Source: Pleurocapsales cyanobacterium LEGE 10410 (GTDB lineage Bacteria; Cyanobacteriota; Cyanobacteriia; Cyanobacteriales; Xenococcaceae). Taken from it: a DNA stretch of 43,496 nucleotides. The notes below the pieces were generated by a model. The model made no database searches and was not told the origin of the DNA. It worked only from the letters and a program-made list of their open reading frames with translations. The DNA is taken from contig JADEXJ010000038.1 in NCBI GenBank assembly GCA_015207195.1, positions 1-43,496 on the forward strand, given 5' to 3'. Below, one piece after another: positions 1-43,496 of the stretch. The stretch's first letter is position 1, and every line of letters starts with the position of its first letter. The translations under genes and the position numbers were made by a program.

Positions 1-2
1 CT

Positions 3-1040
3 TTAACAATGGGCTTTCCGTCGGGGTGGTTCGAGGGTCTAACAGAACAATATTGGAACAAAACGAGTACACTGAGCCTAATAAAACCCCAGGCAGAATC
101 AGAGCAAGATATCTGGCAGGACGAACAGTTACACCAGCACAAGCAGCGATCGCTCTCCGCCGAGTCCTCTACCTCAACTCAATTACTGGGGGGTGAAGAT
201 AATTCCCCCCTATCTACAGAAAGTGGTTCATCACTTAAACAAAATCTATCTATTCCATGTCTGGTCAGGCAACCTAAACAACCAGAAGTAAAAGGGATTA
301 TTAGGAAGGATGAAGGCGATCGCTTTCTAGTAGAAGTGGATGGCGATGAAATCTCTGTTTCTAAGCTTTTTGTATATCCAGACTTTAGTACCCGAAGGGC
401 ATCAGATAAAAGTGCTAAACAGATTCCCCCCACTAAACAAACTACTCCCCCCAGTAAAAGTTCCCCCACCAGAAATAGAAGAAAAAAAGGTGATGGTACT
501 GGCTATATATACCGTAGAACCATTACTAGAAAAGGCAAACAGTATCAAGAGTCTTACTTCCGCTATCGTGATGAATCGGGCAAACTCAAGGCTAAATACA
601 TCCCTCAAAGGCTGCTATACAAGGTTGAAGAGGCTGAATCTGCTAAGAAACCTATTGCAGACATACTGGTTTTACTGGGGGGAGACGAAATAAATAGGGG
701 GGAACAATCCAGCACTTCTGATAATAAATATGTGCAATCGGAAAGTAAAAGTGACAAACCAATTTCTATAAGTAGGGGGGAACAAGTAACACCCCCCAGT
801 AAAAGAAAGCGAAAACAAGGAGAGGGTACGGGATACATCGAATGCAAACCTATAAAAAGAGGGGGGAACGAATACAAACAGTATTGGTATCACTATGAAG
901 AGTGGAAGGAGGGCGATCGCACTGCTAAAAAGAGTAGATATATTCCCAAAAGTAGGCGATCGCAGATAGAGAAGATGGAAGCAGAGAAAGTATCTGTCAA
1001 GGAAATACTAAAAGTTTTAAGGCATGGGAATAAGAAATAA
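3..1040 (+). CDS. Hypothetical protein with two GxGTGYI modules, 5' end outside window
   Basis: The frame is open to the left edge, so the gene probably starts upstream; the first in-window ATG is at 9. Two diverged copies of a module of about 65 residues are visible, near residues 160-225 and 270-335. Each has G-x-GTGYI, then a basic stretch, an aromatic YxxYxxxY-like run, a K(S)RYIP motif and an amphipathic helix. The module is found in many cyanobacterial accessory proteins and its role is not known to me. The first residues (MGFPSGW) resemble the MGFPxGW tail of phage-type DNA methyltransferases, so the missing N-terminal part may be a methylase; this is inference. The middle is low complexity, with repeated six-base G and C runs in the DNA. 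Confidence 0.6.
   Translation, partial: LTMGFPSGWFEGLTEQYWNKTSTLSLIKPQAESEQDIWQDEQLHQHKQRSLSAESSTSTQLLGGEDNSPLSTESGSSLKQNLSIPCLVRQPKQPEVKGIIRKDEGDRFLVEVDGDEISVSKLFVYPDFSTRRASDKSAKQIPPTKQTTPPSKSSPTRNRRKKGDGTGYIYRRTITRKGKQYQESYFRYRDESGKLKAKYIPQRLLYKVEEAESAKKPIADILVLLGGDEINRGEQSSTSDNKYVQSESKSDKPISISRGEQVTPPSKRKRKQGEGTGYIECKPIKRGGNEYKQYWYHYEEWKEGDRTAKKSRYIPKSRRSQIEKMEAEKVSVKEILKVLRHGNKK
188..866. repeat. Nine dispersed six-base G or C runs
   Basis: Runs of exactly six G lie at 188-193, 677-682, 697-702, 775-780 and 861-866. Runs of six C lie at 205-210, 426-431, 447-452 and 792-797, with one five-C run at 463-467. The flanks repeat too: TACTGGGGGG occurs at 183 and 673 and its complement at 447 and 792. 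A second form, ATAGGGGGGAA, occurs at 695 with its complement at 203. The runs fall in different codon phases, so protein sequence does not explain them. Confidence 0.75.
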
Positions 1041-1236
1041 TAAGATATCCGTAATAAATCGCTCGATTTTGTTTTGATCTCTATTAAAGTGTTAGGGTAA
1101 AGACTGAGAATCAGAAGATTAACGATTAAGTTTGTATCCAGTATCTACAGGTCTTTTCCTTTCAGTATTGAGCTATTTCTTTCCCAATAATTCTGTCTCT
1201 CTAAACACAACACTCCAAAGAGAGGACAACCAAAAT

Positions 1237-1500
1237 ATGTCAATTTACGTAGGCAATCTATCTTACGAAGTCAACCAAGAAGACTTAAACGAAGTCTTTA
1301 CCGAATATGGAACTGTTAAAAGGGTTCATATTCCAAGCGATCGCGAAACAGGTCGTCCCAGAGGATTTGCATTTGTCGAAATGGAATCGGAAGCTAACGA
1401 GGACAAAGCTATCGAAACTCTAGACGGTGCAGAATGGATGGATCGTCAGCTAAAAGTCAATAAAGCCAGACCTCGTGAAAATAGAAACAACCGCTTCTAA
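1237..1500 (+). CDS. RRM-domain RNA-binding protein (cyanobacterial Rbp type)
   Basis: The 87-residue product is a single RNA recognition motif with a short basic, Asn-rich tail, the normal size for cyanobacterial Rbp proteins. RNP2 is IYVGNL (residues 3-8) and RNP1 is RGFAFVEM (about 43-50), with the aromatic residues that stack on RNA bases intact. The frame is open upstream to 1132, but the ATG at 1237 follows an AGAGAGGAC Shine-Dalgarno region and gives the family N-terminus. Family members are cytoplasmic RNA-binding proteins, several of them cold-inducible. The A/T-rich leader of about 100 bases fits post-transcriptional control, but this was not tested. An inverted repeat downstream can end transcription. 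Confidence 0.93.
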   Translation: MSIYVGNLSYEVNQEDLNEVFTEYGTVKRVHIPSDRETGRPRGFAFVEMESEANEDKAIETLDGAEWMDRQLKVNKARPRENRNNRF

Positions 1501-1531
1501 TTCCAAATTCTTTAATTAGATTTTAAAATCA

Positions 1532-1590
1532 ACGCTTCTAGAAATCGGGTAGATAAATTCTACATCTTCTTTCTAGAGGCGTTTTGTTAT
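1532..1590. terminator. Shared terminator between the RRM gene and recD2
   Basis: ACGCTTCTAGAAA (1532-1544) pairs with TTTCTAGAGGCGT (1570-1582), with one G-T pair and a 25-base loop, followed by TTTT on the plus strand. It lies between convergent genes and could serve both. Confidence 0.6.
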
Positions 1591-3792
1591 TTAACTTTTA
1601 ATTCTTTCTCTTAATCTCGTATATCTCTGCTGTTGCTTAACCTGTCTCACTGCGATCGCAATCGCCTTTTCCGAACCCACAATCAATGCCAGCTTCTTAG
1701 CCCTAGTTAGCCCAGTGTAGAACAGATTACGAGAGAGCATAACGTAGTGTTGGGTATACAGAGGAAGGATGACTACGGGATATTCCGAACCCTGACTTTT
1801 ATGTATAGAAGTTGCCCAAGCTAGAGTAATTTCATTTAAGTCTGCATAGTCATAGGTCACATCTCTGCCATCAAAATCGATAGTTACTTCCTTCTCAGTT
1901 TTATCGATCGCCCTAACTATACCCAAATCCCCATTAAACACTTCTTTGTTGTAGTCATTCTTTAGCTGCATGACGCGATCGCCCGTCCTGAGAATACTAT
2001 CACCTCTAACTAATTCTTCTTTATACTCAGCAGCAGGATTGATTAGCTGTTGCAGCACTTTGTTTAGATTACGAGTTCCGACTACTCCTCTAGTCATGGG
2101 ACACAATACCTGAACATCAGTGGCGGGATTAAAACCAGCTTTGGGTATGTAATGTTCTACTAAATCGCAGATAGTCTGTACTCCATGTTCTGCTTCCGAT
2201 CCTCCTGAATGCCAGAGACAGTCAGAGCTAGCTTTCATCGATACTGGTTCTAGTTTGGGTATCTGACCGTTATTAATTTGGTGGGCAGTACGGATAATGG
2301 CACTTTCAGCAGCTTGTCTGAATACTTGAGTCAGACGCACGACGGGAATTTTCTCTGAAGCGATTAAATCTTTGAGGACATTTCCAGGTCCGACAGACGG
2401 AAGCTGATCGATATCGCCCACCATCAAGAGTAAACAATCTTTGGGTACGGCTTTGAGTAGAGAATGTGCCATAAACAGATCCACCATGCTCGACTCATCT
2501 ACTACGATCGCATCACACTTAAGAGGATTATCTAAGTCTCGTTTAAAACCCATTTTACTGGGGTCGAATTCCAACAGCCGATGCAGAGTCTTAGCCTCAA
2601 TTCCCGTCATCTCACTCAGTCGTTTGGCTGCTCTGCCCGTCGGTGCAGCACAGGCTATTTTCTTACCCATTGCTTTCCAGAGAGTAACAATAGTACGGAC
2701 GGTGAAGGTTTTACCCGTTCCTGGTCCTCCAGTCAGAATCATTACTTTCTCTCTCGCTGCTGTTTCTACCGCTACATATTGTTGGGGGGATAGTTGAATT
2801 TGATTAGAAGCGGTAAATCTATTAATCCACCTCCTGACGCGATCGCTCTCTACATCAATACTGGTTTCTAATTTCTGCTGTAGTAATTTAGCTAAATGGC
2901 GTTCTGAATGGAAGAAGGTGGGTTTGTAATAGAGTATTTCTGCATCGATTTCCCTTATCAATTGTTCTTCTGTGACCATCTCTTTGAGAATGGCAGCGAT
3001 CGCAATCTCTTCTGCTTGATGTTCGTCTGTCGTCAGTAACTCTTTAGTGAAGGGAATAATCTCACTTTCTGGTAAATAACAGTGTCCGTCTTCACTTGCT
3101 TTATCTAAAACATGAAGTACTCCTGCCCGATAGCGAAATTTAGACCAGGGCGACACCCCAACATTGACTGCAATCTTATCGGCTGTGAGAAATCCAATAC
3201 CAAAAATATCTATAGCTAATTGATAGGGATTAGTTGTAACTGTGGCGATCGCACTATCACCATACTGTTTGTAAATCTTTACTGCGTAGGTAGTAGAGAC
3301 TCCATGACCCGACAGAAAAATCATTACTTCTTTAATCGATTTCTGTTCCTCCCAGGTACTTTGAATCATGGCGATTCTTTTACTAGCAATCCCAGGTACT
3401 TCCGATAGGCGATGAATCTGATTCTCAATGATGTCTAGAGTCTCTAAACCAAAATGTTTGACTATGCGTTTGGCGGTAACGGGTCCCACTCCCTTAATCA
3501 ATCCGCTACCCAAATACTTTTCAATTCCCGTCAGCGTGGCAGGTTTTGTCTCCTGGTACTTCACCACCTGAAACTGCGAACCAAATTTAGGGTGTTCTGT
3601 CCAAGTTCCCTGTAGCTGTAGCGTCTGTCCTGCCTGAATGTTGGCAAAGCTGCCGACAACGGTGATTAGCTGTTTAACATTGCCCGTGTTTAACCGCGCT
3701 ACGGTGTAACCAGATTCTTCTGAATGAAAGGTAATTCTCTCAATTACTCCAGTTAATGTCGATAGGGGAGCAGTAGCGGTTGATGAGGTCAT
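1591..3792 (-). CDS. recD2: RecD2-type superfamily 1 DNA helicase
   Basis: The product has 733 residues, the normal length for RecD2 (RecD/TraA-like) helicases of bacteria without RecBC. The N-terminal OB-like segment (about 10-65) is followed by helix-hairpin-helix segments (about 90-210), then the helicase core. The core has Walker A GGPGTGKT (about 354-361), a Walker B / motif II VVDESSMVD (about 429), and the C-terminal HKSQGSEYP (about 664) and GLTRAKK (about 697) motifs that close the ATP site. Family members unwind DNA 5' to 3' from single-stranded tails and help replication-fork repair. It is convergent with the RRM gene and shares its terminator. The frame looks intact. Confidence 0.96.
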   Translation of the reverse strand: MTSSTATAPLSTLTGVIERITFHSEESGYTVARLNTGNVKQLITVVGSFANIQAGQTLQLQGTWTEHPKFGSQFQVVKYQETKPATLTGIEKYLGSGLIKGVGPVTAKRIVKHFGLETLDIIENQIHRLSEVPGIASKRIAMIQSTWEEQKSIKEVMIFLSGHGVSTTYAVKIYKQYGDSAIATVTTNPYQLAIDIFGIGFLTADKIAVNVGVSPWSKFRYRAGVLHVLDKASEDGHCYLPESEIIPFTKELLTTDEHQAEEIAIAAILKEMVTEEQLIREIDAEILYYKPTFFHSERHLAKLLQQKLETSIDVESDRVRRWINRFTASNQIQLSPQQYVAVETAAREKVMILTGGPGTGKTFTVRTIVTLWKAMGKKIACAAPTGRAAKRLSEMTGIEAKTLHRLLEFDPSKMGFKRDLDNPLKCDAIVVDESSMVDLFMAHSLLKAVPKDCLLLMVGDIDQLPSVGPGNVLKDLIASEKIPVVRLTQVFRQAAESAIIRTAHQINNGQIPKLEPVSMKASSDCLWHSGGSEAEHGVQTICDLVEHYIPKAGFNPATDVQVLCPMTRGVVGTRNLNKVLQQLINPAAEYKEELVRGDSILRTGDRVMQLKNDYNKEVFNGDLGIVRAIDKTEKEVTIDFDGRDVTYDYADLNEITLAWATSIHKSQGSEYPVVILPLYTQHYVMLSRNLFYTGLTRAKKLALIVGSEKAIAIAVRQVKQQQRYTRLRERIKS

Positions 3793-3927
3793 AAAACAGA
3801 TGTTCTACTGTATGACTTAAGAGCTAGTATATCGGTATTTCTCGATTCTATTGGTTTACTTTCTATAGATGTTTTAGTCAAGGTCAATTTCTAGAATTAA
3901 GTCGGTAAATCTTATTGAGGAAAAATT

Positions 3928-4152
3928 ATGAGTGATTATACTCCTGTAGACAGCAAGCTATTCGATCGCCTTAGAGCCACAGCCACGACACAAAAAGAAT
4001 GCTCCGTAACCTACAAAAATGAAAACAATGAACCTACAGAAGTAAAAGGTCGCATAGTAGATGTCTATTCTAGCGACGATGGCGAATGGTGCAAGATGAT
4101 TGATGATACCGTGATTCGTCTCGCTCGGATTGAAAACTTTGAACTAAATTAA
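3928..4152 (+). CDS. Small Rof-like (Rho-binding antiterminator fold) protein
   Basis: The 74-residue acidic protein starts at an ATG eight bases after a GAGGAAAAA Shine-Dalgarno region. Its pattern matches the Rof/YaeO family: an N-terminal Y-x-P-V with F-D-x-L near residues 4-16, alternating beta strands, and a C-terminal IRLxRIxxF near residues 63-71. In enterobacteria Rof binds and inhibits Rho. Cyanobacteria are generally reported to lack Rho, so a different partner or an Sm-like RNA- or protein-binding role is more likely here. The assignment rests on eye alignment only. Confidence 0.55.
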   Translation: MSDYTPVDSKLFDRLRATATTQKECSVTYKNENNEPTEVKGRIVDVYSSDDGEWCKMIDDTVIRLARIENFELN

Positions 4153-4252
4153 AATTCAAGCAAAGCGATCGCGAGTTCCATCTATAAATAGTATTAGTTC
4201 CTGTCTTGTCAGATAATGTATTTGTTATGTGGTGATTAATTGGATACCCACA

Positions 4253-4741
4253 ATGAATCGAACATGGTTGGGAATTGACCCTGGACTGGCAACAATTGGT
4301 TGGGCATTGTTGGTAGAGGTAGAAGAGACAGAAGCACGATTACTGGAATTTGGCACGATAGAAACTAGTAAACAGTTAACAACATCAGAAAGACTTCTAG
4401 AAATAGAGCATGACATGGTGGAACTGATAACTGAATTTCGTCCTGCTCATATAGCGATCGAGATGCCCTTTTTCGGTAGAAGTATCAAGGCAGCAGGAGG
4501 CGTATTACAGGCTTTTGGGGTAATTAACCTAGTCTGTTATCGAGAGATGGGAATCCAACCCGTGTATCTACACCAATCTAGCTGGAAATGTCATCTAGGT
4601 TATGGCAAAGCCGATAAAAATGAAGTGGCAGGAATGGTACAGGTTTTATTCGATCTAGAAACACTGCCAATCGATGATAGTGTTGATGCCATTGGTATTG
4701 GTTATGCTGGTTTGTGCGGTTTGAGGAATAATATTAACTAA
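4253..4741 (+). CDS. ruvC: RuvC-like Holliday junction resolvase
   Basis: The 162-residue product has the RNase H-like fold signature of RuvC. GIDPG (7-11) carries the first catalytic Asp (D9), IAIE (67-70) the catalytic Glu (E70), and DDSVDAIGIG (141-150) the final acidic pair (D142 and D145). This is the usual RuvC spacing and length. The enzyme would cut four-way junctions symmetrically during recombination or plasmid-dimer processing. The open frame begins at a GTG at 4229, but the ATG at 4253 gives the canonical N-terminus. The sequence is diverged from typical chromosomal RuvC, so it may be an accessory paralogue. Confidence 0.88.
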   Translation: MNRTWLGIDPGLATIGWALLVEVEETEARLLEFGTIETSKQLTTSERLLEIEHDMVELITEFRPAHIAIEMPFFGRSIKAAGGVLQAFGVINLVCYREMGIQPVYLHQSSWKCHLGYGKADKNEVAGMVQVLFDLETLPIDDSVDAIGIGYAGLCGLRNNIN

Positions 4742-4761
4742 AGCGCGTTGGGAGTTTCGTC

Positions 4762-5076
4762 ATGGAGATTGCAGAAAATACGGTTTTAGCAACTGCTGTG
4801 GTTTGGGTTGTTTGGCAAGTGCTTTCCTTAAGAGACATGGCACTTAATGGCGGAGCTATTATCCCTCCTGCAATTACATCTTTAATAATATTTACTGTCT
4901 TTTTAGCTTTAGTTGTGGCTTTCCAGGTTTCTTCCCTTCATTTAATCTGGCTTTTTCTTCTTAGTCTGGTGCTGGGATTTGTCGCGATTATTTTTCCATT
5001 AGGGCAGAAAATTGCTATGGGATTTTTAGGTATTCTTGCCATGACAGGAAAGGGTCAAGAGGAAACTGAAGAATAA
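4762..5076 (+). CDS. Small multi-pass membrane protein
   Basis: The 104-residue product has three or four hydrophobic segments (about 5-24, 38-56, 60-78 and 80-96) and a short acidic cytoplasmic-type tail. It starts 20 bases after the RuvC-like gene on the same strand and may be co-transcribed with it. I recognise no family. The hydrophobic pattern and the clean start and stop suggest a real gene. Confidence 0.6.
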   Translation: MEIAENTVLATAVVWVVWQVLSLRDMALNGGAIIPPAITSLIIFTVFLALVVAFQVSSLHLIWLFLLSLVLGFVAIIFPLGQKIAMGFLGILAMTGKGQEETEE

Positions 5077-5129
5077 AGCGATCGCTATTAATGTATCAGT
5101 TAAACCTACTATGATTAATTCCTCGAAAT

Positions 5130-5519
5130 TCAGTCTGCATCCTTGATGTAAATAACGCTTAAATATTCGCGGTATCCGCAAATGCGATCGCCTCTAACAT
5201 CAAAGGAAATTGCTGCTTGATTAGTGTAAGGCTTATCGAACATCAATCCTTGGGATTTAACTTCAAATACGACAGTATTCTCATTACTAGTAATTCTTTC
5301 TACAGTCAAAAATAATCCTGTTGTGAATACTTGTTGTGAAACATAGTTGAAAAACTGCTTTGCTTTGTCTTGACCAACATTATGACCCTGAAAAGGTGCG
5401 ACGGGAAAAGAAAAGCTAAAATCTTCTGTTAGCATTTTAAAAAAATCATGCCATTCTCCCGATGCTAATCCGTGACTAAAGTAATCAAAAGCTATAGTCG
5501 CGACCGCAATATTACTCAT
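5130..5519 (-). CDS. SnoaL-like / NTF2-fold small protein
   Basis: The 129-residue product fits the alpha-plus-beta cone of the SnoaL/NTF2-like superfamily: an N-terminal helix ending in FxHGLASGEWHDFFKML, then strands with FSFPVAPFQGHNVG and a C-terminal GYREYLSVIYI strand. Members are cyclases, isomerases or ligand-binding proteins acting on small hydrophobic molecules. No specific substrate can be read from the sequence. It is the last of three spaced minus-strand genes after the partition operon and need not be linked to it. Confidence 0.65.
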   Translation of the reverse strand: MSNIAVATIAFDYFSHGLASGEWHDFFKMLTEDFSFSFPVAPFQGHNVGQDKAKQFFNYVSQQVFTTGLFLTVERITSNENTVVFEVKSQGLMFDKPYTNQAAISFDVRGDRICGYREYLSVIYIKDAD

Positions 5520-5572
5520 AGATAATAATTGAACCTAAATTTATTTTACAAGACTCAAATTGGTTATTTTGG

Positions 5573-5845
5573 TCAGAGCGGATCGCCTAAAAGCTCGATG
5601 CGATCGCTAATCTCTTCAATTTCAGCTTGCCAACGTTCAAGTTTTGTTGAACTAGGAATTTCATAACCTTCACATTCCCGTTCTTCTTCGTCAGCTTCTA
5701 AATATCTTTGCTCGAAATCGTCTAGTTTTCTTCTAATTGTTTCTAGTTTTTCTGTCAGTTCCAAGATACTATCCGATAGCTCTACGACGGGATATAGTTC
5801 TTCTGGATATTCGAGATCGTCTTCTAAATCAAAATCATTAATCAT
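5573..5845 (-). CDS. Hypothetical acidic coiled-coil protein
   Basis: The 90-residue product is very acidic and rich in Glu and Leu, with heptad-like spacing through about residues 25-85, so a coiled coil or helical bundle is likely. It has no catalytic motif. It sits 22 bases downstream of the histidine phosphatase gene and may share its transcript. The family is not recognised. Confidence 0.6.
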   Translation of the reverse strand: MINDFDLEDDLEYPEELYPVVELSDSILELTEKLETIRRKLDDFEQRYLEADEEERECEGYEIPSSTKLERWQAEIEEISDRIELLGDPL

Positions 5846-5867
5846 GGTTTTGTTGATTGCTTAATTA

Positions 5868-6488
5868 TCAAATTTGAACTTGCCCTGCTACTTCTAAATC
5901 TCCCTGTCGGTTGGCTCGGATCACAACTATCTCTCCTTCTTGTGGGGCAACCTCACTAACTTCAACAATATTGGCATAGTGTGACACCATGACGATTACG
6001 CCTAAAGTATTTCGATGATTGAGTATTCGTTGACGAGTCTGTTCGACCTGTTGCGTGGCAGTAGTACGGTCTTCAAAAATAGAGTTGAGCATCGGCGCGG
6101 GTTCAACCGTACCCAAATCTAATAGCCTGGCTGTATCTAAACATCGGCAATACTGGCTAGATAGAACTTGACTAATCGAAATGTTGCGATCGCGAAATTC
6201 TCTCCCAATCTGCTTTGCTTGCTCTCTACCTGCTTCTGATAAGTTACGCTGTGTTTCACAATCGTCTAGTTCAAACCCTGGTGGATCTCCAGTTCCCGAA
6301 ACTGTTATGGTATGACGTAATAGCACTACATACCCCGCGTTCTCCCGCATTTGCGTCCAAATATCTTGTTGGGCTGCTTGAGCCTGATTCAAAGTTGTAC
6401 TAGTGTTCGTGTGCATTGCTAATTGAATAGGCATTTTCCCACTAATTAATAGAAAAGCGATAAAGCTCAGGATAAATAAACGTTTCAT
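5868..6488 (-). CDS. Exported histidine phosphatase family protein
   Basis: The 206-residue product starts with a signal peptide or membrane anchor (about 1-24), then the histidine-phosphatase core. LLRHT (about 56-60) matches the catalytic RHG motif except that Thr replaces Gly. S-Q-Y-C-R-C-x-x-T-A corresponds to the second arginine block, and VSHYANI (about 169-175) supplies the second catalytic His. Family members hydrolyse phosphate esters through a phosphohistidine. The export signal suggests a periplasmic substrate, as in exported SixA- or Ais-like branches; the exact substrate is unknown. The protein is shorter than phytases. Confidence 0.8.
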   Translation of the reverse strand: MKRLFILSFIAFLLISGKMPIQLAMHTNTSTTLNQAQAAQQDIWTQMRENAGYVVLLRHTITVSGTGDPPGFELDDCETQRNLSEAGREQAKQIGREFRDRNISISQVLSSQYCRCLDTARLLDLGTVEPAPMLNSIFEDRTTATQQVEQTRQRILNHRNTLGVIVMVSHYANIVEVSEVAPQEGEIVVIRANRQGDLEVAGQVQI

Positions 6489-6495
6489 TGTTTGT

Positions 6496-6525
6496 TTACT
6501 GCATTACTTAATTAGTTACTGCAAT
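6496..6525. repeat. Partition-type direct repeats downstream of the parA operon
   Basis: TTACTGCATT (6496-6505) and TTACTGCAAT (6516-6525) are direct repeats with starts exactly 20 bases apart. The same core occurs in the array upstream of parA, so the cassette is bracketed by probable binding sites for its DNA-binding partner. Confidence 0.55.
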
Positions 6526-6535
6526 GTTTGAGTAT

Positions 6536-6898
6536 TTACTCATTTATGTCTTCAAGTGCATCATCAAGTAACATTCTGACGATATCGGCTTTGCTCCTGC
6601 CAGTTTTGGCAGCCAGGATCGATAACTTACGATGTACTGACTCTCTCAAATCGATAGTAAAACGCTTTGTTGGTTCTTTAGCTTCTAACTGTAGTTTTTG
6701 CATGAGACTTGATTCTTTGTTTGACTTGGGGGCTGGCTTTTCTGGCATGGGTGTAGTGGGTGTTGGCTCTGGTTCGGCTGTAACTTCTGCTTCTGGTTCG
6801 ATATCTGGTGCTGGTGCTGCTTCTTCTGGTTCATTTCCACCAAATACAAATTCATTAGCTAGAGAGTCATCTAATGGTTTACGCTTTTTTCGGTTCAT
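6536..6898 (-). CDS. Ribbon-helix-helix partition protein (ParB/ParG analogue)
   Basis: The 120-residue product has a Pro/Glu-rich disordered N-terminal half (about 20-70) and a C-terminal ribbon-helix-helix domain (about 75-118) with the strand KRFTIDLRESVHRKL followed by a GRSKADIVRMLLDDAL helix. Its start overlaps the parA stop by four bases (ATGA), so the two are translationally coupled. In parA-type systems the small RHH partner binds centromere repeats, represses the operon and stimulates the ATPase. The AT-rich repeats on both sides are the obvious sites. Confidence 0.8.
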   Translation of the reverse strand: MNRKKRKPLDDSLANEFVFGGNEPEEAAPAPDIEPEAEVTAEPEPTPTTPMPEKPAPKSNKESSLMQKLQLEAKEPTKRFTIDLRESVHRKLSILAAKTGRSKADIVRMLLDDALEDINE

Positions 6899-7542
6899 GG
6901 TAATTGTTCGAGCATTTCCTTAAATAACTTTTCGTATTCGGAAGCTGATTCTGATGCAGGTCTTCCAGATATGTCCCATACTGTAGCCGACTGTCCCGAA
7001 GTGTCAGCGATCGCCTGTTTTTGATGAATGACAGTATTCAATAAAATCGCACCTGGATTTTTACTCAGTAGCACGATCGCCTCATCTTTTAACTTCGTTC
7101 CTTTCACCGCACGAGAGAGAAACATTACCGCTTTGGGTAAACCACCTCTGACCGATTGAGCCTGTTTAACGAGTCTCATAGCATCTGACGCAGAACGCAG
7201 GTCTACCCCCGTCGGCTGTACGGGAATAAAGGCTAAATCCGACCGAAATAAAATTGCCCTGGTAGCTTCGGATAAACTAGCGGGACCGTCCACAATCACA
7301 TAATCGTAATCTGCTGCTAAATCTGGTACTTGTTCGAGTAGATCGTCGGGAGAACCAATCACTTTACAGGGAATTTCAACATCTTCCATCCCTTCAACCC
7401 ATAGGGAACTCGACCGTTGACTGTCGGCATCAATTAATAATGTCTTTTGTTTCTTCTTGGCGATTAGCCAGTAAGCTAAATGAACGGAAGTAGTGGATTT
7501 AGATACTCCGCCTTTCTGGTTGACTAACGAGATGACTGTCAT
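6895..7542 (-). CDS. parA: ParA-family partition ATPase
   Basis: The 215-residue protein is a short, HTH-less ParA of the MinD/ParA superfamily. The deviant Walker A motif KGGVSKST (10-17) carries the signature lysine, LLIDADSQRSSS (about 35-46) is the A' region, and YVIVDGP (about 79-85) is the Walker B strand. Such ATPases move plasmid copies over the nucleoid together with a centromere-binding partner, here the overlapping RHH gene. This pair is the best evidence that the window is part of a plasmid. Confidence 0.93.
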   Translation of the reverse strand: MTVISLVNQKGGVSKSTTSVHLAYWLIAKKKQKTLLIDADSQRSSSLWVEGMEDVEIPCKVIGSPDDLLEQVPDLAADYDYVIVDGPASLSEATRAILFRSDLAFIPVQPTGVDLRSASDAMRLVKQAQSVRGGLPKAVMFLSRAVKGTKLKDEAIVLLSKNPGAILLNTVIHQKQAIADTSGQSATVWDISGRPASESASEYEKLFKEMLEQLP

Positions 7543-8038
7543 AACGAAGTGTATCCTTCAGGGTAAACAGTATTTACTTAATTACTGCAATACTCACTGC
7601 ATTATTGCATTACTAAGTCAAAGCAATACTTAAATTATTATTTAAAGCCTCACCGCATTACTTACTTGAGTACTAAAACATAGCAGTAAATTAGTAAATG
7701 AGTATGGCATTAAATGATTGCTGTAGCACTTAATTAAATGCTGAAAGTTGATTTGAAAATGACCTCGGCTCGATCGACTTTAACTACTGCAAAGTAAAAG
7801 GTGACGGGTGTTTCAATCCACAGCTATCTCCGACCCTTTACCAAAATCCTGCTCTCATTTTTGCTCTGACAAAGCGATCGCCTTCTAAGTAACTCGTAGC
7901 ACTACAAAATAATTCATATCCTTTCGAGGCTTTTCTGCGCTTCGGTAGCGAATTTTGTGACGTGAATCATAAAAATTTATTTAGAGCATTCATATTATGT
8001 ACATAAGAAAAAAAGTTTTTTGAGGAAATTTCGGCACT
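7543..8038. promoter_or_regulatory. Partition control region and candidate centromere
   Basis: This gene-free stretch of 496 bases holds an AT-rich repeat array next to parA. GCAATACT or GCATTACT occurs at 7587, 7607, 7623 and 7655, overlapping WTACTGCAWT cores at 7582 and 7594, with looser copies to about 7740. It probably combines the parA promoter, operator and parS-like site. From 7800 to 8038 I see only a HIP1 site and an AT-rich leader for the next gene. No replication initiator gene or regular iterons were found. Confidence 0.6.
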
Positions 8039-8593
8039 ATGACACAGAATTCTGCACCTACCAACATCATCCGTCCCGACGAGCTAATGAGTGAACTTGG
8101 TATTAAAAAAGATGCCTACTACAAAGATTTAAGTCATCTGGACATCAAGCCAGAGAAGGATTCAGAAGGTAAAGCTTATCTAACAATCGAACAAGCAACT
8201 GAAATTAGAGCTTTAAGAAATCACGTTAAAATAACAGGAAGTAGAAAGAATTATCAAAGTAGTAGTATTGTTAAGGTTGATGACAGTAACGAATTAGTTT
8301 CAAATAATACTGAAGCCGAAGATGATATCTATGTTAATGCCGAAGAACCTACAGCCAAAATTGAATCAAACATCGTTCGAGAAGCCCAAGAATTAGCTGC
8401 TCGTGGCATGGCGATGAATGACTTAATTAAGATTCAGCTAGCGAGTCAGATGAACTTTGATGACCTATCCCCCGACTTACAGGAGAAAGTGAACATTGCC
8501 CGTGAGGTGGCTAACCCAAAGTTTCAACCAGCAGAGATTGCCCAGCAGCTTCTAGCCCAACACCGCAGTCAGAGAGCGCAGGTAGAAGCATAG
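8039..8593 (+). CDS. HTH-like plasmid protein, upstream partner of an ATPase frame
   Basis: The 184-residue product has an N-terminal segment (about 12-65) resembling a MerR-like winged HTH, with a DELMSELGIKKDAYYKDL helix pair and a later LTIEQATEIRAL helix. An acidic linker follows, then a helical C-terminal region (about 110-180). Near its end the mRNA reads C CCA AAG (8515-8521), the X XXY YYZ arrangement of -1 frameshift sites. The -1 frame is open from exactly that point through a Walker A ATPase. The gene may therefore yield both this protein and a fusion. The family is not recognised beyond the HTH look. Confidence 0.65.
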   Translation: MTQNSAPTNIIRPDELMSELGIKKDAYYKDLSHLDIKPEKDSEGKAYLTIEQATEIRALRNHVKITGSRKNYQSSSIVKVDDSNELVSNNTEAEDDIYVNAEEPTAKIESNIVREAQELAARGMAMNDLIKIQLASQMNFDDLSPDLQEKVNIAREVANPKFQPAEIAQQLLAQHRSQRAQVEA

Positions 8594-9432
8594 TAATAGA
8601 CCAGGGTACGAGTACGGGTAGAAAGGCAGGCTTTAGAGACAACGACTCGTTTGATAAAATCTGTAATGCGATCGCTGCTGGAAATTCTATAATCGTTCTC
8701 GGTGAAGCTGGTACGGGTAAAACCGATCTGGCTGTAGCCGTTCATGATGAAATGAGTAATGAATATCAAAGTGCGATCGCTACCTATAAGGGTTCGATTA
8801 AAAAGTTCTTTATTGCGATCGCCATGCAGTTAGGCTGTCCTACAGAAGATGAGAGGGATAAACCCATGACCGTTGATGCTCTCAAAGAAGAGATTCTAAT
8901 TAACAGCAACGAGAATACTCTGCTCGTATTCCCCGAAGCCAAACGGTTGACTACCAGTATCAGATATTGGTTAGAGGACATGATTTCTGCTGGTGCGAGA
9001 GTAGTCTGTTTTGCCGTGGCTAATCCTGGGCGAGATATCTTTTTAGATATGTTGGAGATTGAATTGGATCTGCCAAGCGATCGCCACATCCGACAAGTGA
9101 TGGAAGCAGAAGCACAAAAGCAGGGACTACAAATAAGTAAGTCTCGTCTGGCTGAACTACAACCGTTAGCAGGACGTAACCCTATGTTGGCGCGGAAAAT
9201 CATCAAGAATGAGGCACTAGGACTGAAGCAGGACAAACCCGAACATACTCAATATGTGGTCATCATGCCGATCATTCTCGCTTGTCTGATGAGCTTTGGC
9301 ATTGTCCGATTCATTGGGATGGGTACGGGGAACAAGTCACTTTATATTTTTGGTGGAGTTAGTTTAGTGACTGGTATGACTTTGAAACAGTTGGGCAGTG
9401 TCAAAGGAGCGAGGAAGAGGTTAGGGCAGTAA
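8515..9432 (+). CDS. Walker A ATPase with C-terminal membrane segments; start unresolved
   Basis: The open frame runs from 8515. Walker A GEAGTGKT is encoded at 8701-8724, followed by an ATPase-like core with TLLVFPEAKRL at the Walker B strand (its usual acidic pair altered) and a CFAVANPGRDIF sensor-like strand. Two hydrophobic segments near the C-terminus (about 9250-9400) suggest a membrane anchor. The first in-frame ATG (8752) lies after Walker A, and no ATG, GTG or TTG occurs in frame before it. The gene must start at a rare codon (ATA at 8590 or 8596), arise by -1 frameshift from the preceding gene, or be damaged. It recalls ExeA/TniB-like ATPases; function unknown. Confidence 0.6.
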   Translation, partial: PKVSTSRDCPAASSPTPQSESAGRSIVIDQGTSTGRKAGFRDNDSFDKICNAIAAGNSIIVLGEAGTGKTDLAVAVHDEMSNEYQSAIATYKGSIKKFFIAIAMQLGCPTEDERDKPMTVDALKEEILINSNENTLLVFPEAKRLTTSIRYWLEDMISAGARVVCFAVANPGRDIFLDMLEIELDLPSDRHIRQVMEAEAQKQGLQISKSRLAELQPLAGRNPMLARKIIKNEALGLKQDKPEHTQYVVIMPIILACLMSFGIVRFIGMGTGNKSLYIFGGVSLVTGMTLKQLGSVKGARKRLGQ

Positions 9433-9460
9433 TTAATACTAAAAGCTTTGGCAGATGATA

Positions 9461-10048
9461 TTAAGATGAACGTTTGTTGGGATATAGCCACCTACTAAAT
9501 AATCGAGTCATCCGAGGCATCACTACATAAGTCATTAGACCAACTAATCCGACTGTAAGAACAAAACTACGTAGCAACATTGATAGAGAAGCTAAAAAAC
9601 TACCAAAAAGTAAGTTGATTATGACAATCAAGACAAAAATTGCTACCCAGGTAACAAATGCCATTTTATAGCGAGGAGGAGGAATTATTGGACGGGACAT
9701 AGAACTATCAACAGCAAACCAAGTTTCTATCCCTGTCATTATTTCCAGATTGGGCGGTTTTTCTTCTAAATGATTGAGGATTTTAAACCAGTGAGTAGCT
9801 TCATTCGAGCGACACCATCTTTGATAATCTGCTTGACTAGCAAATTTGACTATGATTTGATAATCGTTATTATCTCCTCTTTGTGGCTTCAAGACAGTTA
9901 CGCCCAAATGACCAGGGAACTCCAAAGCAGCATCGATAGTGTCAGATAAAGCTCGTTCAAACTCTTTTTGATTACTTTTACGAGGTCTACGAGTAATCAA
10001 TACTGTAACGGGTTGGTGAGAGTTTGAGTTATATCGATCTTGGTTCAT
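9461..10048 (-). CDS. Antibiotic biosynthesis monooxygenase-like domain with membrane anchor
   Basis: The 195-residue product has an N-terminal ABM-type ferredoxin-like domain (about 12-115), including VTVLITRRP, an FPGHLGVTVLKP segment and a W-F-K-I-L helix. Two or three hydrophobic helices follow (about 130-185) and a basic end. Such two-part proteins are usually annotated as membrane-bound ABM proteins; their reaction is unknown, while soluble ABM domains oxidise quinols or act on polyketide-like substrates. It is the last gene of the TetR-facing minus-strand operon, 10 bases from the isomerase gene. Confidence 0.75.
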   Translation of the reverse strand: MNQDRYNSNSHQPVTVLITRRPRKSNQKEFERALSDTIDAALEFPGHLGVTVLKPQRGDNNDYQIIVKFASQADYQRWCRSNEATHWFKILNHLEEKPPNLEIMTGIETWFAVDSSMSRPIIPPPRYKMAFVTWVAIFVLIVIINLLFGSFLASLSMLLRSFVLTVGLVGLMTYVVMPRMTRLFSRWLYPNKRSS

Positions 10049-10058
10049 CTCTTATCAC

Positions 10059-10880
10059 CTATAATTTCTTGAAACCTTCATAAATTTCTAGCACTTTCTC
10101 TTCTCCCGCTTTCCCTGGTTGCGAGACAGAATGTTCCATTTCGATTAATCCGTCATATCCTTTGGACTTAATGTGTTTGAGGATAGCTGTGTAGTTCATC
10201 TCTCCGCTATTTGGTTCGGTTCTTTTAGGTGCATCGGCAATCTGAAAAAGGGCAATTTCATCCCAGACGCGATCGATGTTTTCGATAATGTTGCCAGTTT
10301 CCATCTGAGTCTGAAAAGTATCAAAAATCAATTTGACCGCAGGACTGTTAACTGCCTTTACAATCAGATAAGCATGAGGAATTGTAGTTACAAAAGTTCC
10401 TTGCCACCATTTACCTGTAATTGCTTCTACGCCCAAAGTTATTCCAGCAGATTCGGCTAGTTCAGCACAATACTTAAGATTTTCAATCATATTTGCTGTT
10501 TGATAATCTCTTGACAAACTAGGGTTTAAAATACCAGAAAGTGTAGTGACAAATTTGCCATTGACTCGCTTGGCTACTTCAATAGTTTCTTGAAGTTGTC
10601 GTAGTAAAACTTCTTTCGCTTCAGGCGTATTGCTAACGAAAGTAGGGCGGTCAAAGATTAAATTATTCACAAAAACCCCCATTTCTAGATCGTGCTTGGC
10701 TAATTCCTTGCCGATTCTCTCTTGAACTTCGACAGGACGCAGTTTGAGAAAGTTATCTTCAATGCCAGAAAATCCTCGCTCGGCAATGAATTTTATTTGG
10801 TCTATGGGGTCACTTCCTGCCAGTGCGGGAAACATAAAGTCTTCTGGTGAACTTAGTCCTATATGGGGAGCAAATTTCAT
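10059..10880 (-). CDS. Sugar phosphate isomerase/epimerase-like TIM barrel (Hyi-like)
   Basis: The 273-residue product fits the AP endonuclease 2-like TIM-barrel family that includes hydroxypyruvate isomerase. Metal-site residues are visible in LGVEAITGKWW (Glu, about 150), LIFDTFQTQ (Asp, about 185) and LIEMEHS (Glu, about 245). The hydroxypyruvate-isomerase-type order of strands is kept, but the substrate cannot be fixed by eye. It lies 55 bases downstream of the aldo/keto reductase gene in the same operon, suggesting they act on related carbonyl or sugar intermediates. Confidence 0.82.
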   Translation of the reverse strand: MKFAPHIGLSSPEDFMFPALAGSDPIDQIKFIAERGFSGIEDNFLKLRPVEVQERIGKELAKHDLEMGVFVNNLIFDRPTFVSNTPEAKEVLLRQLQETIEVAKRVNGKFVTTLSGILNPSLSRDYQTANMIENLKYCAELAESAGITLGVEAITGKWWQGTFVTTIPHAYLIVKAVNSPAVKLIFDTFQTQMETGNIIENIDRVWDEIALFQIADAPKRTEPNSGEMNYTAILKHIKSKGYDGLIEMEHSVSQPGKAGEEKVLEIYEGFKKL

Positions 10881-10935
10881 GTTTATTTCTAAGATCGATT
10901 AAAAGCTGTTGGTAGTTTAGGTAACGGAAAAAAGT

Positions 10936-11823
10936 TTAATTAGTTTGGAGCTTATCCAGGGTTGTCATTTCATCTTTAGTAAGCTCAACTGAACTTGCAG
11001 CCATGTTTTCTTCTAAATGAGCAATAGTGGTAGTCCCTGGAATCAGGATTATATTAGGAGCGTAATGTAGTAGCCATGCCAAAGCAATTTGATTTGGTCT
11101 TACACCTTTGCTGTTGGCAATATCGGCAATAACTCCCTCTGCATTAGCCAATGGTGCGCCTTGTTTCAGAGGATGTGCGCCCAACGAACCATGAGGGATA
11201 AAAGCTATATCATTTTTAGTACAGTAATTCAAGACATCTTCAAAAGAGCGATCGCTGATGCTAAATTTATTCTGCACCGAGACAATTGGCACTATCTGAC
11301 GTGCCTGTTCGATCTGTTCGATACTGACGTTGGACAGTCCAAGATGGCGAATTTTTCCTTCATCTCTTAATTCCTTTAATGCTCCTATCGATTCAACAAA
11401 TGGAACTTTTGGATCGGGACGATGTAGTTGATACAGATCGATTTGCTTTAGTTTTAGCCTTTGTAAACTTCCTTCCACACCTTTTCTTAAAAACGCTGGT
11501 GAAGCATCGGCTATAATGCTGTCTGGTGCAGATTTATTAATTCCGCCTTTAGTAGCAATAACCAAATCTTGTTTGTATGGATGCAAAGCCGAGGTAATGA
11601 GTTCTTCATTAAATCCTGCCCCATAAGCTTCGGCAGTATCGATAAAGTTGACTCCAAGCTCTACAGCCCGACGTAAGAGCTGCTCCCCTCCTTTCCAGTC
11701 TGGATATGCGCCGAAATTTCCTGGTTGTCCTGAAAGACGCATCGCGCCATAACCCAGACGGTTAACTGTTAAGTCTCCTCCCAGTTTGAACGTAAAATTG
11801 ATAGAAGTAGCTTTGTTATTCAT
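10936..11823 (-). CDS. Aldo/keto reductase
   Basis: The 295-residue product has the AKR tetrad: Asp and Tyr in FIDTAEAYG (about 60-68), Lys in VIATKGG (about 90) and His in LYQLHRPDP (about 130). The C-terminal NADPH-binding segment with LIPGTT is present. The enzyme would reduce aldehydes or ketones with NADPH in the cytoplasm. It sits in a six-gene operon with VOC, ABM and SnoaL-like proteins, a mix typical of detoxification or catabolism of reactive small molecules. Confidence 0.92.
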   Translation of the reverse strand: MNNKATSINFTFKLGGDLTVNRLGYGAMRLSGQPGNFGAYPDWKGGEQLLRRAVELGVNFIDTAEAYGAGFNEELITSALHPYKQDLVIATKGGINKSAPDSIIADASPAFLRKGVEGSLQRLKLKQIDLYQLHRPDPKVPFVESIGALKELRDEGKIRHLGLSNVSIEQIEQARQIVPIVSVQNKFSISDRSFEDVLNYCTKNDIAFIPHGSLGAHPLKQGAPLANAEGVIADIANSKGVRPNQIALAWLLHYAPNIILIPGTTTIAHLEENMAASSVELTKDEMTTLDKLQTN

Positions 11824-11858
11824 GTTTTTCCTTACTGATAAATTACTTAATTTTTTAT

Positions 11859-12317
11859 TTATTGTTTTGCCGAGTTCATCACACCTGAGAACTCGATTAC
11901 ATTACCGTTATTGTCTTTAACAAAACCTACTCTGACACCAATGTTGGGATAATCAGCAGCTTCAACAAATGTCGGTACGCCTTTTTGATTTAATTCAGAA
12001 ATTGCTTCATCAACGCTGTCTACTTGAAAGCAAAAATGTCCGATGCCAGTTGTTCGTAACGCTTCGCCAAAGTCTTGAAAATTAGGCATTCCCGATCGCC
12101 CTTGAGTAGTTCCTACTACTTCAATCCGAAAGCCATAAACATTGAGATAAGCTAGCTGTAAATCGGGTAATTCATCTACAGTCCATTCTTTTTCAATAGT
12201 TGCATTGAGTTTATTTTGATACCACTCAAGAGTTTCTTGATAGTTGGGAACGCTAATCATCACGTGGTCTATTTGAATTGAACTAAGTCCTGTTCTATCT
12301 ATGTTTGAGTCTGTCAC
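11859..12317 (-). CDS. VOC-family (glyoxalase/dioxygenase fold) protein
   Basis: The 152-residue product has paired beta-alpha-beta-beta-beta modules. IDHVMISVPN opens the first with a metal-ligand His, GIGHFCFQVDSV opens the second with another His, and the closing strand NNGNVIEFSGV supplies the Glu. This is the metal-site pattern of glyoxalase I, extradiol dioxygenases and epimerases. Single-gene VOC proteins of this size often act on glyoxal-type or catechol-like compounds. It is 35 bases upstream of the AKR gene in the TetR-facing operon. Confidence 0.85.
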   Translation of the reverse strand: MTDSNIDRTGLSSIQIDHVMISVPNYQETLEWYQNKLNATIEKEWTVDELPDLQLAYLNVYGFRIEVVGTTQGRSGMPNFQDFGEALRTTGIGHFCFQVDSVDEAISELNQKGVPTFVEAADYPNIGVRVGFVKDNNGNVIEFSGVMNSAKQ

Positions 12318-12361
12318 AAGTTGTATTTCTCTTCCATTGGGTTTTAGTAAATCGATAAGAA

Positions 12362-13234
12362 TTACAAAGGTAGTGGTCGATAAATTGCTACAGTCCGACC
12401 ATCACCGCCTACTGCACCAAAGGCTTTCATCAGTTCTTGAAAGTGAGGTAATTCTACGTGATGTGCCATATCATCAAATCTACGCCACCATTCAAACAAC
12501 AAAAATGATGTTGGTTGTTTTGCATCTTGATAGTAGCCGTAGCGAATACTTCCAGGTTCTTCCAATGTTGCGTCTTGAACTCTCACAGCCGTATCTTTCA
12601 TAGTAGCTGCACCACCTTCAGTTACTGGAATGTCTACCAAAAGTACGAATGGTGCTTCGACCATATCGTATTGCGCCAATCTGTCGCGAGTTCTAGAAAT
12701 AGTAGGGGTTGCGCCTGGTTGTGCTTCAACTAAAGCTTTATCTACTTTGCCATCTCCAGGTGCGGGTTCAGAAGCAGGTTGATACATTCTTACTTGTACT
12801 GGTTCAGTGATTAATTTTGGAAACTCATTTTGAAAAGCTTGTCCATGAGTAGTATTTCTTTGTTGTTGTAGCATATTTCGATCTGACCATTCTTCCATTA
12901 GAACGAATTGATTGGGTTGTTCGACATTCTGAAAGAATCGATATAAAACAGGACTGTCTTTACCATTTGTAAAAGCTGCTACTTCTGCTGCTTGGTTAAT
13001 AAATTCATCTATATGTTCTGGACTAACTACAAAATGCGATCGCACCGCAACTACATTTCCTTGATAGTTAAGTTCGTTAAGACGTTGCATAATATCCTCC
13101 TGATTCTGTTGTGAATTAGACGTTTGAGCTACTACAGAATTTGATAAATTGGGCATTGGTAAGTTAATGTAATTTGATAGCAAGACACCAGAAATTAGGG
13201 ATAAGGCAAACACTTTAGTAAATTGACAATTCAT
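12362..13234 (-). CDS. Exported protein with two ABM (quinol monooxygenase-like) domains
   Basis: The 290-residue product starts with a signal peptide (about 1-36, ending near VVAQ). It then carries two ABM domains: about 55-140, with VAVRSHFVVSPEH and QFVLMEEWSDR, and about 190-285, with FLLFEWWRRFDDMAHH. In YgiN-like enzymes each ABM domain is about 95 residues and handles quinols. Two fused copies and an export signal are less common. It is the second gene of the operon and may act on an extracytoplasmic quinone-like compound. Confidence 0.82.
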   Translation of the reverse strand: MNCQFTKVFALSLISGVLLSNYINLPMPNLSNSVVAQTSNSQQNQEDIMQRLNELNYQGNVVAVRSHFVVSPEHIDEFINQAAEVAAFTNGKDSPVLYRFFQNVEQPNQFVLMEEWSDRNMLQQQRNTTHGQAFQNEFPKLITEPVQVRMYQPASEPAPGDGKVDKALVEAQPGATPTISRTRDRLAQYDMVEAPFVLLVDIPVTEGGAATMKDTAVRVQDATLEEPGSIRYGYYQDAKQPTSFLLFEWWRRFDDMAHHVELPHFQELMKAFGAVGGDGRTVAIYRPLPL

Positions 13235-13285
13235 TTTTTACTCCTACAAAAAATTTATGATATCTACAATATTGTGAGGATTGAA

Positions 13286-13711
13286 TTAGCCGACGGTTAA
13301 ATGCTCATGTACCAAACGCCATTTATCGGTAAGACGCTTCCAGATATGAGTACCATATTGTCTAACTTCTACTTCTTGTCCATCTTTGGTTTTCCCACCT
13401 CCTACCCAAGAAAAGGTAGTAACCGCTAAATCACCATCAATCGAGATTTCTAAGTTATCCTCTAACTGAATTTCCCAGTAGCTAAAGTTCTCCATCACAG
13501 GAATCCAAGTATCGAGATATTCCTGAAGGCTGTGCAGCACGACAACGCCATTATCGAAATTATCGAAGACAAGGATTTTGTTCTCACTGGCAAAGATATT
13601 TTCCAAACCTCTTCCTGTAAAGGGTTTGTCTTTTGGACTCCAGATAGCTCTCCATTGTTCTGTTAACTCAAAAATTTTGGCTTCGTCTGTGGTTTGTAAG
13701 GATTGGATCAT
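13286..13711 (-). CDS. SnoaL/DUF4440-like NTF2-fold protein, first gene of the operon
   Basis: The 141-residue product fits the NTF2-like fold: an N-terminal helix with LTEQWRAIWSP, then strands ending in GTHIWKRLTDKWRLVHEHLTV, the typical DUF4440/SnoaL close with Trp-Arg-hydrophobic-His. Its ATG lies 23 bases from a TTACG-N3-CGTAA palindrome that matches one by the divergent TetR gene. It therefore probably leads the repressor-controlled operon. The catalytic role is unknown. Confidence 0.78.
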   Translation of the reverse strand: MIQSLQTTDEAKIFELTEQWRAIWSPKDKPFTGRGLENIFASENKILVFDNFDNGVVVLHSLQEYLDTWIPVMENFSYWEIQLEDNLEISIDGDLAVTTFSWVGGGKTKDGQEVEVRQYGTHIWKRLTDKWRLVHEHLTVG

Positions 13712-13733
13712 TATGTTTTATGTTAGTTATACG

Positions 13734-13746
13734 TTACGTAGCGTAA
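13734..13746. promoter_or_regulatory. Probable TetR operator O1
   Basis: TTACG-TAG-CGTAA is a palindrome with five-base arms and a three-base spacer, 23 bases upstream of the first operon gene. The same arms and spacer length recur at 13851, as expected for sites of one dimeric repressor. Confidence 0.7.
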
Positions 13747-13850
13747 AATAAGAAAACAAAAAAAAGTTTCGTCAGCATACCTGCTCTTGCTTGACTTTTA
13801 ACTTTCGCTAGTCAAGAAACAGAAACCAGATTATAATCTGCGTATTAACG

Positions 13851-13863
13851 TTACGCCACGTAA
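13851..13863. promoter_or_regulatory. Probable TetR operator O2
   Basis: TTACG-CCA-CGTAA has the same arms as O1 and lies 25 bases upstream of the tetR-like ATG. This suggests autoregulation together with control of the divergent operon. Confidence 0.7.
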
Positions 13864-13888
13864 TTAATATAGCGAAAACCAAACAAAT

Positions 13889-14518
13889 ATGTCAACCTCT
13901 AAAACGAAAAAGTCTAAAACCGTTGCCAAATCTGGACGTGGCAGACCGCGATCGCCTGAAACCAGAGCAAAAATACTCAAAGCTGCTTATGAAATGTTGA
14001 ATGAAGTGGGGTTTATGGATCTAACTATCGAAGGAGTAGCAGTAAGAGCAGAAGTGGGCAAACCAACGATTTATCGACGTTGGAAAACTAAAGCAGCACT
14101 AGCAATGGATGCTTTTTTAGACGCTGTAAACCCAGAACTGGCATTTCCCGATACAGGGGAGGCATCTGAGGATTTCAGAGAGCAAATGCAAAAAATAGTA
14201 AGACTAATGAATAGTCCTAGAGGAGATGTGCTAGCTAGTGTTATTGGCTGTGGACAGGCAGATGAAGAACTAATAGCAGCTTTTAGGGAAAATTGGCTGA
14301 CTCCCAGAAGAGAAGATGCAAAAAGAGTATTTCAACGAGGAGTAGATCGAGGTGAATTAAAAGAAGGTATAGATGCAGAAATTGCGATCGATGCTTTATA
14401 TAGTCCGCTTTTCTACCGCTTGCTACTTAAGCATCAACCCTTAACCAAGGACTTTGTAGATCGATTAGTTGATGTAGTAATGAATGGGCTTATCGTAAAT
14501 AGTGAGCTAAATAACTGA
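13889..14518 (+). CDS. TetR/AcrR-family transcriptional repressor
   Basis: The 209-residue product has a basic Lys/Arg-rich leader, then a TetR helix-turn-helix (about 25-70). SPETRAKILKAA starts helix 1 and VGKPTIYRRWKTKAAL is the recognition-helix signature. The C-terminal ligand domain resembles the TetR_C_11-like type. It is divergent from the six-gene carbonyl/quinone operon, with two matching palindromes between them. It probably represses both directions until a small hydrophobic ligand binds. The ligand is unknown. Confidence 0.93.
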   Translation: MSTSKTKKSKTVAKSGRGRPRSPETRAKILKAAYEMLNEVGFMDLTIEGVAVRAEVGKPTIYRRWKTKAALAMDAFLDAVNPELAFPDTGEASEDFREQMQKIVRLMNSPRGDVLASVIGCGQADEELIAAFRENWLTPRREDAKRVFQRGVDRGELKEGIDAEIAIDALYSPLFYRLLLKHQPLTKDFVDRLVDVVMNGLIVNSELNN

Positions 14519-14574
14519 CGATCGCCTTAACCAAATCCAAACTGGTAAAGTAACTCCAACCTTTACCGCTTATG

Positions 14575-15597
14575 ATGGCGATCACTCATTGCTCAATAGC
14601 AGCAGCAGGAACATCTTTAATACTCGGAACAGCCGAACCTTTACCTTTAGGTCTAGCTATTCTCGGTTCACAAATTCCCGATATCGACACTACCACTAGC
14701 ACCATTGGCAAAATCTTCTATCCGATTAGTAGCTGGATTGAAGACAGATATCCTCATAGAAGTATTACTCACTCCCTGTTAGCAACCGTAGCGATCGCCG
14801 TAGCAAGTTTACTGGGGGGTTATTTTTTGCTAGAACAAACTTTTGCGCTTATCGCTCTCCCATTAGGTCATCTATTAGCCTGTTTCTCCGATACCTTCAC
14901 CAAGCAAGGGGTACAGCTATTCTATCCTGAGCCTGTCTGGGCAATCTCTGTATCAAATCCGCGACGGAGACTTAAAACTGGTGGGGCTGGTGAATTATGG
15001 GTTTTAGGTATTGCGATCGCTCTACTGACTTTAGGAATCTATTTAGCCAATGGTGGAGGCATTACACAGAAAGTCAGTCAGAATCTAGGTTTAAGAGATG
15101 GCATTGTCAGAATCTATAACCAGAACGCCAGTACTAACAAAGTATACGCGAGAATCACAGGCTATTGGACGAGCGATCGCACGAATGCTGATGGCAAATA
15201 TTTAATTATTGGCAATGAAGGAAACGAGTTTATCGTGACCGATGGGGAGGGTGTTTACAAGACTGGCGAACAGATAATTACTAGCAAGGTGACAACCACC
15301 GTCGGGGAAGCTGCCACTACTGAGATTAGGAATTTGACCTTTAATGATGAAGATGCCGTACAGCCACTGCTGGAACTAAAACAAAACTATCCCAACTCAA
15401 ACGTATTTGTAAGCGGAGATTTGGCGGTTGATTTTCCCGAAGATATCCAGATCCCTTTTACAAAAAACAACTATGCTACAGCGTCTTTAAACGGTACTAC
15501 ACTGAAGCTTTCGTACTGTCCGTTAGACAAGGCGATCGCGCTATTGAGAGAGCAGTATGCGATAGGAACGGTTGAGGTTAGGATAATTCAGAATTAA
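14575..15597 (+). CDS. YdjM-like membrane-bound metal-dependent hydrolase
   Basis: The product has about 340 residues (an in-frame ATG also sits at 14572). The N-terminal half is a YdjM/DUF457-type domain: MAITHCSIA with an early His, DIDTTTS (about 42), HRSITHSLL (about 67-75) and LGHLLACFSDTFT (about 105-117). These supply the His and Asp residues of the family, with three or four membrane helices. The C-terminal half (about 170-340) is a soluble beta-rich extension not usual for YdjM and may be extracytoplasmic. The enzymatic substrate of this family is not established. A partner role with the HlyD/TolC-like genes downstream is inference. Confidence 0.8.
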   Translation: MAITHCSIAAAGTSLILGTAEPLPLGLAILGSQIPDIDTTTSTIGKIFYPISSWIEDRYPHRSITHSLLATVAIAVASLLGGYFLLEQTFALIALPLGHLLACFSDTFTKQGVQLFYPEPVWAISVSNPRRRLKTGGAGELWVLGIAIALLTLGIYLANGGGITQKVSQNLGLRDGIVRIYNQNASTNKVYARITGYWTSDRTNADGKYLIIGNEGNEFIVTDGEGVYKTGEQIITSKVTTTVGEAATTEIRNLTFNDEDAVQPLLELKQNYPNSNVFVSGDLAVDFPEDIQIPFTKNNYATASLNGTTLKLSYCPLDKAIALLREQYAIGTVEVRIIQN

Positions 15598-15605
15598 TTA
15601 TTCAG

Positions 15606-15893
15606 TTAAACATAACGAACTGGATTCTCTCCGTTAAATTCAACATTGCAGTTCACAATACGTCCATCTAAAAACTTTATAACTAGCCTGTCTTGACCAA
15701 ATTCGTCCGTGTAAAAACTAGAATGGCGATCGAATATACCTTCAATCATCTGTGTACCCTCGAAGTTAACAACTTGAATGTGAGTAATTTGCTCGACTCT
15801 ATTTTTACCAACAACCCACGCTCCCGACTCATTTTTAGCCAGTAGCTCCAATAGATTGTTGCGTGTTCGTACTTGAAGGGTAACTTTAGCCAT
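15606..15893 (-). CDS. Hypothetical beta-rich small protein
   Basis: The 95-residue product alternates charged and hydrophobic residues in short strands (VTLQVRTR, HIQVVNF, RLVIKFLDG) and has no known catalytic motif. It is convergent with the YdjM-like gene, with only eight bases between the stops. Family not recognised; a real gene is likely from its even composition and ATG context. Confidence 0.55.
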   Translation of the reverse strand: MAKVTLQVRTRNNLLELLAKNESGAWVVGKNRVEQITHIQVVNFEGTQMIEGIFDRHSSFYTDEFGQDRLVIKFLDGRIVNCNVEFNGENPVRYV

Positions 15894-16082
15894 GATGAAT
15901 ACAAAAAGAGTAAATTCTCATCTATAGTTCCCAAAATGTTACTCATATTAATTGCGATCGCTTTTTAAAGATTGAATAAAACTAAATTTTAGTTTTCATA
16001 AAGAGCGAGCGATAAGAACTAAGATCACGTTGAATAATCAGGCTTTTCTCTACGATTGTCTTGTATTTTCAACAAGATTGTC

Positions 16083-16475
16083 ATGGGTAAGAAGTTTTTC
16101 TTGATTAGCGTGGTCGCTATTTTGGTGATTTTACCTTTAAAAGTAGAAGCTAAAAAAAAAGTTTGTAATCCTCCGAGATTTGACAATCGCTTGAATAGTT
16201 TATCAAATTGGGGGTATGGAGAACTCAATCGACAAAAATGGCAAACTTTAGTTAGAAAGAATAAAAAGACTAAAGCTAGAGGTTTTGATAATGTAAAAAA
16301 CGGTTTGTCTTTATATGAAACTCAGAAAATATTAGGATTTTCTGGACAGAAAATTAAGGTGACTTGTGATGGAAAAGCTGAATACTGGGTTTGGAAAGAA
16401 AAGGACAGCAAAAAAACAATTCATATTATCTTTCTTGATAGGAAAATAAATGTTTTGAAAGGAAAAGGATTTTAG
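16083..16475 (+). CDS. Exported BamE/SmpA-like small protein
   Basis: The ATG at 16083 gives a 130-residue protein with a clear signal peptide (about 1-22, ending VEA) and a lysine-rich mature start. The C-terminal part (about 75-130) follows the BamE/SmpA pattern: NGLSLYETQKILGF, then strands with EYWVWK and IHIIFLDRKINVL. BamE-like domains dock on outer-membrane or periplasmic partners. No lipobox is seen, so it is soluble or secreted rather than a lipoprotein. Confidence 0.65.
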   Translation: MGKKFFLISVVAILVILPLKVEAKKKVCNPPRFDNRLNSLSNWGYGELNRQKWQTLVRKNKKTKARGFDNVKNGLSLYETQKILGFSGQKIKVTCDGKAEYWVWKEKDSKKTIHIIFLDRKINVLKGKGF

Positions 16476-16603
16476 TTGTTAAATAGCAGCGATCGCATTA
16501 CCCAAGCTCAGAACGCACCAAACATAAGCCAACCCTGCTCAAAAACCTTAGCTGCATGGGAATAATAGAACTATAAATAGTTCTGTGTCGAGGTTTTAGT
16601 TAG

Positions 16604-17557
16604 ATGAAGAGGGTAAGTAAATTAATTATCTATGGACTGGTCATAGTCAGCATCGCGATCGCCATTATCACCACTAGCATCTTTCCTCTTTCTAGTTGGG
16701 CAACGGCTAATAACGGAACGACTCAAACAGAAACTACTTCACCCAAACGCTTAAACATCACCGTCAACGTTACCGAGCCAGACGACCTCAAAGTCAGTGA
16801 AGGGGAACGGATAGAAAAAGGTGAAATCATTGCCGACAGGGAACGAGAAAGAACCAGACTGACAGCCCAACAGAAACAGCTTCAGCTATCACTCGACCGA
16901 CTAAAAGCAGCTTCCATTACTCCACCCGCAGCACCTCAAGCAGTACCGCCTACAATGGCATTACCGCCCATCAGCTATCTAGAACAAGAAGCAGCAGTTG
17001 AGAAAACCAAAAGTGCGATCGCTTCCATTGAATCGGAACTAGAACTCAAACAACAAGAAATAAGCTATCTCAAAGGAGTCAAAAACCTCGACCCAATTAT
17101 CCTCGAACACGAACAAGCAAAGTTAAAACAGTTAAAACTGAGTCACACCACAGCAGTTAGAGAGTATCAGCTAGCAATGGGTAAGATGCAGACGGCAAAA
17201 AGCGATCGCTCTTACAAAGAGTACCAAGCCTCAATTAATACAGCCCGACGGGTAGAGGAACAAAATCAAGCAAGGCTCAACTATCAACGGCAATTAGCAG
17301 AATACGAACAAAGAGTGACCGATAGAGAATTTCAGGTTACACAGCTACAGGAGAAACTAAATAATGTGGACAATGCGATCGCAACTTTGGCAGTTATTAA
17401 ATCTCCTTACAGTGGCACTGTTCGCCGTATTAAGTGGCTCGGTCAATCCGCAGATGGCACACTCACAGCCCAAGTTACCCTCATGGTCGAATCAGATCGA
17501 GAAGCCGAACGAATCAGACGCAGAGAACAAAGAAATTCCCTGTCTCAACAGCAGTAA
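16604..17557 (+). CDS. HlyD/membrane-fusion-like coiled-coil protein
   Basis: The 317-residue product has an N-terminal membrane anchor (about 7-32), then a split lipoyl-like motif. The first half, VSEGERIEKGEIIAD (about 64-78), and the second, VIKSPYSGTVRRIKW (about 263-277), flank a long coiled coil (about 80-255) interrupted by a Pro-rich segment. This is the architecture of periplasmic adaptor proteins. It is shorter than full HlyD and lacks a clear beta-barrel domain. Its last 194 bases overlap the next gene in another frame, strongly suggesting co-translation with that TolC-like partner. Confidence 0.8.
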   Translation: MKRVSKLIIYGLVIVSIAIAIITTSIFPLSSWATANNGTTQTETTSPKRLNITVNVTEPDDLKVSEGERIEKGEIIADRERERTRLTAQQKQLQLSLDRLKAASITPPAAPQAVPPTMALPPISYLEQEAAVEKTKSAIASIESELELKQQEISYLKGVKNLDPIILEHEQAKLKQLKLSHTTAVREYQLAMGKMQTAKSDRSYKEYQASINTARRVEEQNQARLNYQRQLAEYEQRVTDREFQVTQLQEKLNNVDNAIATLAVIKSPYSGTVRRIKWLGQSADGTLTAQVTLMVESDREAERIRRREQRNSLSQQQ

Positions 17558-18128
17558 ACTTTGTGTAGGGCAACTTACAGAACGAGCGATCGCCAACTCA
17601 TTTAAACTCCAGCAGTCTGAATCTAGAATTGCTTTAATCGAACAGAGACTAGAAGTTACGGAAGATCGTATCGATTACACATCAAAGAAGAAGTGGACTA
17701 ACTATATCTCTACTAATCCTGTAGACATCATTCAAAACCTATTTGGTGGTGGTGGCATACAGAGGGATAATATTGCGATCGCCAATTTGGAAATTAGAAC
17801 TACAGACCTACTGGCAGCAAAAGCGGAATTAGAAAGGCAGCAGGAAGAAGAGAAGCTAAAAATTGAAGATGAAGTGCTGAACTTACTCTTAGATTATGAA
17901 GCTGCTAACCGCAAACTCGAACTACTGACATCGAACCTGGAAACTCTCGAACAGCAGAGGGAAGTAATGAGAATTGCTTATAAGTACGGTCAGGGTAGTA
18001 CCTCTCAGATATTGGGCATGGAGGATAGGCGCGATCGCATTATCGAGCAGATTGTTAAGGTTGAGATTGAGCAGGATGAGGCGGTAAGAGAAATCGAGCA
18101 ACTAATTGGTGATAAAAAAAAGCAGTAA
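17364..18128 (+). CDS. Truncated TolC-like periplasmic/outer-membrane coiled-coil protein
   Basis: The 254-residue product has a signal peptide (about 4-35) encoded inside the 3' end of the HlyD-like gene in another frame. Its ATG follows AGGAGA by nine bases, which supports this start. The mature part opens with LTERAIANS (about 72-80), as in TolC-type proteins, and is mostly helical. LLLDYEAANRKLELL and YKYGQGSTSQIL match the TolC helix with the usual Gly-x-x-S break. Only one of the two usual TolC repeats is present, so it is a half-size relative or a partner for another TolC. Confidence 0.75.
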   Translation: MWTMRSQLWQLLNLLTVALFAVLSGSVNPQMAHSQPKLPSWSNQIEKPNESDAENKEIPCLNSSKLCVGQLTERAIANSFKLQQSESRIALIEQRLEVTEDRIDYTSKKKWTNYISTNPVDIIQNLFGGGGIQRDNIAIANLEIRTTDLLAAKAELERQQEEEKLKIEDEVLNLLLDYEAANRKLELLTSNLETLEQQREVMRIAYKYGQGSTSQILGMEDRRDRIIEQIVKVEIEQDEAVREIEQLIGDKKKQ

Positions 18129-18133
18129 GGAGT

Positions 18134-18820
18134 TTAGCCTAGACCCATAAGATAATTAAAATTCCCCTCTCCAACATTCTGTCTTAAAGTCTGCATAATC
18201 TGAGTTCCATTGTCATAAGGACCTTGAACAAAACAAGGCTTTCCCTGACGACCAAAGGTTAATTTCGGCTGACCACTCCAAGTGCCTAGATGATTTTTGG
18301 TTTTCTGGAAATCCCTATGGGGCTTAAATCCTAAATTGTTAGCATAATCGATCGCACCATAGACAATTGCCTGTGCTTGCTCCAAGGTGATCTCCTGATA
18401 ACCATCAGGGAATCCTCGATAAACCATGTTCAGGAATTGTTGGTATTTAATGTCATTGAGTTTCTTCTCTCCCATCGTATCTTTTAACCCCAGACACCAA
18501 TAATCAACCATGTAGGTGCAAACTACAAACCGCTTAGATCCTGTGGTTCTCGCTACTAAAACGATTCCCAACCCACCCATGCCACTATCATCAAGAGTTT
18601 GCTCCTCTAACAATAACTCGGCACATCTAGTATTAACTAAACATTGAGCGATCGGGGCTAATTCTCCAGTTTCGGCTCTGGTTATGGCAGTTTTTTCCGC
18701 ACTTGTTTTGATTACAGAGTTAACTTGAGATACTTTCAAACCTAATTTACGGGCAATTTGCTTCGGGGTTAAACGTTTGTCCCGTAAGGCGAGAATTTCT
18801 GACTCAAGAGCTGAAGTCAT
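18134..18820 (-). CDS. Protein with N-terminal HTH and uncharacterised C-terminal domain
   Basis: The 228-residue product begins with a homeodomain-like HTH (about 5-35: LRDKRLTPKQIARKLGL then VSQVNSVIK). A conserved-looking domain follows (about 55-228) with GMGGLGIVLVARTTG, VCTYMVDYWCLGLKD and a QAIVYGAIDYANNLGF helix. The combination occurs in diverse bacteria but I cannot name its function. It is convergent with the TolC-like gene, six bases apart. It may be a regulator or a nuclease-associated protein; neither is shown. Confidence 0.65.
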   Translation of the reverse strand: MTSALESEILALRDKRLTPKQIARKLGLKVSQVNSVIKTSAEKTAITRAETGELAPIAQCLVNTRCAELLLEEQTLDDSGMGGLGIVLVARTTGSKRFVVCTYMVDYWCLGLKDTMGEKKLNDIKYQQFLNMVYRGFPDGYQEITLEQAQAIVYGAIDYANNLGFKPHRDFQKTKNHLGTWSGQPKLTFGRQGKPCFVQGPYDNGTQIMQTLRQNVGEGNFNYLMGLG

Positions 18821-18935
18821 AGTAAAAGTGACGCGTTCGTGGCGCGAAAATACTTAACAAGAATATTATTATGCTCACTTACAATTCCTAACCCAAGGTA
18901 TTAACAGTTATTAATAATAGAAAGTATTTTTGAAA

Positions 18936-19346
18936 CTAGTCTTCGGCAGGATACCAACCCGCAGGAATTACCTCAAAATCCCAGACATCCTTGAATACAT
19001 ACATCCGTTCAATTATTTCTGATGGTGGGAGAGAACCTTTATTACCTAGAACCCAATCTTTTCTCTCAACTGTCCCCATCACTAGATAATCGTTTTTACT
19101 TAATTGAGGTAATGCCAAGGCTAAAAATGATTCAATTTCCTGTTTTTTGGCAATAATTAAGTCGCAGTTTACACAATACTTGCACTTTTTATTGAGTAAG
19201 AAGATCTGCTTTGGCTCTACGTGAATTACTAAAGGATATTTCCTGATTTTCGTCTTGGCATCGCATTTGGGACACTTAGTAAATCCACAATCAGAGTAGG
19301 GATTGAGAAAAAACTTATGGCGTTTTTTTTGCTTCTTCTTAGTCAT
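18936..19346 (-). CDS. Hypothetical protein with two CxxC zinc-binding pairs
   Basis: The 136-residue product starts with a lysine-rich tail, then CPKC (about 20-23) and a later CxxCxxC-like cluster (KCKYCVNC, about 51-58), a probable zinc ribbon. The C-terminal half is acidic and Trp-rich (DVWDFEVIPAGWYP). No family is recognised. It lies 21 bases beyond the integrase stop on the same strand and may be co-transcribed. Confidence 0.6.
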   Translation of the reverse strand: MTKKKQKKRHKFFLNPYSDCGFTKCPKCDAKTKIRKYPLVIHVEPKQIFLLNKKCKYCVNCDLIIAKKQEIESFLALALPQLSKNDYLVMGTVERKDWVLGNKGSLPPSEIIERMYVFKDVWDFEVIPAGWYPAED

Positions 19347-19367
19347 TTGTCTAACTGAATATTACTA

Positions 19368-20222
19368 CTAAAAATCTATAAACTGACTGCTACCAGCATC
19401 AGGACTGATATGCAGATACCGCTCCGTTGTAGTCACACTCGCATGACCCAAACTCTGCTGCAACAGCCTTAAATTACAGCCAGCTTCTAAAGAATGACTG
19501 GCGTGGGAATGTCTCAACCAGTGCGCCGATGTCCTCTCATCAACATTTGCCCGTTTACAGGCTCGTTTAATCATCCGATGCACTACAGATCGCTCCATTT
19601 TATTGTGATGACGCGAAATAAAAACATACTGATTGACCCGATGATATTTCTCAAACTCCTTAACCCTCGTCCACAGCCAATCGGGAATAATGATTATCCT
19701 AGTTTTACTTCCCTTCCCAAATACCGTTACTTTCCCGCCGTCGCCATGCTTTTTAAAATCGTCCCAAGTTAGCCCCACCACCTCAGACACTCTCAACCCA
19801 CAGCCGTACATCAACAACAGCATCAAGCGATCGCGTTCATTCCTGACCCCATACTTAATCAATCCCTGCACATCGGATACATCTAAAATCTTCTCTGCCA
19901 GATCTTCTTTTGCCTTGGGAGGTTTTATGAAGCTGCCCACGTTCAAAGTCAGATAGCCAGTCTTGACCGCAAAGCTAAACAGCGACTTAATTACTAAAAC
20001 TTTGTTCGCTACAGTGGTAAGCTTAAATCGAGCCTTTAATCCCCGCTCCCATAGCTGTAAATCCTCTAACTTCACCTCAGCCAACGGTTTATCAATGAAT
20101 TCAATGAACTTCTCGACCGTCGAGCGATAACTAATCTGGGTAGTCGCCGATTTCCCACCCAACCAAATCAAAATTAACTCGCGATCGCTCGAAGCATTAG
20201 TAACTTTGTTCTGTACTGACAT
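19368..20222 (-). CDS. Tyrosine recombinase (XerC/phage integrase family)
   Basis: The 284-residue product has a SAM-like core-binding domain (about 8-95) and a catalytic domain with all expected residues. These are Arg in GLRVSEVVGL (about 143), Lys in VFGKGSKTR (about 170), H-x-L-R-H in SAHWLRHSHASH (about 233-241), His in LGHASVTTTERY (about 258) and the nucleophile Tyr (about 267). It is a small Xer-like enzyme of the kind that resolves plasmid dimers or moves genomic islands. No clear attachment site was identified next to it. Confidence 0.93.
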   Translation of the reverse strand: MSVQNKVTNASSDRELILIWLGGKSATTQISYRSTVEKFIEFIDKPLAEVKLEDLQLWERGLKARFKLTTVANKVLVIKSLFSFAVKTGYLTLNVGSFIKPPKAKEDLAEKILDVSDVQGLIKYGVRNERDRLMLLLMYGCGLRVSEVVGLTWDDFKKHGDGGKVTVFGKGSKTRIIIIPDWLWTRVKEFEKYHRVNQYVFISRHHNKMERSVVHRMIKRACKRANVDERTSAHWLRHSHASHSLEAGCNLRLLQQSLGHASVTTTERYLHISPDAGSSQFIDF

Positions 20223-20320
20223 TAGTATAGGTGTATCGAAGAATGTGCATCAATATACAAGGTTTTGTTGCACCTTTATTATCGCTCGAAACCGTTGACT
20301 ATAAATTGAAACATTAATAG

Positions 20321-20605
20321 TTAAACTAATTCGATTCGCAGTTGGCGACCCACTACGGTCGCTGCCCTGGTGATAGTCTCGATACTCACTCCTGTTTTCT
20401 CTGGGTCGAGGAGTCGATCTAACTGCGCCCTAGAGGTTTGCATCTGCTTCGCCATCTCGGTTTTAGTTAGGTTCTTTCGCTTCATCTCCGACTCTAGCTG
20501 ACGAGCGAGGACTCGTTTAATAGCGATCGCGCTACATTCTTCGTATAGCCTTTCTTCTTGAAGAAAATCATCGAAGCTAGAGCCTGTATAAGGATTATCG
20601 GTCAT
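20321..20605 (-). CDS. HigA-type antitoxin (XRE helix-turn-helix)
   Basis: The 94-residue product has a C-terminal XRE-like HTH (about 45-80) with RKNLTKTEMAKQMQTSRAQLDRLL. A short N-terminal acidic part probably binds the toxin. Its start overlaps the toxin gene by 11 bases, the toxin-first order seen in HigBA modules. Such antitoxins repress their own promoter; an imperfect palindrome upstream of the toxin gene is a candidate site. Confidence 0.88.
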   Translation of the reverse strand: MTDNPYTGSSFDDFLQEERLYEECSAIAIKRVLARQLESEMKRKNLTKTEMAKQMQTSRAQLDRLLDPEKTGVSIETITRAATVVGRQLRIELV

Positions 20606-20948
20606 ATTTTTGATGCTCCTTTTGACGTTTTACGGCTAAATCAATCTCTTTTTTTGGTGTCTTCTGAGACTTTTTGACAAACCCATGTAGCAGAATCATT
20701 TCACCATTGCTGATATAGAAGATGACCCGCGCTATTTTGCCCCCAGTTATCTTACTCCGCACTTCCCACAGGTCTTTATAACCAGAGAGCGAACGGCATA
20801 AGGGTAAACCAATCGGAAAGCTAAACTCTACATCTTTGATATCGCTACCAATAATACGGCAGTCCTCGCGGTCAAGAGTCTTCAACCAGTCTTTAACTGG
20901 CTCTACACCATTGGCAGAGCGAAAAAATCTAGCTGGTAGTCTTTTCAA
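20595..20948 (-). CDS. HigB/Gp49-type toxin (RelE superfamily)
   Basis: The 117-residue product has the phage-derived Gp49-like pattern: an N-terminal VKDWLKTLDREDCRIIG helix, then strands with LWEVRSKITGGKIARVIFY and a closing MILLHGFVKKSQKTP. The helix PKKEIDLAVKRQKEH follows. Family toxins cut ribosome-bound mRNA. It is the upstream gene of a two-gene operon with the HTH antitoxin. Length and key Arg and Lys residues look intact, so the module is probably functional and could stabilise the replicon. Confidence 0.9.
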   Translation of the reverse strand: MKRLPARFFRSANGVEPVKDWLKTLDREDCRIIGSDIKDVEFSFPIGLPLCRSLSGYKDLWEVRSKITGGKIARVIFYISNGEMILLHGFVKKSQKTPKKEIDLAVKRQKEHQKYDR

Positions 20949-21011
20949 TCTTCGCTCTCCTCGCGCATTCCCTTGCGCCTGACGGCGACGCGGGGTCGCT
21001 CGTCAATTAAC

Positions 21012-21029
21012 TGTATCTTATATGGTACA
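21012..21029. promoter_or_regulatory. Candidate operator of the HigBA-type module
   Basis: TGTATC-TTATAT-GGTACA is an imperfect palindrome, with one mismatch between six-base arms, about 64-81 bases upstream of the toxin ATG. Position and form suit HTH-antitoxin autorepression. Confidence 0.4.
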
Positions 21030-21106
21030 CTATTGTCCGATCTAAATCGCACCTATGTTTAATCAATTGAGCCAGGGTAGAAGAACTTACTTACTATCTA
21101 CTGGCA

Positions 21107-21688
21107 ATGAAACGACTGCTAAATAGTTCTAGCTTACTAATTGGTCTGATTTTGGTTTTTATCGGTGTCCTTGGCAATCGCAAAACTATTAATGGAGCGA
21201 TAGAAGGGGCAATCGATCGCGTCTTTTTCAAAGATAACCATGCCGAGCAATGGCGCGTAAAACCTGGCAGTATCTACGATGGCGATACCTTGAGAGTAGT
21301 TAGAGGTGATGAAGAGTTAAAGATAAGATTCTGCGGAATTGATGCCCCCGAACTAAAGCAACCTTTGGGCGTTGAATCTAGAGATTATTTGCGATCGCTT
21401 ATTGCTAAAAGTGATGGTACGATTCACGTTCTACCTATTGAAGAAGATAGATATGGACGCACTGTAGCCGAGTTGTGGATACCAATCGAACCAGATTATG
21501 AGGCAGAGATTCACCTTAATACCGCAATGGTAGAAGCTGGCATGGCATGGCACTATCAGAGGTATTCGGGTAATTGTGAAAGTGCCGATAATTTAGGTTG
21601 GGCGGAAGAGATAGCTAAAGATGAGAAACTAGGTGTTTGGAATGGCAATCATCAGAAGCCTTGGGACTACCGTAAATCTAATAAGTAG
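21107..21688 (+). CDS. Membrane-anchored thermonuclease-like (SNase) protein
   Basis: The 193-residue product has an N-terminal hydrophobic anchor (about 7-24) and a staphylococcal-nuclease fold. YDGDTLRV (about 58-65), IRFCGIDAPE (about 73-82) and DRYGRTVAELW (about 112-122) supply the calcium-site Asp residues, two catalytic Arg and the Glu. Members cut DNA and RNA to 3'-phosphates. The anchor places the domain outside the cytoplasm, where it may degrade incoming or environmental nucleic acid. Confidence 0.9.
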   Translation: MKRLLNSSSLLIGLILVFIGVLGNRKTINGAIEGAIDRVFFKDNHAEQWRVKPGSIYDGDTLRVVRGDEELKIRFCGIDAPELKQPLGVESRDYLRSLIAKSDGTIHVLPIEEDRYGRTVAELWIPIEPDYEAEIHLNTAMVEAGMAWHYQRYSGNCESADNLGWAEEIAKDEKLGVWNGNHQKPWDYRKSNK

Positions 21689-21697
21689 TTGCGATCG

Positions 21698-22147
21698 CTA
21701 GTTCGTCACCACAATTTCTCCAACCATTCCAGCAGGAGCATGACCTTTAATCGAACAGTGTAATTCGTATGTACCAGCTTTCATAGGAGTTATAACCCAT
21801 TCAGCTTCCGCACCTGGCTTGAGTTCTAATTCGTGGATTGCTCCTTTTACCTCGACTTTACCCGCCTGTACTTTTCTCGTCCAGCTAGCATCGGCAAAAT
21901 CTTTAGACGTAAAGTAGTGCTTTTCGGGACTGGGATTATTCAACAGCAATTTGTAAGGTTTTCCAGCTTCTAGCTCTATGTTGCTTGGAAAAAATTTTAG
22001 TTCTCCGCTACTGTTCCCCAAACTAACTTTAATCTCGTCAACCTGAGAATCGGCTAATGCAACTGGCAACCAAAATAAACTACTGCCAAAAATTACGACG
22101 AACGATAAAACCAGACTCTGCCAAATAAATCGCATAGTAAATCTCAT
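21698..22147 (-). CDS. Exported cupredoxin-domain protein
   Basis: From the internal ATG at 22147 the product has about 149 residues, beginning with a typical signal peptide that ends ALA. The open frame extends to 22216 but adds a non-hydrophobic leader. The mature part is a plastocyanin-like beta barrel. A His in KHYF and the C-terminal block ELHCSIKGHAPAGM give the His-Cys-His-Met set of a type 1 copper site. It could carry electrons in the periplasm or lumen. It is convergent with the nuclease gene. Confidence 0.85.
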   Translation of the reverse strand: MRFTMRFIWQSLVLSFVVIFGSSLFWLPVALADSQVDEIKVSLGNSSGELKFFPSNIELEAGKPYKLLLNNPSPEKHYFTSKDFADASWTRKVQAGKVEVKGAIHELELKPGAEAEWVITPMKAGTYELHCSIKGHAPAGMVGEIVVTN

Positions 22148-22216
22148 GGCATCAAATAAAGCGCGAGCGATAATTATTAAATTATATCGGGCATTTGAAG
22201 TCAGGCGATCGCTCAT

Positions 22217-22592
22217 CAGAATTTGTTGTATCGTAGTGTGGCGATCGCGTTAGTTAAATAATTTATCCCTTTAAATATATAAGTCCCAGCAGCATTGCTA
22301 CCAGGACTTTAGTTTTTATATGAGTTTTTATCTGTATCGATTATCAACTTGAGAATTTATGAAAGGTGCGATCTGAGGAGCATGGGATGGGTAATTGCGA
22401 TCGCGCTATAGTCCGATTTACGGAATTATCGGCACTTAAAAGACGAATTCGACAAAATTGCTATTTTGAGTAATTCACCTGTCCTGGATTGTCCAGGACA
22501 GGTATGTACAAGGCGGACTTAACGAAATATGATTAAGGGCGAATAATCGCTCTCCGATTCTTTTCAAGAATGCGCTATTTTAAAGTAAATTA
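22217..22592. other. Gene-free stretch with hairpins
   Basis: No convincing coding frame is visible. AAGTCC (22281-22286) pairs with GGACTT (22304-22309) before TAGTTTTTAT, a terminator-like hairpin with no obvious gene to end. A perfect 12-bp palindrome follows at 22477-22503. HIP1 sites are present. The stretch may hold remnants of a lost element. Confidence 0.5.
22477..22503. repeat. Perfect 12-bp inverted repeat with a three-base loop
   Basis: ACCTGTCCTGGA (22477-22488) and TCCAGGACAGGT (22492-22503) are exact complements around TTG. No T-run follows, so it is not a normal terminator. It could be a protein-binding palindrome or the hairpin of a transposon end. Confidence 0.7.
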
Positions 22593-22991
22593 CTATCCAT
22601 GGTTACATGCGTATTGCATTAATACATCTTCATCTGTCTTGATTGAATACTTGATATTTTTTGGCACAAGAACCCAATCCCCCTCACTATAACGGACATC
22701 ATTAAGAATAAGACTTCCTTTGATAATATATCGAAAGGTCGGCGAGTCGTGACTATGTGATGGCGATTCAAAGCCTTTTCGTATTTCCTTGAAGTAGAAG
22801 CGATTAATATTAGTAAAGTCAACGGGCAGAAATTTTACTTTAAAGTAATCTCTATTTTCGGTGACAAAAGATTCTAGGTTCTTGCTGCTATGTATATCAT
22901 CTAGTTTACCGCTTTTGTATAGTTCACCAAGCCTAACAAAGTAATCTGATAAGCTCTCTGTTCCAATAACTTGCAAACTCTCATTATTCAT
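22593..22991 (-). CDS. Cupin-domain protein
   Basis: The 132-residue product has a single cupin barrel (about 55-130). The first motif includes SHSHDSPTFRYIIKG, with closely spaced His as metal ligands, and the second includes YSEGDWVLVPKNIKYS. Such small cupins bind metal and act as dioxygenases, isomerases or sensors. The N-terminal part is helical and unassigned. It stands alone, flanked by gene-free DNA; substrate unknown. Confidence 0.75.
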   Translation of the reverse strand: MNNESLQVIGTESLSDYFVRLGELYKSGKLDDIHSSKNLESFVTENRDYFKVKFLPVDFTNINRFYFKEIRKGFESPSHSHDSPTFRYIIKGSLILNDVRYSEGDWVLVPKNIKYSIKTDEDVLMQYACNHG

Positions 22992-23279
22992 TTCAATTTA
23001 CCTATAAATGAAGGTTTTTTGTAAAATTAGGGTGATAAGCGCATTTTATGCCAACTTTTTAATTTTGGCTTACCTTTGCTTATTCCTTGTATTACTAAAG
23101 GTGAGCCAATGGATCGTTAAGCCTTTTAAAAGGAAAGTTTAAACGGTATATTAGGAATGATAAGTTTTCTAACAATCTTTTCGCATTGCAGACTTTTAAT
23201 TTGTTTTGAAATACCTCTTTAAAACTTCCCCCCCAGAATTATCTGTTAAATGTCTTGAATGTTATAAATTTGTAGACAC

Positions 23280-23606
23280 TTGAAATGCTCCTGTTTTTCG
23301 TGTCCTAAAAATCGATTTTTGGCTATTGTGAGACGTTCCTGTCTCGCCATCGATTTAGGAGATAGTTTTCAACTCATATTTTTCACACTCCCCTTTCTGC
23401 CATATCTGCGCGATCGCCTGTGTAATCTCTCCCGTCAGTTTATTCCACCTGCCGATTGGGAATTTGTTACTCGCGATTGCGAAGCTAGTCGAAGACATCG
23501 CCTGGGACAGATAATTAACTCAACTTGGTGGGGCTATGAAGATGGAAAGATAGATATAGGATTTTATATTGAGAATTTTCTAAAGCGATGCAAGGTGGAG
23601 CAGTAA
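23280..23606 (+). CDS. Hypothetical protein upstream of a DUF1643 gene
   Basis: The 108-residue frame ends with a plausible protein stretch (about 40-108), including ADWEFVTRDCEASRRHRLG and TWWGYEDGKIDIGFYIENF. The first 40 residues look less protein-like, so the true start may lie further in or the 5' part may be decayed. It overlaps the DUF1643 gene by 19 bases on the same strand, which favours co-translation. Family not recognised. Confidence 0.45.
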   Translation: MKCSCFSCPKNRFLAIVRRSCLAIDLGDSFQLIFFTLPFLPYLRDRLCNLSRQFIPPADWEFVTRDCEASRRHRLGQIINSTWWGYEDGKIDIGFYIENFLKRCKVEQ

Positions 23607-24052
23607 TTACAGGTAATTATCGCTATTTACTATGGCGTGAGTGGAATAGTAGCAGCAAAACTATTTCCTTCATCATGCTCAACCCTTCTCGTGCCGATGC
23701 CCAAATTAACGATCCAACAATTACTCGCTGCGTCAACTTTGCTAAATCTTGGGGCTATGGAAGATTGGAAGTAGTAAATATGTTCGCATATCGCACATCA
23801 AAACCATCACTACTCAAACAGGCAGCAGAACCAATTGGCAAGGATAACGATCGCTTTATTCTAGAAAGTGTAGACAGGAGCGATCGCGTCATCTTAGCCT
23901 GGGGCAATCATGGAACGTGGCAGAAGCAAGATTTATATACTCTTGAGTTGTTAAAAAGCTATAACCATCTCTATTCTTTAGGCATTACCAAACAAGGTTG
24001 TCCCCGTCATCCTCTGTATCTTCGCAGTACGACTAAACCGCAATTATTTTAA
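23588..24052 (+). CDS. DUF1643 family protein
   Basis: The 154-residue product matches DUF1643 closely by eye: YLLWREW, FIMLNPSRAD, DPTITRCVNFAKSWGYG, VVNMFAYRTSKP and a closing WGNHG block with GCPRHPLYL. Family members are widespread in plasmids and phages. They have been discussed as nuclease- or nucleotide-processing-like enzymes, but no function is settled. Full length appears intact. Confidence 0.88.
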   Translation: MQGGAVITGNYRYLLWREWNSSSKTISFIMLNPSRADAQINDPTITRCVNFAKSWGYGRLEVVNMFAYRTSKPSLLKQAAEPIGKDNDRFILESVDRSDRVILAWGNHGTWQKQDLYTLELLKSYNHLYSLGITKQGCPRHPLYLRSTTKPQLF

Positions 24053-24102
24053 TCTAGTATTTGATGATTTAATAGAAACCAAAGCAGCTTTTTTTTAAAA
24101 CT

Positions 24103-24378
24103 ATGTTTCTCGACCCGAACAAACGACCAAAGAACCGCAAGGTTGACAATGCTACTTTAATACAACTATTGGAAGATTTAAACACTACAGAGCTTGATTC
24201 TTGGCAAGAAGGTAATTTTTCATATTCTTTTTTACGACTAGGTAATAAAGTCAACACTCTATCTAGTTATTTTCTCAAGGCGACAAATTTAGACACGAAT
24301 GAGGAACGAGTAATAAGAATACCAGCATCAATTGAGTCTGGACGAGAAGCTTTAAATTGGGCTACATTTACTGAATAA
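24103..24378 (+). CDS. Hypothetical small protein
   Basis: The 91-residue product has a mixed helix and strand composition (VDNATLIQLLEDLNTTELD, then FLRLGNKVNTLSSYFLKA) and no recognised motif. Its stop overlaps the next gene's ATG by one base (TAATG), so the two are probably translated together. No function can be read from it. Confidence 0.6.
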   Translation: MFLDPNKRPKNRKVDNATLIQLLEDLNTTELDSWQEGNFSYSFLRLGNKVNTLSSYFLKATNLDTNEERVIRIPASIESGREALNWATFTE

Positions 24379-25022
24379 TGATTTTCCCTCCCGAAGTCCA
24401 AGAGTTTCTTCAAAAATACGATCGCCTTCTCTTAGACGAACGGGGAATCATTAAGCTTTTTCCCGCAGAGTTCTATCACAGCATAGACAATGACGATCTA
24501 AGAGTATGGTGTATCTGTCGGGCTATCTATCAAATACCCACCATCGAACTAGTTGACTGGCTCAAAGCTAACTTTAATCTCGACAAAGCTATTGAAATCG
24601 GTGCGGGAAATAACTATTTCTATCATCCCCTCGGCATCAAAAGCATCGATAACTATTCAGAGCAGATACCAGCAGTAAAGTTAGTCCATGAACTACTCAA
24701 TCAACCTTCAACCAATCCACCGCCAGAAGTAGAAAAGCTAGATGCGATCGCAGCAATTGAAAAGTATCAGCCCGAAACGGTAATTACTTCTTGGATGACA
24801 ATAAAAGGAAATGATACAGAAGAGGTCGATGGAGGACACCGCTACGCCCCAGATGAATTTGAAGTTTTAGATACAGGCGTAACCTATGTTTTTATCGGCA
24901 ATGAGGATATTCACTGCGATCGCTTAATCATGAACAAACCTCATAAGACTTATCATTTTGACTGGTTAGTTTCTAGAGGTTATTATCCAGAGAAGAATTG
25001 TATTTATGTCTGGAACAGCTAA
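24378..25022 (+). CDS. Methyltransferase-like hypothetical protein
   Basis: The 214-residue product contains AIEIGAGNNYF (about 72-82), resembling motif I of class I SAM-dependent methyltransferases. TVITSWMTIKGND (about 134-146) sits where motif IV would lie. The glycine pattern is incomplete, so it may be a non-catalytic Rossmann protein. It is coupled to the preceding 91-residue gene and convergent with the next. Confidence 0.6.
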   Translation: MIFPPEVQEFLQKYDRLLLDERGIIKLFPAEFYHSIDNDDLRVWCICRAIYQIPTIELVDWLKANFNLDKAIEIGAGNNYFYHPLGIKSIDNYSEQIPAVKLVHELLNQPSTNPPPEVEKLDAIAAIEKYQPETVITSWMTIKGNDTEEVDGGHRYAPDEFEVLDTGVTYVFIGNEDIHCDRLIMNKPHKTYHFDWLVSRGYYPEKNCIYVWNS

Positions 25023-25330
25023 TCTTCATAGCCAACAATATCACCCTCATCATTAGTAATGGCTTTTTTGCCTTCTTTATTGATTAATATTTTATTCCCC
25101 GCTTCATCTCGCTCGACTTTGAAAATAGTTATGCTTTTGCCCGAACGTTCAGACCAATCTTGAACCGTAAACCCTGCTGTGGTTTCTTCTGGATATCTGA
25201 TTGCCATCTGCTGCCATGCTTCCTCTTCACTCTCGGCGTGAATATAATATCCCTGTCTAGCGGTTATATCGTCGCGTCCATAACAGTCACAGGTATAGGA
25301 GGCATTACGAGTACATCTGTATTCAGTCAT
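25019..25330 (-). CDS. Hypothetical small acidic protein
   Basis: The 103-residue product has an N-terminal Cys-rich segment (YRCTRNASYTCDCYGRD), a SEEEAWQQMAIRYP helix of the kind seen in small phage or plasmid proteins, and an acidic C-terminus with repeated Asn-Lys-Glu-Gly turns. Its 3' end overlaps that of the methyltransferase-like gene by four bases. Family not recognised. Confidence 0.55.
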   Translation of the reverse strand: MTEYRCTRNASYTCDCYGRDDITARQGYYIHAESEEEAWQQMAIRYPEETTAGFTVQDWSERSGKSITIFKVERDEAGNKILINKEGKKAITNDEGDIVGYED

Positions 25331-25488
25331 GGTTGGTTGTCTCAGTCCAAAGCAGTTTAATTTTATTATCGAATCCTCTCGCTGCGATCACAAAGTGTTG
25401 TCTGTTGGCATCGCAAAACATGACAGTCAGATTTTTTAGGCTAGAAATGAGAATGATAAATAATTAAAGCAACTTTCAACTTTCACTC

Positions 25489-26475
25489 TTGATGATTAAA
25501 GATATCAATTATTATCGTCTCAAGTTTTCCCCCAGATCTAAATTTAACAAAGAGGGTTTAAACGTCAGTCGTTCGGCAGGAGTTGCACCTAACAAACCAA
25601 TATTGTTACTTTCAGTTATTGAATTAATAGAGCGATCGCATATTACCGATAATCGTATTTATCTATCTCCCGAACTAATTGCCACTTTCTTTAAGTTTTG
25701 GCACGAGCTTGAAATAGAACGTAAGCCCGATATCGGGATGCCTTTTTTTCATCTCAAGAGGGATGGCTTCTGGCATTTCAAATCTAATCTCGGTCACGAA
25801 TATATTGAATCCTCTCAATCTAAAGTAAGAGTTAGAACCGTTAGCGGACTCAGGCAAGCAGTAGAATACGCCTATCTCGACCCCGAACTATTTTTTCTAC
25901 TTAAAAATCCTACTTCCCGTAATGAATTAATTTTAGTTTTGATTGACTCCTGGTTCTCAGATAAAACTCAACAGCTAGAGCGATCGCTTTCTATGGATGC
26001 CTTTGCTAATATTTCGGATGAACTATTAACTGAAGGTGGCAGAGTTTATCAGCGTGAAGAAATAGATACAAGCGATACTCAAACCGCAATTGTTAGAGAC
26101 GGTGCTTTTAGAAGAATTGTTACCTCAGTCTACGGTCATCGCTGTGCCTTTTGTGGTTTGCAAATACTCAATAACCAGGAGAACATCGTCGATGGAGCGC
26201 ACATTAAACCCTTCTCCAAATTTTATGACGACCGCATCAATAACGGACTATCTCTCTGCAAAAACCATCATTGGGCATTCGACCGCTTTTGGTTCACCAT
26301 TAATGATGATTACACTATTCTCGTATCAGATAACCTTCATGAAGATTCACCCCACGCTACTCCAATGAAAACCTTTCACGGTCAACGCCTTCTTCTACCC
26401 AACAATTCTTCACATCATCCCCGATTAGATGCGATCGCTTGGCATCGTCAAACCTTCTTAGAGAAAATAGCATAA
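25489..26475 (+). CDS. Sulfur-binding-domain HNH endonuclease (type IV restriction, ScoMcrA-like)
   Basis: The 328-residue product joins an N-terminal domain (about 1-165) carrying RSAGVAPNKPILLLSVIELI, which matches the sulfur-binding domain of ScoMcrA-type enzymes, to a C-terminal HNH nuclease. CAFCGLQIL (about 219-227), DGAHIKPFSK (about 233-242) and NNGLSLCKNHHWAFDRFWF (about 248-266) give both zinc cysteine sites and the catalytic histidines. Relatives recognise phosphorothioated or methylated DNA and cut nearby, blocking modified foreign DNA. No dnd or ssp modification genes are nearby. Confidence 0.82.
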   Translation: MMIKDINYYRLKFSPRSKFNKEGLNVSRSAGVAPNKPILLLSVIELIERSHITDNRIYLSPELIATFFKFWHELEIERKPDIGMPFFHLKRDGFWHFKSNLGHEYIESSQSKVRVRTVSGLRQAVEYAYLDPELFFLLKNPTSRNELILVLIDSWFSDKTQQLERSLSMDAFANISDELLTEGGRVYQREEIDTSDTQTAIVRDGAFRRIVTSVYGHRCAFCGLQILNNQENIVDGAHIKPFSKFYDDRINNGLSLCKNHHWAFDRFWFTINDDYTILVSDNLHEDSPHATPMKTFHGQRLLLPNNSSHHPRLDAIAWHRQTFLEKIA

Positions 26476-26691
26476 AATTAAGTGCTAAAAATAGATTTTT
26501 AATTGCAAAAATATGAAATCTTGATATTAGTAAATAAGAAAAATGTACTGGTAAAAATGATATAATATAGCCTATGAAAACAAAAAGTAATATTAATAAA
26601 GATAGTTGTAAATATGAATGATTATGACCAAAAAAGAAAAGAAAGATATCAATTCTTACTAAGGCAAAAATTGAATAATCATAGTTACCGA

Positions 26692-26709
26692 CCTGGTTGA
26701 CTGACAAAA
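26692..26709 (+). repeat. IS left inverted repeat
   Basis: CCTGGTTGACTGACAAAA is the exact complement of the right end at 27997-28014 and is preceded by the target duplication TTACCGA. Confidence 0.93.
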
Positions 26710-26712
26710 CTT

Positions 26713-27885
26713 TTAGGAAATATTGTAGGAATAAGTTTGAACTTGGAACTCTAACTGAAAAAGGCGTTGCTGATGTTGTTTCAGAGATGCTATTGCTGGA
26801 GTTGGGTCTTGATAACCAGAGAAAGTCACAGAACAAATTAATTTCCAACCGTTAACAAGTGCAGCTTTGACCCAATCCCAACCAATCCTAAAGTAGCTAT
26901 TGCCTCTAAACCAATGAGTATCAACCCACCGTCGTTTACCGCTATCTACTACAGATGTGCCTTGTGCGCTAACGTAAAGAGTAGCTACAGCCAAGATAAA
27001 CCATAAACGAGACAAAGCGCAGACATCTCGAATCATCGAGCGTTGAACATTCCAACCTCCTGACTGGTCATCTAAGAAGTTCTCTTCGATGTCAAAGCGT
27101 AGTCCATATTCAGCAAAAGTTTGTAATGTGGTTTTTTCGTCGCTGACAATTGCCCAAAGTTCACCATTGAGGTTATTACGACCAATAATCACATGAACTA
27201 TGCCATAGAATTCTCCCTTGTGAATTCGGACATTATGCAAACAGATTGCTTCTCCACGATTAAGGTGAAGGTTTTTGGGTTGACACCAATTGCCACGCCA
27301 AATCCAATTGTTGCTCTTGATTCTGATTCGGTAATGCCATCTTAATTGATCGGTCAACATTTTCATTAGTTCAGTATGAACAAAACCCCTGTCTGCCAAC
27401 ACAACTACTTTTGTATCTTTTGGCAATCTAGTTTGTGCCTGTCCAAGTAGTTCTTGATAATCCGTAAATGAAATACTGGCACTCTCGTGTTGCATCACTC
27501 TCCAAACTATTGGTAAGGCTCTCCCTCGGTGAATTACGGAAAGTCTCACTAAGCAATACTCGTCCCAAAATAATGAAGTATCTAATGCTAGAAAAATGCT
27601 GGCTTCTGACCAATCAGCAAGAGCTGCTTTGACTAATGAGCTGTAAATGCGATGAACATTGATGCGCGGATTATTGAGCCAACGCTGAATACGTCTCTGT
27701 CGGCTCTGAGCAAACTGACCACGACAGGGAATGTAAATTGACCATTTTGTTAGATTGACATCTCCAGCATGTATTAGAGCAACTATCATCCAAACACAGG
27801 TTTTTAAATGGCATAAATGTGACCAGTCTGCTGGTTGACTCATCCATTGATTCAAGGCATTGTAGAGGCGGGAGTTTTGATTCAC
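26713..27885 (-). CDS. IS4-family DDE transposase
   Basis: The 390-residue product has the DDE triad in a beta-rich RNase H-like fold. Asp lies in FLALDTS (about 99), the second Asp in VVLADRGF (about 163) and Glu in the Y-x(n)-R-x-x-I-E-E-N-F block (about 267). DQSGGWNVQRS follows as in cyanobacterial IS4 relatives. The reading frame is uninterrupted and nearly fills the element, so it is probably active. The YREK-like spacing supports IS4 over IS5 or IS701. Confidence 0.9.
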   Translation of the reverse strand: MNQNSRLYNALNQWMSQPADWSHLCHLKTCVWMIVALIHAGDVNLTKWSIYIPCRGQFAQSRQRRIQRWLNNPRINVHRIYSSLVKAALADWSEASIFLALDTSLFWDEYCLVRLSVIHRGRALPIVWRVMQHESASISFTDYQELLGQAQTRLPKDTKVVVLADRGFVHTELMKMLTDQLRWHYRIRIKSNNWIWRGNWCQPKNLHLNRGEAICLHNVRIHKGEFYGIVHVIIGRNNLNGELWAIVSDEKTTLQTFAEYGLRFDIEENFLDDQSGGWNVQRSMIRDVCALSRLWFILAVATLYVSAQGTSVVDSGKRRWVDTHWFRGNSYFRIGWDWVKAALVNGWKLICSVTFSGYQDPTPAIASLKQHQQRLFQLEFQVQTYSYNIS

Positions 27886-27996
27886 AGTATTCTGAAATTA
27901 TGAGTGGTATCTAATCTCAGAGTGCTGACTCCCCTTGCTTTTTGTCAATCCCTCAACTCTTTACTGACTCTCTATTCTCAGGTTTTTCTTTTCATC

Positions 27997-28014
27997 TTTT
28001 GTCAGTCAACCAGG
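27997..28014 (-). repeat. IS right inverted repeat
   Basis: This is the exact complement of the left end and is followed at 28015-28021 by the second TTACCGA copy. Confidence 0.93.
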
Positions 28015-28177
28015 TTACCGACATATACAGTATTTAGTAAAGATAACAACTGCGGAGAGTAAACCACCTTTGAACAGTAGTAGAGGACAACTTATAGAAT
28101 GGTTGATTCAAAATGAAACTAAAAATGGAATTGACTGTCAATTTGTCAATCAAATGTAGGAATGGTAATTAATCATA

Positions 28178-28633
28178 ATGACTGACAAGCAGACAATAGA
28201 TTATCAACAAAAAGAATTAGCAGAAACAGCAATTCGTGAAGCAAGAAAACTTGTCGATTACAACACCGTTGATTATCCTCTGGAATACTTTATCGACAAG
28301 ATAAGCGATGAAGAATTGAAGAAAAATCTTCACTGGGATACGTTACAGCAATCATATTTTATCGAGTCATTGCTTTTAGGATTACCTGTAATTCATGCAG
28401 TGATTCACGATGATGTAGAGTTGGAACTAATAGACGGCAGACAGAGGCTTTATACCGCAATTAATTTTATCAAGGGGAATTTGCAGCTTTCTAATCTCAA
28501 GACACTAACATCATTGAATGGCTTTAAGTACGATGATTTAGTTAGGTCTAGACAGATAAAGTTTAAAAAGATTCTAGTTAGAACCATCAAGGTAGATTCT
28601 AAATCAGACATATCTGTTTGGAAAGAATACTAG
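28178..28633 (+). CDS. Short DUF262 (GmrS/ParB-like) protein, probably truncated
   Basis: The 151-residue product contains the DUF262 N-terminal core: a helix, YFIESLLLGLPV, and the diagnostic LIDGRQRLYTAINFIKGN (about 86-103). The DGQR-type motif is the NTPase/nuclease centre of GmrS-like and ParB-related proteins. Typical DUF262 proteins continue with an FERLN-type segment and 200 or more further residues. Here a stop follows IKVDSKSDISVWKEY, so it is a short form or a 3'-deleted remnant. With the split gene before it, it may be what is left of a defence operon. Confidence 0.72.
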   Translation: MTDKQTIDYQQKELAETAIREARKLVDYNTVDYPLEYFIDKISDEELKKNLHWDTLQQSYFIESLLLGLPVIHAVIHDDVELELIDGRQRLYTAINFIKGNLQLSNLKTLTSLNGFKYDDLVRSRQIKFKKILVRTIKVDSKSDISVWKEY

Positions 28634-28702
28634 CAACGTATTTAAGTATTGCTTATTCCCTGACTTCGATAGTTGGGGAATTATTTATAGAAATAACAGT
28701 CT

Positions 28703-29626
28703 ATGACTACTAATTTAGATTCGATTAAGAAACCAATTAAAAAAACAAAAGCATACAAAGCGATCGCTCGTAATCTGAACTATCGCAATTGTAAAGGCTA
28801 TCCTTCTACTGGGGATATTGCTGTTAATCTGGCATCCCAAGTAATCATTGCGGAGCGGTATTTAGAGGGGAAGCTACCGAAAGATTTAGTTCACACCGCA
28901 GAGAGTGTTCCTACCAAAATATTCTTGTATGCTGCAAAACAAGCAGAACAGGAGCGTGTCCCTTGTTACTGGCTGGCATCGGAACTAGCGGAATCACTGA
29001 TTGAAACTGACATACCCGATAACTGGAGTGGTTTAAAACCTTTTATCGATCGTGGGTTTTTACTGTTACCCAAAGGCTGTATTGAATATTCTGGTTTTGG
29101 TGAAGTAGAAAGTATAGACTGGCTGTACTTTGAAGTTAGAACGGATAAAAGTAAAATTAATTCCAATCTTGATGACAGTGAACCTGCAATTCTCTGGACG
29201 AGTAGTAGCGATCGCCTAAGTGTCTTTTACGGAACTATTAATCTGACGGACAGCTTACTAAGTAATGATTCTGTCTCGGAAAAAGATAGAAAGATAGTAG
29301 AGCAAGTTAACAAGCTGCTGCTAAATACAATGCTGGTGCTTAATTACAAACCAGAACTATTAGATAAGCAAACAGCAAGTGAATCTAAAGGTATTGGTTT
29401 TGGTAATGCTGGCAAATTACCATCTAATCTAGCTAGAAATCCCGTCTGGATTGGTAGAGTATATTCACAAGGTAGAGAATATTCCAAACCTGAAGGCAAA
29501 TTAGTCAGACCATCGAGAGAGCATTATCGACGAGGGCATTGGGCGAGAAGAAGACACGGAACAAGAGAAAAATGGAATTATAAATGGCATTGGATTGAAC
29601 CAACTGTAGTTAATCAGGTTGAATAA
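28703..29626 (+). CDS. Hypothetical protein with a C-terminal RGHW module (possibly AcrVA2-like)
   Basis: The 307-residue product ends in a basic module (about 262-302) with NPVWIGRVYS, then HYRRGHWARRRHG and a closing WHWIEPTVV. The same RGHWRR-type ending occurs in a broad plasmid and phage family that includes the anti-CRISPR AcrVA2 and its many homologues. The length is also close to AcrVA2. The N-terminal 250 residues were not matched. An anti-CRISPR function is a guess; a general DNA- or RNA-binding role is equally possible. It leads a compact four-gene operon, two bases before the alarmone hydrolase gene. Confidence 0.6.
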   Translation: MTTNLDSIKKPIKKTKAYKAIARNLNYRNCKGYPSTGDIAVNLASQVIIAERYLEGKLPKDLVHTAESVPTKIFLYAAKQAEQERVPCYWLASELAESLIETDIPDNWSGLKPFIDRGFLLLPKGCIEYSGFGEVESIDWLYFEVRTDKSKINSNLDDSEPAILWTSSSDRLSVFYGTINLTDSLLSNDSVSEKDRKIVEQVNKLLLNTMLVLNYKPELLDKQTASESKGIGFGNAGKLPSNLARNPVWIGRVYSQGREYSKPEGKLVRPSREHYRRGHWARRRHGTREKWNYKWHWIEPTVVNQVE

Positions 29627-29628
29627 CT

Positions 29629-30060
29629 ATGTTAGATAAAGCAATTGAAATAGCAAAAATAGCTCACAAAGGACAAGTTGATAAAGGAGGTCAACCATAC
29701 ATAGATCATCCCCTCAGAGTAATGAATAATCTTGAAACTGTTGAAGAGAAAATAGTTGCAGTTCTCCATGATGCCGTTGAAGATTCGGACTTGACTGTTG
29801 AAGATTTGAGAGCAGCAGGATTTAGCGAGGTAATTGTTGAAGCGATCGCTGCCATTACTAAGCAAGAAGGAGAAAAGCGCAAAGATTACCTTAAAAGAGT
29901 TATGGATAATCCCACTGCTCTGAAAGTCAAGATTGCTGATATGACTGATAATGCTGATATCTCTAGAATTCCTAATCCTACTGACAAAGATAAAGAAAGA
30001 ACTCGAATATACAAGAAAAATATTCTCAAGTTAGAGAAAAAATTACAAGAATATGCCTGA
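29629..30060 (+). CDS. Small alarmone hydrolase / HD-domain (MESH1/SpoT-hydrolase-like) protein
   Basis: The 143-residue product is a stand-alone HD domain of the SpoT hydrolase type. AHKGQVDKGGQPYIDHPLRV (about 12-31) gives the first two His, VLHDAVED (about 45-52) the HD pair, and KIADMTDNAD (about 103-112) the distal Asp. No synthetase domain is present. Such enzymes remove the pyrophosphate from (p)ppGpp-like nucleotides, and some act as antitoxins to toxic alarmone synthetases. Two bases separate it from the gene before, and it overlaps the next by eight. Confidence 0.85.
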   Translation: MLDKAIEIAKIAHKGQVDKGGQPYIDHPLRVMNNLETVEEKIVAVLHDAVEDSDLTVEDLRAAGFSEVIVEAIAAITKQEGEKRKDYLKRVMDNPTALKVKIADMTDNADISRIPNPTDKDKERTRIYKKNILKLEKKLQEYA

Positions 30061-30295
30061 TAAATATCGAGAATCTAAAACCAACTGGGATAAAAATAAC
30101 CCAGAGAAGATAAAACAATCAAAAGCTGAATATGATAAGAAAAATCCTGTTTGGGCATTTCGTCCGACACCAGAAATGATTGAATGGTTGGAAAAGGAAC
30201 GATGGGATGATAAAGATGGTAAGCCTGAAAGTAATGCTGCGCTAGTTACTCGTAAACTGGAAAAGTTGATGGAAATGGAATATCAGGGGTATTAA
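30053..30295 (+). CDS. Hypothetical small basic protein, coupled to the alarmone hydrolase
   Basis: The 80-residue product begins with a lysine-rich segment (KTNWDKNNPEKIKQSKAEYD) and has a C-terminal helix pair with TPEMIEWLEKERWDD and ALVTRKLEKLMEME, like a short arc/RHH or plasmid-type protein. The FRPTPEMIEWLE block recalls small proteins next to plasmid replication or defence genes. It starts inside the preceding gene's stop region, so it is translated with it. Confidence 0.6.
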   Translation: MPDKYRESKTNWDKNNPEKIKQSKAEYDKKNPVWAFRPTPEMIEWLEKERWDDKDGKPESNAALVTRKLEKLMEMEYQGY

Positions 30296-30302
30296 ATACA
30301 AA

Positions 30303-30530
30303 ATGACTAATCAATCTAAAGTTGATAATAATCCAGCTATAAATGAACTAGTTTTTTTAGAGAATCATATTAACTCTCTAATTGAAAGAATTAAACACAA
30401 TGGTGAATATGCAGAAACTCAAAAGGAGAAAAAAAAGGTAGTAATCGAAGTTCAAACTAAGATAATAATCTTAGAGTACACCGCAGAAAGGAAAGACATA
30501 TTGCAGATGGCACAAGACAGTAAGGCTTAA
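30303..30530 (+). CDS. Hypothetical small coiled-coil protein
   Basis: The 75-residue product is helical, with Leu/Ile heptads through about residues 12-70 and no cysteine. It lies seven bases after the preceding small gene and closes the four-gene operon. Family not recognised. Confidence 0.55.
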   Translation: MTNQSKVDNNPAINELVFLENHINSLIERIKHNGEYAETQKEKKKVVIEVQTKIIILEYTAERKDILQMAQDSKA

Positions 30531-30555
30531 ATCATAAATCGCATCACTAAAATTA

Positions 30556-30816
30556 TTATGATGCAGTTTTGTCACTAGCCATCGCGATTAATTCCTGTAA
30601 CTTCTCTGCTCCAATGTACTTAATTATTTCCGACAAATCTTCTTCGGTAATCTCGCCCTGGGAAAGAATTCCCGCACGCCAATGATTGATATTGTCATAG
30701 ATATTAGGGTCAATTTGAGCAGCATTTGCTTCTACGTATTGCTGAAGTTCGTGAGCTAAAGCAAAGGCAAGATTTGACTGGTTTCGGTTCGGAGAATGAG
30801 AATATTCGTTTTCCAC
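30556..30816 (-). CDS. Hypothetical helical protein
   Basis: The 86-residue product is mostly helical (LAFALAHELQQYVEANAAQID, then EEDLSEIIKYIGAEKLQELIAMA) and balanced in charge. No known domain is seen. It faces the preceding plus-strand operon. Confidence 0.55.
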   Translation of the reverse strand: MENEYSHSPNRNQSNLAFALAHELQQYVEANAAQIDPNIYDNINHWRAGILSQGEITEEDLSEIIKYIGAEKLQELIAMASDKTAS

Positions 30817-30829
30817 AATTGGTAACAGA

Positions 30830-31087
30830 TCAGATGGCGTACAGCCGACATACGGATACTGTTGGCGAATTCAAAAATAGACAAATGGTGCGATCGCTAA
30901 AACCTTCCACTAGATCGATACAGACTTCCCGTCGAATAAAAATAATTGGTCTGTGATTGCTTCTAACGAGATTGATGTAGCTAAGATCGCCACCAATAGA
31001 CCAACTCACGTTAGAATCGTTTTTCTCACCAAAAAATACCCACCGTGAAAGGTTTTTGGGTCGAACACTTTTTGTTTTGCCTGACAT
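30830..31087 (-). CDS. Possible small protein, unassigned
   Basis: The 85-residue frame starts with a basic segment (SGKTKSVRPKN) and then WVFFGEKNDSNVSWSIGGD, which reads like protein. It may be the 3' remnant of a longer gene. It lies 13 bases upstream of the 86-residue gene on the same strand. Support is limited. Confidence 0.4.
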   Translation of the reverse strand: MSGKTKSVRPKNLSRWVFFGEKNDSNVSWSIGGDLSYINLVRSNHRPIIFIRREVCIDLVEGFSDRTICLFLNSPTVSVCRLYAI

Positions 31088-31164
31088 AACTATTTACTTT
31101 GTACTTGTCTTAACCAAAGTATTGTAAAAGATTGATAGTCAAAGCCGTTATAGTTCTGGCGACT

Positions 31165-31503
31165 TCACTCCGCCCTAGAAAGAAGAAAAAGTGGAGAAGA
31201 TTGAAGAAAAAGACCAGATTGATTGGGTACTTGGGAAAGAATAAAATTATTTTGTAACAATTCTCCTGCCGAACAAAATTCAAGATACAGCCCGTTGTCA
31301 ATATTACTTATTCTCCAGTAGTCTCCTTCGCCTAGTTGATATCTACCTGTAATTGAATCAAACTGCGATGTTGGCAGTACTCCTTCAGAAAAGATAAGTA
31401 ATTTGTCGGTAGAGAGAAATTCAACACAACCAGAAAGCAAAGACGCGATCAATCCAGCAACTATTAGAGGTATAGTTTTTTTTCTGAATAATAACTTGAG
31501 CAT
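31165..31503 (-). CDS. Small lipoprotein
   Basis: The 112-residue product has a basic N-terminus, a hydrophobic stretch and a lipobox LLSGC (about 22-26), so it should be lipidated and exported. The mature part is beta-rich with no known motif. It follows the large RTX gene on the same strand but is separated from it by a hairpin, so co-transcription is doubtful. Confidence 0.7.
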   Translation of the reverse strand: MLKLLFRKKTIPLIVAGLIASLLSGCVEFLSTDKLLIFSEGVLPTSQFDSITGRYQLGEGDYWRISNIDNGLYLEFCSAGELLQNNFILSQVPNQSGLFLQSSPLFLLSRAE

Positions 31504-31569
31504 TATGTTTGAAATTAAAGCTTTTAAGATTTAGATTTGTAGAAAGTATCACGAAACAAAGTATAGTTG

Positions 31570-31620
31570 AGCGATCGCCACTTTTTCTTAATCAAGTCGT
31601 AGTTGTGGCGATCGCTTTTA
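31570..31620. terminator. Hairpin with HIP1 in both arms
   Basis: AGCGATCGCCAC (31570-31581) pairs exactly with GTGGCGATCGCT (31605-31616), with TTTTA after it on the plus strand. It lies about 30 bases after the RTX gene stop. Confidence 0.55.
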
Positions 31621-31645
31621 TGATTAGGCTGAAAGAAAGAGAAAA

Positions 31646-34600
31646 TTAGCCAAATATAAAGTCAGAATTACTGAAGGTATAATCTCCATCAAAGCCAAGG
31701 GCAAAATCGCCGTTGTAGATTTCGGTATAGCCATCTTCTTGATAAATAGAAAAATTATCTACGTCGCTAAATCCCAAAGCGGAAACATCAATTTTGTCTT
31801 CGCCACGCACAAAATCGCCGACGTAATCAACACCAGATTCGTTGGAGGAATCATCTAGACTAGAGACAAAAATGATATCGTTACCAGCACCCAATTCTAA
31901 ATAATCATCACCTACGCCAGAAACAACCGTATCGTCACCACTACCAGCAAAGATATCGTCATTGCCAGCTAAAGCCTCAATGTAGTCATTGCCAAAACTT
32001 CCGTATAAAGGAGAGTCATTGTTTTCCGAACCAGTTAAGGTATCCAGTTGCGAGCTACCGTCAGCCGTATCAAAGATAAAATCATTCGTTTGGAATTCAT
32101 AAGCACCTTCAAAACTGATGCTAAATCCGTCTTTGCTTCTGCTGTAGACTTCGGAGATAGTATCTCCCTCGTCGTTGGTATATTGAGTAGCAATTAAATC
32201 GCTGGCAGAATCGAAACCAAGAGCGGATAAATCGATTTTGTCTTCACCTTGGGTAAATCCAGCAAGAAAATCTGCACTATTGCCGTCTTCTAAGATGTTA
32301 GACTCAGCAGTAGAATTGTACAGCAAAACATCTTTTCCTGCTTCTAAGGAAATGTAATCGCTTCCCAACCCACCAATGATGGTGTCATCACCCTTACCAG
32401 GAAAAATATCATCATTGCCAGCTAAACCATCAATACGATCGTTGTTATCAGTTCCGTTTAGCGGTGAGTCATTGTCGTCTGTGCCAATAACTTGATTACT
32501 ATTTACTAATACTCCACTAGTAGGAGTTTCGGGAAGATCGGATTCACCTGATTCTGATGGTTCTGCTGGAATTTCTATGGTGTCGGGGTCATTTGCTTCT
32601 AAAGATTCGTTATTAGATGTTTCGGAACTCTCATTTCCATCATTGGATTCAACGGTATCCACAGTTTTAGAATCGGAAGCATCTGTTTCGGAATTATTTG
32701 TAGGAGTATCGAGAGGTGCTTCTTCTGTAGATTCATTGTCAGAAACCTCATCCTCTGTAGATTCATCGCTTAAATCGTCACTATTTACTGTTGAGAGAGT
32801 AAAAGGTGTTCGCTCAGAAGAACTTGCTCTTTCGTTGACACTAACAAAGATACTGTTTTCAACTTCATTTCTAGGAGCATTGGCAGTTATTAATAAGTCA
32901 AAAAATAGACTATCTTTATTGGCGAATTTTGCATCTGTAGGTATAGAAATACTATTAAAAATAGTTCCTCCTTGAATAAAATCCCCGTTGTTGTCGAAAT
33001 AACTGCCATCACTTATATCTAGAGCAATACGTCCAATATCATAGCCAAATAGAGAAGCATCATTTTTGGGAATAAAACTTACATTATAGCCATCGTTGTT
33101 TTTACCATCAGATACCTTAATATCTCCGTAGTCAAGGGCAGTTGTCTGGTCATTGATACGAAGACTTCCTGTTACTCGGTTATAAGTGCTAGGCACTGGT
33201 GCCAGCCCTGTAAATCCAAATCTGGTTTGGGTCGGAGTAAAGGTGTAAGTAAGTTCTATTTCTGGATTAGTGCCAACGATTTCAGGTGGCAAACCAATAA
33301 AAGTACTAGACTGAGATTCATCTAAAGTTGTTTTAAACTTAAAAGTAACGCTATCATCTTCTAATTCTGATACCGATTCTGGTTCTGTCTGTGGTTCTTC
33401 CAATGGCAAAGAAACTATCCGATCTTTAAACTGAGCTTGTTCGATGCTTCTTAAAGTATCAGTGCCATCAGCTTGAGTTCCCCTAGCGTGAGTAAAGGTA
33501 ATATCCCCGTTATCATCAATTGAATAATCGTAGTTGGCAAAATCATCTGAAAAGAAAACAGTATCGTCACCGATATTACCATTTATAAAATCATCTCCTT
33601 CTCCACCAAAGATAAAATCTTTGGCAGTTGAAGCGTAAATAGTGTCGTTACCGTTGAGTCCTAAAATTAAATGGTCGCTGTTTAAGTTATTGAGATCTCT
33701 ATTGGTAAACTCGAAAACGTCAAGATTGTTGCTGCTGTCATCTCCGTAAATGATGTTTCCTGGATGAAACCCCGTTATTTGAGTACCATCACTAGCGACA
33801 TTTGGCAGAGGAACATAAAATCGATTTTTAGAATTTGCAAAGACGAATTTCTCTGGATTGATTAGATTATTGTATTGGATTTCTCTATTTATGTTTGGCC
33901 CGTCTTCTACTCCTAAAAACAATAGGTCTTGTCTATCAATATCGAATTCTGAAGCAATTATATCTACCAGCTCTCCATCGTAGATTTTGTAGCTATCTCT
34001 AGTTTTATCAAAAGCACCCGTCTTCGAATCATCTATAACGCGGATAAAATCAGTACCGATAAATACGTCTGGAAAATCGGGTAAAATTGTTCTGCCTAAT
34101 AGTTGTTTTACTGCTTGAAGTTCGTCATTTTCGTCTATTCCCTTTTCATAGAAAACTCCAGCAACTGTATTACCTTCACTGTCTACTAATTCAATATTCG
34201 TATCCAAAGTATCGTTGAGGTTGTCAAAAAAATCTTCGACGATATCTACTTCTTTAATAGCATTCCATAATACTGTCGATCCTACAGCAGCAGTTCCAAC
34301 TATAGCAACCGCTGCCATTATACTTGCACCAGCTCCGACTGTAGCTGCTAGCGCGCCCCCAACTGCTATAGATACGGCTGTTGCTCCAGCTAAATCGGCA
34401 GCTTCTCCGACTACGGTATACTTACCGTTGGGATTTAAAATAATATTAAAACTTTTAGCTACTATATTGCCCGCAGCATTTTTAGTCAAAAACTTTAAAG
34501 TCGATTCTTTAACATCGCTAAATTTCAGTTTATCTATACCTTCGACTAAATAGTCGGCAAAAACATTAGCTCCTGCACCTTTAAACAAAGCAGATAAACT

Positions 34601-34663
34601 ACTGTCGTCTTCTGTAATTTTTATGGTATTGCCAGTATAGTAGGTAGGATTATTTAGGGGCAT
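31646..34663 (-). CDS. Large RTX calcium-binding repeat protein, probably type I secreted
   Basis: The 1005-residue product has no N-terminal signal peptide and three blocks of GGxGxDxxx nonapeptides (about 340-372, 725-785 and 895-945), which fold into calcium-bound beta rolls. Such proteins leave by a type I secretion machine that reads an uncleaved C-terminal signal; the end here (DFIFG, with aromatic and acidic residues) is typical. A Gly/Ala-rich hydrophobic hairpin (about 85-135) could insert in membranes. An acidic Ser/Thr/Glu linker (about 615-715) separates two halves. No protease, lipase or adhesin motif was recognised, so the cargo function is open. Confidence 0.82.
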   Translation of the reverse strand: MPLNNPTYYTGNTIKITEDDSSLSALFKGAGANVFADYLVEGIDKLKFSDVKESTLKFLTKNAAGNIVAKSFNIILNPNGKYTVVGEAADLAGATAVSIAVGGALAATVGAGASIMAAVAIVGTAAVGSTVLWNAIKEVDIVEDFFDNLNDTLDTNIELVDSEGNTVAGVFYEKGIDENDELQAVKQLLGRTILPDFPDVFIGTDFIRVIDDSKTGAFDKTRDSYKIYDGELVDIIASEFDIDRQDLLFLGVEDGPNINREIQYNNLINPEKFVFANSKNRFYVPLPNVASDGTQITGFHPGNIIYGDDSSNNLDVFEFTNRDLNNLNSDHLILGLNGNDTIYASTAKDFIFGGEGDDFINGNIGDDTVFFSDDFANYDYSIDDNGDITFTHARGTQADGTDTLRSIEQAQFKDRIVSLPLEEPQTEPESVSELEDDSVTFKFKTTLDESQSSTFIGLPPEIVGTNPEIELTYTFTPTQTRFGFTGLAPVPSTYNRVTGSLRINDQTTALDYGDIKVSDGKNNDGYNVSFIPKNDASLFGYDIGRIALDISDGSYFDNNGDFIQGGTIFNSISIPTDAKFANKDSLFFDLLITANAPRNEVENSIFVSVNERASSSERTPFTLSTVNSDDLSDESTEDEVSDNESTEEAPLDTPTNNSETDASDSKTVDTVESNDGNESSETSNNESLEANDPDTIEIPAEPSESGESDLPETPTSGVLVNSNQVIGTDDNDSPLNGTDNNDRIDGLAGNDDIFPGKGDDTIIGGLGSDYISLEAGKDVLLYNSTAESNILEDGNSADFLAGFTQGEDKIDLSALGFDSASDLIATQYTNDEGDTISEVYSRSKDGFSISFEGAYEFQTNDFIFDTADGSSQLDTLTGSENNDSPLYGSFGNDYIEALAGNDDIFAGSGDDTVVSGVGDDYLELGAGNDIIFVSSLDDSSNESGVDYVGDFVRGEDKIDVSALGFSDVDNFSIYQEDGYTEIYNGDFALGFDGDYTFSNSDFIFG

Positions 34664-34768
34664 TGATAGAGATATTGATGTATCTGGTGTATATTTGGCG
34701 AGGCTTTATAAGCACACGGTAAACAAATATACCACTTTAGTAGCTAAATTTAGTACAAATATAAACTT

Positions 34769-35068
34769 TTAAAATAGCTTTAGCTGCCCTGGACTGACAG
34801 GGCTATGCTGCCCTCCACGATGAAGCTGGAGATGGCAGGGGGCGCAGACAGCCTGAAGATTAGAAAACTCATTTTGTGATGGGTCATGGTTGCGATGGTG
34901 TACTTGCAATATGTCTGCTGTCCACTCTCGACGAGTTAGATTCTCTGGTCGCTCTCCTGGCTTGTAACATTGTTTACCGCAACACTGACATTGCCACTGA
35001 GCAGCTTCTTTGACTCTCAATGCTAGACTGTTCCAATTATCGGGGTAGAGACTAATGTTTACGGGCAT
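34769..35068 (-). CDS. HNH endonuclease domain protein
   Basis: The 99-residue product is a bare HNH nuclease. CQCCGKQC (about 24-31) and CAPCHLQLH (about 79-87) form the zinc site, with ADILQVHHRNHDPSQNEFSNLQ carrying the catalytic His pair and Asn. Stand-alone HNH proteins of this size occur in cyanobacterial plasmids as homing or restriction-like nucleases. It lies between the glycosylase and the RTX gene on the same strand. Confidence 0.85.
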   Translation of the reverse strand: MPVNISLYPDNWNSLALRVKEAAQWQCQCCGKQCYKPGERPENLTRREWTADILQVHHRNHDPSQNEFSNLQAVCAPCHLQLHRGGQHSPVSPGQLKLF

Positions 35069-35140
35069 TTTAGTAAAAGAGCAATCGCACTTGCTGATTC
35101 AGATTATTGTAGAGTAGCAATTGCCGATTAAAATAAGTTG

Positions 35141-35812
35141 TTAATTAAAATTAAACCAATTACATCTACTCGAAACAGGACACACCTTACATTTAGGATT
35201 CCTAGCAGTACAGACCTTAGCCCCAAAGTCTAGCAGGGTCAAATTCCAATGTCCTACTTCTGTTTCTGGAGCTACTGTATCGGCTGCATTCCAAAGAATC
35301 TTACAGCGTGACTTCACCCTACCTCCTTTGATGCCAAAGAACCTCTCAATTATACGGGCGACATTGGTATCGAGTACTGCTGCTGGCTTATCGTATGCTT
35401 GAGATACTATTGCCCTGGCGGTGTACTTGCCGATGCCTGGAAGTTTTAGTAATTCCTTTTCCTCTTGAGGTATTTCTCCTTCGTATTCTTTTGTAATAAT
35501 CTTGGCTGTTTCGGATAATCGTTCTGCCCTGAAAAATAAACCCAATGGTTGCAATAAATCTGCTAGGTCATGGATGGGAGCGATCGCTAAATCATCTATT
35601 GTGTGATATCTACTTAAAAAGGTTTCGTAAATGGGTTTTACAGTATCCGCATCGGTTCTTTGCAGCAAGAATTCGGCAACGAGAATAGCGTATGGGTCAG
35701 ATGTTCTGCGCCAGGGATAGTCTCTGAGATTGTCTTCTGCCCAAGATAAAAGGCGATCGCGAAACCATTTGATATTTTCTGATTCGATTACGATCTTCTC
35801 CACATTATTCAA
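35141..35812 (-). CDS. HhH-GPD base-excision glycosylase, closest to Mig (T:G mismatch) type
   Basis: The 223-residue product has the HhH motif LPGIGKYTARA (about 121-131), the catalytic Asp in LDTNVAR (about 143) and a 4Fe-4S cluster C-x6-C-x2-C-x5-C (about 200-216). Size and the GKYT tyrosine fit archaeal Mig, which removes T from T:G mismatches arising by deamination of 5-methylcytosine. MutY is longer and has Ser there, EndoIII a Lys. It overlaps the dinB start-to-stop junction by eight bases, so translesion synthesis and mismatch repair are probably made together. Confidence 0.75.
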   Translation of the reverse strand: MNNVEKIVIESENIKWFRDRLLSWAEDNLRDYPWRRTSDPYAILVAEFLLQRTDADTVKPIYETFLSRYHTIDDLAIAPIHDLADLLQPLGLFFRAERLSETAKIITKEYEGEIPQEEKELLKLPGIGKYTARAIVSQAYDKPAAVLDTNVARIIERFFGIKGGRVKSRCKILWNAADTVAPETEVGHWNLTLLDFGAKVCTARNPKCKVCPVSSRCNWFNFN

Positions 35813-36887
35813 ATAATGATAACTGCACTATCTTGGCTTTTTTCTCATTATCAAGATTAGACAGTGAAATACCCAATAAGCGAACACCTTTGTCTTCTAG
35901 TTCGACTATTTCAAGTAATGTTACAGCTTCGGTAATAATCGTATCCAAACTATTGATACACTTCTCAAAAGTACGAGAGCGAGTGATTTGTTGATAATCT
36001 GAAAACTTGACCTTTAAAGTTAACGTTCTACCCGAAGCTTGATGGCGATCTACCCTCTTTTTTAGTGTCTGTGCAATTTGTTCGAGCTTAATAATTATCG
36101 TTGCTTTATCGTTTAAATCCTCGGCAAAGGAATTCTCTGCACCAATTGATTTACGAATCCGATTTGCCACAACTTCTCTATTGTCCTTAGCTCTGGCAAT
36201 GTTGTAGTAATAATGACCTGCTTTACCAAAAGAATCTACTAGAAATTCACGCGATCGCTCTCTTAAGTCAGCCCCAGTCTGAATACCAAGACGGCGCATC
36301 TTCGCAGCAGTAACTTTACCAATACCGTGAAACTTCTCTATAGGCAGAGATTCTACAAAGGTTTCAGCATCTTTTGGAAGGATGACAGTCATGCCATTGG
36401 GTTTGTTCATTCCCGATGCTATCTTAGCGAGAAACTTGTTAACAGAAACACCAGCCGATGCGGTAAGATTGGTTTCAGTAAATATTTCGTGGCGTATTTG
36501 TCGGGCAACTGTAGAAGCATAGGGTAATCCCTGTTTATTTTCGGTAACGTCGAGGTATGCTTCATCAAGGGCTATCGGTTCGACGATATCAGTGTAGCGT
36601 CTGAAAACATCGTGAATTTGTGTCGATACTGCTCGGTAAACTTCAAATCTTGGTCTGACAAATATCAAATTAGGACAAAGAGCGATCGCACTTTTTGATG
36701 GCATGGCTGAATGAATACCAAACTTTCTGGCTTCATAACTGGCAGCAGCTACTACACCACGCTGACGGGGAGAAGCACCAACAGCTAAAGGTTTACCTCG
36801 GTATGCAGGATTGTCTCGCTGTTCTACCGAGGCATAGAAAGCGTCCATGTCGATGTGAATGATTTTTCTAGTTTGATTCGCCATCAC
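35805..36887 (-). CDS. dinB: DNA polymerase IV (Y-family, DinB)
   Basis: The 360-residue product shows all landmarks: IIHIDMDAFYASVEQRD (catalytic Asp, about 9-25), GVVAAASYEARKFG, the palm ALDEAYLDVT (second Asp-Glu) and the HhH GIGKVTAAKMRRLG of the thumb. The little finger with VKFSDYQQITRSRTF follows, and QLSLFE at the C-terminus is a beta-clamp-binding peptide. The enzyme copies past damaged bases at low fidelity. The gene is first of a two-gene operon with the Mig-like glycosylase. An in-frame second ATG at 36884 is the alternative start. Confidence 0.95.
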   Translation of the reverse strand: MMANQTRKIIHIDMDAFYASVEQRDNPAYRGKPLAVGASPRQRGVVAAASYEARKFGIHSAMPSKSAIALCPNLIFVRPRFEVYRAVSTQIHDVFRRYTDIVEPIALDEAYLDVTENKQGLPYASTVARQIRHEIFTETNLTASAGVSVNKFLAKIASGMNKPNGMTVILPKDAETFVESLPIEKFHGIGKVTAAKMRRLGIQTGADLRERSREFLVDSFGKAGHYYYNIARAKDNREVVANRIRKSIGAENSFAEDLNDKATIIIKLEQIAQTLKKRVDRHQASGRTLTLKVKFSDYQQITRSRTFEKCINSLDTIITEAVTLLEIVELEDKGVRLLGISLSNLDNEKKAKIVQLSLFE

Positions 36888-36955
36888 TTGAAAATTGAAA
36901 ATCCAGTTATTAGTGTAACTGTACTAATAAAGATTATTCAGGCGATCGCATACTG

Positions 36956-37405
36956 TTAAATCCAACGTCTGACTGTGGCTCTATATTCTCGATACTCCTC
37001 TCCAAATTTGTCTTCGAGCATCCGTTCTTCTTCTTTGATAAACAATTCTTGGATTAGCCAGGCGAACACGGGAATAACGAACACGGGAGTCAGACTTCCC
37101 AAATAAAGCCACAAGCCAGTTAAGACAGCTATCATGCTCAAATAAATGGGGTTTCTACTATAGTTAAAGATTCCTTCTCTAAGTAAATAACTCGATTCTT
37201 GAAAAGGTTCGATCGCCGTATTCTTTTGACGGAACAGATAGGCACAAAACAGAAGAACAATTATTCCGACTGCGATCGCTATTATGCCTAAATAGGTAAC
37301 GGGTGGGAAAAATAGCTGTTTGACGGGTAGCACCAAATGCAGTCCGACCATCGAGATAATCGATAGTAAAAACCAAACAGGAGGTAAAACTTTCTGCAAG
37401 TTCAT
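36956..37405 (-). CDS. Isoprenylcysteine carboxyl methyltransferase-like membrane protein
   Basis: From the ATG at 37405, which follows CAGGAGA with good spacing, the product has 149 residues and four membrane helices. The C-terminal block with RNPIYLSMI (about 88-96) and EEERMLEDKFGEEYREYRATVRRWI is the ICMT/PEMT catalytic signature. Relatives methylate lipid or isoprenoid carboxylates using SAM, and bacterial ones have unknown targets. The open frame extends eight codons further to 37429 but that start has no ribosome site. Confidence 0.85.
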   Translation of the reverse strand: MNLQKVLPPVWFLLSIISMVGLHLVLPVKQLFFPPVTYLGIIAIAVGIIVLLFCAYLFRQKNTAIEPFQESSYLLREGIFNYSRNPIYLSMIAVLTGLWLYLGSLTPVFVIPVFAWLIQELFIKEEERMLEDKFGEEYREYRATVRRWI

Positions 37406-37440
37406 GTTCAAAGTCTCCTGAAAATACAATCTTTTTTGTT

Positions 37441-37457
37441 AATCCTGTTTCAGGATT
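37441..37457. repeat. Short hairpin upstream of the ICMT-like gene
   Basis: AATCCTG and CAGGATT are perfect arms around TTT, in the leader of the minus-strand gene. It could be a weak attenuator; no T-run follows. Confidence 0.4.
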
Positions 37458-37491
37458 CTTAATTTGGATCGCGTTCGCTTTAAATAATTTT

Positions 37492-37668
37492 TTAAATCTC
37501 TTCCTGACTGTTTTGTCTTTCGATGGTTTCGATCGCGGCATTAATCGCTGCTAATCTTGTCTCTAAATCGTCGCGCATGGATTTGAGAAACTTTAGTCTG
37601 CGTTGTTTCCAAGTTGAAGCTGAAGTGGATTCAGGATTAAAACAAGACTGGCACAAATGAAAAAACAT
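37492..37668 (-). CDS. Small CxxC protein, 58 residues
   Basis: A clean ATG-to-TAA frame encodes 58 residues with CQSC at positions 6-9 and a basic, then helical acidic tail (STWKQRRLKFLKSMRDDLETRL and beyond). It lies 86 bases upstream of the ICMT-like gene on the same strand. Such short CxxC helical proteins occur in cyanobacteria but this one matches no family I can name. It is shorter than the usual gene-calling cut-off. Confidence 0.5.
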   Translation of the reverse strand: MFFHLCQSCFNPESTSASTWKQRRLKFLKSMRDDLETRLAAINAAIETIERQNSQEEI

Positions 37669-37802
37669 TTTTATTATCTCCAGATCGAGTGTTCGCTTTA
37701 TTCTTACTTTAGAATAATTACCAAAAATCAGCAGAAAATATCTCGATTGTTTTCGATCTGGACAAGCGATGTGTGATAGTTCTTCAATTACATAGCCCTA
37801 CT

Positions 37803-37910
37803 CTAAATCTGACCAAACGGCTTGCCATACCTACTCCAATTCTCATTGAATGGCGATTGCCATCGGAGAATCAATTCTCACTCCAACTTCAATCTACTTT
37901 TGCGATCGCT
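37803..37910 (-). pseudogene. Decayed 3' fragment of a GIY-YIG gene
   Basis: The stretch aligns with the last 111 bases of the intact GIY-YIG gene (38377-38487) with one codon deleted. Read in that frame it gives LKLE, a stop in place of Arg, then ELILRWQSPFN, ENWS and YGKPFGQI before a TAG. The in-frame stop and missing 5' part show it is a dead copy. Confidence 0.85.
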
Positions 37911-37916
37911 TAAAAA

Positions 37917-38237
37917 TTAATGATTCAGAGAAGGACTATACAGATTAATATAGTGATGTTTTTTTGCTGGTGTCGGCTCTGTCACTTCTAGAACTTCAAA
38001 CTCAAAACCTTCATCTCCGTAGGCTTGCCATAAGTTTCTAATCCGTAGAGATATTCTTCGATTATGGAAGTTTCTCATTTGCTTTCTAAATTCTTTCCAG
38101 CAAATTCTGAAGCTTCTATTCGTACTGCCAATATAAGTATCTCCAGTAGGAACACAGCGTACTAAATATATTCCCTTTTGATTTAATTGTGGGTTGGGTT
38201 TTGCTCGATCCAATCTAAAAATGTTACACCTTATCAT
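37917..38237 (-). CDS. GIY-YIG nuclease-like protein
   Basis: From the ATG at 38237 the product has about 106 residues; the frame extends to 38279. GIYLVRCVP (about 22-30) and TYIGSTNRSF (about 34-43) are the GIY and YIG strands, and helical FRICWKEFRKQM follows. The usual catalytic Arg is present (Arg in STNRSF region) and the terminal part has EVLEVTEP. It has no separate DNA-binding domain, so it is a minimal GIY-YIG protein. It sits between the decayed and intact copies of another GIY-YIG gene. Confidence 0.78.
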   Translation of the reverse strand: MIRCNIFRLDRAKPNPQLNQKGIYLVRCVPTGDTYIGSTNRSFRICWKEFRKQMRNFHNRRISLRIRNLWQAYGDEGFEFEVLEVTEPTPAKKHHYINLYSPSLNH

Positions 38238-38376
38238 GACACAAAGAATATTCCAGAACATTTTTGCTTTCGACACCAACTTCTTGTTTCAAAAGAAGCA
38301 ATGTCTCGCACAGTTTTATTAATGCCCAAACAAAGAAAAAATATTTGACTGGAATTTGATTGGTTTTTGTCTGCTG

Positions 38377-38937
38377 TTAAATCTGACCAAACGGCTTGCC
38401 ATACTTGCTCCAATTCTCTTTGTTAAATGGTGACTGCCAACGTAGAATTAATTCTCGCTCCAACTTTAATCTACCAGTGCGATCGCTCGGTGTATCGTAC
38501 CAAAATGCACTACACATCTTGACTTCTAAGTCATACTTACGATGCAGTTCGACATAGTTCATAGCGTAGTCTTTGCAGTCGTGAGTACCGTTCCATCTCT
38601 GTTTGGCTGTCTGCATCGTCTCACCAACGTAGAGGAGTAATGGCAAGGCGTTGTCGATGATGAAGTAGATACAGATTCTCTCCTGGTGTTCTCTCATCCT
38701 GTAGAATTGAGCGTTGTGTAGCTTCAACTCGAAGGGATTTATTGCATCGCTGTCACAGTGGCTTCTGGGTGGCTCGAACAGACTTGTTTGTTGGGGTGGT
38801 TCAGTGTTGAGTGTTTTCTGTTGATGCTTGAATACTCTAGACTTCCATTTAAGTAGAGCATCTTTGCTCATCAATTCTTTTGGTTGCTCTACTCGATAGG
38901 CTGGTCTGATGTTGAATAGATTTAGTTGTTCGCTCAC
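38377..38937 (-). CDS. GIY-YIG family protein
   Basis: The 186-residue product has a Gln/Pro-rich N-terminal part and a GIY-YIG-like domain (about 85-180): ICIYFIIDN and LLYVGETMQTAKQRW mark the two strands and the helix with Arg. The C-terminal block RELILRWQSPFNKENW and KYGKPFGQI is typical of a cyanobacterial GIY-YIG subfamily. Its 3' end has a degraded copy 470 bases downstream. Function is probably a homing or repair-type nuclease; not proven. Confidence 0.8.
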   Translation of the reverse strand: MSEQLNLFNIRPAYRVEQPKELMSKDALLKWKSRVFKHQQKTLNTEPPQQTSLFEPPRSHCDSDAINPFELKLHNAQFYRMREHQERICIYFIIDNALPLLLYVGETMQTAKQRWNGTHDCKDYAMNYVELHRKYDLEVKMCSAFWYDTPSDRTGRLKLERELILRWQSPFNKENWSKYGKPFGQI

Positions 38938-39022
38938 GCTTCTAGAAAAATGACTACCAAAGCTGATAGAGTAGCATAGGTTGGAGACTATTCCTAAAGA
39001 CTAGTAGTTGGCACAAACTATT

Positions 39023-39301
39023 ATGGGAATCAAATCTGGTTTTTTTGAGAAAAGATATAACTCGACTGAAGATTTCAGTGAGCGCGAAAGAGAAATTTAC
39101 AATCGCGCAATGAAGCACTATAGGTACGTTAGCGAAAGTTATCGTTCCAAAACAGAGTATGGTACGGAAGTCTTCGCCGATATAAACGAAGTGCAAAACG
39201 ATTTTCGGGTTTATTTTCCCAATGGCGAAAGATTTAGACTGTATCGTCATAGATATGATGAAGATGTTTATATTTTTATGTTGAAGGAAAACAGCAACTA
39301 G
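39023..39301 (+). CDS. Hypothetical small protein
   Basis: From the ATG at 39023 the product has 92 residues, with a charged helix (TEDFSEREREIYNRAMKHY) and a beta part with VYFPNGERFRLYRHRYDED. Charge and composition look like a folded protein. An opposite-strand frame over the same bases looks like a shadow. The family is not recognised. Confidence 0.6.
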   Translation: MGIKSGFFEKRYNSTEDFSEREREIYNRAMKHYRYVSESYRSKTEYGTEVFADINEVQNDFRVYFPNGERFRLYRHRYDEDVYIFMLKENSN

Positions 39302-39315
39302 GCGTGGTTTACTTC

Positions 39316-39350
39316 AAACGAAAACCCAGTCACGATTGTTCGCAACTGGG
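39316..39350 (-). terminator. Terminator of the hsp20 gene
   Basis: Read on the minus strand, CCCAGT and ACTGGG form a stem about 43 bases after the hsp20 stop, followed by TTTTCGTTTG. Confidence 0.7.
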
Positions 39351-39392
39351 ATACCATTAATCAATGACTATTGATTCGTTACCCTTGGAAGA

Positions 39393-39851
39393 TTATTCGA
39401 CAGCTTCGCCTAAAAGATTGACTTTCACTACTTTGTTTTTCTCTTCTTCAGACTTAGGTAGTGTGAGGTTAAGAATACCATCTTTGTAGTCTGCGGTAAC
39501 GTTTGTGTTTTGAATGCGTACTGGTAGAGGAATTACTCTTTGGAATTTACCGTAACGGAATTCGGAACGAGTTCTACCGTCTTCTTCAGTTTTAGTTTCA
39601 GACTTTCTTTCACCTGCGATCGCTACTCGGTCAGCCATGACTTGAATGTCTAAATCTTTGGCTTCCATGCCAGGAACTTCGAGTTTGAGATGTAGTGCAT
39701 CATCTTGTTCGGTTAGTTCGGCAGCAGGAATTTTAGAGAAATTACCAAAATCGTCCCAGATAGCAGGAGTCAAAGCATCATCGAATAAACGATTGAATTG
39801 ACGCTGCAAAGAGTTCATTTCAGACCAGGGATTGTATCTTACCAAAGCCAT
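39393..39851 (-). CDS. Small heat-shock protein (Hsp20/alpha-crystallin family)
   Basis: From the ATG at 39851, which follows GGAGG with seven-base spacing, the product has 152 residues, the usual length for cyanobacterial HspA. The N-terminus ALVRYNPWSEMNSLQRQFNRLFDD is the class signature, then the alpha-crystallin domain (about 42-140) with the GVLNLTLPK-type strand (here GILNLTLPKSEEEKNK). It is an ATP-independent holdase that also protects thylakoid membranes in cyanobacteria. A GC-rich double hairpin lies in the leader, so temperature control at RNA level is possible. Confidence 0.95.
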   Translation of the reverse strand: MALVRYNPWSEMNSLQRQFNRLFDDALTPAIWDDFGNFSKIPAAELTEQDDALHLKLEVPGMEAKDLDIQVMADRVAIAGERKSETKTEEDGRTRSEFRYGKFQRVIPLPVRIQNTNVTADYKDGILNLTLPKSEEEKNKVVKVNLLGEAVE

Positions 39852-39884
39852 AGTTATGCCTCCAGAAATTGATAGTCGAATAGC

Positions 39885-39927
39885 GGTGCGACCCTGCGGA
39901 TTTTTAATCCGCCAAGGAACGCGCACC
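39885..39927 (-). promoter_or_regulatory. GC-rich hairpin in the hsp20 leader
   Basis: Outer arms GGTGCG (39885-39890) and CGCACC (39922-39927) enclose inner arms GCGGATT (39896-39902) and AATCCGC (39906-39912) around a three-base loop. It lies 34-76 bases upstream of the start codon, a possible RNA thermometer, processing site or REP-like repeat. Confidence 0.6.
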
Positions 39928-40121
39928 AAGATAGATGATTCGTTTAGACTTTCTGTATATTTGTCTTTCGTTATTTATATAATAATTATCCCAGACAAAA
40001 AGTAGAAGTGTGGCTTGCATCCCATACTAGGTGTGGTTTATAGCCCGAACAAATAACTAAGAAAACTGGTTGGGAAAACTATACTAATAGTGGTTCGGTT
40101 GGGATGATTTTAAATAAGCTT

Positions 40122-40310
40122 ATGGTAATTGAATATCTAATTGGTATCAGTGGAGCAACGCTGATTGTCTATCGTGTTGGTGAATATTTTCAGTACGAAA
40201 TAGTCTTCTGGGATGGTTCGCTCTATCAGCCTCAAGAGATATACCACGAATCAGGTGAAGCCCGTGATGTAGGATTAGAGAGCATTAAGATTGTTATTGG
40301 TTATCAGTAA
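40122..40310 (+). CDS. Hypothetical small protein upstream of arfB
   Basis: The ATG at 40122 gives 62 residues (the frame extends to 40104) with a hydrophobic N-terminus (VIEYLIGISGATLIVYRVG) and a WDGSLYQPQEIYH segment. It ends eight bases before arfB and is probably co-transcribed with it. Family not recognised. Confidence 0.5.
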   Translation: MVIEYLIGISGATLIVYRVGEYFQYEIVFWDGSLYQPQEIYHESGEARDVGLESIKIVIGYQ

Positions 40311-40318
40311 CAAAATCA

Positions 40319-40735
40319 ATGTTAAAAATCTCAGAGCAAGTTAGTATTCCCAGCAGTGAAATAGAGTTAAGAGCCGTTCGTTCGGCTGGTGCAGGTGGAC
40401 AAAATGTAAACAAAGTAGCTACGGCAATACATCTACGTTTTGATATTGAAGCTTCTTCACTTCCCGAACGCTACAAACACAAGCTGTTGAAATTAAATGA
40501 TTCGAGAATCTCAACTGATGGTGTAGTTATCATCAAAGCACAACAGTTTCGTACTCAGCAGCAGAATAGAGAAGATGCTTTAAAGCGACTGAGGAATTTG
40601 ATTAGAAGTGTATCAATTCCCAAAAAGAAACGACTTCCAACAAAACCGAGTAAAGGAGCAAAGAGAAAACGTTTAGACAATAAGGCTAAACGCAGTCAAA
40701 CAAAGGCATTGAGAAAAAAGGTTGATTATGATTAG
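40319..40735 (+). CDS. arfB: Alternative ribosome-rescue peptidyl-tRNA hydrolase ArfB/YaeJ
   Basis: The 138-residue product has the class I release-factor GGQ motif in RSAGAGGQNVNK (about 21-32) and a long Lys/Arg-rich C-terminal tail (about 100-138), which enters the empty mRNA channel of stalled ribosomes. It lacks the codon-recognition domain of release factors, and its length matches ArfB. It hydrolyses peptidyl-tRNA on non-stop complexes. The presence here suggests it backs up tmRNA. Confidence 0.95.
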   Translation: MLKISEQVSIPSSEIELRAVRSAGAGGQNVNKVATAIHLRFDIEASSLPERYKHKLLKLNDSRISTDGVVIIKAQQFRTQQQNREDALKRLRNLIRSVSIPKKKRLPTKPSKGAKRKRLDNKAKRSQTKALRKKVDYD

Positions 40736-40756
40736 GTGAGTTGAAAAAATTGACGT

Positions 40757-41101
40757 ATGAAAATCCCCGACTGCGATCGCTGTACTCTCTACGCTCATAA
40801 TCCCCACTTAGTTTGTGCCGTTCATCCTTCAGGAGTAGAGACTGACAAATGCTTGGACTTCAGACCAGATCCTAATGCACAAATAGAAGAACAATGGAGT
40901 CCTCAAGGTTATAGCTGGTATAGTGATGAACTAATTGCAGATAGACCTTCTCGTTATACTCCCTCAGAACAACTAGAAATCCTAGATACTCATCCCCTGT
41001 TCACTGGTGTTTGTCCTCAATGCAGACATGAGTTTAATCGAGATGAGAGAATAGTTCACTATGATTGTCCCGATTGCGGTTGGGTAGATGATTCGGTGTA
41101 A
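40757..41101 (+). CDS. Hypothetical protein with zinc-ribbon motifs
   Basis: The 114-residue product opens with CDRCTLYAHNPHLVCAVHP (Cys and His spaced for a metal site, about 6-24) and ends with CPQCRHEF (about 87-94) and CPDCGW (about 105-110), a classical zinc ribbon. The middle is Trp/Tyr-rich. It lies 21 bases after arfB and may be in its operon. Such two-ended zinc proteins are common in cyanobacteria; function unknown. Confidence 0.7.
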   Translation: MKIPDCDRCTLYAHNPHLVCAVHPSGVETDKCLDFRPDPNAQIEEQWSPQGYSWYSDELIADRPSRYTPSEQLEILDTHPLFTGVCPQCRHEFNRDERIVHYDCPDCGWVDDSV

Positions 41102-41169
41102 CGATCGCCTATTCCTTTAGTTGTCGCTTCGCGGTTTTATTGCTTTCCCCCTCCGCCCCTCTGGGAAAC

Positions 41170-41205
41170 CCGATCCACCTGCCTTTGGTCGTCCACCTGG
41201 ATCGG
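41170..41205 (+). other. Hairpin in the 5' half of the candidate RNA
   Basis: CCGATCCA (41170-41177) pairs exactly with TGGATCGG (41198-41205) around a 20-base loop. Confidence 0.5.
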
Positions 41206-41274
41206 CTGCGATATACGTCACACAGCATTCCCATTATGGCAACGGGCTAAATAATGAGCTTCGCAGTTTGTTAT

Positions 41275-41289
41275 CTGGGGACACCCCAG
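41275..41289 (+). other. Tight hairpin before the adenine-free tract
   Basis: CTGGGG-ACA-CCCCAG is a perfect six-base stem with a three-base loop; no T-run follows, so it is structural rather than a terminator. Confidence 0.55.
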
Positions 41290-41720
41290 ACCCCATATGA
41301 TGCGTCAAGCGTCTAGAAAATTGATCTGCGAGAAAACAAATACCCCGAAGCCGCTATGACACTCTTACGCCCGTGCCACCCCAAAACTGTTGTTTTTCCT
41401 TTCGGGGGTCTTTTCTCGTGCGTTTTTCTTTTTCTGTCCGTTCTCGTTCTTCTGTTTCTCGCTTGTCCGTTCCTTTCCGTCGTGTGGTCGGTTTGGCTCT
41501 CTCTCGTGGTTGCTGTTCCTGGCTGCTGCGTTCGTCTTCTCGTTCGTTCTCTGGTTCGGTTGTCTGGTGCGGTTTTGCTTCTCGTTCTCGTGCTGCTGCT
41601 TTTGCCTTCGTTGTCTCGCGTTTGGTCGGTTGTGTGGTGTGGGTGCGTCCTGGCTGGTGTTCTGTCTCTGGCTTTGTCTGGTTCGTCTCCGTGCCTGTCG
41701 TGCGCTGAGTCGTTCTTGTT

Positions 41721-41742
41721 GGGGGTTTGTCCCCCTTTTTTT
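41721..41742 (+). terminator. Intrinsic terminator ending the adenine-free tract
   Basis: GGGGG (41721-41725), loop TTTGT, CCCCC (41731-41735), then seven T. This is a textbook Rho-independent terminator for plus-strand transcription. Confidence 0.85.
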
Positions 41743-41809
41743 AGTTATTTATTGGCGATCGCTCTATACAAAAAACCAGTCTCACTATAAAACTGACATT
41801 AACTGAATA

Positions 41810-41883
41810 TGGGAACGGTGGGAATCGAACCCACAACCGAGTGATTAAGAGTCACTTGCTCTGCCTAATTGAGCTACGTTCCC
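41810..41883 (-). tRNA. trnK: tRNA-Lys (anticodon CUU)
   Basis: Read on the minus strand, a complete 74-base cloverleaf: acceptor GGGAACG pairs with CGTTCCC, the D arm GCTC pairs with GAGC, and the anticodon stem AGTGA pairs with TCACT around the loop CTCTTAA (anticodon CTT). A five-base variable loop follows, and the T arm has GTGGG-TTCGATT-CCCAC. The discriminator base is A and CCA is not encoded, as usual in cyanobacteria. Many cyanobacteria read both Lys codons with tRNA-Lys(UUU), so this is an accessory tRNA. A short stem and six T follow (41770-41795). It lies between two adenine-depleted blocks. Confidence 0.95.
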
Positions 41884-42340
41884 AGACGGAAATTTAACCC
41901 TAGATTAAAGCGATCGCGAGCCATATATTATTTTAAATATCTACTGCATAAGCTCATTCTACGAGATCTCTTGAATATGCCTTAGAGGGATACCTGAATG
42001 TTGCGATCGCCCGAACGCTACAGCTACATCTCGTTAAACTTTCTAATGCCTTACACTCAGTTCGTCTCGCTAATCGCTCGGCTTATTTCGGCGCGCATCC
42101 AAGTGCGGAAATTATAGCACAGGCAGTCGCTCACGGTTCGTTGGGGCTATTTATTATCTCTTGTTAGTCGTAGCCCCTTTTGTTTATTTGGGTCGCTCGT
42201 AAACATCGCTCCCATCGTTCGCTTGATGCCTATGCACTCAGGTTCGGGGTGTGTCTGCGCGCCTAGAATGTCTGTTTCGTCTCGCTTCGCTCGGTTTTTT
42301 TATATGTGTGCAATGTGAATGTGGTGGTGGTGCGGTGTGA
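41884..42340. other. Gene-free stretch upstream of the tRNA
   Basis: No coding frame is convincing. The part next to the tRNA (41884-42000) has ordinary composition and should contain its promoter. The rest has HIP1 sites, repeats of TCGCTCG type, and one plus-strand terminator-like hairpin (42143-42180). Confidence 0.5.
42143..42180 (+). terminator. Terminator-like hairpin
   Basis: GGGGCTA (42143-42149) pairs exactly with TAGCCCC (42171-42177), followed by TTTTGTTT. A 21-base loop weakens it. No gene precedes it on this strand, suggesting an unannotated transcript. Confidence 0.55.
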
Positions 42341-42606
42341 GTGTGTTGTCTCTCCTGCTTCGCCCTTCCCGTCTGGTTTTTGGGTTGGGCTTTGGTTTGT
42401 CGGCGGGGGCGTGGGGTTTGCCCCTTCTCGGTGGCTTGCCCCTGCTGTTTTTCCCTTGCCTGCTGCTCGTTGGGTTGCGCCCCCTGGCGGGCGGTGTTCC
42501 CTCGGTTGCTCTGTGGGGCTTTCGTGTTCCTCGCTTGTTCGGCTGCTGGTCGCGCCAGGTGTCGTCCTCTCGCCTTTTCTCGCGGTCTGTTTCTTTCCCT
42601 TTGTCT
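42341..42606 (+). other. Second adenine-free tract
   Basis: From 42341 to 42556 no A occurs in 216 bases; one A (42557) then none to 42606. It is G/C-rich with GGGG-TTTG-CCCC at 42413-42424. The three overlapping plus-strand frames here are an effect of missing A. A further 65-base tract without A lies at 42644-42708. Transcription strand is not shown by a terminator here. Confidence 0.8.
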
Positions 42607-42612
42607 ATATTC

Positions 42613-42641
42613 TTATTATACCATATAAATATGGAATTTTA
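42613..42641. repeat. 29-base element, copy 1
   Basis: TTATTATACCAT-N6-ATGGAATTTTA; the same frame with different N6 occurs at 43265-43293. The inner CCAT...ATGG is palindromic, so this may be a regulator site at the end of the adenine-free tract. Confidence 0.6.
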
Positions 42642-42708
42642 AATCTTTTTTTGTGGTTTTTTCTGGTGCTTCGGTCGCCTGCTTCGGTCGCTGCGCTTCC
42701 CTTGCGCG

Positions 42709-42796
42709 AACCCAAGGTTATCTATTTGCTCGCTCGTCGGGCGGGGACGACGCGAAGCTAGTGCTTTAGCGCAAGCCCCACCACTCCTCGTTCGCG
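42709..42796. repeat. GC-rich short repeat cluster
   Basis: The segment contains cyanobacterial-type short repeats such as TTGCGCGAACCC and GACGCGAAGCTAGTGC with TTTAGCGCAAGC, which form local inverted pairs. No coding frame is credible. It separates the adenine-free block from the SWIM gene. Confidence 0.45.
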
Positions 42797-43237
42797 TCAA
42801 ACAACAGCGATCGCTTTAGTCTTGTTTATGTAATCTGATAATTTATCAAAGCCTAACCATGTTAAAACCCCGTAGGCGTGTTTACAACAGGCTTTCTTGC
42901 CACCAAATATCATTATCTGATTTTGGTAATCGTGACACTCACAATCAAAACCATCCTCGTAAACAAAAACACTGTAAGCTGTACTCTTTCTAGGATTGAT
43001 AACTCTAAAATGTTCTCGATTAACTTGAGCAACACACAGCGATCGCGATTGCTCGATCCGCCAATCTACAAAATGCTGCTTGAATGCTTTCTTTGAAATA
43101 AATGTCGGTCTTTGTCCTTTGATTTGGACGAAGCAAACCTTGTACCAAACCTCAAACCTAACGATCGCCCAATGTTTTACATTTAGTATTCTTGCTGCTG
43201 CTGCTCTTGAATAAACGAAGTTATTTGAATTAATCAT
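42797..43237 (-). CDS. SWIM zinc-finger protein
   Basis: The 146-residue product ends with a SWIM motif: CEC (about 103-105) followed 17 residues later by CKH in GKKACCKHAYGVL (about 119-131), fitting CxC-x(n)-CxH. SWIM fingers bind DNA or proteins in recombination, defence and plasmid proteins. The N-terminal part has an RAAAARILNV helix like a small HTH and basic strands. The gene is divergent from the truncated gene at the right edge and shares a control region with palindromes. Confidence 0.75.
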   Translation of the reverse strand: MINSNNFVYSRAAAARILNVKHWAIVRFEVWYKVCFVQIKGQRPTFISKKAFKQHFVDWRIEQSRSLCVAQVNREHFRVINPRKSTAYSVFVYEDGFDCECHDYQNQIMIFGGKKACCKHAYGVLTWLGFDKLSDYINKTKAIAVV

Positions 43238-43264
43238 TGCTTGTTTCCTTAATAGTTCCTAATT

Positions 43265-43310
43265 TTATTATACCATTTTTAAATGGAATATTACGGCTTA
43301 AATATGGTAT
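43265..43310. promoter_or_regulatory. Divergent control region with copy 2 of the 29-base element
   Basis: TTATTATACCAT-N6-ATGGAATATTA (43265-43293) is followed by a wider inverted pair ATACCAT (43270-43276) and ATGGTAT (43304-43310). The region separates the SWIM gene from the right-edge gene and probably holds both promoters and a regulator site. Confidence 0.6.
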
Positions 43311-43342
43311 TATTTAGATGGAACTATTGAAATATACGAGCA

Positions 43343-43496
43343 ATGAAACCAGAAATTATTGTCACCAAAGAAGACTTATATCAAGCGGTTGAAAACTTAA
43401 TTTACGGCCAATTAGACGAAGATACTTTTTCTGATGATGAAGCGATCGCGACCATAATCAAACAACATATTGAATCCAAAATTGAAGACATAATTA
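43343..43496 (+). CDS. Hypothetical acidic protein, 3' end outside window
   Basis: An ATG at 43343 opens a frame that is still open at the right edge (51 codons). The visible part is acidic and helical (VTKEDLYQAVENLIYGQLDED, then a helix with AIATIIKQHIESKIED). A weak ribosome site (ACGAGCA) precedes it. No family can be assigned from the fragment. Confidence 0.6.
   Translation, partial: MKPEIIVTKEDLYQAVENLIYGQLDEDTFSDDEAIATIIKQHIESKIEDII

Follow-up and report, generated by a model that had tools for sequence, protein, structure and literature searches.

Our analysis reveals that positions 41387 to 41742 of the window (the whole stretch analysed, 43,496 nucleotides of contig JADEXJ010000038.1 from Pleurocapsales cyanobacterium LEGE 10410) are a transcription-unit-like module that carries a small protein gene and that, apart from the stop codon, is free of adenine in coding and non-coding sequence alike. 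This gene, B, is one of a group of base-purged genes that cyanobacterial plasmids and related contigs carry. In these genes, the forbidden base is kept mainly in codons that need it: stop codons, the codons of predicted iron-binding His residues and of an invariant Asp, and that of the Gln in a clamp-like C-terminal motif. In the open-access literature, we found no description of natural genes that lack a whole base. We infer, with a probability of about 0.4, that these are plasmid establishment or anti-defence genes written in three-letter alphabets, C-free beside A-free, as camouflage that would make their messages invisible to base-specific host RNases such as Csx1/Csm6.

A base-run scan confirmed the preliminary description of the tract, as no A occurs in the 321 nt from 41387 to 41707 and the only A from there to 41742 is at 41708, followed by an A-free run of 34 nt (41709-41742). 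A makes up 29.7% of the window, and a first-order Markov model of the window predicts about 7e-42 A-free runs of at least 321 nt. The longest A-free runs in the window are 321, 216 (42341-42556), 65, 49, 34, and 33 nt, and a second A-poor tract (42320-42606, + strand; 2 A in 287 nt) lies 0.6 kb downstream of the first. The A-free 3′ stretch (41709-41742, +), identified by base scan and hairpin, contains an intrinsic terminator at 41721-41742, consisting of a GC hairpin (GGGGG-TTTGT-CCCCC, stem 41721-41735) followed by T7; a terminator is found in the same place in seven other units of this kind. The A-free 5′ stretch (41387-41417, +) contains a Shine-Dalgarno-like GGGGGT (41404-41409), which would pair with CCUCC through one G-U pair, and its arrangement and boundary are shared by seven other loci. 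Eight bases after GGGGGT, a GTG at 41418 starts gene B (41418-41708, +), which encodes a 96-aa protein and has its only A in the TGA stop codon. An earlier claim that the RNA contains no stop codon in any frame missed that the A at 41708 is the last base of this in-frame TGA.

Multiple lines of evidence indicate that the B frame is protein-coding. Amino acid identity in this frame is 92% with the G023 copy, 72% with G007, and 66% with both G018 and G054, and dN/dS is 0.24-0.39 in three pairs that include the window gene. On a T/C/G alphabet, dN/dS for ten pairs drawn from families B, C, and S (C and S are described below) was 0.14-0.39 in the called frame, compared with 0.81-5.17 in shifted frames (20 tests, two below 1), so that purifying selection is confined to the conserved frame. 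In these ten pairs, synonymous differences reach about half of the synonymous sites, and 717 of 786 differences are among T, C, and G only. The window gene has no A at 74 four-fold sites, and overlaid translations revealed A's at in-frame stop codons in the tract and its relatives. The main reading offered earlier, a non-coding A-free RNA, could draw on the predicted folding of the tract, which surpassed that of all 100 shuffles (z -2.61). However, the substitutions are codon-phased with frame-specific purifying selection, A's are retained at in-frame stops, and no Rfam match covers the tract, which leaves this reading almost no chance. A plus-strand transcript of U, G, and C that ends at the terminator remains the natural interpretation, but as an mRNA with a conserved, selected frame. 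The preliminary description had named, as evidence against its reading, homologues that have normal A content and encode a conserved protein; the homologues do encode one, but are also A-poor. The predicted fold of B (pLDDT 74) gave no convincing structural match.

The set comprises A-free genes B, C (a second small protein, which precedes B), and S (a SLOG/DprA-like protein), together with a 2OG-oxygenase-like gene that lacks cytosine. B was found in 14 and S in 27 of 388 class genomes; in L020, L091, L110, and L147, S carries a fused B-like domain, D. The second A-poor tract of the window (42320-42606) is similar to a stretch that precedes the promoter of a D-SLOG fusion gene (G023; L020), a gene that the window lacks. 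Cyanobacterial plasmids with A-free families include pSYSX (Synechocystis PCC 6803), which has S, and pAQ5 (PCC 7002), which has C+B. A tblastn search of plasmids with the window B protein gave no match, which is a false negative for the B family, since pAQ5 holds a B gene that we found by base scan. Excluding L058, L065, L066, L068, L069, and L078, the A content of S matches is 0-8% in the purged group, 15% in L062, and 29-36% in seven distant homologues. A occupies 0.3-5% of four-fold sites in the purged sets (for B, five genes other than that of the window) versus 40% in the seven distant S homologues. The purged islands are embedded in ordinary DNA. B and S lie in opposite orientation in L097, L099, and L101 and in the same orientation in L020, L091, L092/L093, L094/L095, L096, and L119; since both relative orientations occur, depletion follows the sense strand and a fixed DNA-strand effect is ruled out. 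We found no match to S in phage records; 17 IMG/VR contigs encode relatives with 0-30% A, and no viral-contig relative was returned for A3 and A4.

In L147, an A-poor D-SLOG fusion (275-1259) is immediately followed by a second SLOG gene with 19% A and a similar promoter (1375-1827), forming a natural comparison pair. An A-poor SLOG gene also occurs on a contig labelled Acidobacteria bacterium 5-1 (L117 6073-6861), and a divergent SLOG/oxygenase-like pair of ordinary composition lies on a chromosome (L060 and L137; G210:C1 1901488-1902436).

The gene directly upstream of S is depleted of a different base, with 4 C in 465 nt on pSYSX and 3 C in 480 nt on pSTA7437.03 (Stanieria PCC 7437). On both plasmids, this C-free gene and A-free S are on one strand, less than 0.4 kb apart; pSYSX bears the pair twice, with no further tract above threshold in the 100 kb scanned. 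Because same-strand neighbours lack different bases, a regional or strand-wide mutation bias cannot make both and is excluded. The C-free gene apparently encodes a 2OG-Fe(II) oxygenase, since H93, D95, and H136, invariant in four aligned rows, match the HxD...H iron-binding triad of AlkB-like enzymes; its Pfam matches are below cut-off. In the 465-nt G308 copy, the only two C's are in the CAT codons of predicted iron-binding residues H93 and H136. The C content of this gene is 0.4% in G308, 0.6-0.9% in Stanieria and pSYSX, 1.7% in G014, 7% in L128-L130, and 0.6 and 4.3% in two IMG/VR copies, compared with 11-29% in eight distant matches. Low C in the oxygenase-like gene accompanies low A in S in seven replicons (pSYSX, Stanieria, G014, G308, G420, G380, and G274); L143 is an exception, where a C-poor zone (19 C in 659 nt) lies beside an S gene with 18% A. 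In L029, a C-poor stretch with an open frame (13597-13919, +; 4.6% C) lies between the C-free gene and an A-poor D gene.

The side-by-side loss of two bases also bears on the origin that had been proposed for the tract, in which targeted mutagenesis, for example by a reverse transcriptase like that of diversity-generating retroelements (DGRs), strips A from a copied region. The purged genes share adenine-specific sequence change with DGRs and have sharp boundaries near gene ends, and pAQ5 carries a reverse transcriptase gene (L126 19345-20457) about 1.4 kb downstream of A-free C+B, after a DNA/RNA endonuclease gene. However, the same-strand partner gene loses C instead, whole units are affected, and selection has preserved essential codons and protein sequence. 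The genome of the window has ten RVT_1 matches, none of them on its contig (C229). With neither a linked reverse transcriptase there nor adenine-only change, the proposal is unsupported, and we disfavour mutagenic copying as very improbable.

The structure prediction of S is confident (pLDDT 89.7). Purged proteins at the extreme are built almost wholly from about eleven amino acids, and S shows that evolved proteins with a strongly reduced amino acid alphabet can still fold confidently in prediction. D51 is invariant in 37 of 37 aligned rows, and in the L150 match its codon is the only one with A. A C-terminus resembling QLxLF, the consensus for sliding-clamp binding (PMC4549789), is present in 30 of 42 S proteins of the A-poor group (which includes five with 11-19% A) and in four of eight ordinary S proteins, a tally that leaves out L058, L062, L065, L066, L068, L069, and the near-duplicates L144 and L155. 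The Q codon of this motif is often among the few that bear A. Proteins of the DprA type are single-stranded DNA binders, and in shosTA, as in other systems, the antitoxin is a DprA homologue (PMC9122126). The Pfam match of S to DprA is weak (E 0.077), and Foldseek returned no match at E <= 0.001. The best fold matches are ShosA (PDB 8zva; TM 0.53, E 2.4e-3), followed by DprA proteins (TM 0.45-0.47, with HpDprA 5mll at 0.47), with E ranging from 2e-3 to 0.06. The S protein, which is absent from the window, thus has a predicted Rossmann-like fold that matches DprA, in line with the SLOG/DprA superfamily; it differs from these proteins in its use of few amino acids and its clamp-like tail.

A further idea is self-immunity, in which the encoded proteins would act against A or C in RNA or in single-stranded DNA and would spare their own genes, which are devoid of that base. 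Both the DprA/SLOG-like fold of S and the resemblance of the C-free gene to 2OG-Fe(II) oxygenases, a class with members such as AlkB that target damaged A and C, are compatible with such an activity. As most neighbouring plasmid genes have ordinary composition and distant S and oxygenase homologues of ordinary composition exist, we consider it improbable.

Purging extends beyond the coding sequences. In eight B/C/D units, the sequence outside the reading frames (28 nt ahead of the first start codon, gaps, and stop codon to T run) contains 7 A in 732 nt, or 6 A in 611 nt without L025, whose first start codon is misplaced (GTT). The coding parts, leaving out stop codons, contain 24 A in 3456 nt. 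Over the same units, the 100 nt upstream contain 129 A in 800 and the 100 nt downstream 286 A in 800. Since non-coding parts are also purged, neither protein nor codon set alone explains the loss of A. The region before the window unit (41100-41386, +) is non-coding, conserved, and ordinary in A content, and probably holds the promoter. When the roughly 300 nt that precede the A-free B, C, or D genes were aligned (the window and L020, L022, L023, L024, L027, L028, and L029), mean column identity was 58%; RNA folding of the window's copy was no better than that of shuffles (z -0.95). Beyond the islands lie genes of ordinary composition that recur near them: a Cys-rich 114-aa protein (40757-41101, +; six loci) and a protein with a SWIM-like Cys/His motif (42797-43237, -; weak Pfam match, E 0.27), with homologues in six other island-bearing loci.

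In the B/C/D units, A disappears roughly 30 nt ahead of the start codon, following the conserved A-containing stretch, and the purged zone of L147 starts just after TATAAT and ends past a GC hairpin. At most S loci (five of seven), the 60 nt preceding the -35 region are also nearly A-free (0-2 A), with 13 A in L039 and 17 A in L147 at the remaining two, and the C-free zone of pSYSX begins upstream of its own promoter. A polypurine stretch of the kind GAGAGAGGGTA..GG occurs at the upstream edge of several base-free islands, upstream of S in L091, L113, and L120 and upstream of the C-free gene in L118 (~7030-7070).

The absence of one base from most of a unit could reflect transcription without ATP (A-free) or CTP (C-free) at times when that nucleotide is scarce or when a chain terminator, such as the ddhCTP of viperins, takes its place. 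However, the A-containing conserved stretches that precede the B/C/D units are probably transcribed, and tRNA charging requires ATP in any case; we regard this explanation, too, as improbable.

In four of the eight plasmid regions viewed (pSYSX, pNOS7524.01, pAQ5, and pANACY.03), S and an ArdA gene are separated by 0.8-1.4 kb, and Rad52, ERF, or DUF1071 genes follow further away. For S. elongatus, Stanieria, and two Microcystis plasmids, the region viewed has no annotated ArdA. On pAQ5, the ArdA-linked S gene has ordinary A, and the A-free C+B pair is elsewhere (17227-17953). ArdA itself and most neighbouring plasmid genes have ordinary composition. Leading regions of plasmids are rich in anti-defence genes (Samuel et al. 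2024, PMC11541004), and the association of S with ArdA and Rad52/ERF-type genes in four of eight regions resembles the anti-defence islands described there. Our comparison with that work is of neighbouring gene content only, and its abstract does not mention base purging.

The plasmid setting could also point to evasion of restriction or modification at the DNA level, with early genes escaping many specificities at once: an A-free strand lacks sites having both A and T, and a C-free strand lacks sites having both C and G, making the two depletions two solutions to one problem. The proximity of ArdA antirestriction genes to S and the reach of purged zones upstream of promoters in several loci fit this idea. 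Palindromes composed only of G and C, the sole kind possible on an A-free strand, seemed supportive, with an observed/expected ratio of 0.66 in 17 A-free genes, until 90 ordinary neighbour genes gave 0.42. Since depletion is stronger in the ordinary neighbours, avoidance of restriction sites is unsupported. Residual A's also do not avoid mixed palindromes (observed/expected 0.91 for 4-mers and 0.98 for 6-mers), and ArdA is not purged. We therefore consider restriction evasion unlikely, though the least unlikely of the alternatives.

We favour evasion of base-specific RNases, in which a host RNase would find no site in the ribosome-loaded core of a message purged of one base. Candidate host enzymes would be the Csx1/Csm6 effectors of type III CRISPR systems or mRNA interferases. 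SyCsx1 of PCC 6803, the strain that carries pSYSX, is activated by cA4 and strictly cytosine-specific, while PfuCsx1 and TonCsm6 are adenosine-specific (PMC9676260). The single-base preferences of these collateral RNases thus match the two purged bases; a link between preference and the base composition of invaders and host mRNAs is raised as speculation in that source. A C-free message would escape a C-cutter such as SyCsx1, an A-free message would escape A-cutters such as PfuCsx1 and TonCsm6, and adjacent C-free and A-free genes may cover hosts with either preference. The conserved boundary about 30 nt before the B/C/D start codon would fit protection of the ribosome-loaded core only. Also consistent with RNase evasion are the extent of the L147 zone, from just after TATAAT to past a GC hairpin, the existence of base-specific RNases (PMC9676260), the near confinement of synonymous change to T, C, and G under frame-specific purifying selection, the purging of non-coding parts, the retention of C at predicted catalytic His codons of the C-free neighbour, and the ArdA and Rad52/ERF-type genes near S.

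Other observations argue against RNase evasion. Carriers show no enrichment of type III CRISPR RAMP genes (4 of 9 tract-bearing genomes versus 28 of 60 overall), a weak test as plasmids move between hosts, and the window's own genome has none; the Csx1_HEPN model, with no match in 60 genomes, was uninformative. A rule acting on messages would not need purged DNA upstream of likely promoters (five of seven S loci and the pSYSX C-free zone), and S genes with 18-19% A lie beside purged genes in L143 and L147. Escape from adenine-dependent RNases, already suggested from the tract alone, is kept as the best functional guess despite the absence of a type III CRISPR association.

A precedent is provided by ACA-less messages, which reportedly escape MazF in single-protein production. 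In both cases, a message without an RNase site would stay translatable, but ACA-less messages are engineered and lack one triplet, whereas the purged genes are natural and lack a whole base. Avoidance of ACA by itself was rejected as the sole cause of purging, as residual A's form ACA 9 times against an expectation of 7.0 and hence show no depletion of it.

The purged genes illustrate the extent to which selection can shape base composition in opposition to the needs of the protein, and they suggest a reason, open to testing, why Csx1/Csm6 RNases prefer particular bases. Base purging may also be a compositional marker of plasmid establishment genes that are annotated as hypothetical or missed. 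RefSeq lists several proteins of the purged families as hypothetical, and A-poor genes such as S can be misannotated: on pNOS7524.01 of Nostoc PCC 7524, the A-poor S gene is overlain by an antisense frame in the RefSeq annotation (L119 8305-8736, -).
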